A stretch of DNA of 64,000 nt from Nitrospiraceae bacterium (GCA_019637075.1 JAHBWI010000004.1:434001-498000), one strand, 5' to 3'; shown: positions 1-64,000, counted from the first letter of the stretch. Program-made: numbers and translations. Notes: generated by a model not told the origin, from the sequence alone.

Positions 1-504
1 AAACGGGTCGGCATGGTGTTCCAAAAATCCAATCCATTTCCCAAATCCATCTATGACAACGTCGCCTACGGTCCGCGTTTGCATGGAACCAAGAGTCGCG
101 CGACACTGGACCACCTGGTACAGACAAGCTTGCAAGGCGCAGGCTTGTGGGAGGAGGTCAAGGATCGATTGGCGCAGAGCGCCCTTGGCCTCTCCGGCGG
201 GCAGCAGCAGCGTCTGTGTATCGCACGGGCGCTTGCTGTTCAGCCGGAAGTCATTCTAATGGATGAGCCCTGTTCGGCCCTGGATCCGATCGCCACGGGC
301 AGGATCGAAGAACTCATCTTTACCTTGAAGGATCGTTACACGGTCGTGATCGTCACCCACAGCATGCAACAGGCGGCGAGAGTCTCGGACCAGTGCGGCT
401 TCTTCCTCATGGGCGAATTGGTGGAGTTCGGCGATACCAAATCGATCTTCACCATGCCGAAGGACAAGCGGACGGAAGACTACATCACCGGGCGGTTCGG
501 GTAG
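1..504 (+). CDS. pstB: Phosphate ABC transporter ATP-binding protein PstB (5' end outside window)
   Basis: This is the ATP-hydrolysing subunit of the high-affinity Pst phosphate importer, acting on the cytoplasmic face of the inner membrane. The gene enters from the left edge, so its start codon and Walker A motif are missing; 167 codons are visible. In order one sees the Q-loop region ([10 protein letters not shown]), the ABC signature LSGGQQQR, Walker B with its glutamate ([13 protein letters not shown]) and the switch histidine (VIVTHSM). The stretch [17 protein letters not shown] is typical of PstB rather than of other ABC ATPases (family knowledge). phoU follows after 22 bases on the same strand, the usual pst-phoU order, so pstSCA probably lie just left of the window (inference). 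Confidence 0.95.
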
Positions 505-526
505 GATTCACAAGGAGGCCGTGCCC

Positions 527-1195
527 ATGCAGCGACATTTCGATCACGACCTGGCCCAGTTGAAAGACCATCTTCTTCGAATGGGCGCCATGGTGGAGCA
601 TCAAATTCAGCGGGCCCTGGAGTCCCTGGTCGAGCGCGATTCCGACACCGCCATTTCGGTCATCGAGCGTGACCATGAGGTCAACGCTCTGGACGTCGAA
701 ATCGACGACACTTGCATCAAGCTGCTGGCCACTCAGCAACCCACCGCGCGGGATCTTCGCTTCGTCAGCACCGCCATGAAGATTTCCTCTGAGCTCGAGC
801 GCATGGGAGACCTGGCGGACAACATCGCCCAACGCGCGCTCGAGCTGAACGGGGAACCGCAACTCAAGCCCTATATCGACATTCCCAGGATGGCGAATTG
901 GACGATGCGGATGGTCAAGGAATGCTTGGACGCCTTCGTCAATTCCGACCCCGTCCTTGCGCGAAAAGTCTGCGTGGACGACGATGTCGTCGACAGCATC
1001 AATGAACAGTTGTTTCGGGAACTGCTCTCCTTTATGCTGGAGAACCCGGCGACGATCACCAGAGCGATCCGGCTCACGTTTGTGGCCAAATCCCTCGAGC
1101 GAATCGCCGATCACGCCACCAACATCGCCGAACTCGTGGTGTATATGGTGGAGGGGAAAAACATCCGGCACGTTGCTCCGTCCGCGCCGCTCTGA
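527..1195 (+). CDS. phoU: Phosphate signalling protein PhoU
   Basis: PhoU is a cytoplasmic three-helix-bundle repeat protein that links Pst transporter state to phosphate signalling and limits phosphate uptake. The 222-residue product has the two expected helical repeats, each with the metal-cluster motif: ELERMGDLADNIA in the first half and SLERIADHATNIAE in the second. The start is a choice: a GTG at 521 is also in frame, but the AAGGAGG at 512-518 is only 2 bases from it and 8 bases from the ATG at 527, so 527 is preferred. It sits between pstB and ppx and is probably cotranscribed with both. Confidence 0.95.
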   Translation: MQRHFDHDLAQLKDHLLRMGAMVEHQIQRALESLVERDSDTAISVIERDHEVNALDVEIDDTCIKLLATQQPTARDLRFVSTAMKISSELERMGDLADNIAQRALELNGEPQLKPYIDIPRMANWTMRMVKECLDAFVNSDPVLARKVCVDDDVVDSINEQLFRELLSFMLENPATITRAIRLTFVAKSLERIADHATNIAELVVYMVEGKNIRHVAPSAPL

Positions 1196-1202
1196 CTGAC
1201 GC

Positions 1203-2756
1203 ATGCCCAAGCTGGCCGTCCTCGACATCGGAACCAACTCCATCCACATGGTGCTGGCCGAGGTCCAACCCGACTATTCCTATAAAATCCTCGACCGCTT
1301 CAAGGACATGACCCGTCTGGGAGACGGCGTCTTTACCACCAAGCGCCTCTCGGATCAGGCCATGACGCGAGGGCTGGACGTGATCAAAACTCTGGTCACC
1401 CTTGCCCGCAACAAGGGCTATGAACGCATCGAAGCGGTCGCAACCAGCGCGGTCCGTGAAGCCCGCAACGGCGGAGAATTCCTCGATCATGTGGCTCAAC
1501 AGACCGGTCTCGTGGTTCGCGTCATCACCGGCGCGGAAGAAGCACGACTCATATTTCTCGGCGTTCAGAACAGTGTGGCATTGCCGGACCAGCCCACGTT
1601 GATTATCGACGTCGGCGGCGGCTCTGTGGAGCTGATCGTCGGGAATCGGGAGAAGATCAACCACGCCCGCAGTCTGAAGCTCGGCGCGATCCGGATGAAA
1701 GATTTGTATCTGCTCAAGACTCCGCCGTCGAAATCCATGTTGCGCGAGTTGGAAGAGGCCGTCGATCGACAACTCAAGGCGGCGCTTGGCCCCTACAAGA
1801 GCAAACGCATCGAGAGCGTGATCGCCACCTCCGGCATGGCGGCCAACCTAGCGGAGGTCATTTACCTCCAGCGCGCCGGACGCCCCCTGCCGCAGCTGAA
1901 CCTGGCCACGGTCACGGTGAAGGAAATTGTCTCGGTCGAAAAGCGGCTGGCCGACGCGCCCTTGAAGGCCAGGTTGGATATCCCAGGGCTTGACCCCAAA
2001 CGCGTCGACACGCTGTTGCCCGCCGCCACGGTCTTCCGAATCCTGCTACAGATCCTGGACAAAGACACGCTGACGATCTGCGACAAGGCAATCCGTGAGG
2101 GAGTCATTTACGATTTCATTCAGCGCCATCGCGAAGGCATTCAGGCCGAGCGCGATATTCCCGATGTGCGTAAGCGCAATGTCCTGGCCCTGGCCCGACG
2201 ATGCCATGCGTCCGACGCTCACGGGCAGCACGTCGCCGCCTTGGCGCTGAAACTGTTCGACCACACCAAGGCCCTGCACGGACTGAGTGATCGCCACCGC
2301 GAATGCCTGGAGTACGCGGCCATCCTCCACGATATCGGGTATCTCATCAATTCACGGCAGCACCACAAGCACGCCTATTACCTCATCAAGCACAGTGACT
2401 TATCCGGGTTGACCGCAGATGAGATCGACATCATCGCCAACGTCGCGCGCTACCACCGGCGCGCGCTACCGGGAAAGAAACACGATGGGTTCGCGTCGTT
2501 GCCGCCAGAGACACAGCACGTGATCAAAATCCTGTCCGCGCTCTTGCGCATCGCCGACGGACTGGACCGGAGCCAGTTTGCGGTCGTTCAGAGCGTCGAC
2601 GTGAAGGTCGGAAAGACGGTGATCATCACGCTTCATGTCTCGGGCGATGCGGAGTTGGAGATCTGGGCCGCGCGCGGGCGCAGTGACCTCTTCCGCAAGG
2701 TGTTCAAACGCCCGGTGGAATTCGTCATTCTTTCGCACGAAGACGAGGCTGTATGA
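1203..2756 (+). CDS. ppx: Exopolyphosphatase / pppGpp phosphatase (Ppx-GppA family)
   Basis: This enzyme likely cleaves terminal phosphate from polyphosphate (Ppx) or converts pppGpp to ppGpp (GppA); sequence alone does not separate the two. The 517-residue protein has the ASKHA nucleotide-binding fold at its N terminus (LDIGTNSIHMVLAE, about residues 6-19), the second phosphate loop VGGGSVELIVG, and a C-terminal HD-type domain with HDIGYL beginning at residue 376 and a histidine-rich stretch after it. That long two-part architecture matches the E. coli Ppx/GppA type. It starts 7 bases after phoU and its stop overlaps the next ATG by four bases (ATGA), so it is cotranscribed and probably translationally coupled. 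The phosphate/CHAD context favours polyphosphate as the substrate. Confidence 0.92.
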   Translation: MPKLAVLDIGTNSIHMVLAEVQPDYSYKILDRFKDMTRLGDGVFTTKRLSDQAMTRGLDVIKTLVTLARNKGYERIEAVATSAVREARNGGEFLDHVAQQTGLVVRVITGAEEARLIFLGVQNSVALPDQPTLIIDVGGGSVELIVGNREKINHARSLKLGAIRMKDLYLLKTPPSKSMLRELEEAVDRQLKAALGPYKSKRIESVIATSGMAANLAEVIYLQRAGRPLPQLNLATVTVKEIVSVEKRLADAPLKARLDIPGLDPKRVDTLLPAATVFRILLQILDKDTLTICDKAIREGVIYDFIQRHREGIQAERDIPDVRKRNVLALARRCHASDAHGQHVAALALKLFDHTKALHGLSDRHRECLEYAAILHDIGYLINSRQHHKHAYYLIKHSDLSGLTADEIDIIANVARYHRRALPGKKHDGFASLPPETQHVIKILSALLRIADGLDRSQFAVVQSVDVKVGKTVIITLHVSGDAELEIWAARGRSDLFRKVFKRPVEFVILSHEDEAV

Positions 2757-3502
2757 GCGAGCAGCTTCCGCCGCGGCCGATGCCCCATCCCTACCCCGGC
2801 AAACTCATTATCGTCGAAGGCATCGACGGGTCCGGCAAGAGCACACAGTTGCAATTACTCCAGAAATGGTTGGAGTCGCAGGGCCACAAAGTGTTCTTCA
2901 CCGAGTGGAACTCCTCCGAACTCGTCAAGGACACCACGAAAAAGGGCAAGAAGAGCAAGAGCCTGACGCCGACCACGTTCAGCCTGTTGCATGCCACGGA
3001 CTTTGCGACCAGGCTGTACCATGAAATTCTCCCGCCGCTGAAAGCCGGTATGTTGGTTCTAGCCGATCGATACATGTACACGGCCTTCGCCAGAGACGTG
3101 GTCCGCGGCGTGTCTCCTGCCTGGGTCAGAAAGCTCTACAGCTTTGCCATCACGCCGGACCTCGCGTTTTACTTTAAGGTCCCGATCGACGTGGCCATCG
3201 ACCGCCTGCTGGGGGGAACCAGGGCGCAGCTGAAATACTACGAGGCCGGGATGGACCTGGGCCTGAGCCAGGATATCAACGAAAGTTTCCGCATTTTCCA
3301 ATCGCGCATCCTCGCCGAGTACGACAAGATCGTGGATGAATTCGGTCTCACGGTCATGGACGCGACCAAAGATATTGCAAGCCAACAGGCGGAAATGCGC
3401 GAGGTGGCCAGCAAGGCACTGGCGCAATACAAACCACGAAGGGGCACTCATGGCCGGCGGACGCTATTTTGGCGACGGTTTGACGTACCTAAATCCGAGT
3501 GA
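2753..3502 (+). CDS. Thymidylate-kinase-like P-loop kinase (first of a tandem pair)
   Basis: This is a P-loop kinase of the dTMP-kinase fold, about 249 residues, a little longer than typical Tmk. It shows an intact Walker A (GIDGSGKST, lysine 29), a lysine-rich stretch KKGKKSKS around residues 63-70, and the DR(Y/H) motif as ADRYMYTAFARD (D105-R106-Y107). The start overlaps the ppx stop by ATGA. Housekeeping tmk is usually found with holB, not with ppx, so a nucleotide kinase connected to polyphosphate or phosphate stress is plausible here, but that is inference. A conventional dTMP kinase is the main alternative. The following gene is a clear paralogue with the same layout. Confidence 0.8.
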   Translation: MSEQLPPRPMPHPYPGKLIIVEGIDGSGKSTQLQLLQKWLESQGHKVFFTEWNSSELVKDTTKKGKKSKSLTPTTFSLLHATDFATRLYHEILPPLKAGMLVLADRYMYTAFARDVVRGVSPAWVRKLYSFAITPDLAFYFKVPIDVAIDRLLGGTRAQLKYYEAGMDLGLSQDINESFRIFQSRILAEYDKIVDEFGLTVMDATKDIASQQAEMREVASKALAQYKPRRGTHGRRTLFWRRFDVPKSE

Positions 3503-4184
3503 TTTGAAGGGCAAGCTCATTGCCGTCGAAGGGACCGATGGCGTGGGGCGTTCCACCCACATCGAATTGCTGCAGGAATGGCTCGAGGTGCAGGGCTATG
3601 GAGTGGTGACGACCGGATGGACCCGCTCGAATCTCATGTCCAAAGCGATTGAGATGGCCAAGCAGGGCAACATCATCGACCGATGGTCCTTCAGCCTGCT
3701 GTACGCCACCGACTTTGCCGACCGCCTGGAACATCAAATCATTCCGGCCCTCCGATCCGGCTTCATTGTTCTGGCCGATCGCTATATCTATACGGCCTGC
3801 GCGAGAGACTATGTCCGGAGCGGCGACCGCAAATGGATCCGAGACGTATTCGGGTTTGCCTTGATTCCGGACCTGGTCTGCTACCTCCGCATCGACGTCG
3901 ACACCCTCGCCTTGCGGGTGATCGAAAGCAAAGGGATGAACTACTGGGAGAGCGGCATGGATCTCCGGCTCGGCGCGGACCTCTATGATAGCTTTAAGAA
4001 GTACCAGGGTCTCCTGATTGAAGAATTCGACAAGATGGCGGAAGAGTTCAACTTCCAAGTCATCGACGCACGCAAATCGCCCGAGGAGATCCAGGAAGAA
4101 CTCCGGGCCAAGATCCAGTTGCTCCTGTCGGACGCGACCCCCCTGGCGGCCATCTCCCAGACCATCCCACAGTCAGAGTCTTAA
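3450..4184 (+). CDS. Thymidylate-kinase-like protein with altered Walker A (second of a tandem pair)
   Basis: This paralogue of the preceding kinase (about 244 residues) shares the pattern of P-loop, FSLL(H/Y)ATDFA, LADRY(M/I)YTA.ARD, YW/Y-E-(A/S)GMDL. The Walker A reads GTDGVGRST: the catalytic lysine is arginine 34, encoded by CGT at 3549-3551. Such a change usually cripples phosphoryl transfer, so this copy may be regulatory, a heteromeric partner, or use a different donor (inference). The ATG at 3450 is chosen because an AAGGGG precedes it at good spacing and the homology begins there; it overlaps the previous gene by 53 bases, unusually long. It ends two bases before the convergent sixA stop. 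Confidence 0.78.
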   Translation: MAGGRYFGDGLTYLNPSDLKGKLIAVEGTDGVGRSTHIELLQEWLEVQGYGVVTTGWTRSNLMSKAIEMAKQGNIIDRWSFSLLYATDFADRLEHQIIPALRSGFIVLADRYIYTACARDYVRSGDRKWIRDVFGFALIPDLVCYLRIDVDTLALRVIESKGMNYWESGMDLRLGADLYDSFKKYQGLLIEEFDKMAEEFNFQVIDARKSPEEIQEELRAKIQLLLSDATPLAAISQTIPQSES

Positions 4185-4186
4185 GC

Positions 4187-4684
4187 CTACTCGATCGCGC
4201 GCAACAGGCTCGGCGGGAACCACCATTCGAGAATCCCTTTGCCGATCTGCGGCATTTCTTCGCAATGAATCAAACAGGCCCCGGCCTTTTTCACAACCAG
4301 ACCCGGAATCGGCTTCCCTGCCAACAGCAGGCCCGCGACGGCACTGAGGTGCGGCTCATGCCCCACACAGAGGACCGTGGCAGCAGAGGGATACGTGCCG
4401 AGCAGCGCGAAGAGTTTGTCCACGGGAGCATCCGGCAGCAACTCGTCACAGAGGCGGATCGTCGGCCGCACCTTGAGTGTATTCCTGAGGATATCGGCCG
4501 TCTCGCGTGCCCGGGTCAACGGACTGGAGAGAATATGGGTGACCGCGACCCCTGCGGCCGTGAGCCCCTCCGCCGAGAGGCGAGCGCGTTTCTTCCCCTT
4601 GTCTGTGAGCGGCCGGTCGTGCTCCTTCCCCTCCCACTCCTCACGTTCCACAGCAAGCCCGTGCCGGAATAACACAATATCCAT
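4187..4684 (-). CDS. sixA: Phosphohistidine phosphatase SixA
   Basis: This is a small histidine-phosphatase (165 residues) that removes phosphate from phosphohistidine on HPt-type or PTS proteins. The RHG catalytic motif is LFRHG (R7-H8-G9) and the second catalytic histidine is in GHEPHLS (H109); the SSPLTRARETA motif lies between. The ATG at 4684 is used because it puts RHG at the N terminus as in SixA and has GAGG about 9 bases upstream; longer in-frame starts exist but add unrelated sequence. It is transcribed divergently from the CHAD gene and converges on the TMK-like pair. SixA/CHAD/Ppx neighbourhoods are known in other bacteria; a role in phosphate-linked signalling is inferred. Confidence 0.9.
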   Translation of the reverse strand: MDIVLFRHGLAVEREEWEGKEHDRPLTDKGKKRARLSAEGLTAAGVAVTHILSSPLTRARETADILRNTLKVRPTIRLCDELLPDAPVDKLFALLGTYPSAATVLCVGHEPHLSAVAGLLLAGKPIPGLVVKKAGACLIHCEEMPQIGKGILEWWFPPSLLRAIE

Positions 4685-4806
4685 CAGACGCTTCCTCACT
4701 TTCTTCCTGAACATTTTTGCATAATATATCGGCAACTTGGCGGGATCAACGGATCGCCTCCCTGTCATGCGTTGTGGTGCCTGGACGATCCTGGTAGGGT
4801 AATTCC

Positions 4807-5634
4807 ATGCCCAAGACGCAATCACCGCCGGCCCATCCGGAATGGTATCGTCTTGCCCTCCATGACCGAGCCGAGATTCTCCGCGGCCTCCGCTCTCTCG
4901 ATCGGGGACCATTACGGGAGGGCAAGGTCCACCGTGTACGGACGGCCTGCCGAAGACTTCAGGCTTTACTTGACCTTCTAGGGCGCGAACGGGATGCCCA
5001 GGCTGTGGCTCGCGCCGCGGGGCGTCTCAGCAAAATCCGCGCGCTTCACGTCTTCCGTCACTACTTGCGTTCGCGACATGCCTCACGAAACGACCTCGCC
5101 TTATTGAAGGATCGTATCCTGCGGGAGGTGACGCGAGTCAGGGTCGACGGCACCTGCACGACCATCGTGCAGGTGATCAACAACCACATCACCCTCCCCG
5201 ACCTCGGCTCCGACACCCTGCTTGCCGCGAGGATTCCCCTCCTCCGGGACCGGCAGCTCGAACGGCTTCGAATGATGATCGACGACGCAGAACATAGGCC
5301 GCGACGCAAGAATCTTCATGCGCTTCGCTTGCTCATCAAACAGATTCGTTACCAAACCGAATGGCTGTCCCGGCGGAAGGGAATCCACAGCGAATTTGTG
5401 GGACGACTCAAGACCGTTCAGGATCAGCTGGGCCGCTATGAGGAACTTGCAGACTTCAAGCGATGGGCGAAGAAGTGGGATCTCCGCATGGAACGCCAGA
5501 TTAAGAAACAGTGGAAGCGGGCCCGCCGATGCGCTCGGACATTGCCTCACAGGCTGAATTGGTTGCCTGAGACCTTGAGCAGGGAAGCGGCTTGGGGAGG
5601 CGGAAACGGCAGGCGGGAATTACGACTCGGGTGA
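4807..5634 (+). CDS. CHAD domain protein (polyphosphate-binding)
   Basis: CHAD proteins are all-helical, rich in conserved histidines and basic residues, and bind inorganic polyphosphate, often localising to granules (family knowledge). The 275-residue product has the expected pattern of basic helices: KVHRVRTACRRLQALL near residue 40, FRHYLRSRHASRNDLALL, and LHALRLLIKQIRYQTEW in the second half, ending with a run of Lys/Arg/Trp helices. There is no fused CYTH domain, so this is a stand-alone CHAD. The first ATG at 4807 is taken. Its 3' end overlaps the convergent response-regulator gene by 15 bases. Together with ppx and phoU upstream it supports a polyphosphate storage or turnover role for the whole block. 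Confidence 0.87.
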   Translation: MPKTQSPPAHPEWYRLALHDRAEILRGLRSLDRGPLREGKVHRVRTACRRLQALLDLLGRERDAQAVARAAGRLSKIRALHVFRHYLRSRHASRNDLALLKDRILREVTRVRVDGTCTTIVQVINNHITLPDLGSDTLLAARIPLLRDRQLERLRMMIDDAEHRPRRKNLHALRLLIKQIRYQTEWLSRRKGIHSEFVGRLKTVQDQLGRYEELADFKRWAKKWDLRMERQIKKQWKRARRCARTLPHRLNWLPETLSREAAWGGGNGRRELRLG

Positions 5635-6345
5635 CAAACCGGCCTCAGCCGGTGCTGTCCCTACCAAGCGATAGCCCCCACCTGGGACGGCCTGAACCGT
5701 TCCGACGATGTTCTCGCCTGAAGCCATTTTCTGATTCAACTGGTCGATACACCGGTCGAGGTCATGGTCGTGCAGCAGCACGTCATCCCCCCAGAGGAGC
5801 GACTTCAGTTCCTCGCGAGGCACCACTTTTCCCGGCGTGGAGACAAAGCGTCGCAACGCCTTCCATTCCTCGCCGGTGAGGGTCAACTTTAGTCCACGGA
5901 AGGTGGCGACGTAGAGGCAATCCTCGAATGTGAGATTCTCGTCGAGATCGTCCTCCTGGGACGTCGACCGCTGGCAGCGCCGAAGTACGGCACGTACCCT
6001 GGCGATCAATTCGCCTCCCCCGTAAGGCTTGAGAATGAAATCATCCGCCCCCTCTTCGAACGCTTCGACTCGACGCTGTTCTGAAGAGTACCCTGACAAG
6101 AGGATGAGGGGCGTGTGCTTGGTGGCCGGATCCTGTCGGAGCCGCCGGCAAAGGTCGCGGCCGCTCAGACCTGGGAGATTGTCGTCGGTGATGATCATGG
6201 CCGGCTTGATCCGCCACACGTCCTGCATGCCGGAGGGACCGTCGAAGGCCACATTGGTGCGGAAACTGGCCTGGCGAAGTACCTGATCGAGTTGACGCGC
6301 CTGCGCCTGGTCCGACTCGATGATTTGAATGAGTTCCAGTCCCAT
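5620..6345 (-). CDS. OmpR/PhoB-family response regulator
   Basis: This is a DNA-binding response regulator of about 241 residues. The receiver domain covers roughly residues 3-120, with the acidic pair ESD near residue 11, the phospho-acceptor D54 in MIITDDNLPG, and the conserved lysine in FILKPYGG. The C-terminal winged helix is the trans_reg_C type (LTLTGEEWKALRRFV, then AVPGGGYRLVG at the end of the recognition module). The ATG at 6345 begins the receiver homology; an upstream ATG would add 11 residues unlike the family. No partner kinase is adjacent. It lies 109 bases downstream of the last exopolysaccharide gene on the same strand, so it may regulate that locus or the phosphate block (inference). 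Confidence 0.88.
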   Translation of the reverse strand: MGLELIQIIESDQAQARQLDQVLRQASFRTNVAFDGPSGMQDVWRIKPAMIITDDNLPGLSGRDLCRRLRQDPATKHTPLILLSGYSSEQRRVEAFEEGADDFILKPYGGGELIARVRAVLRRCQRSTSQEDDLDENLTFEDCLYVATFRGLKLTLTGEEWKALRRFVSTPGKVVPREELKSLLWGDDVLLHDHDLDRCIDQLNQKMASGENIVGTVQAVPGGGYRLVGTAPAEAGLSPES

Positions 6346-6454
6346 GGTGAACCACCCCCATTGGACAGATCGGCGCACTTGATCGAGAACTTGAGCCTCG
6401 GCGGGTAGACTTGTGGGGATGCCTCGTCGCGAGGCACAAGAAGGCTGAGGAGGG

Positions 6455-7882
6455 TTACTTAGATGTCCCGAGAATGCGGTGCAACTGCGTCATCCAGGAC
6501 GCGCTGTCGGCGCCCGCGCTTGAGGCTTTGGCCGAACCTCGACGGCTGCTGCTCAACCGGTCGATGCGATCCGCCACGTCCTTGAAGCCAGGATCCTCAC
6601 GCCTGATCCAGCGATAGTTTTCGAGGGTTTCCTCGACGCGGCCCAGGGATTCCAAGGTTCTCGCGAGCAGATACCGCACTTGGATCGTATCGGGTGTGGA
6701 TCCCCGTTGTGCCTGGAGGGCCTTTCGAAAGGCCGTGACCGCATCTTCCGGACGGTTAGCCGACTTCAAGCAGATACCGACTTGGGCCATGGCTTTAAAC
6801 GTCAGGGCTGCATCTTGCGCCGCAAGCGAGAACTGCTGCAGAGCTTCTTTGAAAAGTCCGACCTTCTTCAAGGCGAGGCCGCGTTCGTACCACTCCGCCG
6901 TTTCGGCATTCGGCTTGGTCTCACCTGACTGAACAACTGAAGGGGTAGGAGTGTCGGCGCCGACTGAAGCAGCGGCAACGGATTGTTTTGCGGTAAAAGC
7001 CGCGAGCTGTTGCTGCTCGGCCTCAGCCTGCTCTTTCGTCAACGTCAAGACAGCCTCTGACTCAGCCAAGGGCAGGATGCCCCCTCGGCTGCGATCCTTA
7101 GCCGCCTGCGCCACCAGTTGGGACGACAGTACAGGGGCCTGTTCCGCAAACCCGTAGGTCAAAGCCGTGTCACACACCTGATTAATCAGCCGCGGGATCC
7201 CGCCGGTCAGCCGGTGAATCATCATCCCGGCCTGATAGGTAAACAAGGGCTCCTCGCGCCCGGCCACCCGCAACCGGTGAGCGATGTACCCGATCGTATC
7301 CTCTTCCCTGAAGGGTTCCAGGCTATAGTCCACCATCACCCGCTGCGCGAACTGAGTCAGATCTTTCCGTTGCAGCAGCTGACGAAGATCAGGTTGGCCG
7401 GACAGGATGATCTGCAGTACAGGCGCCTTGTCCTTATTCGTATTGGACAGGAGCCGCAATTCTTCCAGAAGGTTGACGCCGAGATTCTGCGCCTCGTCGA
7501 CGATCAGCAGGACGCGACGATTCGCGGCAGCTTCCTTCTCGATGAACTGCTGGAATGCATGAAACGCTTCGAGTTTGGCCCGATCGGTCTGGGTCAACCC
7601 GAACGCCAACAGGATCCACGGCAGCAGCGTCTCCATCTCCCCGTGCGTGTTGGTGATCATGCCGATCGTGAAATGATCGCGATGCTCCGCCAAGAGCTGC
7701 TGCAGCAACGTGGTCTTACCCATGCCAGGTTCGCCGGTCAGCACGACGAAGCCGGCTTGATTCAAAATGCCGTACTCGAGCGTCGTCAGCGCGAGCCGAT
7801 GCGTTTCCCCTCGATAGAGGAAGTCGGGGTTCGGCACCAGCGTGAAGGGCTTGAGTTTGAGACGGTAGAAGTGTTCGTACAT
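6455..7882 (-). CDS. ExeA/GspA-like AAA ATPase with C-terminal TPRs (exosortase-locus type)
   Basis: This ATPase (475 residues) is of the kind regularly found in PEP-CTERM/exosortase polysaccharide loci. The N terminus MYEHFYRLKLKPFTLVPNP is characteristic; Walker A is GEPGMGKTT (residues 50-58), Walker B is VLLIVDEAQN (D129-E130), and an arginine-finger/sensor region (QRVMVDYSLEPF, TGGIPRLIN) follows. From about residue 330 there are tetratricopeptide-like helices (YERGLALKKVGLFKEALQ, ALQAQRG). It probably energises or scaffolds envelope polysaccharide export (inference). It follows the BY-kinase gene after 26 bases and is the last gene of the long minus-strand polysaccharide transcript. Confidence 0.85.
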   Translation of the reverse strand: MYEHFYRLKLKPFTLVPNPDFLYRGETHRLALTTLEYGILNQAGFVVLTGEPGMGKTTLLQQLLAEHRDHFTIGMITNTHGEMETLLPWILLAFGLTQTDRAKLEAFHAFQQFIEKEAAANRRVLLIVDEAQNLGVNLLEELRLLSNTNKDKAPVLQIILSGQPDLRQLLQRKDLTQFAQRVMVDYSLEPFREEDTIGYIAHRLRVAGREEPLFTYQAGMMIHRLTGGIPRLINQVCDTALTYGFAEQAPVLSSQLVAQAAKDRSRGGILPLAESEAVLTLTKEQAEAEQQQLAAFTAKQSVAAASVGADTPTPSVVQSGETKPNAETAEWYERGLALKKVGLFKEALQQFSLAAQDAALTFKAMAQVGICLKSANRPEDAVTAFRKALQAQRGSTPDTIQVRYLLARTLESLGRVEETLENYRWIRREDPGFKDVADRIDRLSSSRRGSAKASSAGADSASWMTQLHRILGTSK

Positions 7883-7908
7883 ACTTTCTCTCTACGAGAC
7901 AAATCGAT

Positions 7909-8745
7909 TTAGGTCAATAACATTCGCTTCATTGCCGCCGGGGTCATTCGGCCCCGACCGGCCTTATTCAGCACCGTCCCCAACACGGGAGTCGTGCCCT
8001 TCACCAGCTGCAGCGCGCGCTCCACGTTCTCGCGGCTCGTATGCCCTTCCTCCACCACAAGCAGGAGGGCATCGGTATAGGGAGAAAACGCAAGGACGTC
8101 CGCCGTCTGCAGTAACGGGGGAAGATCGAACAGGACCACTCTCGAGGGGTACCGATGCTTGAACTCTTCGACCAACGCCACCATCTTTGGCGAGGTCAAG
8201 GCTTCGACGGAGTTTTGGATCGCCCGGCCGGCCGGCATGAAGACAAAGCGTCCGATTCCCGGATGAATGAGCAAGTGCTCGACGGGGATGCTGTCCAACA
8301 GGTAGTCCACCAGTCCCCCGCACTCCTGCATTCCGAACATTGCGTGTGCGCTGGGATGGCTAAGGTCGGCGTCAACCAGCAGAACCGTCTGGTTCGACTC
8401 CATGGCTAAGCTGATCGCGAGGTTCACGGCCGTGAGAGTCTTTCCCTCGTGCTTACCTGGGCTCGTGATACCCAGCACGTTCCAGCCGTTTTCTCGAAGG
8501 CGATGCATGACCTGGGTGCGCAAAATCTTATAGGCATCGAGGAATGGCCCCCGTTCGAACCCGGCCAGGACTCGACGCTCTCGCAGCACCTCTCCGGGAA
8601 TATCCACCGTCCTGGTCTGGGTGTACACGATTTCCTGGACATCCGGCCTCGCCTGGCGCGGCGGTGTGGCCTTCAGCACAGGAGCGGGACGCCGTTGCTG
8701 TTCCTCTTGCTTGTACCGTTCGAGGGCGCTGTGCAGCCGTTCCAT
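7909..8745 (-). CDS. BY-kinase-like (CpsD/CapB) ATPase of the polysaccharide locus
   Basis: This is the cytoplasmic tyrosine-kinase-type partner of the chain-length protein encoded just upstream. In 278 residues it has the kinase activation helix RGPFLDAYKILRTQ, a BY-kinase Walker A (SPGKHEGKT, residues 95-103), Walker A' (VLLVDADLSH, from residue 121) and Walker B (VVLFDLPPLL). The ATG at 8745 has GGGAGGAGAG upstream and matches the family start; a longer frame begins inside the upstream gene. The C terminus ends in KRMLLT without the tyrosine cluster usual for BY-kinases, so autophosphorylation control may be absent or different. It starts 17 bases after the Wzz-like gene. Confidence 0.87.
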   Translation of the reverse strand: MERLHSALERYKQEEQQRRPAPVLKATPPRQARPDVQEIVYTQTRTVDIPGEVLRERRVLAGFERGPFLDAYKILRTQVMHRLRENGWNVLGITSPGKHEGKTLTAVNLAISLAMESNQTVLLVDADLSHPSAHAMFGMQECGGLVDYLLDSIPVEHLLIHPGIGRFVFMPAGRAIQNSVEALTSPKMVALVEEFKHRYPSRVVLFDLPPLLQTADVLAFSPYTDALLLVVEEGHTSRENVERALQLVKGTTPVLGTVLNKAGRGRMTPAAMKRMLLT

Positions 8746-8762
8746 CAGGGCTCTCCTCCCAA

Positions 8763-10508
8763 TCAGTCCAATCCAAATTTCCGCATTGCGGCAAACCATG
8801 CCACATCAAGCGGCAGCCAAAACATATGCACCAACAGCAAGGCCACCGCCACCACACCGATACCGGCCAGGCGAAGACTCCGGCGCTTCGCGATCAGTTG
8901 CTGGAGATCCGCCTCATTCGGGATATAGGGAATCACCGCCAAAGGAAACGTGTTCGTCAGGTTGGCCAGGGCCTCAGGACCTCGAATGGATCGGTCCAGA
9001 TTCTCCAGCAGAGCCCCGCACCCGGCTCCGCTGCCGACTGCCAACACAACGCTTAAGAGCAAAATCAGCGGCCGATTCGGTTTCTCCGGCTTCTCCGGAA
9101 GATCCGGCGGGTCGATCAAGGAGAAGCGCTCGCCTTTTCGTTGCGTTTCCAACCCTTCCGATACTTGGGCCTCCAGCAACTTCGATCTGAGTTCCTCGTA
9201 CTTTCTCGCTGAATTGTCCCGTTCCCGCATCAGGTCAAGATATTCCGGCTCGAACTGGTTCGTTTTCTCGAGGCGGCGCGCGTATTCATCCACGCGTCTT
9301 TTCAATTTGACCCGTTGCGCCTTCAATGCCTCGATGGACGAGACCGCCGAGGTCAACTGCGTTTGAATGTTGATGTACGCCGGATTCTCGGGTTTGATCG
9401 CAGGAGCTTTGGTGGGATGCGCCGCAAACTGCCTCAATTCCTTTTCGAGCGAGGCGATCACACGCCGCGCACGGACCACGTCCGGATGATCATCGCCATA
9501 CCGGTCAAGCAGGGTGGCCAGAGCAGCACGCTCGCCGGTCAGGCGTTTCGTCACGTCGTCGATCGGTGCAGCTCCGCCGGTTTCCCGCTCCAGCGCTTGA
9601 ATCTCCTGCTGCATTTTGCTGATGTCCGGATGCTCCGGTGAATAATAGGCTGCCTTGTCGGCAAACTCGGCACGCAGGGCCCGGAGTCGTTCCGAGGAAT
9701 CGAGAATCCGTTCACCGGTCGCGGAAATGATCGGCGTGTTGGGTTTGGTCGTCGCCAACTCCCCTTCCAGATAGGTTCTGCGTTCTTCCAGCGCGCGGAG
9801 GTCTCGATCGATATCCGTCAGTTCACGTTCCGCACCGTTCAACAACTGCATGTTGAGCTGCGTCAATTCCGGCAGCGCCCCTTCAGCCCGCTGCTTCACC
9901 TGCACGACCTTCCGCTCGAGTGTCTCGATGTGATGGGCAAGATTGTCCGCTTCTTGCTTCAGGAAGGCCGTCGTCTCCTGCGCATGACGCTCCCGAGTCT
10001 TCAGATTCTCGGCCAGAAACAAACTGGTCAGCTCGTTGGCGACCTTCTGGGAAATTTCCGGGCTCTCACCGTCATAGGACAGCGTGAACGCGATCGTGGC
10101 CTGCGTCGGCGTCTGCGTGCGCTTGTCGACCACCTTGGCATTGATCACATCGATCTTGATGTCCTTCACAAAACGTTGCAGCACGTCCTCCGTCGGGCTC
10201 CGTTTCCGCATTCCCCGATACAGGTCGTATTGTTCGACGATTTTCCAGAGCGTGGCGCGGCTCATGACCTGCTGTTTGATCGTCTCGATCCGCTGATCGG
10301 CATAGGTCGTGATCGCGGAACGTACCAAATCGTTCGGGATCTCCTGCTCTTCGATCAGGATCGTGGCGGTCGAGCGATAGACGGCAGGAATCGTGAACGC
10401 AACCGTCGCCCCGACAAACAGAATCCCGGCCGTGCACAGCGCCATCGGCCACTTGCGCCGCAACGCGATTGCAATCAGTTCCTTGATGTCGAGCTGAGAC
10501 TTCTGCAT
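8763..10508 (-). CDS. Wzz-like polysaccharide chain-length determinant / copolymerase
   Basis: This inner-membrane protein (581 residues) controls polymer length and couples polymerisation to export. It has a first membrane segment at about residues 19-40, a long periplasmic coiled-coil region full of Glu/Arg heptads, and a second membrane segment (PLILLLSVVLAVGSG) preceded by the proline-rich PPDLPEKPEKPNRP typical of Wzz. A further hydrophobic stretch near the C terminus (LAGIGVVAVALLLVHMFW) makes three membrane segments. The ATG at 10508 begins MQKSQLDIKELI, the usual Wzz start; earlier in-frame codons give non-homologous sequence. The BY-kinase gene follows, as expected for a split Wzc-type pair. 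Confidence 0.88.
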   Translation of the reverse strand: MQKSQLDIKELIAIALRRKWPMALCTAGILFVGATVAFTIPAVYRSTATILIEEQEIPNDLVRSAITTYADQRIETIKQQVMSRATLWKIVEQYDLYRGMRKRSPTEDVLQRFVKDIKIDVINAKVVDKRTQTPTQATIAFTLSYDGESPEISQKVANELTSLFLAENLKTRERHAQETTAFLKQEADNLAHHIETLERKVVQVKQRAEGALPELTQLNMQLLNGAERELTDIDRDLRALEERRTYLEGELATTKPNTPIISATGERILDSSERLRALRAEFADKAAYYSPEHPDISKMQQEIQALERETGGAAPIDDVTKRLTGERAALATLLDRYGDDHPDVVRARRVIASLEKELRQFAAHPTKAPAIKPENPAYINIQTQLTSAVSSIEALKAQRVKLKRRVDEYARRLEKTNQFEPEYLDLMRERDNSARKYEELRSKLLEAQVSEGLETQRKGERFSLIDPPDLPEKPEKPNRPLILLLSVVLAVGSGAGCGALLENLDRSIRGPEALANLTNTFPLAVIPYIPNEADLQQLIAKRRSLRLAGIGVVAVALLLVHMFWLPLDVAWFAAMRKFGLD

Positions 10509-10542
10509 GACTCGAGCCCCTTCGTCTGAGATGAGCGGGCGG

Positions 10543-11748
10543 TTACCGCCCGAACGACCACTTGGGCGGATAATAGGTGAACATGAGGCTGCCGGAATTC
10601 GCCAATGCCGTCTGTGTGATGCTCGGGACGTCACGCTGGGCATAGGTGTACAGCACGTCCATCGTCCACCACTCGGAGATCCGCCACGATAGCTTCGGCG
10701 TGATATAGATCAGCCGGTTTTCCGGAAAGTTGGTGCGGACTGTGGCCGTCTTGATGCTGTCGGCGACCAAAAACATGCCGTTCAGCGAGGCGGTCAACCG
10801 CTCCGTGAATTGATGCGACAGTTCGAGACTGAACTTGTCGGTCCGCAGGAGCAAGCCGAAACCGCTGGGATTGATTTCGCGACCCGCCTCGGCTTTCACG
10901 CGCCAATCCTCCCACTTCTTTTCAAAACTCGCTGAAAAGACCCAGACCCAGACGCTGTCGGAAAGCGATCCGACCGGCGTGGACAGCTCGGAGGTGATGT
11001 GCCGCGGGCCGCCCGCAACCGTTCCTGTCAAGGTTTCGGAAAACATATGCGCGTAGGTTACCTGGGGCCCGAGGATCGTCGAGTTCAGTTTCAAATCAGG
11101 CGCCTCGAAGCGAACGACGAGCCCGTTCATCTGAATTTGATCGCGCTCGGTCAGCTGATACGAGACTCCGGCCGACCCGGCGTGCAGCCGATAGTCCGCC
11201 AACCCAAGCCGGAGGCCGTTTTGATAGCTCGCATCATTGTACTGATACATCCCATTCGCGGAGAACTTTTCCGTAAAGTTGTGCGTCCAGGACGGATTGA
11301 AGGTCCAATAATTACGCTGCGTAAAACTCAAGGCAACGCCAGTCTGGCGTAACTCGCCCATCAGCGTATTGTCGCGGGTCAAGCCTCCGTCCAAGCCGAA
11401 TACATCCTTTTCGGTCTTGTACTTCAGGGACAACGGAAAGTAGAGATTCGTGATGCTGACGTCCTGGCCACCATAGTACCGCACGAAATCGGCGGCCATC
11501 CGTCCGCTGACCTCAAGCGCTTCGGTCGCACCGCCGAACCGCGCTCCCGGCGAGACCCAATGGCCGTAGGTCGGATCGTGACTGAATGTGGTGAGCGTGA
11601 GGTTGCTGTTTACCTCGCCCCGGATCGTCATAGCCGGCTCGATGAACCATTCCGCGGCCCGCACCTCGTGGCACAAGAAGCCGAGAACGAAACCACCGGC
11701 TACGAGGGACGCCCACCCCCGCAGGATGCTGCGACGGATGCCCTTCAC
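10543..11748 (-). CDS. Outer-membrane beta-barrel protein of the exosortase polysaccharide locus
   Basis: This 401-residue protein has a Sec signal peptide (basic start, hydrophobic GWASLVAGGFVLGFL, then AA before EWF) and a body of alternating amphipathic beta strands rich in Tyr, Trp and Thr, ending in YYPPKWSFGR. It resembles the uncharacterised barrel proteins of PEP-CTERM polysaccharide loci, and could be the outer-membrane route or a secretin-like accessory for the polymer (inference). It lies between the Wza-like lipoprotein and the Wzz-like gene with short gaps of 34-40 bases, so cotranscription is likely. No enzymatic motif is visible. Confidence 0.78.
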   Translation of the reverse strand: MKGIRRSILRGWASLVAGGFVLGFLCHEVRAAEWFIEPAMTIRGEVNSNLTLTTFSHDPTYGHWVSPGARFGGATEALEVSGRMAADFVRYYGGQDVSITNLYFPLSLKYKTEKDVFGLDGGLTRDNTLMGELRQTGVALSFTQRNYWTFNPSWTHNFTEKFSANGMYQYNDASYQNGLRLGLADYRLHAGSAGVSYQLTERDQIQMNGLVVRFEAPDLKLNSTILGPQVTYAHMFSETLTGTVAGGPRHITSELSTPVGSLSDSVWVWVFSASFEKKWEDWRVKAEAGREINPSGFGLLLRTDKFSLELSHQFTERLTASLNGMFLVADSIKTATVRTNFPENRLIYITPKLSWRISEWWTMDVLYTYAQRDVPSITQTALANSGSLMFTYYPPKWSFGR

Positions 11749-11788
11749 CGCAAACCACTAAAGACGCAATCACAAGACAGGCAGGGCA

Positions 11789-12409
11789 CTAGGGCACCAT
11801 CACCACGTCGCCGCGTTGCAGCAAAATGTTTTGCTTAAGGTCTCTCCCCTTTTGGATGTCGCCGTAGCGGAAGAGAAATACGCGTTCCTCCCCCTCCTCA
11901 CGGCGAATGATCTTGATGTCATTCTCGGAAGCGAACGGAGTCAGCCCACCCGCCAGGCTCAACGCTTGGAGCACATCGGTATAATGGCCGACCAGGTATT
12001 CCCCCGGTTTGTTCACACGCCCCATGACGTAGACTTTATAACTTTGCAGTTTGGTAATGGCAACGGACACATGGGGATTGGGAATGTATCGAGCCAGTCG
12101 TTTCGACAGATCTTGCCGCACATCCTCGACCGTATGGCCTGCGGCCGGGACATCGCCGACCAGCGGGAACGACAGCATGCCGTCCGGCCGAACGACGACT
12201 TCCCGCGTCAGATGCTCATCCTTCCACACGGAGATCATCACCACATCCTCCGGTCCGAGCTGATAACCAGGTTCGGCCAAGGACTGTTGGGCAATGGCGG
12301 AAGTCTCTGCACAGCCGGCCAGCCATCCGAGTAGCAGCCCCCAGCATCCGACCGTCACGATTGCACGCGAGACATACCGATGGGACCACAGCAACCTCAC
12401 GAATTTCAC
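11789..12409 (-). CDS. Wza-like polysaccharide export lipoprotein
   Basis: This is a periplasmic/outer-membrane export protein of 206 residues, much shorter than E. coli Wza. A lipobox LAGC with cysteine 33 follows a hydrophobic segment. The poly-export domain starts with YQLGPEDVVMISVWKDE and an SLBB domain follows (VYVMGRVNKPGEY, then LTPFASENDIKI). The absence of the C-terminal helix that forms Wza's outer-membrane pore suggests it needs another outer-membrane component, perhaps the barrel protein encoded next (inference). Gene order Wza-barrel-Wzz-kinase-ATPase matches PEP-CTERM-associated polysaccharide loci. Confidence 0.88.
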   Translation of the reverse strand: MKFVRLLWSHRYVSRAIVTVGCWGLLLGWLAGCAETSAIAQQSLAEPGYQLGPEDVVMISVWKDEHLTREVVVRPDGMLSFPLVGDVPAAGHTVEDVRQDLSKRLARYIPNPHVSVAITKLQSYKVYVMGRVNKPGEYLVGHYTDVLQALSLAGGLTPFASENDIKIIRREEGEERVFLFRYGDIQKGRDLKQNILLQRGDVVMVP

Positions 12410-12421
12410 CCTGCTCTCCTC

Positions 12422-14809
12422 CTATCCTGCGACTTGCGCCAATACGTTACGGGCATCCTCGATGCCAGGAAACGGCTGTTTGGAATTAAGGGCCTTCTGA
12501 AGGTGCACCTGCGCCTCCCGTCGATGGCCCGATTTGTAGTGGGCGACGCCCAGATGATAATTGAGAATTGGATTCTGCGGCGCTTCGTTGACGGCGCGCT
12601 GGATCACGCGAACCGCTTCGTCATGATGTCCCATTTTTAGGTGGACCCACCCCAATGTGTCGAGGAAAAATGGATTCGGCGCACGCTGCTCAAAGTCACG
12701 GCTCAGAGCGAGCGCCCGATCAAGACTCTTCGCATCTCCGCGGGAATCGGCCAGCATGGAGGCCAGGTTGTTCGCCGCCATCAACGACCTGGGGTTATGC
12801 TGCAGCACCGTCTCGTATTCCGCAATGGCCAGATCCAACTGTCCGTTCTCTCCCAAATGCGACGCATACAACAGGCGCAGTTCTTCATTGCGCGGATTCG
12901 CGTCCAACCCACGTTGGAGAATCCCCGTGGCTTCGGCAGCCTTGCGCTGAGACAGCTTCATGGTGGCCCAATTCACCCACGGGGTGCTCCAATCCGGTTT
13001 GAGCACCGTCGCTTGCCGCAGTTCTTCTTCCGCACGGCTTTGCTCTCCCTTCAGGATGAGAATCTCTCCGAGCAGCCCGTGGGCGAAGGGATGCTGAGCG
13101 TTTCGCGCAATAATCTGCGTCAACCGCTGTTGAGCCTGTGCCAATTTGCCTTGCCGGGCATCGATGCGGACCAGCGCGAAGATCGGCTCCGGAGCATCCG
13201 GCTTGGCGGCGGCTGCTCGTTCGAAGGCGGCCACAGCCTTGTCCAGTTGCAGACGGGCCTGGTAGAGGTTTCCTTCCGCAAGATCGGCCACGAACGTGTT
13301 CGCACCGGCGTCTCGGATCTTCGCCAGGGTATCTTCGGTTGCCCTCCAATCACGATCGGCTGCTTGCAAATTGAGCAGCATCCCCAACGTGCCCAGATTC
13401 GTCGGCGCCTGTTTAAGAATATCCTGTAACCGCACGCGGGCATCCTTGGTCCGGCCCGCCGAGGCATCGAGAATCGCCAGGGCCAGGTGGGCTTGATAGA
13501 GATTCGGGCTCAACGCAACGGCTTTTTCCAGGTTTTCCCGAGCCAGGGACGTTTCCTCCAACATGAGATGGGCCTGCCCCAGCAATGCATAGGCATCCGC
13601 CTGATCCGGCTGATCTTTCAAAACGGTGCGAAAAGCCTGCACGGCATCACGCCCGTCCCCCTTGTGAAGAGCGATGCGGCCCTGCAGCAACAGAGCCTCC
13701 GAGGCACGAGGATTTTCATGCAACACTTCCTGGAGCAGTTGCTGCGCCGAGTCATGTTTTCCGTCGGCCCAGTCCAGCGCCGCGAGTTTCACCTTGGCGG
13801 TCCCTTCGGCCGGCTTGGCCTTGTTGCGGTCTCGGACGTCTGCGTAGACCTGCCTGGCCTTGGCGGGCTGCTGGTGCAGCTCGTAGAGGCGGCCGAGCGC
13901 GAACTGAATATTCACGGCATGGGGAAGCGCACGATGCGCGTCGGTCAACGCTGCTTCGGCGGACTCCATCGTCCTTCTGCCTGCCAGGTAATCGGCCAAT
14001 GCCAAATGCCGTTGTTCGCTGTCCGGCTCCAATCGCAAGGCTTCGCGAAGCACCCCCTCGGATTTGTCGAAGGCCTTCTGTTGGTCGAAGAAGAGCGCCA
14101 GCTTGAGGTAGTGATCGAAGACTCTGGGCTCTTGAGCAATGATCTGCCTGAACACCTGCTCCGCTTTGGTCTGATCGCCCATTCGGACATAGGCCATCGC
14201 CAGAGAATTCAGCAAGTCCAGATCCTTGGGATGGACGGCCAGCGCCCGGACCAACACCGGCTCAACCTTGGCATGCGCCTCCTGCAATGAGTAGAGCGTC
14301 CCGAGCAGAATGGCGGCGTCGGCTTCGGTCGGATGCTGGCGAATCAGGGCCTCACCCATCCTGGTGGCATCGGGCAGATTGCCTGAGGCGGCCGTGAGCG
14401 CCGCCTTGATGGCCAAGGCCGACACATGCCCGGGATGCTGAGCCAGCAGCTTATCGGCAACCTCATGGGCTTTGTCGTCGATCCGGCCCTGCAAATAGAA
14501 CTTGCCCAACTTCACCAGCGCCCTTTCGTGATCCGGAGACAATTCCACCACATGTTGATAGTGGGCAAAGGCGTTGCGCCAGTTCTTTTCCTTTTCTTCA
14601 ACTTCAGCGTAGAGAAAATATGCTTCGAAATCCTTCGGATCGATCTTCAGCACATTGCGCAAGGCCACTCGAGCCTTCGGAAAATTACCGGCCTCGATGT
14701 ACTCCTGAGCCTTGATCCGGTATTTGTTCTTGCGCTCTTCCGGCCCGCCGCAACCCACGAGCCCGACGATCACGAGCAGGCAGCACCATGTGACCAGCTG
14801 TCGCGTCAT
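12422..14809 (-). CDS. prsT: TPR lipoprotein PrsT-like
   Basis: This is a large lipoprotein (795 residues) built almost entirely of tetratricopeptide repeats, the PrsT type found in exosortase loci. The signal peptide ends in a lipobox LVGC (Cys20) followed by GG. About twenty 34-residue repeats are recognisable from recurrent patterns such as A..LLG.LY, AL..HP.D..LLNSLA and NPRS..A.NNLA. The ATG at 14809 is chosen because it gives the signal peptide directly and has AGGAG upstream; an upstream in-frame ATG adds 23 polar residues. Its role is probably a periplasmic scaffold for polymer assembly or export (inference). It starts 29 bases after the WecA-like gene. Confidence 0.88.
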   Translation of the reverse strand: MTRQLVTWCCLLVIVGLVGCGGPEERKNKYRIKAQEYIEAGNFPKARVALRNVLKIDPKDFEAYFLYAEVEEKEKNWRNAFAHYQHVVELSPDHERALVKLGKFYLQGRIDDKAHEVADKLLAQHPGHVSALAIKAALTAASGNLPDATRMGEALIRQHPTEADAAILLGTLYSLQEAHAKVEPVLVRALAVHPKDLDLLNSLAMAYVRMGDQTKAEQVFRQIIAQEPRVFDHYLKLALFFDQQKAFDKSEGVLREALRLEPDSEQRHLALADYLAGRRTMESAEAALTDAHRALPHAVNIQFALGRLYELHQQPAKARQVYADVRDRNKAKPAEGTAKVKLAALDWADGKHDSAQQLLQEVLHENPRASEALLLQGRIALHKGDGRDAVQAFRTVLKDQPDQADAYALLGQAHLMLEETSLARENLEKAVALSPNLYQAHLALAILDASAGRTKDARVRLQDILKQAPTNLGTLGMLLNLQAADRDWRATEDTLAKIRDAGANTFVADLAEGNLYQARLQLDKAVAAFERAAAAKPDAPEPIFALVRIDARQGKLAQAQQRLTQIIARNAQHPFAHGLLGEILILKGEQSRAEEELRQATVLKPDWSTPWVNWATMKLSQRKAAEATGILQRGLDANPRNEELRLLYASHLGENGQLDLAIAEYETVLQHNPRSLMAANNLASMLADSRGDAKSLDRALALSRDFEQRAPNPFFLDTLGWVHLKMGHHDEAVRVIQRAVNEAPQNPILNYHLGVAHYKSGHRREAQVHLQKALNSKQPFPGIEDARNVLAQVAG

Positions 14810-14838
14810 GTGTCGCACTCCTCTTTCCTGCCGACCCT

Positions 14839-16476
14839 TCATATCCATGCCCGTATCGCTATCCCGAACAGAACCCACAGCGCCACCAATCCCAGTTGAG
14901 TCAGCCGTTCCGAGAACACATGCAGCAGCAACTCAAACGAAAAAAACAACACGATCAACTTGGCGGTGAGAAAACTCAAACTGATGTCCACGACATGCAT
15001 CTCCGGCAGCGCGGGAATCATGATGGCCAGAAACACCATCAGGTAATCCAATGGAGTCGTTTGGAAGCGGTGCTCCGAGTTGAATCGGATCGTCAGCGCC
15101 ACCAGAATTGCCAGCAATAAGAAAAACGCATGGATTGGACTCAGCAGCATGACCGTCTCCACCGGCGGCTCGCTGAGATACATGACAAACGTGCTCCCGA
15201 CATATAGGGCCGCGCGAACGAGGAGCGGCGCCCACGTTGGGAGTATCCAGAGGCCGACAATCGTGACGGCGAGCAAGGCCGTGGCAACCGACCCCATATC
15301 CTCCGGCACCTGCTTCGGGAGAAACACACTGACGACCAGGAATGCCGGCACGGCAACGCCCAACAGACGGATGGGTTCTCGCACCAACCATGGAGCCGAC
15401 AACACCGTGCTGAGTTCTCCGAAGCAACTTTCGAAACGCTTCAAGACGCGATGAGATTGCAAAGACCATAGGCGCGATTGCACGAAGGGAAACAGGATGA
15501 GACCGGCCACCGCAGCGTAGGCAGAGAGGATCGTCAGCTCGGATTGCCATCGCAACGCATAGGCCAGCGTCACCATGCTGGCCTGCAGGAGATAAATCAT
15601 CAGTACTGCTTCGTAGTGCGTAAATCCCATCGCCAGCAGCTTGTGGTGAAGATGGTTCTTGTCCGCAACGAAGGGAGATCGGCCTTCCTTCAATCGCTGC
15701 ATCATCACGCCGACCGTATCGAGCAACGGCAACCCCAGCAAAAACAGTCCCAAGACCGGGGTATAGGGTCCGCGTAACGGGTCTGTCAGGACGATGGCGG
15801 AGATGGCCATGAAAAACCCAAGAAATTGGCTCCCGGCGTCCCCCATAAAGATTCTGGCCGGATAGGTATTGAACCGAAGAAACCCCAGCAACCCACCCAG
15901 AACCGGGACCATAAGCAGGGTGACGGTCTGATCGCCGCCCAGGTATGCCAAACAGGCCATTCCTGCAAAACTCAGCAACGATAATCCTCCGGCCAACCCA
16001 TCCAGGCCATCGGCCAAATTCACCGCATTCGTCACGCCGACGATGATCAGCAGGGTCAGCGGATAGGCGATCCAGAGCGACAACTCCGATTCTAGAAAAG
16101 GCAAGGCGTTCACGTGGATGTCACCTTGCCACATGACAATGGCCGCCCCCGCCGCCTGTCCCATGAATTTGACCGTATACGGAAGCCCCACCCGGTCATC
16201 CCACATGCCGAACAACAGAATCGTGACGCCACCCAGCAGCCCCGCCACGACGATGTCGTCCTTGGGGGCCCAAATCAGCATCGCGGCAAACGTCCCGATC
16301 CCAAACGCAATCCCGCCGACTTTGGCCACCGGGTCCGAGTGCACACGGCGTTGGTCCGTGGGAATATCCAGGAATTGGAGTCGGCTGGCCGTCGCCATCA
16401 ACGGCGGGATGAGCGCCATACAGATGATCAGCGATCCCACAAAGCTGAAAAAGAGCGTGGATAACATCGTGTCCAA
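14839..16476 (-). CDS. WecA/TagO-like undecaprenyl-phosphate sugar-1-phosphate transferase with C-terminal membrane extension
   Basis: This polytopic enzyme probably starts the lipid-linked repeat unit by transferring a HexNAc-1-phosphate to undecaprenyl phosphate. Family motifs are present: RVHSDPVAKVGGIAF, NLADGLDGLAGG near residue 153, IFMGDAGSQFLGF, and the cytoplasmic KNHLHHKLL. At 545 residues it is roughly 200 longer than WecA; the extra C-terminal part after about residue 340 has around six more hydrophobic segments and no motif I recognise. The first ATG (16476) is used; a second lies three codons in. It is followed by prsT and preceded by the exosortase gene with only 8 bases between. 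Confidence 0.87.
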   Translation of the reverse strand: MDTMLSTLFFSFVGSLIICMALIPPLMATASRLQFLDIPTDQRRVHSDPVAKVGGIAFGIGTFAAMLIWAPKDDIVVAGLLGGVTILLFGMWDDRVGLPYTVKFMGQAAGAAIVMWQGDIHVNALPFLESELSLWIAYPLTLLIIVGVTNAVNLADGLDGLAGGLSLLSFAGMACLAYLGGDQTVTLLMVPVLGGLLGFLRFNTYPARIFMGDAGSQFLGFFMAISAIVLTDPLRGPYTPVLGLFLLGLPLLDTVGVMMQRLKEGRSPFVADKNHLHHKLLAMGFTHYEAVLMIYLLQASMVTLAYALRWQSELTILSAYAAVAGLILFPFVQSRLWSLQSHRVLKRFESCFGELSTVLSAPWLVREPIRLLGVAVPAFLVVSVFLPKQVPEDMGSVATALLAVTIVGLWILPTWAPLLVRAALYVGSTFVMYLSEPPVETVMLLSPIHAFFLLLAILVALTIRFNSEHRFQTTPLDYLMVFLAIMIPALPEMHVVDISLSFLTAKLIVLFFSFELLLHVFSERLTQLGLVALWVLFGIAIRAWI

Positions 16477-16484
16477 TGTCCTCT

Positions 16485-18116
16485 TCAGTCAGGCACGTAA
16501 CGGGTCAATACCGGATTGACCGACTGCGCGAACTGCAAGAGGCGCTTCCCAGCCTGTACCTCGGACTCCCCCGCCAATACGGGGGTCGTGAGTCGAACCA
16601 GCGCGCCGTCCGTCCGATGGCGCAGCATCGAATCCCACATCATGTACAACTTCACCAGATATTCATTGGCGACGACCCGTTCTCGTTGTTTGAACCAGTA
16701 GAGCACGGCCTGGCGTTGATCTCCCTTTTGAATCATGACCTGGTTGGCCGGAGCCGCGGATCGATCGGGGCTCGTGGCCTTAAGATTCACCTGCTGCATG
16801 GACGTGATCTCCCATCCACCTCCGGGAATACAGGTCTGCGGAGAATGGGCCGACTGCCCTTTGCGCTGGGATCGATAGTACGCGACGTATAAATTGACCG
16901 GAGGACTTCCGGCTTGAGCGTAATCAGCCAGGACGTAGTCATCGAATCGCAGGACCTCGACGTAACGAGCCTCAAGCGGAAACGCTGTGCCGGACCAACC
17001 GGCGATCGACATGGGGAAGTCGAGGAAACTCTGCCGCTGAGGCATCGCCTCGTCTCGCTGTGCCAACTGAGTCGAGGCCATCGGCAATACCAGGAGCAGG
17101 CAACCGGCGCAGAGAAACGCGGGCTGCAGGGTACCCGACCGCAGGGGGGCGCCAGAATGTGCCGCTTCGCTCAGGGCTTTACCGGAGGCAGTACTGGCTG
17201 GAAATTGAAACAAGCCGGTGTTCGAAGGATCGCCGCCGCCCCGCTTGAGCAGCCACATTTCCAACACCAGGATCGCCAGGCTGACCATGAAGAGGACCCA
17301 TCCTTCAAAGAGGTGGTAGAACCCCTCGGCGGCTCCCTGGCCGAAATGTTCCACGAGGACGCCGATCATGCCGATGCGAAACCCATTCAAGAGGATCGAG
17401 ATCGGCAGGCTCGACAGGAATAACAGGACTCGCTTCCACATGCGATCATTGAATAGATAGGCACAGAGCAGTGCCAATGTCGCGAGCGGGAACAGGTATC
17501 GTAATCCGCTGCAGGCATCGACAACCTGCAACTGAATGGGCCCCAAGTCGATGACGTTTCCATCGCGGAACGCCGTGATTCCGAGGAATTGGAGACATCC
17601 GACCCCCAGAGCCGACGAGATCAATTGCAGCTTTCCCGACAGGCCCTGGTAAAGAAATTGGGGCAGCGGCACGGCCGTCAGGAGATAGCCGAGCGGAAAC
17701 GCCATCACAGTCACGGCAGGCCGTCCCAAACATGCCACGAGCAAGCCGACCAGCACGCACCAGAAGGACAAATGCAGCAGAAGATAGACCGTCGCCAGTT
17801 CCCCTACCACATAGAGCAGGATTCCCACCCCGACGAGCACAAGGCCCAGCCAGGAACCGGGCTGCACCAGCGAACGAATGTTGTCTCGCCGCTGCCAAAT
17901 CAAATAGAGGCTGATGAGCGGTACGAGGAGTCCATGACCATAATTTTCATCGTTGACCCACAGGTCGGTCATGTACGCGAGGCTGTCATAGTAAGCGTAA
18001 CCCATGAGACAGAGCGGCAGGGCGGCCGCCATCCACCCTGCCCAAGCCAGCCAAGTCGTTTCGGCAGCGGGGAGCGCCGGTGCGACTGGGAGCACGACGC
18101 CGGACTTCGCCGCCAT
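16485..18116 (-). CDS. xrtD: Exosortase with fused C-terminal EpsI domain (XrtD/VPLPA-type)
   Basis: This inner-membrane cysteine transpeptidase-like enzyme cleaves VPLPA/PEP-CTERM sorting signals. In the 543-residue product the multi-spanning exosortase domain covers about residues 20-290, with the catalytic triad visible as C202 (VVDACSGLRYL), R247 (LNGFRIGM) and H268 (FYHLFEGW). A linker and one more membrane segment (AFLCAGCLLLVLP) lead to an EpsI domain from about residue 355 (AGWSGTAFPLE, YVAYYRSQRKGQSAHSP). Exosortase-EpsI fusion is the arrangement I associate with XrtD, and the one sorting signal in this window is VPLPA, so the two match. The start is uncertain: ATG 18116 or GTG 18134, neither with a good Shine-Dalgarno; the longer frame upstream lies in wecG. 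Confidence 0.88.
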   Translation of the reverse strand: MAAKSGVVLPVAPALPAAETTWLAWAGWMAAALPLCLMGYAYYDSLAYMTDLWVNDENYGHGLLVPLISLYLIWQRRDNIRSLVQPGSWLGLVLVGVGILLYVVGELATVYLLLHLSFWCVLVGLLVACLGRPAVTVMAFPLGYLLTAVPLPQFLYQGLSGKLQLISSALGVGCLQFLGITAFRDGNVIDLGPIQLQVVDACSGLRYLFPLATLALLCAYLFNDRMWKRVLLFLSSLPISILLNGFRIGMIGVLVEHFGQGAAEGFYHLFEGWVLFMVSLAILVLEMWLLKRGGGDPSNTGLFQFPASTASGKALSEAAHSGAPLRSGTLQPAFLCAGCLLLVLPMASTQLAQRDEAMPQRQSFLDFPMSIAGWSGTAFPLEARYVEVLRFDDYVLADYAQAGSPPVNLYVAYYRSQRKGQSAHSPQTCIPGGGWEITSMQQVNLKATSPDRSAAPANQVMIQKGDQRQAVLYWFKQRERVVANEYLVKLYMMWDSMLRHRTDGALVRLTTPVLAGESEVQAGKRLLQFAQSVNPVLTRYVPD

Positions 18117-18130
18117 ATGAGAAAAGGATT

Positions 18131-18865
18131 TCACCCCAAGACCCGCTTGCGCAGAATCTGAAATGCAAAGAGCGGCAGGGCGGTTTGGCGCGCCAAGCGG
18201 CTCGGCTGCGACAACAGCCGATAGAGCCACTCCAAATGAATGGTGCGGAACAACCAGGGAGCGCGCTTGACCTTCCCTGCCAACACATCGAAGGTTCCCC
18301 CAACTCCCTGGCACACCTTGACCTGTAACTGAGGAAGAAACCTTGCCATCCAGAGTTCCTGCCTGGGGCTGCCGAGTGCGATGAACAGGAAATCCGGCTT
18401 TCCTTCGTTGATACGGGCAAGAACCGCCGGCATCTCCGCGTCCTGCACGTAACCATGTTGCGTCCCGACGATGTTCAATCCGGGAAACTCTTCCCGTAAT
18501 CTGGCCGCTGCCTCGAGATTGACGTCCGGGCTTGCCCCAAAGAGAAACACCCGATAGCCCTTCGCAGCCGCGAGCGCGCACAGCCGCGGCATCAATTCAG
18601 CGCCGGGAACACGCTCGGAGTAGCCGAGACGCAGAAATCTCGTCGCGAACACCACACCGATTCCATCGGGGATCAGCAATCCGGCCGAGCGCAGCAACCG
18701 AAGAAGGTCGGGGTCGGACTGGGCCTTCATGACCTTTTCCGGATTGACGGCAATGACGGCCTTGGGCTCGGCACTAGAGACGCGAGCGTCCGCCCACTGA
18801 ACCGCCTGGTCCATGGTCACGCAATCGACCGGCACATCCAAGACTTCAACGCGCAATGGTTCCAT
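18131..18865 (-). CDS. WecG/TagA/CpsF-family glycosyltransferase (GT26)
   Basis: This cytoplasmic-membrane glycosyltransferase (244 residues) adds a sugar, often ManNAc or ManNAcA, to a lipid-linked intermediate made by WecA/TagO-type enzymes. Family motifs are all present: AVNPEKVMKA, LLIPDGIGVV with the catalytic-region aspartate, FLFGASPDVN, ALGSPRQELWM and GVGGTFDVLAGKVKRAP. It is two genes upstream of the WecA-like initiator, so it probably does the second step of repeat-unit assembly (inference). Its start overlaps the end of the heparinase-like gene by 20 bases, which argues for coupled translation. Confidence 0.9.
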   Translation of the reverse strand: MEPLRVEVLDVPVDCVTMDQAVQWADARVSSAEPKAVIAVNPEKVMKAQSDPDLLRLLRSAGLLIPDGIGVVFATRFLRLGYSERVPGAELMPRLCALAAAKGYRVFLFGASPDVNLEAAARLREEFPGLNIVGTQHGYVQDAEMPAVLARINEGKPDFLFIALGSPRQELWMARFLPQLQVKVCQGVGGTFDVLAGKVKRAPWLFRTIHLEWLYRLLSQPSRLARQTALPLFAFQILRKRVLG

Positions 18866-20789
18866 AGGCCGTCCTCGTAAGACTGAAGGTCTGCAGTTGT
18901 GCCGGGGGCGCTCCCGTCCCGCACCAGATCCGTGTCATGAATTCATGGGGTAATTTTCCGGCATACTCGGCGCGAAGCGTCGCGATCGGGGTCTTCACCC
19001 CGTACTGCGGAGATGCCCAGCCTGCACCTGGAGCCTCACCGCCCCGCAATAGCGAGGTCTTTCCGCCTTCCACAGAAATTTGCATACACTCATCACCCAT
19101 GGGCAGAAGAAATGCGCCGGACTGCCCGATAGGATCGATGGCAAGTTGCCAGTTGAGTTCGAGATGATGCGCCCCGGTACCGGTCAACCAATCCCAGATC
19201 AACCAAGCCCCTGGCGGCTGATATACGATCCCGCGCCAATGCGTGACGCCCAATCTCGCCGTGTAGCCGTAGTGACGCGCGAGTATGGTGGTCTTGCCCT
19301 CCGGCGTTTGCTCCCGATAGATCAGATGGGTCTCGAACGGTTGAGACCACAGAAAGTTGGTTTCCTGAACGGCTTGGTCTTGGCCGTCGACCGTGACGGT
19401 ATTATGGGCCCTGGTTCCCCTGAAATAGCGTCGCCAGTCGGGATGCCCGGTGTAGCTATAGGTGCCGGGGTCCAACAGAATCGGTTGTTGCCCCTTCTCC
19501 AGAGTCAACGCCAGTGCATCGGCATGTCCGTGCGCAAAACACGGCGCCATCCCCAATGACCCGTGATCGAACAACAATCGTTCCCGATCACGGCCTCGAA
19601 TGATCGAGTATCCGGACAAATGGAAGGAGGTCAGCCCGGATTCCGCTTCTTTCGGCGTGGCCACGAACTTGAGATAGGGAGACAAGGCATATCCGTCGTC
19701 CCCGTCTCCGATCCGCGGGAGGACGCCATCGCCCGGCCGCATCATCTCGTGGAGAAACGCCTTGCTCCGTTCAAAAGCTTGATCGATCCGCTGGGGAACA
19801 GACAGGTCGCGTGCCCGCATCAGCATCACGACCAATCCATAGAGGTCACACACGAACTGCAGGTACCAAAACCCTTCTTCGCGACCTCCGCCGTCCTGGC
19901 GTATCTGATGCGTGGCTTCTTCTTCCAGGAGATAGAGTCCGTACACCCTCCAATGTTCGGCGTGTTCCATTTCGGGAAAGAGCACGCCCGCATAGACCAA
20001 ACCCGCCGCCTCGGCAATCGTGTGATTTCCCACCGAGGAATGCCCGGACACGCGCTTTCGGGTGAGTTCCGCATGCGAGCGCGCCATGTTCAGGACGCCG
20101 GACCAGACTTCTCGTGGACGCGCCAACCACGGCCGGACGAGATCCAGGGCATGACAGACGGCAATCACTCGCAAGGCACATTCCATGACCGAGACGTAAT
20201 GGATGCCCGTCATCGGAGGATTGGCTGCCGCCCACGACAGGATCTGCGATTCAATCAGTTCAACGGCTCGTCGCCGCCCCTCCTGACCGGCTTCCCTGGC
20301 ATAGAGTGCGAGCGTGACCAAGTGCTGCAAGCGGGACGCTTCCCAAGCGATGCGAATGTCGCCGTAAGGATTTCCCTCGCGATACGGAATTCGATGGAAG
20401 AAGACACGCGGCCATTGTCGCCCGGTATCGGGAGCGTGATGCCACACATCAGGTTGGTCCGCCCACGACCAGTCATGTCCCAAGACTTTCATGCGTCCCG
20501 CCAACAGGTCTTCGAGCGAACCGGTCGACGGATTGAACTCCCAGGGCAACTGCGGCAAACGCTGGTCCGCGCCATGGCAAAATTCGTGACGATCCACGTC
20601 CTGAGGTGTGTACCGACTCCACGAACCGGCCCCGCCAAGACGATGCCTCAGATGAAGCGAACGAACCAGGAGACCATCACGAACACGATGGAGAATTTCA
20701 CTCGGGCCCATCACGCTCAAGCGCTTCGCATACCAGGCCAACCCCCGAGGGAGAACACTGGTATTCACTTTGACGTTCATCGTGATCAT
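18846..20789 (-). CDS. Heparinase II/III-family (alginate-lyase-like) protein
   Basis: This predicted polysaccharide lyase or binding protein has 647 residues. The N-terminal half is an alpha/alpha-toroid with the substrate-side motif HSSVGNHTIAEAAGL; the C-terminal beta-sandwich carries GHADALALTLE, DPGTYSYTGHPDWRRYF and RGTRAHNTVTVDG, all typical of the family. No signal peptide is evident at the N terminus. Such genes are common in exosortase polysaccharide loci beside the bi-domain oxidoreductase; they may trim or epimerise uronate polymers (inference). The ATG at 20789 lies one base after the preceding stop, with a second ATG three codons in and no clear Shine-Dalgarno for either. Confidence 0.85.
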   Translation of the reverse strand: MITMNVKVNTSVLPRGLAWYAKRLSVMGPSEILHRVRDGLLVRSLHLRHRLGGAGSWSRYTPQDVDRHEFCHGADQRLPQLPWEFNPSTGSLEDLLAGRMKVLGHDWSWADQPDVWHHAPDTGRQWPRVFFHRIPYREGNPYGDIRIAWEASRLQHLVTLALYAREAGQEGRRRAVELIESQILSWAAANPPMTGIHYVSVMECALRVIAVCHALDLVRPWLARPREVWSGVLNMARSHAELTRKRVSGHSSVGNHTIAEAAGLVYAGVLFPEMEHAEHWRVYGLYLLEEEATHQIRQDGGGREEGFWYLQFVCDLYGLVVMLMRARDLSVPQRIDQAFERSKAFLHEMMRPGDGVLPRIGDGDDGYALSPYLKFVATPKEAESGLTSFHLSGYSIIRGRDRERLLFDHGSLGMAPCFAHGHADALALTLEKGQQPILLDPGTYSYTGHPDWRRYFRGTRAHNTVTVDGQDQAVQETNFLWSQPFETHLIYREQTPEGKTTILARHYGYTARLGVTHWRGIVYQPPGAWLIWDWLTGTGAHHLELNWQLAIDPIGQSGAFLLPMGDECMQISVEGGKTSLLRGGEAPGAGWASPQYGVKTPIATLRAEYAGKLPHEFMTRIWCGTGAPPAQLQTFSLTRTAYGTIAR

Positions 20790-20790
20790 G

Positions 20791-22938
20791 TCAGATGTCG
20801 TAGGTCGTTCCCGATTGCAGACTTTTCACCGCCAACAGGCAGGTCCGAGTCACGGCCCAAGCCTCTTCGAACGGCACCGGCGCGCCACCTTCGGCGATCG
20901 CCCTCACAAATCGTCCCATTTCTTCCTTGAAACCCTTGTCTCGTTTCGGGGTGCTGAACGTTTCCCGTTTCGTACCGGAATAGAGACAGGTCTCCAGGAA
21001 ATCGTCCATCGTCAATGATTTCCCATCCGCATGGGCTTCGAACCGCTCTTTCGCCAGGCCGCTGTTACCGCCCGCCGTATAGATCAAGCTGCCGAGCGAG
21101 CCGTCGGCAAAGGAAATGGTCATGACGAATTGGTCGTCCGTCATGCCCGCCGCATGGCGACCGATGCGGCGACAACACACGGAAGTCGGCAAAGATCCGC
21201 ACAAGGCCAGCATATAATCGACGAAATGGCAGCCTTCACCGATCAGTCGGCCGCCGCCGATTGCAGGATCCTGGATCCAATGTTCCGAGGGGATTTTTCC
21301 TGCATTGACTCGATAGGTCATGACAAGGGGATTCTCTCGCCGCGCAAAAAACTTTCTCGCCGCATCGGCATGCGGAGAAAATCGACGGTTGAATCCGACC
21401 GTCAGTGTCAGCCCCTTCTGTGCCTTATCCTCATACACCGCGCGGATCGCGTCGAGTTCCTCTTCCGTCAAACATAACGGCTTCTCGATAAAGACATGCT
21501 TCCCGGCTTCGAGCGCCTTGACCGCCAGTCTTGCATGGCTGTCGTGCCTGGTACCGATCACCACTGCGTTGACGGACAAGTCCCCGAGCACGATGCCATG
21601 GTCCGTCGTGCAATATTCCGCGCGGAGTTTCTCCCCCAATGCCTTGGCATTGATACCGGTCGCCGTACAGACTGCGCGAATGGTGACACCGGGGATGGAT
21701 TCAAGATGAGGCAGGAGCATGTCCTTGACATGATTACCCGCTCCGATCAGCCCGATCGTCGCCGGACCAGCGGAACGTGCCGGTGCGAGCGTGATTTTGG
21801 GCGCGCAGGTCCCTGCTTGCCCTCCCGGGTAAGCGATGAGCATGCCCAGGTACGGAGTCTTCCCCTCCATCATCAGCTTATAGGCATCTTCGGCCTGTCC
21901 GATGGTGAACCGATGGGTGACGAGAGGCTTCACCTTGACCGCTCCGGCGCCGATCAATTCCAGGAAGGCCTCCATGTTGCGGTTCTCCGTCCAGCGCACA
22001 TAGCCGAACGGATAGTCATGCCCCTTCTCTTCATACTCCGCGTCATATCGGCCTGGACCATAAGACATGGACAGCCGGAAGTTCAGTTCCTTTTTGTAGT
22101 ACGGCTCCCGAGGGAGAGTCATTCCCACCGCCCCCACCACCACGACGGTTCCCTTCTGACGCGCAATGAGACCGGCCGTTTCAACCGGCCCGTTGTCCTT
22201 CGTGCTGGCCGTGATCACCACCGCATCGACGCCCCGACCACCGGAGAACATCATGGCAGTCTCGACGAGCGCCGTCGGATTGCAGACCACTTCGGCACCC
22301 AACTCCTTGGCCAATTGCAGTTTTGCGGGATCGAGGTCGGAACCCAACACACGGCACCCGGAGGCCTTGAGCATCTGAACCGTCAACTGACCGAGCAGAC
22401 CAAGACCGATCACGGCGACTCGATCTCCCAGTCTCGGCTCAGCCTGGCGGACTCCCTGCAGCGCGATGGCCCCGAGCGTGACGAATGAAGCATCGTCGAA
22501 ATCGATTGAATCGGGAAGCTTCACGCACAGGTGTTTGGGGATATAGACGACCTCGGCATGCGAGGCGTAGTTTTGCCCGGCGCATGCGACACGGTCTCCC
22601 ACGGAGAACTGGGATGCATCCTGCCCGACTGCGACGACACGGCCGGCACAGCTATACCCCAACGCCGCCGGGGTATCGAGGCGATCGAACACCCGCTTGA
22701 GCGTATCCTTCAGTCCATCCTTTTGGATGAGACCAAGGACTTTCCGTACCATTTCCGGCCGTTCCATCGCCTTGCCCACGAGGCTCTTCTGCCCGACCTG
22801 CACGGTGGAGCGCTCCGTCCCGGCGCTGATCAGCGACACTTCGTTCTGGACCAGCACCCCGCCCTCTCGCAACACCGGCGGCGGCACATCATCGACCTTG
22901 AGTACACCGGACCTGTAGTTTTGAATGATCTGTTTCAT
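20791..22938 (-). CDS. Bi-domain oxidoreductase: zinc-type alcohol dehydrogenase fused to Gfo/Idh/MocA
   Basis: This 715-residue cytoplasmic protein joins two NAD(P)-dependent folds. The first half is a medium-chain dehydrogenase (GRVVAVGQDASQFSVGDRV, Rossmann loop VIGLGLLGQL); the second half, from about residue 400, is Gfo/Idh/MocA (IGLIGAGNHVKDML, catalytic-region FIEKPLCLT). It likely oxidises or epimerises a nucleotide sugar for the polymer (inference). The ATG at 22938 is preferred over an in-frame GTG at 22983 because homology begins MKQIIQNYRSG; the AAAGGA before it is close. A possible sigma-70-like promoter lies at 23017-23045. The heparinase gene follows immediately, so this may begin the second polysaccharide transcript. 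Confidence 0.87.
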   Translation of the reverse strand: MKQIIQNYRSGVLKVDDVPPPVLREGGVLVQNEVSLISAGTERSTVQVGQKSLVGKAMERPEMVRKVLGLIQKDGLKDTLKRVFDRLDTPAALGYSCAGRVVAVGQDASQFSVGDRVACAGQNYASHAEVVYIPKHLCVKLPDSIDFDDASFVTLGAIALQGVRQAEPRLGDRVAVIGLGLLGQLTVQMLKASGCRVLGSDLDPAKLQLAKELGAEVVCNPTALVETAMMFSGGRGVDAVVITASTKDNGPVETAGLIARQKGTVVVVGAVGMTLPREPYYKKELNFRLSMSYGPGRYDAEYEEKGHDYPFGYVRWTENRNMEAFLELIGAGAVKVKPLVTHRFTIGQAEDAYKLMMEGKTPYLGMLIAYPGGQAGTCAPKITLAPARSAGPATIGLIGAGNHVKDMLLPHLESIPGVTIRAVCTATGINAKALGEKLRAEYCTTDHGIVLGDLSVNAVVIGTRHDSHARLAVKALEAGKHVFIEKPLCLTEEELDAIRAVYEDKAQKGLTLTVGFNRRFSPHADAARKFFARRENPLVMTYRVNAGKIPSEHWIQDPAIGGGRLIGEGCHFVDYMLALCGSLPTSVCCRRIGRHAAGMTDDQFVMTISFADGSLGSLIYTAGGNSGLAKERFEAHADGKSLTMDDFLETCLYSGTKRETFSTPKRDKGFKEEMGRFVRAIAEGGAPVPFEEAWAVTRTCLLAVKSLQSGTTYDI

Positions 22939-23016
22939 ATCCTTTGGTGATCCCGGATACCAGAGTGTACGACTGCGGAACACTTCGGCGATGACTGGAA
23001 GGAGGCACTGTACGGC

Positions 23017-23045
23017 AGACTACATTCGTTACCGAAGAAGGTCAA
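23017..23045 (-). promoter_or_regulatory. Possible sigma-70-type promoter for the bi-domain oxidoreductase operon
   Basis: Reading the minus strand, TTGACC (23045-23040) and TAGTCT (23022-23017) are separated by 17 bases. The -35 match is good and the -10 match is only three of six bases, so this is a weak call. It lies about 80 bases before the ATG at 22938 and downstream of the palindromic terminator, where a new transcript would have to begin. Confidence 0.3.
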
Positions 23046-23122
23046 TGCTTGAGAAGAATATTTCGCACCTATATACGTAGCACTGCCGATCCTTGTAGTT
23101 AAAAGTACGACGTGGCGTTCAC

Positions 23123-23167
23123 AAAAAAAGCTTGGCGCCAGTCAATCCTGCGCGCCAAGCTTTTTTT
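23123..23167. terminator. Perfect palindromic rho-independent terminator
   Basis: A 16-base arm (23123-23138, AAAAAAAGCTTGGCGC) has an exact inverted copy at 23152-23167, with a 13-base loop. The GC-rich inner stem is flanked by seven A and seven T, so it can terminate in either direction. It lies about 60 bases after the stop of the minus-strand VPLPA-CTERM gene and isolates that gene from the oxidoreductase operon. Confidence 0.9.
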
Positions 23168-23226
23168 CACCCGCCTTTGACATCACAGATGCAACAGGCG
23201 AATGTGTCGCATCCTGTCACACGTGG

Positions 23227-23913
23227 TTACGCCCTGGAAGCTGAGTTCGAGAAGCGGCCTCGCGCGCCCAACCCGACCAAGCCGATCAGCCCTGCTCCGA
23301 ACAGCAACACGGTCGCAGGCAGCGGAACAGCCTTCAGCGAATCCAACGAACCGACCAGCGTCGACCCGTTCGAGAACACCAACGTCCAGCGATTCACGTT
23401 GAAGGACGACAAACTCGGGCCCGGATTGCCGGGCAACGCCACGCTGCTGAACGCCGTTCCGGTTTCATCGGCCAAGTTGATGGAAAACAGCGACGGCGCC
23501 AATCCCTTCACTAAGTTTCCGTTGACTCCGGCATTGACGGAGTAGAGCGACGTCCCTCCGGTGCTGACCATGGTCAAGTTCGTGCCGCTGTTGTTCAGCG
23601 AGGCCCCGTAATTTCCGATGCTCAGCTGAAGGTTGCTCAATGATCCGTTGTACATCTGAGTGGAAAACCCGGAAGGAAGCAGGCCGGGGGTCGTCGTCTC
23701 AAATGTGTACGTTCCCGACAGCTTCAGACCGGAGTTAAACCCATTGGCACCTGCACCACCCGGCGTGAACAACGCCCCAGGCACTTGGCTGATGTTGCCG
23801 CTGAACTCATAGGTCACCAGCGCAGCATCGGCTTGCTGCGTCTGCCACAGGGGAAGAACGGATCCCACTGCCAGAACCAGCAGCAGCGACAAGTTCAAGA
23901 AACGTTTCGTCAT
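23227..23913 (-). CDS. Secreted VPLPA-CTERM (exosortase substrate) protein
   Basis: This is a 228-residue exported protein with an N-terminal signal peptide (MTKRFLNLSLLLVLAVGS, cleavage near ADA-ALV) and a C-terminal tripartite sorting signal: VPLPA at residues 196-200, a hydrophobic helix (TVLLFGAGLIGLVGLGA) and a basic end (RGR). The middle is rich in Ser, Gly, Asn and Thr, as in many surface or matrix proteins of this class, and has no recognised enzyme motif. The ATG at 23913 has AAGGAG upstream. It is monocistronic: a sigma-54-like promoter lies upstream and a strong terminator downstream. It is the only sorting-signal protein in the window and the probable substrate of the exosortase-EpsI fusion (inference). 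Confidence 0.9.
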   Translation of the reverse strand: MTKRFLNLSLLLVLAVGSVLPLWQTQQADAALVTYEFSGNISQVPGALFTPGGAGANGFNSGLKLSGTYTFETTTPGLLPSGFSTQMYNGSLSNLQLSIGNYGASLNNSGTNLTMVSTGGTSLYSVNAGVNGNLVKGLAPSLFSINLADETGTAFSSVALPGNPGPSLSSFNVNRWTLVFSNGSTLVGSLDSLKAVPLPATVLLFGAGLIGLVGLGARGRFSNSASRA

Positions 23914-23985
23914 GATGACTCCTTCCATTGGGTTTCGCTTTTGAGATCGGGACATGATTCAGTTCCCGATTGGCCACCCAAGATC

Positions 23986-24001
23986 AGCAATTCCCAGGCC
24001 A
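23986..24001 (-). promoter_or_regulatory. Sigma-54-type -24/-12 promoter of the VPLPA-CTERM gene
   Basis: On the minus strand the site reads TGGCCTGGGAATTGCT. GG and GC are exactly 10 bases apart, and TGGC, the G at position 7 and TTGCT match the RpoN consensus TGGCACG-N4-TTGCW; only A and C at positions 5-6 differ. Predicted transcription starts near 23975, giving a leader of about 60 bases before the ATG at 23913. Confidence 0.68.
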
Positions 24002-24202
24002 GAAGCATGAAATCTAACCTATTGATTTTACAGGCCTAAAAGTGTGTCACTGGCGAACACTGCAGGAAAAACCTATTCGCCTGTTCAATTTTGCCCGGTC
24101 ACGTTCGAGACAAGTCTACTGCGGAGAGCCTGCCGTAAACTCGCAGGAAGCCCTTCGCGCACTGAACGCGTGTCATGAAGAGACCTGAACGAATGGGAAT
24201 GA

Positions 24203-26122
24203 CTAGGCGACGGAGCGACGGGCGGTGACTGAAGTAAACCACTGCTCGTGCCAAAGCACGAGATTCAGCAGGTTCCAAATTTTAAAACTGTTGAATCGCT
24301 TCTGGGTGCGAAGCGCGTGGAACAGCTGCTCGATCGCAGGCCGATTGAATCGTTCGGCGATGAGAGGGCTGTCGAGGATACGAGGTTTGGCAAACTCTAC
24401 CAAGCGCGGCGACAGCATGTTGGTGGCCGAGCCGCAAAATCCCCATTTCTTGCGGTCGATGATACTGTCGGGAATGATGCCTCGTGCCGCCTCCTTCAAG
24501 ATGTACTTCGGCCGACCATGCTTGTACTTCAATGCCGACGGGATGGAGAGCGCGAAGGCCACCAGATCTTCATCCAGGAACGGGACACGAGTTTCGATGG
24601 AATTGGCCATGCTCATCTTGTCGACCCGCATCAGCAGCAGTTCGGGTAGCCGATTCTTCAGTTCGATTTGGATAATGCGCGAGAGCGGGTCTCCCAGCTG
24701 CAAGGAATGCTCGAGCCGATCGATCCATCGACTCGAAGTTTCTTCCGACACGAATGCGGGCTTGAGCAACGAGGATTTCTCGTTGTCCCAAAACGCGATG
24801 GCATTGCCAAGGAACAGCGGCTCGCCCTCGCCGGCTCGACGCAGCGCATCCTGGGTCTCGGCCGGAAGAAAATATTTTCCTACCGCGTAGATCGACTGCC
24901 TCAAGAGACCCGGCATATGGAGGTAGGGTCGGTAGAGCTGTCGGTCCCACCCATCGAACAGATGATACGTTTGGTACCCCGCAAAAATCTCATCACTCCC
25001 CTCGCCGACCTGGATCACAGGCGTCCCGGATTCCCGAGCTACGCGGGAGATGTAGTAGATGGGGACGCACACCGGATCCGCAACCGGCTCATCCTGCAAG
25101 CGAGCCATCTCGGGAAGGAATGCGATGAAGTCCCGGTCGTCGATCACGGCCTCGTGATGATGGGTCTTGAAATGGGTTGCAACCTGGCGCGCGTGCTCGA
25201 ATTCATTGGTTGGATCATCTTTGATTCCGATCGAAAATGTCTCGACCGGTCGATCCAGCAGTTCGGCCATCAACGCGACGTTGAGCGAGGAATCGACCCC
25301 TCCGCTGAGAAACACCCCGAACGGGACATCCGATACCATCCGTCGTTTGACGGACTGCCGCAATAGCCGGCGAATCTCTTCGATGCATTCCTGTTCGCTC
25401 AAGTCCGTCGTCGCGGCTGAGTACGGCGCGGGATCCCAAAATCGATGCTGTTCCATCCGCCCTTGCCGATCCAGCGTGAGACAGCTGCCGGCTTCCAACT
25501 TCCGCACGTGCTCGAAAAAGGTGTAGGGGGCGGGAGCATTGGCAAACGTGAGGTAGTGATAGAGCGACTCCTGGTGAATCTCTCGGGAGAAACCAGGCAA
25601 GGCCAACAGGGCCTTGATTTCAGACGCAAAGGCAAAAGCCCCCTGCTGGTCGACATAGTAGAGCGGCTTGACGCCGAGCGGATCGCGGACGAGGGTGAGG
25701 AGACCCTTGCGGACATCATAGAGCGCGAAGGCATACATGCCCCGAAGACGACGAAGACATTCCTCCACTCCCCATTCCCTCGCGGCATAAAGGATGACCT
25801 CGGTATCCGACTGGGAACGAAACGATGCCTGCACCGAAGCAGGAAGTTGCCGGCGCAGTTCCTGGTAGTTGAAAATCTCCCCGTTAAAGACGATCCAATG
25901 GGAGCCATCGGCCGTGCTCATCGGTTGATGGCCGAGCGGCGACAAATCGATGATCGACAACCGTCGGTGGCCTAATGCCAGCAACCGTTCACCGTCGCGC
26001 AGGACGGTGACACCGGCATCGTCGGGTCCACGATGACGCATTTCGTCCCGCATGGCGACGACCGTACGCTCGAGCAGGGCCGGGTCTCGATCGCGTGACA
26101 GGACCCCAACGATTCCACACAT
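24203..26122 (-). CDS. asnB: Glutamine-hydrolysing asparagine synthase-like amidotransferase (exosortase-locus type)
   Basis: This cytoplasmic enzyme (639 residues) combines an N-terminal class II glutaminase (Cys2 nucleophile directly after the start Met, MCGIVGVLS; RGPDDAG; GHRRLSIIDLS) with a C-terminal asparagine-synthase domain (PP-loop GVFLSGGVDSSL; GEGSDEIFAGY). In polysaccharide loci such enzymes often amidate a sugar carboxylate rather than make free asparagine, so the substrate is open. The ATG at 26122 is set by the need for Cys at position 2; an upstream start would block the nucleophile. It lies 33 bases after the methyltransferase gene and is the last gene before the VPLPA-CTERM unit. 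Confidence 0.9.
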   Translation of the reverse strand: MCGIVGVLSRDRDPALLERTVVAMRDEMRHRGPDDAGVTVLRDGERLLALGHRRLSIIDLSPLGHQPMSTADGSHWIVFNGEIFNYQELRRQLPASVQASFRSQSDTEVILYAAREWGVEECLRRLRGMYAFALYDVRKGLLTLVRDPLGVKPLYYVDQQGAFAFASEIKALLALPGFSREIHQESLYHYLTFANAPAPYTFFEHVRKLEAGSCLTLDRQGRMEQHRFWDPAPYSAATTDLSEQECIEEIRRLLRQSVKRRMVSDVPFGVFLSGGVDSSLNVALMAELLDRPVETFSIGIKDDPTNEFEHARQVATHFKTHHHEAVIDDRDFIAFLPEMARLQDEPVADPVCVPIYYISRVARESGTPVIQVGEGSDEIFAGYQTYHLFDGWDRQLYRPYLHMPGLLRQSIYAVGKYFLPAETQDALRRAGEGEPLFLGNAIAFWDNEKSSLLKPAFVSEETSSRWIDRLEHSLQLGDPLSRIIQIELKNRLPELLLMRVDKMSMANSIETRVPFLDEDLVAFALSIPSALKYKHGRPKYILKEAARGIIPDSIIDRKKWGFCGSATNMLSPRLVEFAKPRILDSPLIAERFNRPAIEQLFHALRTQKRFNSFKIWNLLNLVLWHEQWFTSVTARRSVA

Positions 26123-26155
26123 CCCAGGTCTATCCCCCAAGTCAGATGACAATGA

Positions 26156-27025
26156 CTATTTTAGAAATGCCCAGAGATGCCAGCCATAGCGCGCGGCCAA
26201 GGCACCTCGAACGCCTCGCGGTAGGAGCTTGAGAAAAGGCAATTGACGTTCATTGAGAAAGTGGACCCGGCTCTCCTCGAGCCGAAATTCGGGAAAATCC
26301 GCTGCGATCGTCGCGACGTCGTAGACTTTGGAATACGGATTCCCCGGCCCATCGGTGTTGCGCATCATGAAGAGCGGATTCTGGAGGTAGCTCCACAGAC
26401 CGAACTGTGCCGTATTTTCAAGATGGCCACGCAGCAAGGGATTTCTGATCATCCCGTCAAAGCCAAGACGCGATGCGGCCGTGAGGCCGACCATCAGAAA
26501 TCGACGGATCACGTTGATGCTGAGATGATAGTTGAGCGAGTTCTTGTGGTACATCATGATCGCCAAGCGACCGCCGGGCTTGAGTACCCGCCGGATCTCC
26601 CTACTGACTTCGCGGATCGGCGGAATATGGTGTAAGACCCCGTGGGAGTAGACCACATCGAAGGAAGCGTCCGGATAGGGAATGTCCGTGGCGCTCCCCT
26701 GCTTGACCGCCTGATACGGAAGACCGAACAACTGAAACCGGGTTTGGGCCCGGAACACGGCTTCCGCCGTGAGATCAAGACCGTGCCAGCGTCCGCCACG
26801 CTGGATGATTTGGGCACTATCCGCCGCTTGGCCGATCCCAATCTCCAGAACGTTCTTCCCCTTCAGGTTCAAGCGATCCAATTCCCCAAGAATATGGCCT
26901 TCGGTGCGATATCGAAAATCATCGTATCGCGTGAAGAACGTCGTCCATTCCCGATCTTTCCCCACCAATGTTTCCCCGCAGGGGTTCGCGTCCCAAAAAT
27001 GTTCGATGTCGCGAAGGGTGTTCAT
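26156..27025 (-). CDS. Class I SAM-dependent methyltransferase
   Basis: A 289-residue Rossmann-fold methyltransferase. Motif I is VLEIGIGQAADSA, the acidic strand-2 end is WHGLDL, and motif IV/post-IV is FDVVYSHGVLHHIPP followed by RRVLKPGGRLAIMMYH, typical of Methyltransf_11-like enzymes. It probably methylates a sugar or lipid-linked intermediate (inference). The start at 27025 overlaps the stop of the upstream glycosyltransferase by ATGA, so translation is coupled; an in-frame ATG five codons upstream is less likely. Confidence 0.85.
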   Translation of the reverse strand: MNTLRDIEHFWDANPCGETLVGKDREWTTFFTRYDDFRYRTEGHILGELDRLNLKGKNVLEIGIGQAADSAQIIQRGGRWHGLDLTAEAVFRAQTRFQLFGLPYQAVKQGSATDIPYPDASFDVVYSHGVLHHIPPIREVSREIRRVLKPGGRLAIMMYHKNSLNYHLSINVIRRFLMVGLTAASRLGFDGMIRNPLLRGHLENTAQFGLWSYLQNPLFMMRNTDGPGNPYSKVYDVATIAADFPEFRLEESRVHFLNERQLPFLKLLPRGVRGALAARYGWHLWAFLK

Positions 27026-28200
27026 CGCTCGGTACTCCAATGATGAGAACTCATAGCCGACGGAGACCCATGGTAATCCGAGTCACTCAACCGGGCAAAC
27101 AGATCCGCCATTCTCGACGCGAAGGTTGCCATCGTATACTCACGCTCGAAACGGCGGCGGGCTTCTATGGATAGCCGCCGTCGAAGCTCCCCATCTCGCA
27201 TGAGACGCAAGACCCGTTCCGCAATTAGATCCGGGGCATTGGGAGGAACCACGTAGCCGGTGACACCTTCGAGGACCGTCTCACGGATACAGCCGCGATC
27301 GGTGGCCACGACCGGCAATCCGACACACATCGCTTCCAACACGGTGAGAGGTTGCCCCTCTTGCTGAACGCCCGGAAATACAAACAGGTCTCCTGATGCG
27401 AGAAATCGCATTTTCTCCTCCCCAGTCAGGGGACCATGAAACGTCACCACCGATTCGAGTCCGAGTTGTGTCAGCCGTTTTCGAGCCTCCGCTTCGATTC
27501 CCACCCCCCACCAGGGGCCGGCGATATGACATTCAAACTGTGGATCATCACGCGCCACCACCGCAAGCGCATCCAACAGCACGAGCAGTCCCTTGGCTTT
27601 ACTCAGGGTGGACAAGAAGAGAATACGGCAACGTTGATCCGCTGGGCGCGCCTGTCGCACGATAGGCGCGCAGCCATGCTCGGGAACCCCATTCGGGACC
27701 ACGGCCACGTCGGTCACTTGTGCCCACCGCTCGAAGATCGGTCGAAGCATCTCCCCGAGCACGATGAACTGACGCACGCGTCTAAACACCCAATCGACAT
27801 AGCACCGAAACAGTCCTCCGCTGCTTGCGTAGACCTGCTCAAAATTTGCGCCGTGCAAATGGACGACCACCGCGGTCCCCATAAAAAACGCAGGAACCAT
27901 GAAGAAACTGTCGCGGAGAAAGCCGATTCTGCTTTGCGAGAGCGGCAGATAGGAAATCGACGGACGTTCAACGAGCAACGTCGCCACATGATGCAGCCAC
28001 TGCCGGACAAACAACAGCACATCCCAGAGATCCGGTTGATCGACATGGGCGATGCCGCGCCGATCTGCCGTATCCAGATGTACGACCCGAAACCGTCCCG
28101 AAGGTAAAGAATCGAGCAGCACTTGGGTCGCGACGCTGACGCCATGGTGAGGCGGAGGCGTCGGTCCGATGATTTGGATGACGGGAATTGAAGTGGCCAT
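27022..28200 (-). CDS. GT4-family glycosyltransferase
   Basis: A 392-residue GT-B glycosyltransferase acting at the cytoplasmic side of the inner membrane. The N-terminal acceptor domain has the family glycine-rich start IIGPTPPPHHGVSVAT; the donor-binding domain has ILFLSTLSKAKGL, HIAGPWWG and the family 4 segment EGQPLTVLEAMCVGLPVVATDRG. The sugar cannot be read from sequence. It is one of three GT4-like genes in the locus and overlaps the methyltransferase start by four bases. Its own start has no strong ribosome-binding site, which suggests coupling to the upstream glycosyltransferase gene, which ends 8 bases before. Confidence 0.87.
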   Translation of the reverse strand: MATSIPVIQIIGPTPPPHHGVSVATQVLLDSLPSGRFRVVHLDTADRRGIAHVDQPDLWDVLLFVRQWLHHVATLLVERPSISYLPLSQSRIGFLRDSFFMVPAFFMGTAVVVHLHGANFEQVYASSGGLFRCYVDWVFRRVRQFIVLGEMLRPIFERWAQVTDVAVVPNGVPEHGCAPIVRQARPADQRCRILFLSTLSKAKGLLVLLDALAVVARDDPQFECHIAGPWWGVGIEAEARKRLTQLGLESVVTFHGPLTGEEKMRFLASGDLFVFPGVQQEGQPLTVLEAMCVGLPVVATDRGCIRETVLEGVTGYVVPPNAPDLIAERVLRLMRDGELRRRLSIEARRRFEREYTMATFASRMADLFARLSDSDYHGSPSAMSSHHWSTER

Positions 28201-28208
28201 GAGTCAGG

Positions 28209-29372
28209 TCACGCCCTCGGTGACACCATCACGGTGCGCGCTTGTGTGGAACAACAGTCCTGCAGAAATTCGACGATTCGGTCGGCGCTGGCTCGGCTAT
28301 CACATGGAAGCACCCGGGCATAAGCCGCATCGATCATCGCGGTCCGCCGCTGCTCAGGGAGATCCAGCAGCCGCCGTACGGCCGCCGCCGATGCGTCGGG
28401 GTCGCGCGGGTCGATGCGATATCCGGTCACGCCGTCCTCGACCAGGTCCAATGTCGCCATCGCATGCACCGAGGACACCGCGGGAACCCCTGCGGCCATG
28501 GCTTCACTCAACACAAGCCCGAAGGGATCGTAGAGCGTGTGAAAAATGAAGGCATCGCTGACGGCAAAATACGCCGGCAGGTCAGACGCCTGTACAAACC
28601 CTGCGAAATGAACATTGTCCCAGGCCCGTCGTCTGGCTTCTTCCTGATATCGGGCCCGGTCGCGTCCGTCGCCCGCGATCAGGAGCGAGGCCGTTGGATG
28701 GGTCCGAAGCAGCCGCTCATAGAGGTCAAACAGCTCCTGATACCCTTTCCGAGGAATGATCTGGCCGATCGACAGCAGCACCGGCTTCGACAGTCCCGCC
28801 AAGCGATCACTCGTCTCCCGGCGCAATCGGGCTTCGGCGACGCGACGTCGCAGCCCCACGACGTCAAGCGGCATCGTTGCCGTGATCGCTCGGTCCGGCG
28901 GCGCGCCGTAGTGAATGAAGGCTTCCCGCGCATGGGAAGACTCCCCGATCGAACCGTCGGCATAGCGAATGAGCCAATGCCGCAACTGCCGACGAACGGC
29001 GGACGCATGCGCCCCGTCTTGCAGCGAGAGGTGGGCCCACTGGACGAATTTTCGCCGATGCAGTTTGCAATACCCGAATGCCGAAATGTTGGCCGCAGCG
29101 AATCCTGCGTTCAGCACCACGTCCGGGTTGAGGCGCCGCAACGCCGAGCCGACGCCGTAGTTGCAATGGATCGCGACATCCGCATTCCATGGTCGCACGT
29201 GGAATCCCGGCAGAACCTCGACATGGAACGGCGCCGCCCCCATGGTCCACTGCCGATTTTCTTCTCGTTGAGCCATCAGCAGCACAGAGAATTCCTGCAC
29301 GCGATCACGCATGGCCTCGAACAGCGGCAATCGGTACGGCGTCAGAATGTTGGTAAGAATCGTCAGTTTCAT
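28209..29372 (-). CDS. GT4-family glycosyltransferase
   Basis: A 387-residue GT-B glycosyltransferase. The N-terminal half starts MKLTILTNILTPYRLPLFEAM, usual for this group; the donor domain shows LLSIGQIIPRKGYQELF, LLIAGDGRDRARY, and the nucleotide-sugar contact region DPFGLVLSEAMAAGVPAV. It probably adds a sugar to the lipid-linked repeat unit. It lies between the flippase (21 bases away) and a second GT4 gene, all on one strand with short gaps. Nothing unusual in its length or motifs was noticed. Confidence 0.87.
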   Translation of the reverse strand: MKLTILTNILTPYRLPLFEAMRDRVQEFSVLLMAQREENRQWTMGAAPFHVEVLPGFHVRPWNADVAIHCNYGVGSALRRLNPDVVLNAGFAAANISAFGYCKLHRRKFVQWAHLSLQDGAHASAVRRQLRHWLIRYADGSIGESSHAREAFIHYGAPPDRAITATMPLDVVGLRRRVAEARLRRETSDRLAGLSKPVLLSIGQIIPRKGYQELFDLYERLLRTHPTASLLIAGDGRDRARYQEEARRRAWDNVHFAGFVQASDLPAYFAVSDAFIFHTLYDPFGLVLSEAMAAGVPAVSSVHAMATLDLVEDGVTGYRIDPRDPDASAAAVRRLLDLPEQRRTAMIDAAYARVLPCDSRASADRIVEFLQDCCSTQARTVMVSPRA

Positions 29373-29393
29373 GCGCTATGTTCCGTCGCGCTG

Positions 29394-30935
29394 TTACGCC
29401 CGAGCCGCCACCAGAGTTCGCACCTTCGTGACAAGGGCCCCCAGGGCCTGCTTGTCCTGTACTTCGATCTTCAGACCGATCAAGACCGCGACGTAGACAA
29501 GGCCGGTCCCGATCGCCAGTGCAGGCCACCACGCGGTCATCATCGCTGGGCGGACGATCAACGCAAACCCAGCGGCAACGGCACCGGCACAGAGGGGCTT
29601 GAGAAGGTGCTGCGTGAACGGATGGATACCATGCAGTCGCCACACTTGAGCGATCCGCAAGGCAACCCCCGCAACCTGGGAGATCGCCGCTCCGATCGCC
29701 GCGCCCCGCAACCCCCAGAACGGGATCAGCAGCGCGAACACCCCTATCGAGAAGAGTCCCATTCCCACGGTGTTCCACATGACCAGACGAGAATGCCCGG
29801 CCATCAGAAGCAAGTTGTTCGGCGATCCACCCGCACTGCTCAAGAGTTGTCCCGCGGCCAAGATGCTCAGCACAAACCCGCCGGCGGCAAACTCAGGGCC
29901 AAACAGCGACAACATCTCCCGGTTGAAGACCGCCAGTACCACAAATAGGGGCATCGTGCACATCAAGACCAACTTCGACGCAGTTTGGTAGAGGTGGCGA
30001 AGCCCGTCGATGTCGCCACGGGCGTGCATCTGTCCGAAAAACGGAGTCAACGACGCCTCCAAGGCGCCGAGGATCAACGCCAGCGCCGATGCGGTTTGGA
30101 ACGCGGCTTGATACATCCCAATCTCTTGCGCGGTCGCCCAAGACCCAAGCATGAAAATGTCCGTGCGCGGCGTGACCACTCCGAAGAGAGCGGCCACCGC
30201 CAACGGGAGGCAATAGGCCAGAAATGCGCCGGTCCCCAAAAACCCACGGCGCCCACCTCGCCGGACCAGATTCGGCACGGACTTGCGAAGAAAATAGAAG
30301 GCCAGCACCAGGCTCGTGCTCAAGGTCAGCACTATGGCTCCCAGCACACCCGCCAACCCCCACCCGGCCCAGAGTAGCGTAGCAGCGAGCAGAAACTTCC
30401 CCACCGGCTCCCAGACGTAGCGCACCGCAATCAAGGGCCGCAGCGTCTGGTGGGCTTGCAGAACCGCAAGCAGCACGGCGGTGACTGCCGAGAGAGGAAT
30501 CGCCCAAGCGAAGAGTGCCAGCACATTCGTCAGCCCCGGTTTGGCATAGAGCCGCTCACTGATGAGGGGTGCCAACCCCGCCAGGCAGATTGCGACAAGG
30601 ACACTGGCAAGAACCGTCACGGCGATCGCTTGCAGGACAATATCTTCCACCCCTGCTAGCTCGTGACGTTCCCGCCTCTCGGAAATGAAGCGCACCGTAC
30701 CGGTTTCCGTTCCCATCGGAACCACCAGCACCAACGTGCTGAAAAATGTAAGTCCCAGCGCATAGAGGCCGAATTGCTCAGCTCCCAAGGTACGCGCGAG
30801 AAATACGCCGAACAGATAGTTGAGGCCGTTGCCGAATAGTGAAGCCAGCAAAACGGCAGAGCCCGCCACGACGAGCTGCTCGGTACTCTGTTGGCTGGCC
30901 CCTGCGATTGTCTTGTCGGAACTATGCCCGCCCAC
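29394..30935 (-). CDS. Wzx-like oligosaccharide flippase (MATE/MOP superfamily)
   Basis: A 513-residue integral membrane protein with about 12-14 hydrophobic segments, beginning with the typical GSAVLLASLFGNGLNYLFGVFLARTLG region of polysaccharide flippases. It probably moves undecaprenyl-linked repeat units to the periplasmic face. The start is a GTG at 30935 with GGAG about 10 bases upstream. The gene is preceded by a 163-base gap after the Wzy-like gene and followed after 21 bases by a glycosyltransferase. In the locus it is the only clear flippase, fitting a Wzx/Wzy route together with the Wzz-like and Wza-like proteins. Confidence 0.87.
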   Translation of the reverse strand: MGGHSSDKTIAGASQQSTEQLVVAGSAVLLASLFGNGLNYLFGVFLARTLGAEQFGLYALGLTFFSTLVLVVPMGTETGTVRFISERRERHELAGVEDIVLQAIAVTVLASVLVAICLAGLAPLISERLYAKPGLTNVLALFAWAIPLSAVTAVLLAVLQAHQTLRPLIAVRYVWEPVGKFLLAATLLWAGWGLAGVLGAIVLTLSTSLVLAFYFLRKSVPNLVRRGGRRGFLGTGAFLAYCLPLAVAALFGVVTPRTDIFMLGSWATAQEIGMYQAAFQTASALALILGALEASLTPFFGQMHARGDIDGLRHLYQTASKLVLMCTMPLFVVLAVFNREMLSLFGPEFAAGGFVLSILAAGQLLSSAGGSPNNLLLMAGHSRLVMWNTVGMGLFSIGVFALLIPFWGLRGAAIGAAISQVAGVALRIAQVWRLHGIHPFTQHLLKPLCAGAVAAGFALIVRPAMMTAWWPALAIGTGLVYVAVLIGLKIEVQDKQALGALVTKVRTLVAARA

Positions 30936-31098
30936 GCGACGTTGTCTCCAATTGCGACAATCCCCTGCACGTAGTCGAACGGATACTCACCTTCGACCAG
31001 TGCGTTCTCAGATCCCTACAGGAGTCTTCTCACATCGTCAAGGAAGAAGTCGTAGTCCGAACTTCTGAGCGCTGCCGGACAGCGCGGGGACGCGCGTG

Positions 31099-32457
31099 TC
31101 ATCCGCCACGAGGGGCAGGGCGCGACACCAGGGGATAACGGAAGGTTTGCATCGGCGACGGCGGCGGTGGTTCAGGCACCTGGTCCGGCGCGGGAGTCGC
31201 GCGCGCACCGGCCAAACTCAAGGCCACGGCCGCTGCGTACCAATAGAACGCCGCATGAAATGTCGCCGGCGTGTAGACGACGGTCTCCCCGATGTTGGCA
31301 ATCCCGAGAAAGACCACGCCGTACAACACAACCGGATGTCGACGATCGAGATCACTGCGCACAATCCGCCACAATGTGAGTGCCATGATCAGCACATAAA
31401 AGATAGCCCCAACCGCACCTGAGTCCAGCAAGGCCTGAACATAACCATTGTGCAGTGAAAATGTTTCTTTCTGAAGCAGGTCGACCTGCTCGCTGCCAAG
31501 CTCGCCGGTTCTGCCGTTTCGTGATGAGAAAAAGGCATGATGCCCGACCGTGTACCCGTACCCAAGCACGGGCCGATCCCAGAAGCGATCCAGCGCCATG
31601 CTCCATACGGCTGTGCGGCCCGAGAGGTTTTCCAATGATTCGGCGCGCAACATCTTTGACTGTCCGACGGCGGGAAGCTTCAACGGGACAAAGATCACCA
31701 CCGCAATCGCGAGGACGGCTCCTACCGTCCCTCCCACGATGAGCCATCGCTTCTGCCTCACGTAGAATACAGCGGTGATGATCAGCGCCACGATGGAGCC
31801 GATCCAAAAGCTTCGCGAGAGGGTCAGATACAGACAGAGCGACGCGGCGACCGCTCCGACGCCGCGAATGATCCGGTTGGCCGGCGTGAAGGCACAGAGG
31901 CCGAGCAGGATTCCAGCTGCCGCCGCCACACCTGACGGTTTACCGAATAATCCTTTGAACCGATGTGCATTGTCCCAAGTCAAACGCTCGACCGTTTGGT
32001 CATACGCCAGCGCCGGCGATACTTTGTACAGTGCCAAACTTCCCAGGCACACCGCCAGAAGTGCATACAGGGCCACACGCAATGCAGCTTGGTGTGCGGC
32101 TGGCTCCAGCGTGGCCCATTCCGCAAAGCTGATAAAGAACAGGCTCACAGCCAAGAGCGAAAACACTTGGAGGGTCACACGCATCGGATCGCTCGACACC
32201 AGAGCCGTCCAGGCCAGAACGCCGATGTAGGCGCCTATCAACCAATACCGGCGAATCGCTTCCGCCGTCCCCCGTGTCATGAACCACCACAGTCCGACGA
32301 GTAATGCGATGCCCTGCGACAGACTCCGCAGGACATACACGTCCCCGATCGGAACGGTATCCTTGATCAGAAGGGCAAGAATGAGAAAGCCGAAAACAAC
32401 AATCATCGCTCTGGTTCGAACCGACGGCTCATGATCGCGGCGCGCCGACGCGCGCAT
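31099..32457 (-). CDS. O-antigen ligase/polymerase family protein (Wzy-like)
   Basis: A 452-residue polytopic membrane protein with about ten or more hydrophobic segments and the periplasmic-loop signature of the Wzy/WaaL family: GRTAVWSMALDRFWDRPVLGYG, then HNGYVQALLDSGAVG. It probably polymerises the repeat unit. The C terminus is proline rich (PDQVPEPPPPSP). The start is uncertain: ATG 32457 gives the longest product, ATG 32406 begins directly at the first membrane helix, and neither has a good ribosome-binding site. A 163-base gap to the flippase start holds no gene that I can see. Confidence 0.83.
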   Translation of the reverse strand: MRASARRDHEPSVRTRAMIVVFGFLILALLIKDTVPIGDVYVLRSLSQGIALLVGLWWFMTRGTAEAIRRYWLIGAYIGVLAWTALVSSDPMRVTLQVFSLLAVSLFFISFAEWATLEPAAHQAALRVALYALLAVCLGSLALYKVSPALAYDQTVERLTWDNAHRFKGLFGKPSGVAAAAGILLGLCAFTPANRIIRGVGAVAASLCLYLTLSRSFWIGSIVALIITAVFYVRQKRWLIVGGTVGAVLAIAVVIFVPLKLPAVGQSKMLRAESLENLSGRTAVWSMALDRFWDRPVLGYGYTVGHHAFFSSRNGRTGELGSEQVDLLQKETFSLHNGYVQALLDSGAVGAIFYVLIMALTLWRIVRSDLDRRHPVVLYGVVFLGIANIGETVVYTPATFHAAFYWYAAAVALSLAGARATPAPDQVPEPPPPSPMQTFRYPLVSRPAPRGG

Positions 32458-32525
32458 TTCGCACTATGCCATGGGAGGCAGGAGCAGAGGAAGGCTTTCC
32501 CTAGTTTTGTCGCCCGACCGCAGAG

Positions 32526-33689
32526 TCAACGCACCAGCAAGCCCGTTGGGGAGGTCAGGCCGGAGGCCGCAGCGCGCACCCACCGAGGTTTGGCCGGAGA
32601 ACGGAATGGTCCGCTCCGCAACGCCTCGATTTGTTCGTCGTTCAAGAGGCTGTACAGGTATAGCCCAACACCATTGTCCTGTCCGATTTGTCGGCTTTGA
32701 GAAATCAGGGAGGCGACCTTGGCAGGGTCACTGGACACCGACACACGCTTTGGCCCAATGGAATCATAGTTGCCGCAGAGAACGACATAGGCCCCGGGCC
32801 GTTTCATCGTCCGTTGCAACTTACGGATCTCGCTCCAGTTCGGATCGTCCGGATAGTGCATCGCGTAGATGACGTCGATAAGCCCCTCGTCGGCCCACTT
32901 GATGCTGTCCTGGCCTTGCACATACAGGTTGGGATGGCCTGGGTGGGCACAGACGCTGATGAGCATCTGCTTACGGTGCTGGCGCACATGGTTTGAAACG
33001 CGGCGCACGATGTCGATCACGGCCTGTTCATTCCAAGCCGCCAAGGCATTGCGAGCCTCTGTGGAATAGCCGTAGCTGAGGCGGTCGAGGTTCAGATTCC
33101 GGTCCGTCTGCCGGCGATACGCCTGGCTACAGGCGTCGCTCTGGCAAATCGAGACGCTTCGGATGTAATCAAGGTTCACGCCCTGAACCGGGTAGCGATT
33201 GAGGCATTCCAGGATCAGATCGGTAATAAACGTGCGGAACTCGGGCCGGTGAATGTCGAAGGCGGCCTCCGGCGTGCCTGGGCCGTAGAACTGAGGAAAG
33301 AACTCCCGCTGCCGCTGCACGACCGTAAACCAAGGATGCACTTCAATCTGGTATTGAGCGGCAATTTCGACCAGCTTTCCCAGCGGATCGAATGATGAAT
33401 TCCAGCGGGCCATCTCCTCCAAACGATAGTTGTCCCAAGGCGCGAGGGTCGAGGGCCAACTGGTCCCGCGACCATGCCACACACAGGGCATCAACACATT
33501 GAACCCGGCCTGCTTCATGCGTTCGCACACACTGTGCGCCGCGCTATCGGTCACCCAACTCAAGCTCTCATCGAAGATGGCCCGGCTTTCGGCCGTCTCC
33601 TGCGCCTGGAGGATTCTAGGCAGCGTGGGGATCAGGGCCGATGCCAGGCAGGCGCCTGAGAGTTGAAGAAATTTCCGACGTGACAACAT
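32526..33689 (-). CDS. Tat-exported glycoside-hydrolase-like protein (GHL10/YngK type)
   Basis: A 387-residue protein with a twin-arginine signal (MLSRRKFLQLSG, then hydrophobic ACLASALIP and a likely AQA cleavage). The body has features of the family-10-like glycosidases of the YngK group: GFNVLMPCVWHGRGTSWPS, EVHPWFTVVQ, the strand motif GVNLDYIRSV and IDVIYAMHYPDD. It probably works folded in the periplasm on the polymer (inference). The ATG at 33689 is fixed by GAGGAG seven bases upstream and by the Tat motif; a longer frame adds 46 residues of unlikely sequence. It lies 25 bases after the first glycosyltransferase of the locus. Confidence 0.82.
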   Translation of the reverse strand: MLSRRKFLQLSGACLASALIPTLPRILQAQETAESRAIFDESLSWVTDSAAHSVCERMKQAGFNVLMPCVWHGRGTSWPSTLAPWDNYRLEEMARWNSSFDPLGKLVEIAAQYQIEVHPWFTVVQRQREFFPQFYGPGTPEAAFDIHRPEFRTFITDLILECLNRYPVQGVNLDYIRSVSICQSDACSQAYRRQTDRNLNLDRLSYGYSTEARNALAAWNEQAVIDIVRRVSNHVRQHRKQMLISVCAHPGHPNLYVQGQDSIKWADEGLIDVIYAMHYPDDPNWSEIRKLQRTMKRPGAYVVLCGNYDSIGPKRVSVSSDPAKVASLISQSRQIGQDNGVGLYLYSLLNDEQIEALRSGPFRSPAKPRWVRAAASGLTSPTGLLVR

Positions 33690-33714
33690 CGTGGCGCTCC
33701 TCATTGAGAAAGAG

Positions 33715-34920
33715 TTAGATGCGAGGTCCGGCCGAGTGGGCTTGCCACGCGACGGTGTGCCTATCTCCGGAGCGGCTGGCGTTCGACAACTGCAGCACCG
33801 CCCGAATAAATCGATTGGCGGAGGCACTCAAGGTCAATTGCTGTGCGGACTGCATGCAGCCGGTACGAAGGCGCTCCAAGTCCTGCGGCGACGACAACAG
33901 CCGAACAATCTCATGGGCGTATGCCTTGGGTTCGTGCACAGTCATGAGGCCGTTCCGCTGTGAAAGATACTCGATCTCGGGGCTGTGAAAATCCCGCTCG
34001 GTCGTTATGAGTGGGACCCCAAATGCAAAGCCGTGCACGATTGCCAATCCCACAAGGCCGGGGATGACTAACACGTCGGCAACCTTGAAGTAGAGGCTGG
34101 ATTCCCGTGGGTCGAGGACCTCTCCCAAGAAATGCACACCCGAGACTCCCAACTCCTCGGCCAGAGCCTCAAGCCCTCTTCGCTCGACGCCATCTCCGAG
34201 AATCAACAGCGCGGTATTTGGATGCGCCTGCCGCACCATCGCATAGGCGCGAAGAAGGAATTCCACTTCCTTCTCGGCGTACAAACGGCCCGAGAACAGG
34301 AGGATCTGCTTTCCGTCCAACCCTAGGCGCAGTTTCATCTCACGAATACTCGTCTCCGTCACCTCCCGCCCGACCTGCCACAACCCCTCGACATCAATCG
34401 TATTCAAGAACGGCATGACCTGCTGAGCAGGAAGCCCCCGATTGCACCAATACTCAGTGCCTCGGTAGGTATAGGTGATGAGACCATCATGCCCTTTCGT
34501 GACCAATTGATCCTTCACCCAGGACGCAATCGTCGCCCCGAGGCTCGACCGTTGCGATGATTGAAAGTTGTAGCCGTGTCCCCACCAGATCCAGAATTTC
34601 GTGAGACGATGGCGGCACAGCCACAAGGCCGGCACTGTGAGGCACTGCAGCTCATGCGGCGCCACGACAATATCAGATCCGCTGAGTTCGCCAGCAAGGC
34701 CCGTGAGCCAGCAAGGCCCACTCGCGCTACCCAACAGATAACGCATGGGCAAGGTGCGATGCGCAAACGGTAAGGCCACCGTCTGATCAAACCTTGTGCC
34801 CGAATACACGGTCAGGTGCAACCCATGCCGCTGGGCCTCGCGTTGCAACGCGCCGAAAAACGCGATCCGATAATGGGGGATTTCCCGTTGAATAATGGTC
34901 AATCGGTGCAATCCGGACAA
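33715..34920 (-). CDS. GT4-family glycosyltransferase (TTG start)
   Basis: A 401-residue GT-B glycosyltransferase, first gene of the polysaccharide transcript. The acceptor domain begins LTIIQREIPHYRIAFFGAL; the donor domain has QILLFSGRLYAEKEVEFLL, LLILGDGVERRGLE and IPGLVGLAIVHGFAFGVPLITT. In the last segment the usual EPFG acid is replaced by GLVG, seen in a subset of the family. The start appears to be TTG at 34920: AGGAGG lies six bases upstream and no ATG/GTG fits. A sigma-54-like site lies about 110 bases upstream. Confidence 0.84.
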   Translation of the reverse strand: MSGLHRLTIIQREIPHYRIAFFGALQREAQRHGLHLTVYSGTRFDQTVALPFAHRTLPMRYLLGSASGPCWLTGLAGELSGSDIVVAPHELQCLTVPALWLCRHRLTKFWIWWGHGYNFQSSQRSSLGATIASWVKDQLVTKGHDGLITYTYRGTEYWCNRGLPAQQVMPFLNTIDVEGLWQVGREVTETSIREMKLRLGLDGKQILLFSGRLYAEKEVEFLLRAYAMVRQAHPNTALLILGDGVERRGLEALAEELGVSGVHFLGEVLDPRESSLYFKVADVLVIPGLVGLAIVHGFAFGVPLITTERDFHSPEIEYLSQRNGLMTVHEPKAYAHEIVRLLSSPQDLERLRTGCMQSAQQLTLSASANRFIRAVLQLSNASRSGDRHTVAWQAHSAGPRI

Positions 34921-35031
34921 GTGCTCCCTCCTGCCTTACGCCGGAATCAACTACGTAGGGTTGCGGGATCTGTTGTCGCAAAATGAGACATGGCCACCGC
35001 CGTCATCCGGCATCCCTGGCCGGCAAATTCA

Positions 35032-35047
35032 TGCAACCGGTAGGCCT
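35032..35047 (-). promoter_or_regulatory. Possible sigma-54-type promoter of the polysaccharide operon
   Basis: The minus strand reads AGGCCTACCGGTTGCA: GG and GC are 10 bases apart and TTGCA matches the -12 element, but the leading T and positions 5-7 of the -24 element differ from consensus. It would start transcription near 35021, about 100 bases before the TTG at 34920. It resembles the better site upstream of the VPLPA-CTERM gene (both contain GGCCT and TTGC). Confidence 0.35.
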
Positions 35048-35347
35048 GAGCTCCTCCCATCCTCAACACCTTACCAATGATTGGATTATCAGCAACTTAC
35101 TCACGAGGTGGCCTACGATCAGCCACCGCAAATGAGTCAGAGCGCTGGCAGTCAGGTCACGAATGTACGCCCCGGACCGGCCAGTCCTCAGACTCCGCCA
35201 TGCCAGCTATCAACGGCTGATGGATTGGTCCTGACGACGGCCGTTTATGGTAATGGAGTTTATCGGAAGAGAGTGAGTGCGGTTAGACCTGAACGGATCA
35301 AGCAGTCTGTCATCCGTCAAGAAACGTACTGAATGCGGCTCCGGCGT

Positions 35348-35371
35348 CATCCGGCTGACAACAGCCGGATG
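35348..35371 (-). terminator. Hairpin after the small lipoprotein gene
   Basis: CATCCGGCTG and its exact inverted copy CAGCCGGATG are separated by ACAA. It begins six bases beyond the lipoprotein stop on the minus strand. There is no T tract after it in either direction, so it may stabilise the mRNA end or act with Rho rather than be an intrinsic terminator. Confidence 0.4.
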
Positions 35372-35377
35372 GTTCTG

Positions 35378-35617
35378 TCATTCCGTTTCGACCAGCCGCC
35401 AACCCATCTTCTGCACGCAGCGTTCGGTCGCCTGGATAAGCAAGAGCTGAATGCCTTGCTGAAGCTTCGGGTCGCGCATGGCATCGCTTTGGCATTTATT
35501 GTAATCCTGGGCGAACTCATCCTTCGGTTTCATCGGATGTCGCCATTCGGACGAGCTGCAGGCGGTAACGATCATGAAGACGGCGGCGATGCATGCGGCC
35601 CGTGCTGACTGATGCAT
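35378..35617 (-). CDS. Small predicted lipoprotein
   Basis: A 79-residue protein with a lipoprotein signal: hydrophobic AACIAAVFMIVTAC with lipobox VTAC and Cys20 followed by SSS. The mature part is polar with two further cysteines (NKCQSD, TERCVQK) that could form a disulfide in the periplasm. I do not recognise a family. The ATG has AGGAGG upstream at good spacing, which supports a real gene. It lies 128 bases after the REC-HATPase gene on the same strand and is followed by a hairpin. Confidence 0.75.
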   Translation of the reverse strand: MHQSARAACIAAVFMIVTACSSSEWRHPMKPKDEFAQDYNKCQSDAMRDPKLQQGIQLLLIQATERCVQKMGWRLVETE

Positions 35618-35745
35618 ACCTTTCCTCCTGTGAGACGACGGACGTCAGGAGCGCGAAGGATAGCCCTGCCCTGATGGCAGCGTCAAGTTGCGCGGCACCG
35701 CATGCCGGGAGGACCGGACGCGGGAAAGGACGACTGCCGGGGAGT

Positions 35746-36645
35746 TCAGGGAAGAGGGACGGAGAACGTGACTTCGTTTCCGCGGTCGTTGTACGTTACG
35801 TCTGGGAAAAAGGCCCTCGCCAAGAAGACACCACGGCCGTTTGCGTCCCGGCTGTCGCAGGGTTCGTCCGCACGCGTCACAAAGCTCTTCCAACGAAATC
35901 CCTTGCCCTCATCGGTCACGGTATAGCGTAGGACCCTGGCCGTCTTGTCGTAACAGGCCCGGATGATCACCCGGCGCTTGGCAAATCGTGGATCCTGGCG
36001 TCGCTGCTGTATCAGCGCCTCATAGTTGTCATTGGCCAGCGCTTCATGCTTCTCCTGATAGAAAATCTCAAGGCTGCCGTGCTCGACGGCATTGACGATC
36101 AACTCGATCAACGTCGCACGCAGATGCAGCCGCATGGTTTCAGGAAACATCATGGCAGTGCCCTGAATCAGCCACGTGACGCAGGTCTCGACGTAGCCAG
36201 GATCCGTCCCGATGACGATGCGATACTCGAGCTGTTCGATGCCGGGCGCATCTTCCACCGTGCGGGGGATGGCATGCAGCGCCCGATCCAACGCAAGCCC
36301 CAATTCCTCGGAAACAACCGGCTTATGGAGATAGTCGACCGCTCCAGCCCGAAGGGCTTCAACGATCGTGACCTCGTTCCCCTCCTCCGCGGTGAGAATC
36401 AGTGCCGTATGCGGATACCGCGTCCGCACCTGGCGAATCAGGCCCAACCCGCCCATGTCCGGCAAGAACAAATCCGTCAGCACCACGTCGGGCACCGTCA
36501 TGTCCAACATCGTCAACGCCACGTGTGGATCCGGAGCCGTGATGACTGACAATCCTCGAACCTTCGCCTGCTCGAGGGCAAAGGCCTGCAACTCGGGACA
36601 GGGATCGACCACCAGCAGCGTCTTCGCAGCGCCCGGCTGACTCAT
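35746..36645 (-). CDS. Receiver domain fused to an anti-sigma-type HATPase (RsbW/SpoIIAB-like)
   Basis: A 299-residue cytoplasmic protein. Residues about 8-125 are a receiver domain with phospho-acceptor D58 (VVLTDLFLP) and lysine in LHKPVV. The C-terminal part is a small GHKL ATPase of the serine-kinase/anti-sigma group: N-box LIELIVNAVEHGS, G1 box DEGKGF and G2 box NGRGVFLAR. There is no dimerisation or phosphotransfer domain, so it is not a normal histidine kinase. It likely phosphorylates or sequesters STAS or sigma partners under control of its receiver (inference from partner-switching systems). Its ATG overlaps the HPt stop (ATGA). Confidence 0.85.
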   Translation of the reverse strand: MSQPGAAKTLLVVDPCPELQAFALEQAKVRGLSVITAPDPHVALTMLDMTVPDVVLTDLFLPDMGGLGLIRQVRTRYPHTALILTAEEGNEVTIVEALRAGAVDYLHKPVVSEELGLALDRALHAIPRTVEDAPGIEQLEYRIVIGTDPGYVETCVTWLIQGTAMMFPETMRLHLRATLIELIVNAVEHGSLEIFYQEKHEALANDNYEALIQQRRQDPRFAKRRVIIRACYDKTARVLRYTVTDEGKGFRWKSFVTRADEPCDSRDANGRGVFLARAFFPDVTYNDRGNEVTFSVPLP

Positions 36646-37001
36646 GACGGAAATCCTTTCTCCATAATGCATCTCAATTCCTCGGTCAGACGGCCGATCT
36701 CCGCTTCGACCCGCTCACAAAGGGCAATCACCTGATCCTGTTTTCCTCCGCGGGCGGCTTCTTCCAAACTCTTGGCCGCCGCAACGGTCTGATGGGCGCA
36801 GAACTCCATGGCCGAGCCTTTCAACCTGTGTGCCTGCTTGGCCAAAGCAACGAGATCTTGTGCCTGCAACGCCGTACGGATGGCGGCCGTATCTTCCATC
36901 GCCCGCCCGATGAACATTTCGGCGAGGGTGAGGAACAGCTCTTGATCCCCGTCAATGCGCTCAAGCGCCGCGGTTAGATCTATTGCAGATCCTGTACTCA
37001 T
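36642..37001 (-). CDS. Stand-alone histidine phosphotransfer (HPt) protein
   Basis: A 119-residue four-helix HPt protein. The phosphorylatable histidine is H58 in KQAHRLKGSAMEF, the standard HPt signature, followed by a helix with LEEAARGG. No catalytic domain is present, so it passes phosphate between receivers. It lies exactly between two genes whose products carry receiver domains (REC-PP2C upstream and REC-HATPase downstream), with four-base stop/start overlaps on both sides. CheA HPt domains and these receivers could therefore exchange phosphate through it (inference). Confidence 0.88.
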   Translation of the reverse strand: MSTGSAIDLTAALERIDGDQELFLTLAEMFIGRAMEDTAAIRTALQAQDLVALAKQAHRLKGSAMEFCAHQTVAAAKSLEEAARGGKQDQVIALCERVEAEIGRLTEELRCIMEKGFPS

Positions 37002-38257
37002 GGTGTTTCGTCCGTTGCAAGGTCAGGGCCCTCGTCGAAGTGAATCCCCACCAACGCCACATCATCCGGGAACGTTTCTCCCTCCAGCCACTGCCGGGCA
37101 TGCACGATGGTTTCCCGAACGCAGCTTTCGATCGAGGTCGTGCGCTTCGTCTCCAATGTGCTTTGCAGGCGTTGCCGTCCCCACAGTTCTCCGGAAGCGG
37201 CCGGAGCTTCGTAGATTCCGTCGCTGAACAAGTACAAGCGATCGTCCTTATGCAGCTGCGAGAAGACGCTGTGGAACTCCGCCTCAGGATCAAATCCAAG
37301 GGGCAGACTGGAAGAGGTCAACCAGCGTGACACCTCGGCCGACTGTTGCAAGGCGCCGCCGTGCCCCGCAGCGGCATAGAGCAACGACCGAGACGGCAGG
37401 TGAATTCTCCCGACCCACAGCGTGAAATATTCGCCCTCGTTCGTGAGGGGAAACCGGCGATTTGCCTCGGTAATGATCGCTCCTGGGTCGAAGGTTCCGA
37501 CGACTTTGGCCAGGTTCTCCTCTCGAAGGAAACTCATCAACGCGATGGCGCGCAAGGCCGCCGCCACGCCATGCCCCGAGGCGTCCAAGATGTACAGACC
37601 GACTGTATCCGGAGCCCAACGGCTCACCTGAAACAGGTCTCCCCCCAAGGCCAACGACGGCTGATAGGCCCATGCCATGGTCAGGCCTGGAGCCGGATTT
37701 CCCGGGGCAGGAAGCTGCGTGCGAACGAACTCAGCCGCCGATTGCAGCTCGTATTCCAGTTCCTCCTGCTTGGCGGACAGCAATTGGTTGGATCGATCAA
37801 GGTCATCGCGGGTTCGTTCGATCTCCCGAACCAACGCACTCGCACGAAGGTTCGCCTGCACCCTGGCAAGAACTTCCTGCTTACTGGCCGCTTTGCTCAG
37901 GAAATCGTCGGCGCCGCGAGAAAGGCCCTCGGCAATTTGGTCGGGACGGTCGTGGGCGGTCATCAACACGACCTGCATGGACTTTAACGACGGATCGTCG
38001 CGGATGGCCTCACAGACGGACGGACCGTCCAGCCCCGGCATCATCCAATCGAGAATGACCAGATCCGGACGGTGCTTGCGGATCGCCTCCAGTCCGGCGT
38101 TCCCATTGGCGGCTTCGATGACGGTATAGCCCAACCGCTTGAGTCGGCCGGCCATGCTCACTCGCGTGATGTCGTCGTCATCGACGAGCAGAATCAGCGG
38201 CGCCGGCGTCGGGCTCGGCTCGGGTTTGGAAAACGGTTGTTCAGCTGGCAATCCCAC
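36998..38257 (-). CDS. Receiver-PP2C phosphatase (RsbU/SpoIIE-like)
   Basis: A 419-residue cytoplasmic protein. After a proline-rich start, a receiver domain (about residues 20-140) has D70 in LVILDWMMPGLDG. A coiled-coil linker (residues 140-175) leads to a PP2C-type serine phosphatase with ALGGDLFQVSRW, LYILDASGHGVAAAL and LYLFSDGIYEA, the metal-binding aspartates of SpoIIE/RsbU proteins. It probably dephosphorylates the STAS proteins encoded just upstream. The start is GTG at 38257. The stop overlaps the HPt start by four bases. Receiver control of an RsbU-type phosphatase is known (e.g. the RssB/HsbR-type systems). Confidence 0.9.
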   Translation of the reverse strand: MGLPAEQPFSKPEPSPTPAPLILLVDDDDITRVSMAGRLKRLGYTVIEAANGNAGLEAIRKHRPDLVILDWMMPGLDGPSVCEAIRDDPSLKSMQVVLMTAHDRPDQIAEGLSRGADDFLSKAASKQEVLARVQANLRASALVREIERTRDDLDRSNQLLSAKQEELEYELQSAAEFVRTQLPAPGNPAPGLTMAWAYQPSLALGGDLFQVSRWAPDTVGLYILDASGHGVAAALRAIALMSFLREENLAKVVGTFDPGAIITEANRRFPLTNEGEYFTLWVGRIHLPSRSLLYAAAGHGGALQQSAEVSRWLTSSSLPLGFDPEAEFHSVFSQLHKDDRLYLFSDGIYEAPAASGELWGRQRLQSTLETKRTTSIESCVRETIVHARQWLEGETFPDDVALVGIHFDEGPDLATDETP

Positions 38258-38272
38258 ACTTGCACCTTCGAC

Positions 38273-38623
38273 TCAACACGCGAGCGGTAGTCCTCGTCCG
38301 GTCACCGCATCTTGCTCGCTGTCATACACCGCCAGAAGCCGATGGACATTGGCCAGGGCGATGATCTCTCGAACGTAGCTTTGCGGTTTGAGAAGGCTCA
38401 CGACGCCCTGATGCAATTTGAAGCTCTGAGAGGTCAGTGCCAGCATCCCAAGGGCGGAACTGTCGAGAAACCGGACATTTTCCATATTCAGAATGAGATT
38501 CCGACATCCTCCCTGGCGCGCTCGCTCGACCGCCGTTTTGAACGATGTCCGGTTGGCATAGGTCAGTTCACCCACCAGATCGAGGATGACAGCCGATCCC
38601 ACACGACGCTCAGTCACCTGCAT
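38273..38623 (-). CDS. STAS-domain anti-anti-sigma-type protein (first copy)
   Basis: A 116-residue SpoIIAA/RsbV-like protein. The phosphorylatable serine is S55 in VRFLDSSALGMLAL, with the N-terminal strand VILDLVGELTYANR and the C-terminal helix IIALANV. It would be the substrate of the adjacent PP2C phosphatase and the target of the HATPase protein. AAAGGAG precedes the ATG. The REC-PP2C gene follows after 15 bases. A paralogue is encoded next door. Confidence 0.88.
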   Translation of the reverse strand: MQVTERRVGSAVILDLVGELTYANRTSFKTAVERARQGGCRNLILNMENVRFLDSSALGMLALTSQSFKLHQGVVSLLKPQSYVREIIALANVHRLLAVYDSEQDAVTGRGLPLAC

Positions 38624-38661
38624 GGACGACTCCTTTCATCCCGGGTTCGCATCGGTCCACG

Positions 38662-39000
38662 TTACGCGCTCTTCCTCATCAACGGCGCCACGTCCGACTC
38701 AATGACCGGAATGGTCTTGTGCAGGTTTGCCAGCTCGATGATCTGCTTCACCGTGGGTTGCGGTTTATACATCGAGAGCTTGCGTTTCTCCGCGACCAAT
38801 TGCCGATGCGTCACCATCAACAATCCCAAGGCGGCGCTATCGAGAAATGAGACCTGCGAGAGGTCGATGATGATATGCTGCGCATTCTTTCCGCAGGCAT
38901 TCTTGACCGCATCCTGAAACGGCTTGCGCTGCGTATATGTGAAGTTGCCTTCCAACTTCAGCGTCATGGATTGGCCCTGTGCTTCCTCAGTGATCTTCAT
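38662..39000 (-). CDS. STAS-domain anti-anti-sigma-type protein (second copy)
   Basis: A 112-residue STAS protein, similar in length and layout to its neighbour, with S55 in VSFLDSAALGLLMV. The shared motif FLDS.ALG.L and the C-terminal I.ELANLHK suggest a duplication, while the rest differs, so the two may have different partners. GAGGAG lies upstream of the ATG. It begins 29 bases after the CheB gene end, placing the partner-switching module directly in the chemosensory transcript. Confidence 0.88.
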   Translation of the reverse strand: MKITEEAQGQSMTLKLEGNFTYTQRKPFQDAVKNACGKNAQHIIIDLSQVSFLDSAALGLLMVTHRQLVAEKRKLSMYKPQPTVKQIIELANLHKTIPVIESDVAPLMRKSA

Positions 39001-39029
39001 TGTGTTGCCTCCTCAAGTTAGACACACCT

Positions 39030-40076
39030 TCACATCCGACTGACATGGTTGAGAACCGCCGCCGGGATATCCTGCAAGGGCAGGATCTTTTCCGCAGCAC
39101 CCAGCTTAATGGCTTCCTTCGGCATACCGAACACGATGCACGATGCTTCATCCTGCGCGATCGTGAACGCACCGGCTTGCTTCATCTCCAACAGGCACCG
39201 AGCTCCGTCACCTCCCATGCCGGTCAGAATGACCCCGACGCTGTTGGCGCCGGCGTATTCCGCGACCGAACGGAACATGACATCCACAGACGGCCGATGA
39301 CGATTGACCGGTGGATCCTGGTTAAGTCGAACGGAATACCGAGCGCCGCTCCGCACCAGCGTCATATGGTAATTCCCAGGTGCGATCAGGGCATGGCCCG
39401 GGAGCACGCTGTCGCCGTCCTCGGCCTCCTTGACCTTGATGCGACAGAGGCTGTTGAGGCGGTCGGCGAAGGTCTTGGTAAAGCGCTCCGGCATATGCTG
39501 CGTGACCAGGATCGGCGGAGTGTTGGGCGGAAAGACTTCCAGAACGTCTTTCAACGCCTCCGTTCCCCCGGTTGATGCACCGATCGCGATAATCGTATCG
39601 GTCGTTTTGATCATGGCTGAAGTGAGCGGAGACGGTCGGCGCGGTGCCGTTCCTTCCGGCCCCCTGGGCTTCACGCAAGCTTGGGCCGCCGCCTTAATCT
39701 TCTCAATGAGGTTGCTGGCAACCTCTTCCATGCCCGCTCGCAGGTCAATCTTCGGTTTAGTGATGAAATCGACCGCACCAAGCTCAAGCGCCCGAAGGGT
39801 CGTCTGACACCCTTCCTCGGTCAGCGAACTGACCATCACGACCGGCATCGGGCGACCGCGCATGAGCTTCTCCAGGAATGTGAGCCCGTCCATCTTCGGC
39901 ATTTCAACATCCAACGTCAGCACATCGGGATTGAGCGCCTTGATTTTTTCTCGGGCGATGAAGGGGTCCGGCGCACTGCCGATCACCTCGATGTCCGGAT
40001 CCTTCGACAACAGCTCCGCCAACACTTGCCTCATCAGCGCCGAATCGTCGACTGTCAGCACGCGTATTTTCGCCAT
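39030..40076 (-). CDS. cheB: Protein-glutamate methylesterase CheB (left-hand cluster)
   Basis: CheB removes methyl groups from, and deamidates, chemoreceptors when phosphorylated by CheA. In 348 residues the receiver has D56 ([13 protein letters not shown]) and the esterase has the catalytic serine [12 protein letters not shown], histidine in TQHMPERFT and aspartate in [11 protein letters not shown]. The ATG at 40076 begins at the receiver; four codons upstream another start is possible. It is followed by the STAS/PP2C genes and preceded by cheD. A second, diverged CheB is encoded at 55407-56504. Confidence 0.94.
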
Positions 40077-40156
40077 GACACCCCTCAAACCTTCCGATGC
40101 GTCACAGGCCGTTCACCGTTCGGCGATTCGTCTCGGCCCTTCGCCTCTTTGCAGGC

Positions 40157-40774
40157 TCAGAACAGCGTGACATCACTTTGCTGTGCCTTCTTTTCCTCTT
40201 CGATCCGATGCTGGTACTCAGTCTCTCGATCAAAGATGGTCTTGTTCTTGATGCGTTCGATCTTTTTCATCAGCACCCGACCGGAATCGGTGAAGTAGTA
40301 CACCTTCCGCGGGTACACATCGCCCAGATCGCTGCTCTTGATGGCAAATCCTTCGTCCTTCAGGTAATGGAGCACCCACTCGGTGTTCCTGGCCCCGACG
40401 TCGATGTTCCCCTCGTAGATTCTTCCTGCACCGAACAACTTCACCTCGAGGCGATTCCGATGCCCGCCACGCTTGAGAATTTCATTGATCAATTGTTCCA
40501 TGGCAAACGAGCCGTAGCGGGTGGATTCCCCACCCCACGAATCGCCGGATTGGTGCACTCTTGGCGCCGGCAGCATGAAATGATTCATGCCCCCGATTCC
40601 CGCGATGGGATCGCGGATACAAGCCGAAATGCAGGAGCCCAGGACGGTATATACGACCATCGGTTCCTGACTCACGAAGAACTCCCCGGGCAAAATGGAA
40701 GCGATTTCATACGGAAATCTCGAGTCTCTCATTCGTCGAATATGGGAGAACGACACGGTATCGATAGCGCCCAT
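40157..40774 (-). CDS. cheD: Chemoreceptor glutamine deamidase CheD
   Basis: CheD deamidates glutamines on chemoreceptors. The 205-residue product has the catalytic cysteine C48 (YTVLGSCISACI) and histidine H65 (GGMNHFMLP), 17 residues apart as in Bacillus CheD. The ATG at 40774 lies 5 bases after the cheR stop; a longer frame would run into cheR. The C terminus ends QQSDVTLF, sharing the last four residues with the receptor-like protein of this cluster (see findings). No CheC gene is seen in the window. Confidence 0.93.
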   Translation of the reverse strand: MGAIDTVSFSHIRRMRDSRFPYEIASILPGEFFVSQEPMVVYTVLGSCISACIRDPIAGIGGMNHFMLPAPRVHQSGDSWGGESTRYGSFAMEQLINEILKRGGHRNRLEVKLFGAGRIYEGNIDVGARNTEWVLHYLKDEGFAIKSSDLGDVYPRKVYYFTDSGRVLMKKIERIKNKTIFDRETEYQHRIEEEKKAQQSDVTLF

Positions 40775-40779
40775 GAACC

Positions 40780-41598
40780 TCAGCCTTCCTTCACATAGAT
40801 GGTCGGAGCGACCGTTTTGAACGAATGCGACACCCACTGGAGGCTTTCGGAATGGCCGATGAACAAATGCCCCCCGGGCTTGAGAAGACGATAAAACTTA
40901 TTGACCAAACACTCCTGAGTCGGGCGATCGAAATAAATCATCACGTTGCGGCAGAAGACGACATCGAGCGCAGACTTGATGGGAAACCGATCGTCCATCA
41001 AATTGATCCGCTTGAACTTGATGATGCGCGAAATGTGGGGCTTCACTTTCACCAGTCCGGCCGAATCGCCCCGGCCACGTAAAAAATGGCGTTTGACGAC
41101 ATCCTCGGACACATCGGTCAGCCGGTCGTCCTCATAGACTCCCGCTGCGGCCTTGGCCAGTACGCGGGTAGACAGGTCCGAAGCCAGGACCCTGAAATCC
41201 CACTGTTCAGGGTGGGCCACCGACTCGAAGAGCGTCATCGCGATGGTATAGGGCTCCTCACCGGTGGAGCAGGCTGAAGACCAAATTCGAATCCGCTTGT
41301 CCTTCTCCAGCGTAGGCAGAATGTGTTCCCGTAAAAAGTCAAAATGCTTGGGCTCTCGAAAAAAGTCCGTCTTGTTCGTCGAAATCAAATCCAACATCCG
41401 AGTGAATTCGTCCCTGGTCGAATCACTCATGACAAAATCGTAGTACTTGTCGAACGAGTCGAGCTGTAGGTCGCGCAAACGCTTAGTCAGGCGGGACACC
41501 ACCAGAGACTGCTTGCTCGCTCCCAGTGAGATGCCGCTTTCGGAATAAACGAGCTTGCAAATCTTTTCGTATTCAACCGGCGTAATGGAATATTCCAC
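40780..41598 (-). CDS. cheR: Chemoreceptor methyltransferase CheR (left-hand cluster)
   Basis: CheR methylates receptor glutamates using S-adenosylmethionine. The 272-residue protein has the all-helical N-terminal domain (ISLGASKQSLVVSRLTKRL), the phrase ISTNKTDFFREPKHF, the SAM site WSSACSTGEEPYT, and DVVFCRNVMIYFDRPTQ near the C terminus. Its gene is followed by cheD and cheB, a classic adaptation group, and preceded 9 bases away by the DUF420 gene. The second CheR is at 62386-63249. Confidence 0.94.
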   Translation of the reverse strand: MEYSITPVEYEKICKLVYSESGISLGASKQSLVVSRLTKRLRDLQLDSFDKYYDFVMSDSTRDEFTRMLDLISTNKTDFFREPKHFDFLREHILPTLEKDKRIRIWSSACSTGEEPYTIAMTLFESVAHPEQWDFRVLASDLSTRVLAKAAAGVYEDDRLTDVSEDVVKRHFLRGRGDSAGLVKVKPHISRIIKFKRINLMDDRFPIKSALDVVFCRNVMIYFDRPTQECLVNKFYRLLKPGGHLFIGHSESLQWVSHSFKTVAPTIYVKEG

Positions 41599-41607
41599 GA
41601 GTCCCCC

Positions 41608-42063
41608 CTAGAACCAGACAAAGAGCATGAGGTACACAAGGTACGCAGTGATCATGGTGCCGCTAAAGCTCCACACCAGGGCCTTGCCCATCCGTCGATG
41701 GGTCGTCATGCCTGCAACCATGGCCCCTACGCTGCCGTACCGCAGTCTATGCAACCCCATATACAAGTTGTACCCGCCCAGGACGATGGTCGTGACAGCA
41801 AGCACCATGTGAGTCACGAAGACCGGGACATACCAAGCCCAGTATTCGCTCTCGCTTCCGCGGAAGCTCTCGCGGCCGAACAGGGCCTGTTTGAGCACAT
41901 AGGCCACAAGCCACAACCCGACGATGGTGCAGCCCACAATCATGCGATGAGAATGATGGGTGACATCGTGCGTTTTCGCGGAACGCACGCCGGCAAGGAC
42001 GACGAGGTACGCGATCGTCAGGCTGGAGAGCACTGCGTACCACAGCATCGATTTGAGGTCCAT
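41608..42063 (-). CDS. DUF420-like integral membrane protein
   Basis: A 151-residue protein with four hydrophobic helices and conserved histidine clusters at helix ends (VTHHSHRMIVG, FVTHMVLAVTT, MTTHRRMGKALVW). The spacing and these histidines match DUF420 (YozB/CtaM), which in some bacteria helps mature haem-copper oxidases (family knowledge). Here it stands between a PAS-receptor gene and cheR, with GGGAGG before the ATG and nine bases to cheR, so it is cotranscribed with adaptation genes. Its role in this place is unknown. Similarity is from pattern only. Confidence 0.68.
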   Translation of the reverse strand: MDLKSMLWYAVLSSLTIAYLVVLAGVRSAKTHDVTHHSHRMIVGCTIVGLWLVAYVLKQALFGRESFRGSESEYWAWYVPVFVTHMVLAVTTIVLGGYNLYMGLHRLRYGSVGAMVAGMTTHRRMGKALVWSFSGTMITAYLVYLMLFVWF

Positions 42064-42259
42064 GGTTTCCTCCCCGTCTCGCAGTGGCCAATCGCAACGG
42101 ATTGCCGCCCGCTACTGAGAACAGAGCATCCCACAGCTGTATCGGTTGGCACGGGGAAAATCTTAAGAGGATCAGCCCACGTTGGGGTGTGCGGAATGGC
42201 GTAGTTGAAACAAGGGAGGAGCGGATGGCCCATCGGGTCCACCCACCCCTCCAGGAATG

Positions 42260-44545
42260 CTAGAACTCCTCGAAGTCGTCTTCCTTGCGCCGGCGATCGT
42301 GGCCGTTTCCGGAAGCGACCTCGGCGGACACCTTCCCGGACGACGGCTTGGCCGAAAGGACCGGCTTCTTCGCACCCGGCTTAGCCCCGCCCGGCGCGGC
42401 GTCCGGCTTTGAGACCGCCTTGGGCGCCGCAGCCCGCGTAGCGACAGCATCGGTGTCGCCGCCCGATTGATGGACCGCGACCTTGAAAATTTCCACCTGC
42501 CGCATAAGCTCCTTGGCTTGGTCCTTCATCGACTGGCTGGCCGACGTGGTCTCCTCCACCAAGGCCGCGTTTTGCTGAGTCGTCTCGTCCATCTGCATGA
42601 TGGCTTTGTTCACCTGGTCGATTCCCTGAGCCTGCTCTTGGGAAGCGGCGGAGATCTCGGCGATGATGTCGGTCACGCGCTTGACGGAGCTGACGATCTC
42701 CTCCAGGGTCTTCCCGGACTGGTTGACCAGTTCGCTACCGTCGGTCACGCGCTGGATCGACTCGTTGATCAAGCCTTTGATCTCCTTGGCTGCGGTCGCG
42801 GACCGCTGCGCGAGGTTCCGAACCTCGGATGCAACCACCGCAAAGCCGCGGCCATGCTCGCCGGCCCGCGCGGCTTCGACCGCCGCATTCAGTGCCAAGA
42901 GATTGGTCTGGAAGGCGATCTCGTCGATCACCGTGATGATGTCGGCGATCTTCTTGCTGCTCTTGTTGATTTCGCCCATCGCCTCGACGGCCTTTTTGGT
43001 GACCGAGCCGCCTCTATCGGCGATATCGCGCGCCGCGATCGCCAACTGGTTCGCCTGTTTGGCGTTGTCGGCGTTCTGTTTGACCGTGGAAGTCATCTCT
43101 TCCATCGAGGCCGAGGTTTCTTCCAGCGCGCTCGCCTGTTCGGACGTCCGCTGCGACAAATCTTCATTTCCCCTCGTAATCTGCTCGGAGCCGGAGGTCA
43201 CTGACTCCACCGCATCGCGCACCGTCACCATGGTGTTCGACAGGTTCGTCAAAGCTGAGTTGACGCTCGCCTTGATCTTCTCAAGTTCTCCTTCGTACGT
43301 GCCGTTCATCGATTGAGTCAGGTCGCCGTGTGCCAGTGCCTCGAGCGATTGCTGTGCTTCCGCCATACAGAGCTCGAGCTGAGCCTGCGCGCGTTTCTGG
43401 GCCGTGATGTCGATGGCAAATTTCACGACCTTGAACGGCCTGCCCATCTCGTCCTTGATCGGGTTGTAAGATGCCTGAATCCAAACCTCCTTCCCTCCTT
43501 TACCGATCCAACGGTAGACACCGGCATCAAACTCTCCTCGATTCAGCTTCTGCCAAAAGGCGGCATACTCCGGGGAACTCGTGTAGGTGGCATCACAGAA
43601 CATCCGGTGATGTTGGCCTTTGATCTCGTCGAGGCTATACCCCATGGTTTTAAAGAAATTTTCGTTCGCCGCCATAATCGTGCCGTCGAGCTTGAACTCA
43701 ATGGAGGCATAGGATTTATTGATCGCATCCATGATGCCTTGCATGTTCTGGCGTTGAATTTCTTGCTCGGTGATGTCATACCGCACCCCCAGATACTTGC
43801 GCGGCTTTCCCGTCTTCTTGTCGACGAATGGAGCAATCACCGCATCCACGTAATACGGTGTCCCGTCCTTCGCTCGGTTTTTGACGACGCCCCGAAAAAT
43901 TTGCCCACGGCCGATGGTCGCCCACATCTGCTTGAAGACCTCTTTGGGCATATCAGGATGCCGAGTCGTGTTATGGCCATGACCGATCAATTCCTCCTTT
44001 GGATATTTCGAGACCTGGAGGAATTTGTCATTGACCGTCATGATATCGCCCTTAAGGTTAGCCTCTGAGACGATACTGGTCGTATTCATAATGTCCATAC
44101 GGACCTTCAGCTCTTCACGCATATGCAGAATTTCCGTTTCCCTCTCGGTCACGTCGGCCGCAAATTTCACGACCTTATACGGCTTGCCGCTGGCGTCTTT
44201 GAGGGGATAGTACGTAGCCTGAATCCAGATGTCCTTGCCCCCCTTCCCGACCCGTTGATAGGTCCCGGCATCATATTCGCCTTGATTCAACTTGGCCCAG
44301 AAAGCCTGGTACTCCGGGCTGGTGGCATAGGCCGGGTCGCAGAACATGCGGTGGTGTTGTCCCTTGATCTCATCGAGGCTGTAGCCGAGCGTCTTCAAGA
44401 ATTTGTCGTTGGCTGTGATGACTGTCCCGTCCATATTGAACTCGATGATGGCTTGTGCTCGGTCAAGTGCGTCTATCTTCAGCGCTAGTTCATTCACACT
44501 ACTGCTCTTCTGTGGTCCGATCTTCGTTTTTTTTGCGGTTGCCAT
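42260..44545 (-). CDS. Cytoplasmic PAS-PAS-PAS chemoreceptor (BdlA/Aer-like) with C-terminal tether
   Basis: A 761-residue soluble receptor without membrane segments. PAS1 (about residues 24-135) and PAS3 (270-385) are near duplicates, both with [20 protein letters not shown]2 (150-260) is diverged. The first and third resemble PAS domains of BdlA-type redox/energy receptors. The methyl-accepting part (about 460-690) has the tip [21 protein letters not shown] long Ala/Pro/Lys-rich linker ends in DDFEEF, fitting the x-[FWYH]-x-x-[FWYH] pentapeptide that tethers CheR/CheB. GGAGGAG precedes the ATG; cheW lies 58 bases upstream. Confidence 0.9.
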
Positions 44546-44603
44546 CGTGGTTCTCCTCCGAATATTGAGTGAAATGATATCTGTATGATGAGTCGCTCGA
44601 GCT

Positions 44604-45116
44604 CTATGCGGCAGCAGGGGACGACGCCCGAAGATCTCCCTCCGACAGCAACCGATTCATGTCCAGGAGAGCGATCAGCTTGTCGCCGGACTTCCCGATC
44701 CCATTCAAGAAACTCACATCGACGCTGGCCCCGAACTGAGGGGAAGGTTGTATGTCTTTCTTGTCGATGTTCAGCACGTCCGAGACCGCATCGACAACGA
44801 GGCCTATGATCTTGTCACGCACCACGACGACAATAATAACCGTAAAGGCCGTATAATCGATCGTGGGCATGCCGAATTTGGTGCGGAGCTCGATGATCGG
44901 GACGATCGTGCCGCGAAGATTCAACACTCCCTTGATATGGGACGGCGTGTTGGGAATTTTCGTGACGGTGGTATAGCCTTTGATCTCCTGGACGCGGAGA
45001 ATATCCAGTCCATAGAGTTCATCTCCCAAATTGAAGGTCAAGAACTGGTTTCCGTCCGTGGTGAGCCCGATCTGCTGATTCAATTCCTTGGTTCCGGTTT
45101 CGAGTGCTCCCGCCAT
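44604..45116 (-). CDS. cheW: Chemotaxis coupling protein CheW (left-hand cluster)
   Basis: CheW links receptors to CheA. The 170-residue protein has the double beta-barrel pattern [18 protein letters not shown], the conserved [18 protein letters not shown] and [13 protein letters not shown]. The ATG at 45116 has AAGGAGG upstream; an earlier in-frame start would add 17 residues of poor character. It lies between the ferredoxin gene (185-base gap) and the PAS-receptor gene, so it probably serves that receptor and the nearby CheA (inference). Confidence 0.93.
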
Positions 45117-45301
45117 AAGTCCTCCTTCATCGCGCCTGCCCCTGTTGCACAACGTACCTTGCCTCAATACCGATTGCCGGAACTCAATGCGGCCAGCCGA
45201 ACATCACGATGGATTCGGCTCTATGGGATCGACACCCACAATACTGCGTGGCTACGCTTCTCAATCCACAGATCCAACCGAGCGCCCCTCCTCGTCACCA
45301 G

Positions 45302-45649
45302 CTAGTTCCTGGCCCCCTTCCACACCATGTCGCGCAGAATCTCTTTATGGGGATGGAGACGACGCGCCCGATCCAATAGCACTTCCTCGGATTCCGGGAA
45401 CATCGGATCCGGCACGCAACAGTCACCGATCGGGCAAGCTGAAGCACACTGAGGTTCGGCAAAATGGCCGACACATTCCGTACAGCGGTCATAAGAAATC
45501 ACATACGTGGTGCCGTCGGATCCTTGCCCCCCACTGACATGGTAGCCGTTGGATTCGGCATCGTTGCGCTTCTCAAAAATCGCCTGATTGGGACAAGCCG
45601 GTAGACAGGCGTCACAGGAGATGCAATTGTTATTGATCAGTAACGCCAT
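45302..45649 (-). CDS. 2[4Fe-4S] ferredoxin (YfhL/Allochromatium type)
   Basis: A 115-residue ferredoxin with two cluster sites. The first is C-I-S-C-D-A-C-L-P-A-C-P near residue 9; the second is CTEC-V...Q-CASACP, in which eight residues separate the second and third cysteines, typical of the YfhL/AlvinFd group with low-potential clusters. About 40 residues between the sites are longer than usual. AGGAGG lies before the ATG at 45649. It is placed between ribBA and cheW, an unexpected site for an electron carrier; whether it serves the chemosensory system is unknown. Confidence 0.88.
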   Translation of the reverse strand: MALLINNNCISCDACLPACPNQAIFEKRNDAESNGYHVSGGQGSDGTTYVISYDRCTECVGHFAEPQCASACPIGDCCVPDPMFPESEEVLLDRARRLHPHKEILRDMVWKGARN

Positions 45650-45726
45650 AAAAGTGCCTCCTGGATCGGGCATTCGATCGGCAAGACCATCATCGTGCCC
45701 CTAGACAAGCCCTCGCGCCGTCCGAC

Positions 45727-46935
45727 TCATACGGCCAATAACATGTGTCCCAGCTTGTCTTTCTTGGCTCGCAAATACTTCCGATTGTTCCGACCAGGTC
45801 GAATTTCGAGCGGAATTCGTTCGACGACCTTCAATCCATACCCTTCGATCCCGACGATTTTGCGAGGATTATTCGTCATCAACCTGATGGATCGGAGGCC
45901 GAGGTCGGCAAGAATCTGAGCGCCGACACCGTAATCCCGTAGATCGGCCGGAATGCCCAACTTCAAATTGGCTTCGACCGTGTCGCAGCCCTCGTCTTGA
46001 AGTCCGTACGCCCTGATCTTGTTCAGCAGGCCGATCCCGCGTCCCTCCTGATCCAGATACAGCAAGACACCTTTGCCTTCCTGCTGGATCAATTCCAGCG
46101 CGCGGTGCAACTGATCACCGCAGTCACAACGCAGCGAACCGAACACATCGGCGGTCAGACAGCCAGAGTGGACACGGACCAATGTAGGGCTGTTCACATC
46201 GAGTGGGCCCTTCACAAGCGCCAGATGCGTGCTGCCGTCGATCGTATTCTGATAAGCGACCGCCTCGAACGCACCGAACTTGGTCGGCAACCGCGTGCTG
46301 GCCACCCGGTTGACGAACGATTCGCGTCTCATACGGTATTCGATGAGTGCCTTGATGGTGGTCATCTTCAGCTTGTGCTTGGCGGCGAACCGCTGAAGCT
46401 CGGGAACTCTGGCCATCGTGCCGTCCTCATTCATGATCTCGCAGATGACACCTGCCGGATACAAACCGGCCAAGCGAGCCAGATCGACCGAACCCTCAGT
46501 CTGTCCGGCGCGCTTTAACACCCCTCCTTCTTTGGCCTTGAGCGGAAAAACATGCCCCGGCCGTGCCAGGTCGGCGGGCTGACTCTTGGGATCGATGGCG
46601 ACCCGGATGGTTTGAGCTCTGTCGGCGGCGGAGATCCCCGTTGTAATCCCGTGCTTCGCGTCGATGGATACCGTGAAGGCCGTTCCGAACGCGGTCGTGT
46701 TGTCTGCCGCTTGCTGCGGCAGATGCAGTTGTTCCACCCGCTCGGGAGTCAATGCGAGACATATCAACCCACGGGCATGTTGGGCCATGAAATTGACGGC
46801 GGTCGCGGTGGCAAATTGAGCGGCAACGACGAGGTCTCCTTCGTTTTCCCGATCCTCGTCGTCCACCAAGATGACGCACTGTCCCCGCTTGATGTCACCG
46901 ATCACTTCCTCAATTCGGTCAAACGGAGAGACCAT
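45727..46935 (-). CDS. ribBA: Bifunctional riboflavin enzyme RibBA (DHBP synthase / GTP cyclohydrolase II)
   Basis: This 402-residue enzyme makes both precursors of riboflavin. The N-terminal RibB domain has [36 protein letters not shown] and [17 protein letters not shown]; the C-terminal RibA domain has the zinc-binding [19 protein letters not shown] and [21 protein letters not shown]. Length and motif order are normal for RibBA. GAGGAG five bases before the ATG at 46935 fixes the start over one five codons upstream. It lies 36 bases after cheA within the chemosensory transcript; no other rib gene is present. Confidence 0.94.
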
Positions 46936-46971
46936 ATCGGCTCCTCGCATTCTAGTCGTGGGCGGAGGCGC

Positions 46972-49122
46972 TCACGCCGCCGCAGCCGCGCCGCGGCGCG
47001 CGATATCCAGGACGCCGCGGACGTCGAGAATAAATCCCACCGTGCCGTTGCCCAAGATGGTGGCGCCCGCGACTCCTTCCACTTTCCTGAAATTCTGCTC
47101 CATGCTCTTGATGACGACCTGCTGCTGGCCGAGGATCTCATCGACCATGACGGCCACTCGGTCCCCTTCCGTTTCCAGGATGATCAAAATGGCCTTGCAA
47201 GGGTCGCTGATTTCCGGTTGCAATCCGAACACTTCATACAGCCGCGAGATCGGGAGGTAGACGTCTCGTACGTTGACCAATTCCCCCTTCCCGACCACTT
47301 TCTTCACCATGCTCGGTTTCGGCTGTATCGATTCGAGAATCGACAACAGCGGAACGATGTAGGTATCCCGCCCGACGCGAACCGTCATGCCCTCGATGAT
47401 GGCGAGGGTCAGCGGCAACTTGAGCGTGAAGGTTGTGCCCTTTCCGGTCTGAGTTTTGATACTCACGGTCCCGCCGAGGCCTTCGATGTTGCGCTTGACG
47501 ACATCCATGCCGACGCCGCGCCCTGAAACGTCGGTGACCTTGTCGGCGGTGGAGAAGCCTGGGCGGAAAATCAAGCCCCAGATCTGATCGTCGGAGAGCT
47601 TCTCGGTCTCGCCGACCAATCCCTGCTTGACCGCCTTCGCCAGGATCTTCTCCCGGTTCAAGCCCCGCCCGTCGTCTTCCACGGTGATGCAAATATTGCC
47701 GCCTTCATGAAAGGCGTTCAGCCGGATGGTGCCCTGCTCCGACTTTCCTGCCGCCAGCCGTTCCTCCGGTGGTTCGAGGCCGTGGTCGGCAGAATTCCTG
47801 ACTAGATGGGTCAGCGGATCGCCGATCGATTCAATGACGGTCTTGTCCAATTCCGTCTCTTCGCCGGAGAGCACCAGTTGTATCTTCTTGCCCGCCTTAC
47901 CGGCGAGATCGCGCACCAGCCGTGGGAAGCGGCTGAAAGCCGTCCCGATAGGCAACATCCGAATGCCCATCACCCGTTCCTGGATCTCACGCGTATTGCG
48001 CTCCAATTCGGCCATCCGCTCCAAGAGCAGCGGCAGCTGCTTCATTTCGAACCGCGCCCCGAGATCGCTCAGCATGGATTGGGTGATGACGAGTTCACCG
48101 ACCAGGTTGATCAGCTTATCAATCTTGCTGGTATCGACTCGTATCGACGTCGTATCGGTCTTCTTCGCGGGGCCGGCGCCCTCGGCTTGCTTCCTCAGCG
48201 CATCCGAAATCTGCTCAGGAGTTGCGGCTTTCTGCTCGACTAAGATCTCGCCGACGCGCTTCTGCTGAGCCAAAGCCTGATCCAGGGCCTCACGCGAGAC
48301 CACGCCGGTCTCCACCAGAATTTCGCCCAACGGCTTCTGACCATCCGGTGACGGTCGGTCGGCCGGTACCGCCGATCGGACAGGCTCGTCCTTCACCACC
48401 GCGTCGAGTGCCTCGATCGTGAGTTGGCTGTCATCCCGGACGAAGTCGAAGATTCCTTCGATGACCTTCCGGTCTTTTGCCGTCTCAATCTCAATGGTCC
48501 AGGTGAGATAGCATTCTTCTGCGTCGAAATGCGTCAGATCCGGCAGCCGAGTGGAATCGACCGTCACAGTCGCAAGCCGCCCCAGGTCGCCTGCCTCCTT
48601 GATGAACTGCAGGGGATCAAGGCCGCGTTGGAAGAGGTATGAGGGCGGGGTCCACGAGATTCGATACCGTGTCGTTCCGGAAGGATCCGCGGAACGATGA
48701 GTCGGTGATACCGTCGACGGGGGCGCTCCCTGTTGTATGCCTTGGCTCGATTCGAGCAATCCGCCCAATTCAACGATCGTCGGCTGATCCGGTTCCTGGC
48801 CGGTCCTGGCGCACTCGATCAAGTTTTTCAGGCAGTCAAGCGATCGCAGTAAGAGATCGGTCAACTCGACGGTCACCACCATCTGTCCGCTCCGGAGTTG
48901 ATCCAGGACGGATTCCATCTTATGGGTAAATTGCGACACCGCGGTGAACCCGAACATGCCGCTGTTGCCTTTGATGGAATGGGCGCCGCGGAAGATCCGG
49001 TTCAACAGATCGAGGTCGCCGGGCCGCTGCTCCAACTGCAGCAACCCCTCTTCGATGGTGGTCAGGTGCTCCTGAGACTCTTCGAAGAATGCGTCTTTGA
49101 AATGAGAGAGATCAGTACTCAT
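46972..49122 (-). CDS. cheA: Chemotaxis histidine kinase CheA (left-hand cluster) with MshEN-like motif pair
   Basis: A 716-residue CheA. The HPt domain has phospho-histidine H48 (RGAHSIKGNSGMFGF). A P2-like region spans about 150-245. Residues 264-311 contain two LGEILV-type 24-residue motifs, described separately. The dimerisation helices begin near 330 (KIDKLINLVGELVITQSM), followed by the HATPase (HLVRNSADHGLEPPEERL; GVGMDVVKRNI) and a C-terminal CheW-like regulatory domain (DTYIVPLLSILESIQ). All catalytic boxes look intact. It lies three bases from cheY and 36 bases before ribBA. Confidence 0.94.
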   Translation of the reverse strand: MSTDLSHFKDAFFEESQEHLTTIEEGLLQLEQRPGDLDLLNRIFRGAHSIKGNSGMFGFTAVSQFTHKMESVLDQLRSGQMVVTVELTDLLLRSLDCLKNLIECARTGQEPDQPTIVELGGLLESSQGIQQGAPPSTVSPTHRSADPSGTTRYRISWTPPSYLFQRGLDPLQFIKEAGDLGRLATVTVDSTRLPDLTHFDAEECYLTWTIEIETAKDRKVIEGIFDFVRDDSQLTIEALDAVVKDEPVRSAVPADRPSPDGQKPLGEILVETGVVSREALDQALAQQKRVGEILVEQKAATPEQISDALRKQAEGAGPAKKTDTTSIRVDTSKIDKLINLVGELVITQSMLSDLGARFEMKQLPLLLERMAELERNTREIQERVMGIRMLPIGTAFSRFPRLVRDLAGKAGKKIQLVLSGEETELDKTVIESIGDPLTHLVRNSADHGLEPPEERLAAGKSEQGTIRLNAFHEGGNICITVEDDGRGLNREKILAKAVKQGLVGETEKLSDDQIWGLIFRPGFSTADKVTDVSGRGVGMDVVKRNIEGLGGTVSIKTQTGKGTTFTLKLPLTLAIIEGMTVRVGRDTYIVPLLSILESIQPKPSMVKKVVGKGELVNVRDVYLPISRLYEVFGLQPEISDPCKAILIILETEGDRVAVMVDEILGQQQVVIKSMEQNFRKVEGVAGATILGNGTVGFILDVRGVLDIARRGAAAAA
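48190..48333 (-). other. MshEN-like tandem motif inside CheA (left-hand cluster)
   Basis: Residues 264-311 read PLGEILVETG... and RVGEILVEQK..., each fitting the 24-residue pattern (R)LG-x2-L-x3-G-x6-L-x3-L-x2-Q of MshEN domains, separated by one residue. The first motif lacks the leading Arg; the second lacks the middle Gly. Confidence 0.6.
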
Positions 49123-49125
49123 GGC

Positions 49126-49494
49126 TCAACCCGGCAATACCTTTTTCACGACCGCCATCATTTGTTCCGGGTTGAACGGCTTCACGATCCATCCGGTCGC
49201 GCCGGCCGCTTGGCCGGCCTTTTTCTTGTCGTCGGCCGCCTCGGTAGTCAGCATCAAGATAGGTGTGAACTTGAAGGAGGCATTCTTTCTCAACTCCTTG
49301 ATCAAGCTGATCCCGTCCATTTCCGGCATATTCAGATCGGTCACGACGAGATCCAGCTTACTGCCGCCGGCCTTCGTCAGGGCCTCCTTGCCGTTGCCGG
49401 CTTCGATGACCTGGTAGCCCGCGCTCGTCAACGTAAACGAGACCATCTGACGCATGGTTGGGGAATCGTCGACTACGAGGACTGTCTTCGGCAT
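49126..49494 (-). CDS. cheY: CheY-type single-domain response regulator (left-hand cluster)
   Basis: A 122-residue receiver with no output domain. The acid pocket is VVDDSP (D9-D10), the phospho-acceptor D53 lies in VVTDLNMPEMDG, the threonine is in MLTTEA, and the lysine in WIVKPFN. It is encoded directly before cheA (three-base gap) and after a receptor-like protein that carries a CheZ-type DxxxQ motif, so its phosphate may be controlled locally. Sequence does not tell whether it acts on the flagellar switch or elsewhere. Confidence 0.93.
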   Translation of the reverse strand: MPKTVLVVDDSPTMRQMVSFTLTSAGYQVIEAGNGKEALTKAGGSKLDLVVTDLNMPEMDGISLIKELRKNASFKFTPILMLTTEAADDKKKAGQAAGATGWIVKPFNPEQMMAVVKKVLPG

Positions 49495-49524
49495 GGTGCG
49501 CTCCTTGGTTCTGGTACCGAACGA

Positions 49525-50634
49525 CTAAAACAACGTGACGCTCATCTCTTCAGGCTGCGAGGCCGAGGCCGCGGGGGCACGTCCCTTCATCGACGAATGC
49601 ATGATGGCTCGCTCTTCCTGCATGGTGTAACTTTTTTCCAAGCGTTCCATGATTCCCATGAGCTGCGTAAGCTGGTCGTCGGACACGCCGCCGGACAACG
49701 CTTCCATAAGCGTCCGCATCTCGGTCAGCGGTTCGATCACATGCTCCAGTTTTTGACGTGTAATGTCCTGAAATTGGAGCGCCATGATGACTCTGGATAC
49801 GTCGGCAGAGAGTTCCTCGGCATGCCCCTTTGATTTCATCACCGCGTCTCTCAATGAGTCGTTCTTCTCCGCTAGCTTGTGGGTCATCTGATCGAGATGC
49901 TTCTTGGTGGACAAGGTTTTCGTCAAATCGACCGACCCCAGTGCCTGGACCGTCGTCAACGCCTCTACGGTGCTGCGTTGCACTTCATGAACCAGGGCAT
50001 TGATGCTGCTTGCCGCCTGACCTGAACGGTTCGCGAGCTTGGTGACTTCGTCCGCCACGACGGCGAACCCTCGGCCATGCTCTCCGGCCCGTGCCGCCTC
50101 GATGGCGGCATTGAGCGCCAACAGCCTCGTCTGGTCCGCAATAAATTCAATTTCACCCACCATATTCGTGATGGCCTTGGAACTCCGATCGACTTCATCC
50201 ATCACGGTGGCGATTTGAAGCGCCATCTCCGACGATTTCATGACATCGCTCACAAACCCGGACAACATCGTCTCGGTCGTTTTGAGCACGTTCTCAAGGC
50301 TCAGATCGTCGTTGAGAAACAGGTTCGATGATTCCTGCGCCTGCTCGCTGGCTCGCTGCGCCATTGCCCGAAAGCGATTTCCGAGGTCGGTGGCAGCCTG
50401 TTCTGTCTGATGGATGATGGAGGTCATCTGCGCGTTCAGGATGGGGATGAGGGGTATGCCGCAATGCCCCAATCGTTCCCATCTCCTGGCGCGTCCCGTC
50501 TGCTCATCCAGCTCGCGACGGTATCGCGCGTCGAGATCGGCGACCTGGCGGCGATGTATTCGTTTACAATTCCACGTGGCCAAGGCCGCACCGAGCACGA
50601 GCATTGCCACCGCAAGGACGATTTCCAATCCCAT
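49525..50634 (-). CDS. Receptor-like protein with MCP signalling tip and CheZ-like DxxxQ motif
   Basis: A 369-residue protein with one N-terminal membrane segment (residues 4-21) and no sensor domain. The central hairpin tip is [33 protein letters not shown] (shown in two parts: residues 165-182 and 183-197). Near the C terminus [11 protein letters not shown] (residues 284-294) resembles the CheZ active helix, with D290 and Q294 spaced as in CheZ (compare SFQDLVAQ in the CheZ of this window). After a flexible Ala/Ser/Pro stretch it ends EEMSVTLF. The ATG at 50634 avoids overlap with the STAS gene. It may be a receptor-linked CheY phosphatase (inference). It lies 30 bases upstream of cheY. Confidence 0.82.
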
Positions 50635-50653
50635 CGTGTTCAGGCTCTCGAGG

Positions 50654-50914
50654 TTATCTATTGCCGGCCGACGGACACAGAGCTTTGGTGAACCCATAGC
50701 TCGCCACTCGTTGACTGCATTCGTCGGACAGACCGCTTACGGCCACCCGCCCGGACAAGTGAGCCGCGATGAGGAGCTGTACGGCGGACGCATCCAGCTT
50801 CGTCACCCGGGACAGATCGAGAGTTACCGGCGCCTCCTCGGCCACAGCGGTTTTCAACGCGTCACACAGCGACCCTACTTCGAAGATGGTCAACTCACCG
50901 GTCGGTTTCAGCAT
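50654..50914 (-). CDS. Small STAS-domain protein (non-phosphorylatable type)
   Basis: An 86-residue STAS protein resembling MlaB/SpoIIAA minimal domains: [36 protein letters not shown] and a C-terminal helix. The position of the phosphorylatable serine is alanine (D41-A42-S43), so the usual serine-kinase switch may not apply. It starts 90 bases after the MotB gene and ends 19 bases before the receptor-like gene. Its partner is unknown; the receptor-like protein or the partner-switch module are candidates (inference). Confidence 0.8.
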
Positions 50915-51004
50915 AGGGAACTCACCAGAAGCAGTCGCAGCGTAAGTAGTATCCGAACATCTCTATCGGTTCGTGCCTTCATTTTCTTAAGCCTCTTAAG
51001 AATC

Positions 51005-51883
51005 CTAGTGTTGTCCGGAGGGAGGACTACCTACGAGTGGGGCTTCCGGCCCAGGCGCAGTCTGAACGAGATTGCCGCTCCGTGCCGCAGGAATTCCGAC
51101 GGTCGGCAATGTCACTCCCGGGACAATCTCTCGATCTTTCGTGCCCTTCGGCGACTCGTCCACCGGAGGACGCTCCAATACCACGATCTCAACTCGGCGA
51201 TTCTTGCTGCGCCCTTCGGGGGTATCATTCGGAACCAGCGGACGGGAATCGGCAAAGCCGGTCGCCGACAGGTGCCTCGGGGGGACGCTATTCAATTCGG
51301 ACAGAATCCGTACGACCATGACCGCACGGGCGGCTGACAGCTCCCAGTTGGAGGGAAATTGGGCCGTCCTGATCGGGACGTTGTCCGTGTGCCCCAGCAC
51401 GCGGACGTGCCGATCCATCTCCACAAGGATTTCCGAGAGCGACTGGAGAAACGGAAGCGCTTCCGATTTGACCCGAGCCTCCCCGCTGTTGAACAGCACG
51501 CTCTCGGGAAGATTGATCACGATTGTCCCGTTCCCGGTCTCCATGATACTGACGTCCTGCAACTCGGGCTTGAGATCGGCCTGTAACCTTTTCATGATCT
51601 GGCGGATGCGCCTGATCACGGGCTCGTTGGCGCTGGCCAACTCCGGATTGATGAGGCGGGGCTTACTGTCGCCGATCGTGAACGGCATCCGGGAAGCCGG
51701 CGCGCTCGTGATCGGGTTGAGAGCGGCCTTGATCGAATCGCTGACCGTGCGATATTTCCCCTCGTTCACGGAGGAGACGGAGTACATGACGACGAAAAAG
51801 GCGAACAGAAGGGTGATGAAGTCCGCGTAGGAGACGAGCCAGCGTTCGTGGTTTTCGTGTTCTTCGTGTTTCTTCTTTGCCAT
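51005..51883 (-). CDS. motB: Flagellar stator protein MotB
   Basis: MotB anchors the stator to peptidoglycan and carries the ion-binding aspartate. The 292-residue product starts with basic/acidic residues, then WLVSYADFITLLFAFFVVMYS with D21, a plug/linker, and an OmpA-type domain (LPESVLFNSGEARV, VLGHTDNVPI, ELSAARAVMVVR, SKNRRVEIVV). A Pro-rich tail of about 50 residues follows. The absence of flagellar structural genes nearby is notable, but the pair lies in the chemosensory region. motA lies 74 bases upstream. Confidence 0.93.
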   Translation of the reverse strand: MAKKKHEEHENHERWLVSYADFITLLFAFFVVMYSVSSVNEGKYRTVSDSIKAALNPITSAPASRMPFTIGDSKPRLINPELASANEPVIRRIRQIMKRLQADLKPELQDVSIMETGNGTIVINLPESVLFNSGEARVKSEALPFLQSLSEILVEMDRHVRVLGHTDNVPIRTAQFPSNWELSAARAVMVVRILSELNSVPPRHLSATGFADSRPLVPNDTPEGRSKNRRVEIVVLERPPVDESPKGTKDREIVPGVTLPTVGIPAARSGNLVQTAPGPEAPLVGSPPSGQH

Positions 51884-51957
51884 CTGCAGACCGTGGCTCG
51901 TGTTGGGAGCGTGAAGCGTCGGCGGCCGGCCGCGAACAGCGCCTCACGAACTACGAC

Positions 51958-52728
51958 TTATTTCTTTTCTTCTTTGCTGCGTTCACTGACCGGGAGGAAA
52001 CTTTCCAACTTTTCCTGCAACAGCCTCGGGTTCTCGCCTTGGGCCAGCCCGACCAGCCCCATGATCACCATCGTCCGCATCCCGGCTTCTTCCTTCAGTT
52101 TCAGCTTGATCTTATTGGCCACCGGCAGAAAGAACAGGTTCGCGGCCCCGACGCCGTACACTGTCGCGACAAATGCGACCGCGATACCGCCGCCCAACTT
52201 CGAAGGGTCGGCCAGATTCTCCATGACGTGAATCAAACCCAACACTGCGCCGAGAATACCGACGGTGGGTGCGTACCCTCCGGCGGCCTCCCATACCTTT
52301 GCCGCGATCACGCCCTCTTCTTCATGATGCTCGACATCGATCTCCAGGATTTCCTGCACAACCTTCGGATCTGTTCCGTCGACGATCAGCTGCACACCTT
52401 TCTGAAAAAACGGATCGTGCAGTTCCTTGATCTTCCCCTCTAAGGCCAGGAGTCCCTGTTTCCGGGAAACGTTCGCCAGATCCAAAATCTGGGTGATGGT
52501 GCCTTTGACATCGTGAGCAGGGCTGGAAATAGCCAGCGACAGGGATCCAATCGCTTTGATCACAACGGGCAGCGGGTTCTGAACGCAGCACGCACCGATG
52601 GTGCCCCCCATCACGATGATGAACGCGGTGAGCTGCATGATCGAACCGGCATGACCGCCTTCCAGGGCCTGCCCGCCCAAGATCGATCCGATCGCGATGA
52701 CGATCCCCAGTATGGTTGCGATATCCAC
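51958..52728 (-). CDS. motA: Flagellar stator protein MotA
   Basis: A 256-residue four-helix membrane protein: ATILGIVIAIGSILGG and FIIVMGGTIGACCV at the N terminus, a cytoplasmic loop with charged residues (VEHHEEEGVIAAKVWEAAGG), and the TM3-TM4 pair with APTVGILGAVLGLIHVMENL and GGGIAVAFVATVYGVGAANLFF, including the conserved prolines and glycines. The pattern resembles PomA/MotA; the coupling ion cannot be read with confidence. The start is GTG at 52728 with GAGGTAGG upstream. motB follows after 74 bases. Confidence 0.93.
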   Translation of the reverse strand: MDIATILGIVIAIGSILGGQALEGGHAGSIMQLTAFIIVMGGTIGACCVQNPLPVVIKAIGSLSLAISSPAHDVKGTITQILDLANVSRKQGLLALEGKIKELHDPFFQKGVQLIVDGTDPKVVQEILEIDVEHHEEEGVIAAKVWEAAGGYAPTVGILGAVLGLIHVMENLADPSKLGGGIAVAFVATVYGVGAANLFFLPVANKIKLKLKEEAGMRTMVIMGLVGLAQGENPRLLQEKLESFLPVSERSKEEKK

Positions 52729-52873
52729 GGTGTGCCTACCTCATCTTCATGCCGACGGCGCTGCGGAGCCCCTTCGAAAGTACTGACGAGCAAGCGGAGG
52801 ATGGGCTTGCGCCCGTCAGAATCAGTTTGCTACCGTCCACCTCCATGAACACTGCGTCTCTGGAGGTGAACTC

Positions 52874-53128
52874 GTGGGTCCAGCCGATAGTCTGATGCTC
52901 GACGCGAAGCAGGCCATCCTTGATGAACAGCATCGTAAGTTTCAGGCCCTGCAGCAGGAGGGGCGCTGGCCGGAAGCCATGCAGCAATTCCACGTGACGC
53001 TGACCTGTGCGTCCGACGTCCTGACGGAATCCTTGCAGCTCCTCCAGCGCGTCATCGATGCCCGGGCGAAACGCCAGCAGACACCACCCGCCTCACCGGA
53101 CACCCCGCACAGCGAACCGACCGCCTAG
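52874..53128 (+). CDS. Small hypothetical protein on the opposite strand
   Basis: An 84-residue, mostly helical and Gln-rich protein (HRKFQALQQEGRWPEAMQQF, SLQLLQRVIDARAKRQQ) ending in a Pro/Thr-rich tail. I recognise no family. It is the only plus-strand gene in the chemosensory region. Support: a GTG start with GGAGGTGA seven bases upstream, strong third-position GC, and a stop that overlaps the convergent cheW stop (shared CTAG). A minus-strand frame covering the first half lacks a ribosome-binding site. It may be a motility or granule-associated accessory gene; function unknown. Confidence 0.6.
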   Translation: MGPADSLMLDAKQAILDEQHRKFQALQQEGRWPEAMQQFHVTLTCASDVLTESLQLLQRVIDARAKRQQTPPASPDTPHSEPTA

Positions 53129-53643
53129 ACCGCCGCTTCGCGGTTCAAGAGCAGTCGGTTCAAGTCCACAAGAATCAACAAGCGGTCTTCGATCCGGCCC
53201 ACCCCCTGGGTGAATTCCGCCCCGGCCATGGTGCCGACGTTGGGCGGCGGTTCGATCGAATTCTTCGGAATCCGCAGAACCTCCTCCACGGAATCCACCA
53301 CCAACCCCACCAGCCGGCCCTGAACCGACACCACGACGATCCGGGTTTGTGAGGTCTGGTTCACCGAGGCCAAGCCGAACAGCTTACGGAGATCCAAGAC
53401 CGGGATGATGCGTCCGCGAAGGTTGATGACTCCCTCCACGTAGCCGGGCGTCTTGGGCACCCGGGTCACCTCCACGATCCGGTTGATTTCCTGCACGCTC
53501 AGGACGTCGACTGCGAATTCCTCAGCCCCGATGCGGCAGATCACGAATTGCAGTAGATCGTCCCCCCCGCCCTCCGTCAGGCGGTACGGGACAGTGCCCG
53601 TACCGTCCGACGCGGCGGTCTTGTTATGCTCCGCCACACTCAT
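53125..53643 (-). CDS. cheW: Chemotaxis coupling protein CheW (right-hand cluster)
   Basis: A 172-residue CheW with FVICRIGAEEFAVDVLSVQEINRI, VEGVINLRGRIIPVLDLR and GLVVDSVEEVLRI, the usual two-barrel layout. AAGGAG precedes the ATG. It is encoded 30 bases after the haem-receptor gene, so it probably couples that receptor to the CheA of the right-hand cluster. Its stop overlaps the stop of the plus-strand small gene by three bases. Confidence 0.93.
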   Translation of the reverse strand: MSVAEHNKTAASDGTGTVPYRLTEGGGDDLLQFVICRIGAEEFAVDVLSVQEINRIVEVTRVPKTPGYVEGVINLRGRIIPVLDLRKLFGLASVNQTSQTRIVVVSVQGRLVGLVVDSVEEVLRIPKNSIEPPPNVGTMAGAEFTQGVGRIEDRLLILVDLNRLLLNREAAV

Positions 53644-53673
53644 AATGCACTCCTTCCCATTGGATTCGATGCA

Positions 53674-55359
53674 TCAGACCTTGAATCCGCCGACGATCCC
53701 TTGCAGCTCGACCGCCAACTGACTGAGGTCTTGACTGGCCTTGGCCGATTCGTGGGCACCGGAGGACGAATCCTTGGTGACCTTGGCCACATTCTCGATG
53801 TCGCTGGCGATCTGCTGCGTCGCCACGGACTGTTCTTCGGATGCCACGGCGATCTGCCTGATCATGTCCGCGCTCTCGGACACCATCTGCACGATCTTGG
53901 TCAGCGCTTCGCCTGTCTTATTGACCAGGTCCACGCCCGCCGTGACCTTTTGGGTCCCTTGCTGCATGGAGTCCACCGCACCGCGCGTATCATGCTGGAT
54001 CTGGCGGATCATATCGCCGATTTCCTTCGTGGCCTTCGTGGTACGCTCGGCCAGCTTCCGGACTTCATCGGCCACGACCGCAAATCCACGCCCCTGCTCG
54101 CCGGCTCTGGCGGCTTCGATCGCCGCGTTCAGGGCCAGCAAGTTGGTCTGATCGGCGATGTCTTCGATCGTGCGGACGATCTCACCGATCTGATCGGACG
54201 ACCGACCCAGCTCGGCGATGATGGTCGCGCTGTTCGACACCGCTTCGGACAGGTGTTGCATGCCCGAGATCGTGCTCGACACCACCGCGCCGCCTTCCTG
54301 GGCGGTTTTTACCGTATCCTGCGCCAGGCTGGCGGCCTTGCCGGAGTTCTGAGCCACCTGCCCGACGGTGGCATTCATCTCTTCCACCGCTGCGGCCGTC
54401 TGTGATGCGCGAGACGTCAAGTTTTCCGTGCCTTTGCTGATCTCTTCCGCCGTGGCGGAGAGCTCAACAGAGGCAGACGCAACCTTGTCCGTAACATGCG
54501 CGACTTTCTTGATCATCTTCTGGAGCTTTTCGATGAACTCATTGAAGTACCCACCCAGACGGGCGATCTCGTCATCCCCTTCCACCGGCACGCGTTTGGT
54601 CAAGTCCCCCTCGCCCTTCGCGATATCTTTGGAGATCTCCGTCATCTTGGCCAACGGTTGCAGCACGATGCTGCGCAGCATGTACCACATCACCACCAGC
54701 ACCAGAACGACCATGCCGACCATCAACCCACCGGTCTGCCATATGGACTTATTGGACAGCGCGATCGCCTGAGCCATCGGCACCGACACGATCAACATAC
54801 CCAAGGTGTCGCCCACCTGATTCGAAGTATGGCAAGTAATGCAGGCTCCGGATGATGCCTTGTCGACCAGCGCTCGGCGGAACATCTGTACGCCGTTCAC
54901 CTCATCGCGGCGCGCATAGCTCTCGGCGCCGGTCATGATCGCCCGCATGGCTTCGTTTTCGAAGTTATCCTTCGGGGTATTGGCCGGGTTAATCGGATTC
55001 TGGCTCACCAGCCTGGCCGTGTAGAGGCCCGTGTTGCTGGCCTCTTCGCCCATTTCCCTCACGGCAGTGGCAGGAACGGGAATCGCATCGGGATTCCCGG
55101 CGTGGTCCTTCAGAACTTGAATGTCCGAACCGGCCTTGGACTTCTTGATCTTGCCGGCATAGTTTGCCGCGATATAGGCACGGCCGATCATGATCTGCTG
55201 GGAGAGCAATTTGATTCTCCCCTCCAGCATCGTATCCATCTTGCTCTCTTCCTGTTCAAACAGCACAAACAGGCCGACCAGCATGACGACCAACGCGCTC
55301 ACGCCGATCGACAGGATGAACTTCGGCCCAATAGTCATATTCTTCATCAACGTACCCAT
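53674..55359 (-). CDS. Membrane chemoreceptor with periplasmic c-type haem (DUF3365/Tll0287-like) sensor
   Basis: A 561-residue chemoreceptor. TM1 (about 13-34) and TM2 (about 212-230) flank a periplasmic DUF3365-like domain that contains a haem-attachment motif CITCH (C173, C176, H177). A HAMP domain follows TM2, then the methyl-accepting domain with the tip [26 protein letters not shown] (two halves near residues 409-435). The CxxCH implies covalent haem and hence redox, oxygen or NO sensing (inference). GAGGAGG precedes the ATG at 55359; an upstream start would add 36 unlikely residues. It lies between cheB and cheW. Confidence 0.9.
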
Positions 55360-55406
55360 AAGGCCTCCTCGCTCCTCCGTTGTTGACGGGTTACCAGCGC
55401 TCCCTG

Positions 55407-56504
55407 CTACACCATGTTCATGATCTCGCCGATCACCTTGTTCAATGCCACGACCTTCTCCGCACACCCCGCTTCGGCCACCGCCTTCGGCATTCCATAC
55501 ACCACCGAGGACGCTTCGTCCTGGGCGACCGTTCTTCCCCTGGCCGCCTTAATGGCCTTCATGCCCTCCAATCCGTCATGCCCCATACCGGTCAGAATCA
55601 CACCGATGCTCCGTTCGCCATACAGGGCCGCCACCGACTGCAACATGATGTCGGCCGAAGGAGCGTGCGGATGGTTTTCCACATTGGAGGACAACTTCAC
55701 CACGTTGGAGGTGATGGACTTCCTCACCACCCGAAACTGCCACCCGCCCGGCGCCACCAACACCCGTCCCGGCTTGATCTCATCACCGTCCACCGCTTCC
55801 CGCACCTCGAGGGAACAAATTGTGTTGAGTCGATCGGCAAAGGGTTTCGTGAAGCTCTTCGGCATGTGTTGGACGATCACGATTCCTGCGGGAAAATCGG
55901 CCGGGATCGTCGGCATGATCTCGAACAGGGCCTGAGGCCCTCCGGTGGAACAGCCGATCGCCACCAGCTTAAAGCCGCGGGTCACGCTGACCGCATGGCT
56001 GCTGATCGCCTTGGCCGGGACGGCCACCGGCTTCGCCGCCCCGACGGCCGGGATCCGCTTGAGCCGCGGCCCCGCAGACTTGGCCGCCAACACCTTCGAC
56101 ACGAGTTCCTTCTGAATCTCGGCGATTTTCGAGGCCACGCCGTCGAGCTGTTTGGGGACAAAATCCACCGCTCCATATTCGAGTGCCTGCAGGGTTTCCT
56201 GGGCCCCTTCGGTGGTCAAAGAACTGACCATCAGCACGGGGGTCGGACGCTCGGACATAATCCGCTTCAGGGCCTCCAAACCGGTCATGCCCGGCATTTC
56301 CACATCCATCGTCACAACGTCCGGCTTCAGTTGATGGACCTGCTGCACCGCTTCTTCACCGTTGCGCGCCACCCCGACGACCTGAATCCTCTTTCCGTCA
56401 TCCAACATGCCCGACAGGCTCTTGCGCATGAATGCGGAATCATCCACAACGAGAACTCGAACCGCCTCACCATTCGCCTTCGTTTGTATGACCGTGTCCC
56501 GCAT
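55407..56504 (-). CDS. cheB: Protein-glutamate methylesterase CheB (right-hand cluster)
   Basis: A 365-residue CheB. The receiver has D67 ([13 protein letters not shown]); the esterase has the serine in [12 protein letters not shown], histidine in VQHMPKSFT and aspartate in [10 protein letters not shown]. The start at 56504 avoids overlap with the receptor gene that ends at 56524; a GTG at 56516 is also possible. The CheB of the other cluster differs at many positions, so the two are not a recent duplicate. It lies between two receptor genes. Confidence 0.93.
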
Positions 56505-56523
56505 GACAGCGCTCACTCCCAAA

Positions 56524-58161
56524 CTAGGCCAACTTGAACCCACCGACGACCGTCTGCAGGTCAGTGGACATTCGCGCCAAACTGTCCGTCGCTTCCCAGA
56601 TCTGGCTAAGTCCTCTCTCGTTTCGCTTCGCGAGGCCCTCGACATTGTGAGCGATCTTCTGAGCAGCGCTAGACTGTTCATCAATCGATCCGACAATCTG
56701 CTGGATCATGTCCGTTACAGCTTTGACTGAAGCTACAATGAGACTCAGTCGCTGGCCGGCAGCTTGAGCCAGTTCTGTGCCGCTATGTGTCTCGCCGGTA
56801 GCTCTCTTCATGGCTGTCACGGCTTGCCCCGTATCGTCTTGTATGGTGCGGATCGTATCGGAGATCTCTCTCGTTGCCTTCGTGGTTCGTTCGGCAAGCT
56901 TCCGAACTTCATCGGCCACCACGGCGAATCCGCGTCCCTGCTCGCCGGCCCTGGCAGCTTCGATGGTGGCGTTGAGTGCTAGAAGATTCGTCTGATCGGC
57001 GATATCCTCGATGATCCGGACAATCTGTCCGATTTGTTCGGACCGCTCACCCAATTGATGGATGTGTTCGGCGGACATGCGAATAGTATCCCCGAGTTGC
57101 GACATGCTGGCGACGGAATGCGTAACGATGTCGTTGCCCTGCATGGCGGCGGTGACGGCGGACTGCGCTTGCGTGGCGATTCCTTGAGCACTCCGTGACA
57201 CATGGGCGGCAGTCGCGGACATTTGCTCGGCCTCTGCCGAGGCATGCACCGCCTGTTCGGATTGCTGCTTGCTCTCCCTCGCCAACTGTTCCGCGTTCGT
57301 GGATAGTTGTTCGCTTGCAGCGGCCAGCGATATCGTGGCAGCCGACACGGCGGTGAGGCTATTCTGCAGTTTAGTCGCGACTTGGTTGAATGCAATGCAT
57401 GCCTTGCTGACTTCATCCTCTCCGTTGACCGGCGCCCGTAGGGTCAAGTCCCAGCTGGACGCCAGCATGGACATCGTATTGGACAGCATGCCCAATGGCC
57501 TTACGATGGCGGCCACGATGATGAAGCCGACAGTAAAGACAAGGATCACTGCCCCGCAAGCAATGATCAAAAGAAACCGAACCCGGTCCTTTGCGGCCCT
57601 AACCGCTTCGCTTTCCACCTGTTTGGTCTTCGCCTCGATCATCATGGTCACTTCATCCACGTACTGACGATGCTTTCTCATGAGCGGCAGCAGCGTAGTC
57701 TCATGCATGGCTTTCGCTTTGTTCCCGTCGCCGGATAACACCAACACCATGAACTGGTGTTCGGCCATTTCCAGATACTCACGTCCACTCGGGATGACCC
57801 TATCAAGGACGAGCCCCCGGATCTGTCCCTCTGGGAGCCGGCCTTCCCACCAAGAGGCGCGATCCTCAAACTCACGCCGCACCTTTTGCAATTGCTTCAA
57901 GTGAGCTTTTTGCTCTTCCAATTTGGTTTCACTGAGCGCCTCCAGAACCGTCACGTTTCCGGATACGACAAACAACGGAGGAGGGAGAACATCGGCGGCA
58001 AGGTCTTTTCCTTCGACAATATGCCGATAGATGGGCCCGGTCACTTTAAGTTCTTCCAAAGTATTCAGTCCCACCAGAGCAAAGGCACCGAATCCCACGA
58101 CGAAGAGCCCCATAAGAAGCATGAGCTTATATCGAACGGAAAGTTTGCCTAACCTTTTCAT
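56524..58161 (-). CDS. Membrane chemoreceptor with helical periplasmic sensor
   Basis: A 545-residue receptor: TM1 ([20 protein letters not shown]), a periplasmic helical sensor of about 160 residues (rich in Glu/Lys/Arg; no cysteine pair), TM2 ([23 protein letters not shown]), a HAMP domain and a methyl-accepting domain with [20 protein letters not shown]. The sensor resembles four-helix-bundle types; the ligand is unknown. GGAG with suitable spacing supports the ATG at 58161. No C-terminal pentapeptide is seen (ends GGFKLA). It lies between cheV and cheB. Confidence 0.9.
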
Positions 58162-58251
58162 CGTAAATTCTCCATGCTTCCCCTCCATCATGGAACTAAG
58201 CGCGGTACAGAAACCCTCGCCGGTTTGCCGTCATGAGCGGCCGACTCGGTC

Positions 58252-59226
58252 CTAACACTCACTCGCCTCCACTACAGTCAAGTGATGCGTCAACTTGTCG
58301 CGCAGCATGCGCGCGTCGAACTTGGTGATATAGTCGGTTGCGCCGACCGTGCGCCCTTTTTCCATATTGCAGGTTCCTGTCAGGGATGAATGCAGGATGA
58401 CGGGCAGATGCGCGAGCCGCGGATCGGCTCGGATGTTCTTGGTCAAGGTAAAGCCGTCGATTTCCGGCATCTCGATATCGCTGATGACCCCGTGGATCTG
58501 ATCGACATGCTGCTTGCCTTCGGCGGTCGCGTGCTCGGCCATGGCTTGCAGTTTCTGCCAGGCCTCCCCGCCGGTCGTGGCAATGTGATACGCGATCCCC
58601 AATCGCTCCAAGGCCTTTCGCAACTGGGTGCGGGCAACCGACGAGTCATCGGCAAAAAGCAGGCATTTCCCCTTCAACTCAGGTGAACTCACCAGACCCG
58701 CAAATACTTCTTCATCGGACCTCGGGCAGATGTCATAGAGGACCTTTTCCACATCCAAAATCAGTACCATCCGGCCGTCTTCGAGCATCGTCACCGCGGT
58801 CACTGCGCCTTTGTTGTTTTCACGCACGATGGCGGGCGGAGTGCGGATCGCCGACCAGGAGAAGCGGATGATCCGGTCGACGCCGGCGACCAAGAACCCC
58901 TGAAGACTGTTGTTGTATTCCGTGATGATGAGATACGGCTGCGGCCGCTCCGGATCGTTCGAGTACAGATCGGATTCCGCGCCGAGCCCCAAACTGCGCT
59001 TCAACCCCACCACCGGCACCATCGTCCCGCGAATGTTGGCCATGCCCACGATTCGGCTGTCGGCCTCGGGGATCTGGGTCAGCGCCGGGAGCTTCATGAC
59101 TTCACGAACCTTGAACACGTTGATGCCGTAGATCTCGTTGGTGCCGATCTTGAACAGCAACAACTCCATCTGATTCGCGCCGGCTAACCGTGTACGTGCA
59201 TCAATTTCTTGAATGAGGTTCGACAT
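58252..59226 (-). CDS. cheV: Chemotaxis coupling/regulatory protein CheV
   Basis: A 324-residue fusion of a CheW domain (ELLLFKIGTNEIYGINVFKVREV, MANIRGTMVPVVGLKRSLG) and a C-terminal receiver (LLFADDSSVARTQLRKAL; phospho-acceptor in VISDIEMPEIDGFTL; ending VTKFD-type lysine in ITKFDARM). CheV couples receptors and buffers phosphate from CheA. The ATG at 59226 has GGAGGAG upstream. It is encoded 91 bases after cheA of the right-hand cluster. Confidence 0.94.
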   Translation of the reverse strand: MSNLIQEIDARTRLAGANQMELLLFKIGTNEIYGINVFKVREVMKLPALTQIPEADSRIVGMANIRGTMVPVVGLKRSLGLGAESDLYSNDPERPQPYLIITEYNNSLQGFLVAGVDRIIRFSWSAIRTPPAIVRENNKGAVTAVTMLEDGRMVLILDVEKVLYDICPRSDEEVFAGLVSSPELKGKCLLFADDSSVARTQLRKALERLGIAYHIATTGGEAWQKLQAMAEHATAEGKQHVDQIHGVISDIEMPEIDGFTLTKNIRADPRLAHLPVILHSSLTGTCNMEKGRTVGATDYITKFDARMLRDKLTHHLTVVEASEC

Positions 59227-59317
59227 GTTCTCCTCCCGCTGCCCGCTCGTCCTTCAGCTGCCTCAAGCCGTCATTCGCACGCGACCGAGGTCCCGCAGGT
59301 GACGTTGCGACGCTGTA

Positions 59318-61213
59318 TCATGCGGCGAACGCCGCCGCGTGCCACGCTTGCGCGTTTTGGACCAATTCCGAGGTGTCCAGGATCAGGACCACTTTGCCTT
59401 CACCGGTGATCGTGGCCCCGGATACGCCTTTGACGGTTTCGAGGTAATCCCAGATGGACTTGATGACCACTTCTTCCTGCGATCGCAGTTCGTCGACGAC
59501 GATCCCGACCCGCCGGTCGCCCAATGCGGCCACGACGACGTAGAACCGATCCCGATCGATCTCGTGCGGCACGTCGAATTCCTGCGCCAATCGAATCAGC
59601 GGGAGGACGCGGTCGCGGAGATGCAGGACTTCCCGACCGTTGATCGTCTTGATGTCCGACTTCGTGATTCGGACGGCTTCGATGACGGAGCTGAGCGGAA
59701 TCGCAAAAATCGATCGTTGGACTTCCACCATCAGGGCTTGAATAATGGCGATCGTCAACGGCAGCTTGATGATGATCTGACTGCCCTTCCCTTGCTCCGA
59801 CTCCAAATCCACCGTACCGTTGATCTTGCGGATGTTCGTCCTAACCACATCCATGCCGACACCGCGGCCCGAGACGTCCGTCACTTTTTCGGCGGTGCTG
59901 AATCCCGGCAGGAAGATCAGGTTGAGCACCTCGCGATGCTCCATCGTGGCCAACTCGGCTTCGCTCACCAGGCCCTTGGCCAGAGCCTTGGCCTTGACCT
60001 TGTCCACCGCGATGCCGCGTCCGTCGTCGCTGATGCGAATGACGATGCTGTTGCCTTCCTGGCTCGCCGCGATGACCAGGCTTCCCTCGCCTTGCTTCCC
60101 CTTCTGCTGGCGCTCGGCCGGCGTTTCAATGCCATGATCGATCGCATTGCGCACAATGTGTACGAGCGGATCGCCGATCTCATCGGCAACGGATTTGTCG
60201 AGTTCAGTTTCCTCGCCGCGCATTTCGAGGCGCACCTGTTTTCCGAGCTTCTGCGAGAGATCCCGCACCATTCGGGGCAGCTTGGCGAAGACCTTCTTGA
60301 TGGGAAGCATCCGGGTCTTCATCACCGCCAACTGCAGGTCCGTCGTCACCAGATTCAGCTGGGCGAGGGTTTCACCCAGAGCCCGCACTTGGGGATCGGA
60401 TTCATGGTTCTGTTCCAGTTGCGTTCCGATCTTGATCAACCGGTTTCGCCCGAGCACCAGCTCGCCGACCAGGTTCATGACGCTGTCCAAGCGCTTCGTT
60501 TCAACCCGGATCGTGGCATCCTCTTCGGCCGGTTTCCCGGGCTTCTCTTGTTTCTGAAGGGCGTGATCCAGGGCACGTTCTGTAATGGCTTTCGCCTGGA
60601 GTAAGATTTCGCCGAGCGGCGGCTTCGGATCCGGCTGGTGCTGTTGGGCGTTGAGGGCGTCCAACACCTGCTCCTTGCTGGCCAGCCCCTCGTTCACCAA
60701 AATTTCGCCCAAGGTAGGGGCGACATGCGCCGGCTCGGAGGGAGCGGGAGCGGCAGGTTCTGCCTGCGCGGCCGCCGCGGGCGTGGCGCTCGGGGGCGCC
60801 GCCGGCATCGCCGCTTCGCCGACCTTCCCGTTGATGATGTCGTCGAGCCTGGCTGCAATCTCGGCTGTGGCGACGTTGTTGTCCGTTCCGGTGTCCTTGA
60901 TGTCCGCCATGAGGGCCTTGATGATGTCGACGGCTTCCAGAATGACGCTGATCACTGCCGGAACCACCGCCATTTCCCCCTGCCGGAGCTTGTTGAGAAT
61001 GTTTTCGCCGCGATGCGCCACGTCCACCAGATGCGTGAACCCGAGGAATCCCGCGGAGCCCTTCATGCTGTGCATGGCCCGGAAGATTTCGTTCAGCAGA
61101 TCCTTGTTGGTGGGATCGGACTCCAGGGCGACGAAGCGCTGGTCGAGCACCTCGAGCATCTCGTTGGATTCGGTCAGAAAGTCGTTCAGAATTTCCTGCA
61201 TTTCATCGCTCAT
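59318..61213 (-). CDS. cheA: Chemotaxis histidine kinase CheA (right-hand cluster) with MshEN-like motif pair
   Basis: A 631-residue CheA. HPt histidine H48 is in RAMHSMKGSAGFLGF. An Ala/Pro-rich linker (about 133-166) leads to two LGEIL motifs (167-222; separate entry). The dimerisation region starts near 240 (RLDSVMNLVGELVLGRNRL), the HATPase has HIVRNAIDHGIETPAE and GVGMDVVRTNIRK, and a CheW-like domain closes the protein. A P2 domain is not obvious, so CheY may dock elsewhere. GGAGGAAG precedes the ATG. It is 111 bases downstream of cheZ. Confidence 0.94.
   Translation of the reverse strand: MSDEMQEILNDFLTESNEMLEVLDQRFVALESDPTNKDLLNEIFRAMHSMKGSAGFLGFTHLVDVAHRGENILNKLRQGEMAVVPAVISVILEAVDIIKALMADIKDTGTDNNVATAEIAARLDDIINGKVGEAAMPAAPPSATPAAAAQAEPAAPAPSEPAHVAPTLGEILVNEGLASKEQVLDALNAQQHQPDPKPPLGEILLQAKAITERALDHALQKQEKPGKPAEEDATIRVETKRLDSVMNLVGELVLGRNRLIKIGTQLEQNHESDPQVRALGETLAQLNLVTTDLQLAVMKTRMLPIKKVFAKLPRMVRDLSQKLGKQVRLEMRGEETELDKSVADEIGDPLVHIVRNAIDHGIETPAERQQKGKQGEGSLVIAASQEGNSIVIRISDDGRGIAVDKVKAKALAKGLVSEAELATMEHREVLNLIFLPGFSTAEKVTDVSGRGVGMDVVRTNIRKINGTVDLESEQGKGSQIIIKLPLTIAIIQALMVEVQRSIFAIPLSSVIEAVRITKSDIKTINGREVLHLRDRVLPLIRLAQEFDVPHEIDRDRFYVVVAALGDRRVGIVVDELRSQEEVVIKSIWDYLETVKGVSGATITGEGKVVLILDTSELVQNAQAWHAAAFAA
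60548..60715 (-). other. MshEN-like tandem motif inside CheA (right-hand cluster)
   Basis: Residues 167-190 (TLGEILVNEG...ALNAQ) and 199-222 (PLGEILLQAK...ALQKQ) both fit the MshEN spacing LG-x2-L-x3-(G)-x6-(L/V)-x3-L-x2-Q, with an eight-residue spacer. Neither has the leading Arg and the second has Lys for Gly. Confidence 0.6.
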
Positions 61214-61324
61214 GGCTTCCTCCGCTGCAGCAGGGCGACCGCCGAAAGGGGATCCGCGATTCGCCTATCGACACTCGTAATCGGACCAGAGCCCCGTACT
61301 CCGCCCTCGGTTACCGGCACCATC

Positions 61325-61969
61325 TCAGTTGAACCCGAACTCCTTGAGAATTTCGTCGGCCAGATCCTGATTCATCGACGTGTTCTTGGTCGCCTCAAGC
61401 TGTTTCAACATCTCGCTCGCCTTGTCCTGGGTGCCCTTGGCCGCCTGCTTCTGGTAGGGACCGAAGACCACGACCAGTTGGAGGAGCTTGTGTTCGACCT
61501 CATCCAGAATCGTCACGAGCTTGTTCACACTCTGGGCGACCAGATCTTGGAAGGAGAGGGCCGTCATGATCTCCACGAGCCGCTTGTCGTCGTCCTTCAT
61601 CACGTCGCTGATTCCGGCACACCCCTTGATGAGAGCCGAATCCGCTTTTCCCGCCTGGGCCAGCTCCTTCAGGATCTTGGCCAGCCGTGCATGGTTCTCC
61701 TGGATCGCCTCCACCTGGCGCATGACCTCATGGGTTCCCTTTTCGGTCATCGTCTTCAGGTTGGTCAGATGCGTCATCGCCTGCGGTAACTGCTCGGTCG
61801 AGTTGTTGACCGGCGCGCTGAACTCCGACAAGGTTTTCATCGTCGTATCGATGAAGCGCGCCAGTTCACCCAGCTCTTCGTACAGCTTGGCGTTGGGATC
61901 GACCGGTTCCGGCGCATCCTCGTCGATTTCCACCGCTTTTTTCGGTACTACACGGGATTGTGCCATCAT
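61325..61969 (-). CDS. cheZ: CheY-P phosphatase CheZ
   Basis: A 214-residue all-helical protein. The active helix reads MTALSFQDLVAQSVNK with D142 and Q146, spaced as the catalytic D143/Q147 of E. coli CheZ. The C terminus ILKEFGFN resembles the CheY-binding tail (LDSLGF in E. coli). cheY lies 24 bases upstream, the expected partner. Either of two adjacent Met codons may be the start. It marks the right-hand cluster as the one most like classical flagellar chemotaxis. Confidence 0.9.
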   Translation of the reverse strand: MMAQSRVVPKKAVEIDEDAPEPVDPNAKLYEELGELARFIDTTMKTLSEFSAPVNNSTEQLPQAMTHLTNLKTMTEKGTHEVMRQVEAIQENHARLAKILKELAQAGKADSALIKGCAGISDVMKDDDKRLVEIMTALSFQDLVAQSVNKLVTILDEVEHKLLQLVVVFGPYQKQAAKGTQDKASEMLKQLEATKNTSMNQDLADEILKEFGFN

Positions 61970-61993
61970 GCCCTCACAGGGTTCGGTCCAGCT

Positions 61994-62374
61994 TCACTTG
62001 AAGATCTTGCTGATTTTTTCCTGCATCGTCTCCGCGGTGAATGGTTTGACGATGTAGTTGCTGACGCCGGCTTGGACCGCCTCAATGAGGTTCTCCTTTT
62101 GAGCCTCGGCCGTCACCATCAAGACCGGAATCTTTTTCAACTTCTCATCAGCCCGAATCGCGCGCAGCATATCGATGCCCATCATCACCGGCATGTTCCA
62201 GTCGGACACCACGAAGCCATAGTTGTCGGCTTTCAGCTTCGTGAGGGCTTCCTGGCCGTTCTCCGCTTCCTCGAGATTGTTAAAACCGAGCTGCTTCAAG
62301 ATGTTCTTGACGATGCGACGCATGGTGGACATGTCATCGACGACGAGAATCTTCATATTCGGATCTGCTGGCAT
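61994..62374 (-). CDS. cheY: CheY response regulator (right-hand cluster)
   Basis: A 126-residue receiver very like enterobacterial Che[18 protein letters not shown]58 in [20 protein letters not shown] and NYIVKPF. The ATG at 62374 is set by AAGGAGG six bases upstream; an in-frame TTG two codons earlier is unlikely. It lies between cheR and cheZ, so it is the probable flagellar-switch effector (inference). Confidence 0.94.
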
Positions 62375-62385
62375 GGGCAACCTCC

Positions 62386-63249
62386 TTACTGTTTCTCGTA
62401 TACGACCGCACGGCCGGAATGAATGGGTTTGAATGCCCCACCCTTGTCAGGAAGGGCTTCCGAAAACCCGATGACCAGGAAGCCCTTCGGCCGAAGGGCA
62501 TCCCGCAAATCAGTGACGATCTGGGTCTTGGCTTTGTCATCAAAATAGATGAGACAGTTTCGACAAAAGATCACGTCGATACCCCGAATCAACTTCAGTC
62601 TGGGGCGATCGTACAAATTGACATTCATGAACTTGACGACGCTCTTGACGTGTGGCGCGAGGCATTGCTCTTCCTTAGGACCGGAAAAGTATTTGGCCAG
62701 GAGCCCCGGCGGCACTTTCCTGAGCGAATGCGAGCTATACACGCCCTTTCGTCCCACTTCGAGGACGCTTTCGCTGATGTCGCTCGCGAGGATATCGATC
62801 GTCCAGTTCGCAAGCGGCGGATAGTCTTTAAGGAGAATGGCCAGCGTATAGGCCTCATCCCCGGTCGAACAGGCCGCGCTCCACAGACGGATCTGCCGAC
62901 TCGCTTCGTTGACTTTCATCAGCGCCGGGACAATCACTTTCATGAACGTCTCGAGCTGCGCCTCGTCTCGAAAGAAGTACGTCTCGTTGGTCGTAATCAC
63001 GGTGAAGAGTCCCGTGAATTCACGATCACGATAGGCATCGAAGCGCAGGAAGTTGAGATAGTCCTCGTACGAGCGGCAGCGGCATTCTTTGAGTCGCGGC
63101 TGGAGCCGGCTCTCCAAGAGATACTTCTTGCTTTCCTGAAAATAGATCCCGGTATGTTCATAAATCAGGTCACGCAATTGCTTGAACGTGTCGGGCGCCA
63201 TCGAGGCGCTCGCGTCGTTCAATTTCTTGGCGGTATTCCCGTCAGTCAT
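62386..63249 (-). CDS. cheR: Chemoreceptor methyltransferase CheR (right-hand cluster)
   Basis: A 287-residue CheR with N-terminal helical domain ([20 protein letters not shown]), [17 protein letters not shown], the SAM motif [13 protein letters not shown], and [16 protein letters not shown]. It opens the right-hand cluster and is followed by cheY after 11 bases. A hairpin in its leader (63284-63307, arms CGACGGC/GCCGTCG plus CCTT/AAGG with one bulged base) lacks a T tract; its role is unknown. Confidence 0.93.
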
Positions 63250-63372
63250 GAGACTCCCTTATATCGCTCCGAATTGTGTTCGCCCTTCCGACGGCGGCCG
63301 TCGAAGGTCACACCCATTGCCAGGGACCAATCGGACATGCGCCGCCACCCTTCCAGCCTGGAAGAATGAGAC

Positions 63373-63603
63373 TTAGCCCTGTTGTCCGCGACTGTGCATC
63401 CATTCATGGATATCTCGCCGCAGAAACCGCCAATGCTTCCCGATTTTGGAAGCCGGCAGCTGCCCAAGGCGCGCGAGCTTGTACACGGTGGATTTCGGCA
63501 CCCGGAGGAACCGGGCCACTTCCATCACGGTCAGAATCTCGCTATCCGAATGTGCTGCACTGTCCAGGTTCACGTTGGTTGTTGTCGCCATTGCGTCGTT
63601 CAT
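63373..63603 (-). CDS. Excisionase-type (BldC/MerR-like) small DNA-binding protein
   Basis: A 76-residue protein with the helix-turn-helix of the excisionase family: LTVMEVARFLRVPKSTVYKLARLGQLPASKIGKHWRFLRRDIHEWM. (Written in parts: HTH residues about 26-50, wing 51-71.) Such proteins bind promoters or phage attachment sites; with no integrase near, a transcriptional role is likelier (inference). The start is uncertain, ATG 63603 or 63591; a sigma-28-like promoter would put the transcript start near 63607, which favours 63591. It is divergent from the MinD-like gene and precedes cheR. Confidence 0.78.
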   Translation of the reverse strand: MNDAMATTTNVNLDSAAHSDSEILTVMEVARFLRVPKSTVYKLARLGQLPASKIGKHWRFLRRDIHEWMHSRGQQG

Positions 63604-63613
63604 AACGGATGTG

Positions 63614-63641
63614 GTATCGGAGGTCCCCCTGGCAAACTTTA
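63614..63641 (-). promoter_or_regulatory. Sigma-28 (FliA)-like promoter of the small HTH gene
   Basis: On the minus strand TAAAGTTT (63641-63634) is a perfect FliA -35 element. The -10 reads TCCGATAC (63621-63614), six of eight bases of GCCGATAA, with a 12-base spacer instead of 11. Confidence 0.5.
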
Positions 63642-63789
63642 ATGCCGGGCTCCCGAACCGGCCGGACGGCCAGGTCCCGGTGGTATGCTTAGGGAAACAT
63701 CCTCCCTTTCCCATGACCTGCTAAACTTTTCAGCAAAACAACCGACAGGAAGAGAGTCCATCGGAGGAAACGGAGCAAGACCGCTGTCA

Positions 63790-64000
63790 ATGGCAACAAT
63801 CGTTTCGGTTGGATCAGGCAAGGGCGGGGTCGGAAAGAGCGTCATCGCCGCGAACTTGGCCATGCTCTTGGCCAAACAGGGGAAACGCGTGGTCTTGGCC
63901 GACTTGGACGTGGGGGGGGCCGATGCTCACATCTTATTCGGCATGCTCCATCCGACGCTGACCCTGACGGACTTCATCGAACGCCGGGTCGATCGATTGG
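63790..64000 (+). CDS. MinD/FlhG-like P-loop ATPase (3' end outside window)
   Basis: The first 70 codons of a ParA/MinD-family ATPase are visible. The deviant Walker A KGGVGKS follows MATIVSVGSG; the Walker A' region is VVLADLDVGGADAH, and the chain continues FGMLHPTLTLTDFIERR when it leaves the window. The VGGADAH wording suits FlhG/FleN or orphan MinD-like proteins that control flagellar number, which fits the chemotaxis context, but MinD and plasmid-type ParA cannot be excluded. The ATG at 63790 has only a weak upstream purine stretch. It is divergent from the HTH gene. Confidence 0.85.
   Translation, partial: MATIVSVGSGKGGVGKSVIAANLAMLLAKQGKRVVLADLDVGGADAHILFGMLHPTLTLTDFIERRVDRL

Follow-up and report, generated by a model that had tools for sequence, protein, structure and literature searches.

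Organization of the locus

The window (the whole stretch of DNA that was analysed, 64,000 nucleotides) is part of a 4.06-Mb genome from the family that holds Nitrospira. A module of five genes lies on its minus strand, 3′ of cheR-cheD-cheB, and codes for two STAS proteins, a receiver-phosphatase (REC-PP2C), an HPt protein and a receiver-ATPase (REC-HATPase). The module and its context are as follows:

38662..39000, minus strand: STAS protein 1 (STAS1), 112 aa; Pfam STAS 3.9e-16, NCBIfam ant_ant_sig passes its cut-off
38273..38623, minus strand: STAS protein 2 (STAS2), 116 aa; Pfam STAS 4.9e-18
36998..38257, minus strand: REC-PP2C (SpoIIE-type) phosphatase, 419 aa; Pfam 5.8e-34 and 6.1e-27
36642..37001, minus strand: stand-alone HPt protein, 119 aa; Pfam 6.8e-12
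35746..36645, minus strand: REC-HATPase_c_2 (predicted RsbW/SpoIIAB-like serine kinase), 299 aa; Pfam 1e-10
39030..40088, minus strand: cheB (REC-methylesterase), context; Pfam CheB 2.5e-68
40157..40837, minus strand: cheD, context; Pfam CheD 1.3e-26
40780..41598, minus strand: cheR, context; Pfam CheR 1.1e-63
46972..49122, minus strand: cheA of the neighbouring block; Pfam CheA domains including Hpt
51005-51883, minus strand: motB, flagellar stator; MotB Pfam
51958-52728, minus strand: motA, flagellar stator; homology

A preliminary annotation made from the DNA alone (hereafter the sequence-only reading) had described five genes following cheB with small gaps or overlaps, and gene calls and Pfam matches confirm all five. 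The spacing is 29 bp between cheB and STAS1, 38 bp between STAS1 and STAS2, and 15 bp between STAS2 and REC-PP2C; REC-PP2C and HPt overlap by 4 bp, as do HPt and REC-HATPase (ATGA). Pfam E-values in the module range from 6e-34 (SpoIIE) to 1e-10 (HATPase_c_2) and every one passes the curated cut-off. The REC-HATPase ORF most likely starts at 36645, which gives the 299 aa seen in most orthologues, in place of the 36672 assigned by mechanical ORF calling. The gene order on the minus strand is motA-motB-STAS-MCP-cheY-cheA-[ribBA-ferredoxin]-cheW-MCP, continued by DUF420-cheR-cheD-cheB-STAS1-STAS2-REC-PP2C-HPt-REC-HATPase. Scanning the region for promoters and terminators gave a number of sites not above that of shuffled sequence.

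The absence of a sigma factor and of a dedicated histidine kinase, also remarked upon in the sequence-only reading, was upheld: CheAs are the only histidine kinases found in or beside the module, and no sigma gene, a feature of the Rsb/SpoII switches, was found among its neighbours. Elsewhere in the genome there are ~50 HisKA kinases (genome-wide statements are based on family searches). A STAS match at C2:394451 has a sigma-70-like neighbour, but only 60 of the 106 STAS profile positions are matched and it was rejected as evidence of a linked sigma factor. The STAS protein encoded at 50687-50932, upstream of MCP-cheY-cheA, is an unlikely substrate of the module, with Ala at the phosphosite (LDASAVQ).

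Conserved features of the module proteins

The phospho-acceptor of both STAS proteins is predicted to be Ser55, found within LDSAALG in STAS1 and LDSSALG in STAS2, and the serine is invariant in neighbouring loci (65/65). STAS2-type proteins (clade of 41, support 0.96) are present in nearly all sampled module loci while the STAS1 type (clade of 24, support 0.94) is an optional paralogue; as judged from their sequences the two are old paralogues. STAS1 is a candidate anti-anti-sigma factor or partner-switch output. The genome search retrieved a single strong SpoIIE-type phosphatase, REC-PP2C. Its metal-binding acids are invariant in neighbouring loci (39/39) and its receiver is canonical (D/D/D/T/K), both acids, Asp57, the Thr/Ser and the Lys being retained in 39/39 members.

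The HPt protein carries His58 within AHRLKGS, a histidine invariant in 44/44 proteins of neighbouring loci. Its best solved match is 7c1i_A (1.2e-13; the next is at 3e-8), which we take to be P. aeruginosa HptB. A module-HPt profile, built without the HPts of kinase-fused proteins, gave its best scores after the module's own HPts to those kinase-fused HPts (66-87 bits), followed by other HPts of hybrid kinases or of their neighbours (24-56 bits) and the ChpA-like P1 (15 bits); flagellar CheA P1 was absent from the reported matches of this search. The module HPt thus appears to resemble HptB and the HPts of hybrid kinases, and far less CheA P1. It is the genome's only stand-alone HPt that does not adjoin its own hybrid kinase.

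The ATP-binding boxes of REC-HATPase are intact, with the Glu and Asn of the GHKL N-box invariant (43/43). Its receiver in the window is atypical, with DP for DD and Ala at the T87 position. Among 42 such receivers Asp57 is kept in 41, the second acid is Pro in 28, T87 is replaced by Ala/Gly in 23 and Lys109 is substituted in 10; a fully canonical receiver occurs in L094-L096, members of a sister family whose HPt is fused to a kinase. The sequence-only reading had two receivers taking part in phosphotransfer. Judged by residues, the phosphatase receiver is a good candidate for this role but that of the kinase is a doubtful one, being degenerate in the majority of family members, and REC-HATPase is probably under weak or no direct phosphate control. 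REC-HATPase was modelled with AlphaFold2 (pLDDT 87, pTM 0.62); a Foldseek comparison of the model with known structures gave Leptospira LvrC (9qih) as best match (E 5e-20) with both domains covered, and LvrC is also the closest solved structure by sequence (4.9e-9). The TM of about 0.45 with an rmsd near 10 suggests that the two domains are placed differently relative to each other in the model and in LvrC. A second REC-HATPase (L038:3595-4518) was rejected as a second module, its neighbours including no STAS or PP2C gene.

Conservation of the module in the family

Of the 103 family genomes tabulated, 80 have a REC-HATPase orthologue. Among 80 named loci, 58 extend far enough upstream to be informative. 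HPt, REC-PP2C and at least one STAS protein occur together in all 58 informative loci, always with kinase and phosphatase encoded by separate genes as in the window. The set is not a chance assembly, since it recurs at these frequencies. The next gene upstream is cheB in 50 of the 58 and motB in the other eight, and in all eight named loci that lack the che genes motAB lies directly upstream of the module. The che block is gone beside a retained module in at least three genera (L074/L075/L078/L105; L107; L087), and at L083 the module is intact while only fragments matching cheB and cheR are left. Candidatus Nitrospira defluvii FP929003 (L183) has an arrangement identical to that of the window as far as its locus extends. 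The frequent operon arrangement with cheRDB suggests some link to chemosensing.

Input to the module

The sequence-only reading proposed that CheA of the adjacent operon phosphorylates the HPt, which would hand the phosphate to both receivers so that chemosensory signals set the state of the STAS proteins. This is consistent with the apparent operon with cheRDB and with the presence of a flagellar-type CheA in 70 of the 80 genomes with the module versus 10 of the 23 without it. However, the module outlives both the che block (see above) and flagellar-type CheA, which is missing from ten genomes that have the module (G043, G077, G102, G121, G167, G212, G214, G267, G301, G373). Nine of these have only a weaker match to a long ChpA-like CheA (best E near 1e-10 to 1e-11; more than 1,100 aa where the length is listed), and G077 has no CheA match at all. 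Dependence of the module on a local CheA, expected of a CheA-driven chemosensory output, is thus not seen in these ten genomes, some of which are fragmented and incomplete (the G043 assembly, at 99% completeness, has 8 contigs). G077 was not retained as a decisive CheA-less case: its contig stops inside the MCP gene beside the module, possibly an assembly gap. Most genomes with the module still carry a long ChpA-like CheA, an observation that runs counter to the reading preferred below.

The finding of the module elsewhere with a hybrid kinase of its own had been named in advance, in the sequence-only reading, as grounds for refuting CheA wiring, and such loci exist. In one genus, at L087 (G127), where cheRDB is absent, a PAS-GAF-HisKA-HATPase-REC-REC hybrid kinase lies between REC-PP2C and HPt, and in a related family (L094-L096) the HPt forms the C-terminal part of a HisKA-HATPase-REC kinase adjoining REC-HATPase. 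Phosphorelays normally run His-Asp-His-Asp, which makes a receiver, and not CheA-P1 itself, the donor to an HPt; a His-to-His transfer would be unusual chemistry. Together with an HPt unlike CheA P1 and the degenerate kinase receiver, this leaves CheA input unsupported, though not disproved, and we consider it very unlikely. Separate sensor kinases, and not the neighbouring chemotaxis kinase, probably feed the module. At least five hybrid kinases of the host genome lack an HPt, among them those at C3:242.8k, C3:245.7k, C3:482.8k, C1:518k and C3:213.6k; these and the unpaired stand-alone HPt fit a supply of phosphate by orphan hybrids like that in P. aeruginosa. A search for orthologues of the L087 hybrid kinase gave several matches in the genome with 46-50% identity in the kinase core, none of which stands out as a single donor.

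Output of the module

FlgM is found in 77 of the 80 module genomes versus 9 of the other 23 (Fisher p about 6e-9, with no phylogenetic correction), an association that may originate from shared flagellar ancestry. In all 39 genomes with both on one contig they are 27-78 kb apart (the distance in G204 taken around the circle). This distance and the motAB neighbours place the module in the flagellar region, and a flagellar output is probable. Three genomes with the module have no detected FlgM (G077, G167, G224), so there may be targets besides FlgM. A c-di-GMP target also has to be considered because in L094 and L096 of the sister family an HD-GYP gene separates STAS from the hybrid kinase.

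Two other outputs were weighed. REC-HATPase might be a true anti-sigma factor that holds a sigma factor directly, to be freed by the STAS proteins. Its closest relative by both sequence and fold, LvrC, is described as an RsbW/SpoIIAB-like anti-sigma factor under receiver control (PMC13269768) and has been proposed to sequester a sigma factor in this way, HsbR and CrsR bind RpoS (PMC6482189), and the genome search gave 14 sigma-70 region-2 matches. Against this, the module has no linked sigma gene, the REC-HATPase receiver has lost canonical residues in most members where that of LvrC is canonical, and sequence cannot separate a kinase from an anti-sigma role; we regard this output as unlikely. 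A post-transcriptional action of STAS on the motility machinery or on c-di-GMP enzymes (MotAB, HD-GYP, diguanylate cyclase), involving no sigma factor, is improbable. It would account for motAB directly upstream in 8/8 che-less loci, for motB within the cluster in L097 and for the HD-GYP gene of L094 and L096, and has a precedent in HsbA-HsbD (PMC5085249), but the association is one of gene order and the HD-GYP linkage is confined to the sister family.

Comparison with known partner switches

The phosphatase-STAS-kinase logic is that of RsbU/RsbV/RsbW and SpoIIE/SpoIIAA/SpoIIAB of Bacillus, in which a cognate sigma gene accompanies the core switch and neither HPt nor receivers are present. The same conserved residues (STAS Ser, PP2C metal site and kinase N-box) are found here in 65, 39 and 43 sequences, respectively; unlike the Bacillus systems the module includes an HPt and receivers and no linked sigma gene.

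The closest likeness is to HptB-HsbR-HsbA(-FlgM/HsbD) of P. aeruginosa, a switch between biofilm and swimming, which shares the phospho-Ser STAS protein, the PP2C under a canonical receiver, the stand-alone HPt with a phosphorylatable His and HptB-like sequence, the serine kinase, and a location near chemotaxis and flagellar genes. There the hsbA-hsbR-hptB operon lies beside cheR/cheW/flgM and receives its input from orphan, unlinked hybrid kinases (PMC5085249; PMC6482189), an input that may also apply here. In Pseudomonas this set of parts frees FliA via FlgM and, when phosphorylated, activates a diguanylate cyclase (PMC5085249). HsbR combines receiver, phosphatase and kinase in one protein, whereas in the module phosphatase and kinase are encoded separately, both proteins carry a receiver, and a second STAS protein is often present. 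As the single-chain HsbR is lacking, we do not count the module as a member of the HptB-HsbR-HsbA group. The parts and their logic are known; the arrangement, with HsbR functions on separate genes with separate receivers, is new.

The REC-Bergerat (RsbW-like) architecture of the kinase is itself already known from LvrC, which is likewise fed by two-component kinases. Unlike the module kinase, LvrC has a canonical receiver on its Bergerat domain, charged directly by LvrB, and the accessible part of its description mentions no adjacent HPt, STAS or PP2C (PMC13269768). Separate phosphatase, STAS and kinase genes are also found in HmpU/HmpV/HmpW of Nostoc punctiforme, which control motility; that system belongs to a cyanobacterial motility and polysaccharide locus and the review passage on it mentions no HPt (PMC8256260).

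Proposed mechanism

We propose, with a probability of about 0.6, that the module is a phosphorelay-controlled partner switch working like HptB-HsbR-HsbA, driven by orphan hybrid kinases and with a motility factor as likely target. Hybrid histidine kinases encoded elsewhere would phosphorylate the HPt through their receivers, and the phosphorylated HPt would charge the canonical receiver of REC-PP2C, leading to dephosphorylation of STAS. The separate REC-HATPase would phosphorylate the same STAS serines and so set the opposing tone, STAS and phosphorylated STAS exchanging partners. The likeliest target would be flagellar: FlgM, whose binding would free FliA, or a different motility component, for example a stator or c-di-GMP protein.

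A bolder version, which we hold to be unlikely, is that the Hsb switch was rewired in this lineage: the kinase split off and its receiver decayed, leaving the phosphatase alone to hear the phosphorelay, with the kinase fixed or sensing otherwise and the two STAS proteins each serving its own motility target, FlgM in one case and a stator or c-di-GMP protein in the other. If true, swimming in Nitrospira would be coupled to sensing by hybrid kinases.

Nitrospira have a key place among nitrite oxidisers, and the literature searched contained no paper linking them with partner switching. If the proposed mechanism is correct, an Hsb-like switch under orphan hybrid kinases would set the choice between swimming and settling in nitrifying biofilms. 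The locus also carries a warning for annotation, in that genes sharing an operon with cheRDB need not receive their input from CheA. The separate genes should make control of the kinase and of the phosphatase separable in vitro.

CheA proteins and neighbouring genes

The two CheA proteins encoded in the window scored 48.4 and 50.6 bits in a search of NCBIfam for NF053729, whose cut-off is 38 bits:

window 46972-49122, minus strand, CheA with MshEN-like half-motifs
window 59318-61213, minus strand, CheA with MshEN-like half-motifs

The c-di-GMP-binding half-motifs (for example LGEILVETGVVSREALDQALAQQ) are found in tandem, N-terminal to the dimerisation domain. Because both CheAs carry them, their sequences suggest that c-di-GMP is an input to the chemotaxis kinases. 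A longer, ChpA-like CheA is encoded in a separate che cluster of genome G000:

G000:C1:276818-279670 (= L039:10335-13709), 1124 aa, several HPt domains and a receiver

Two further features lie in the che/mot region:

window 45302-46950, minus strand, ribBA and a ferredoxin-like gene
window 41608-42063, minus strand, DUF420 membrane protein gene

The former separate cheA from cheW, unlike in the sampled relatives, where neighbourhood comparison showed the two genes directly adjoining. The latter is a recurrent neighbour, positioned at many module loci either between the MCP gene and cheR or next to motAB.

STAS genes and module variants

STAS genes outside the module occur near MCP, cheY and cheA genes:

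window 50687-50932, minus strand, phospho-Ser missing, LDASAVQLL at the site
L037:12196-12495, corresponding motif VDTAGIQLL

Judged by sequence, these are a kind distinct from the module STAS proteins. The module itself varies among relatives:

L106:5527-7628 and L166:6241-8370, tandem-duplicated STAS and REC-PP2C pair within the module
L097:2962-3642 (genome G189), receiver-less stand-alone HATPase_c_2 protein replacing REC-HATPase

With such a duplication the module may hold two switches working in parallel, both served by a single HPt and a single kinase. In G189 motB is also inserted ahead of cheB. Sister-family loci carry additional genes around STAS:

L094:8994-11935, CheX-like (verified), PilZ, DUF3391-HD-GYP
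L096:7260-10172, CheX-like (by sequence resemblance), DUF3391-HD-GYP
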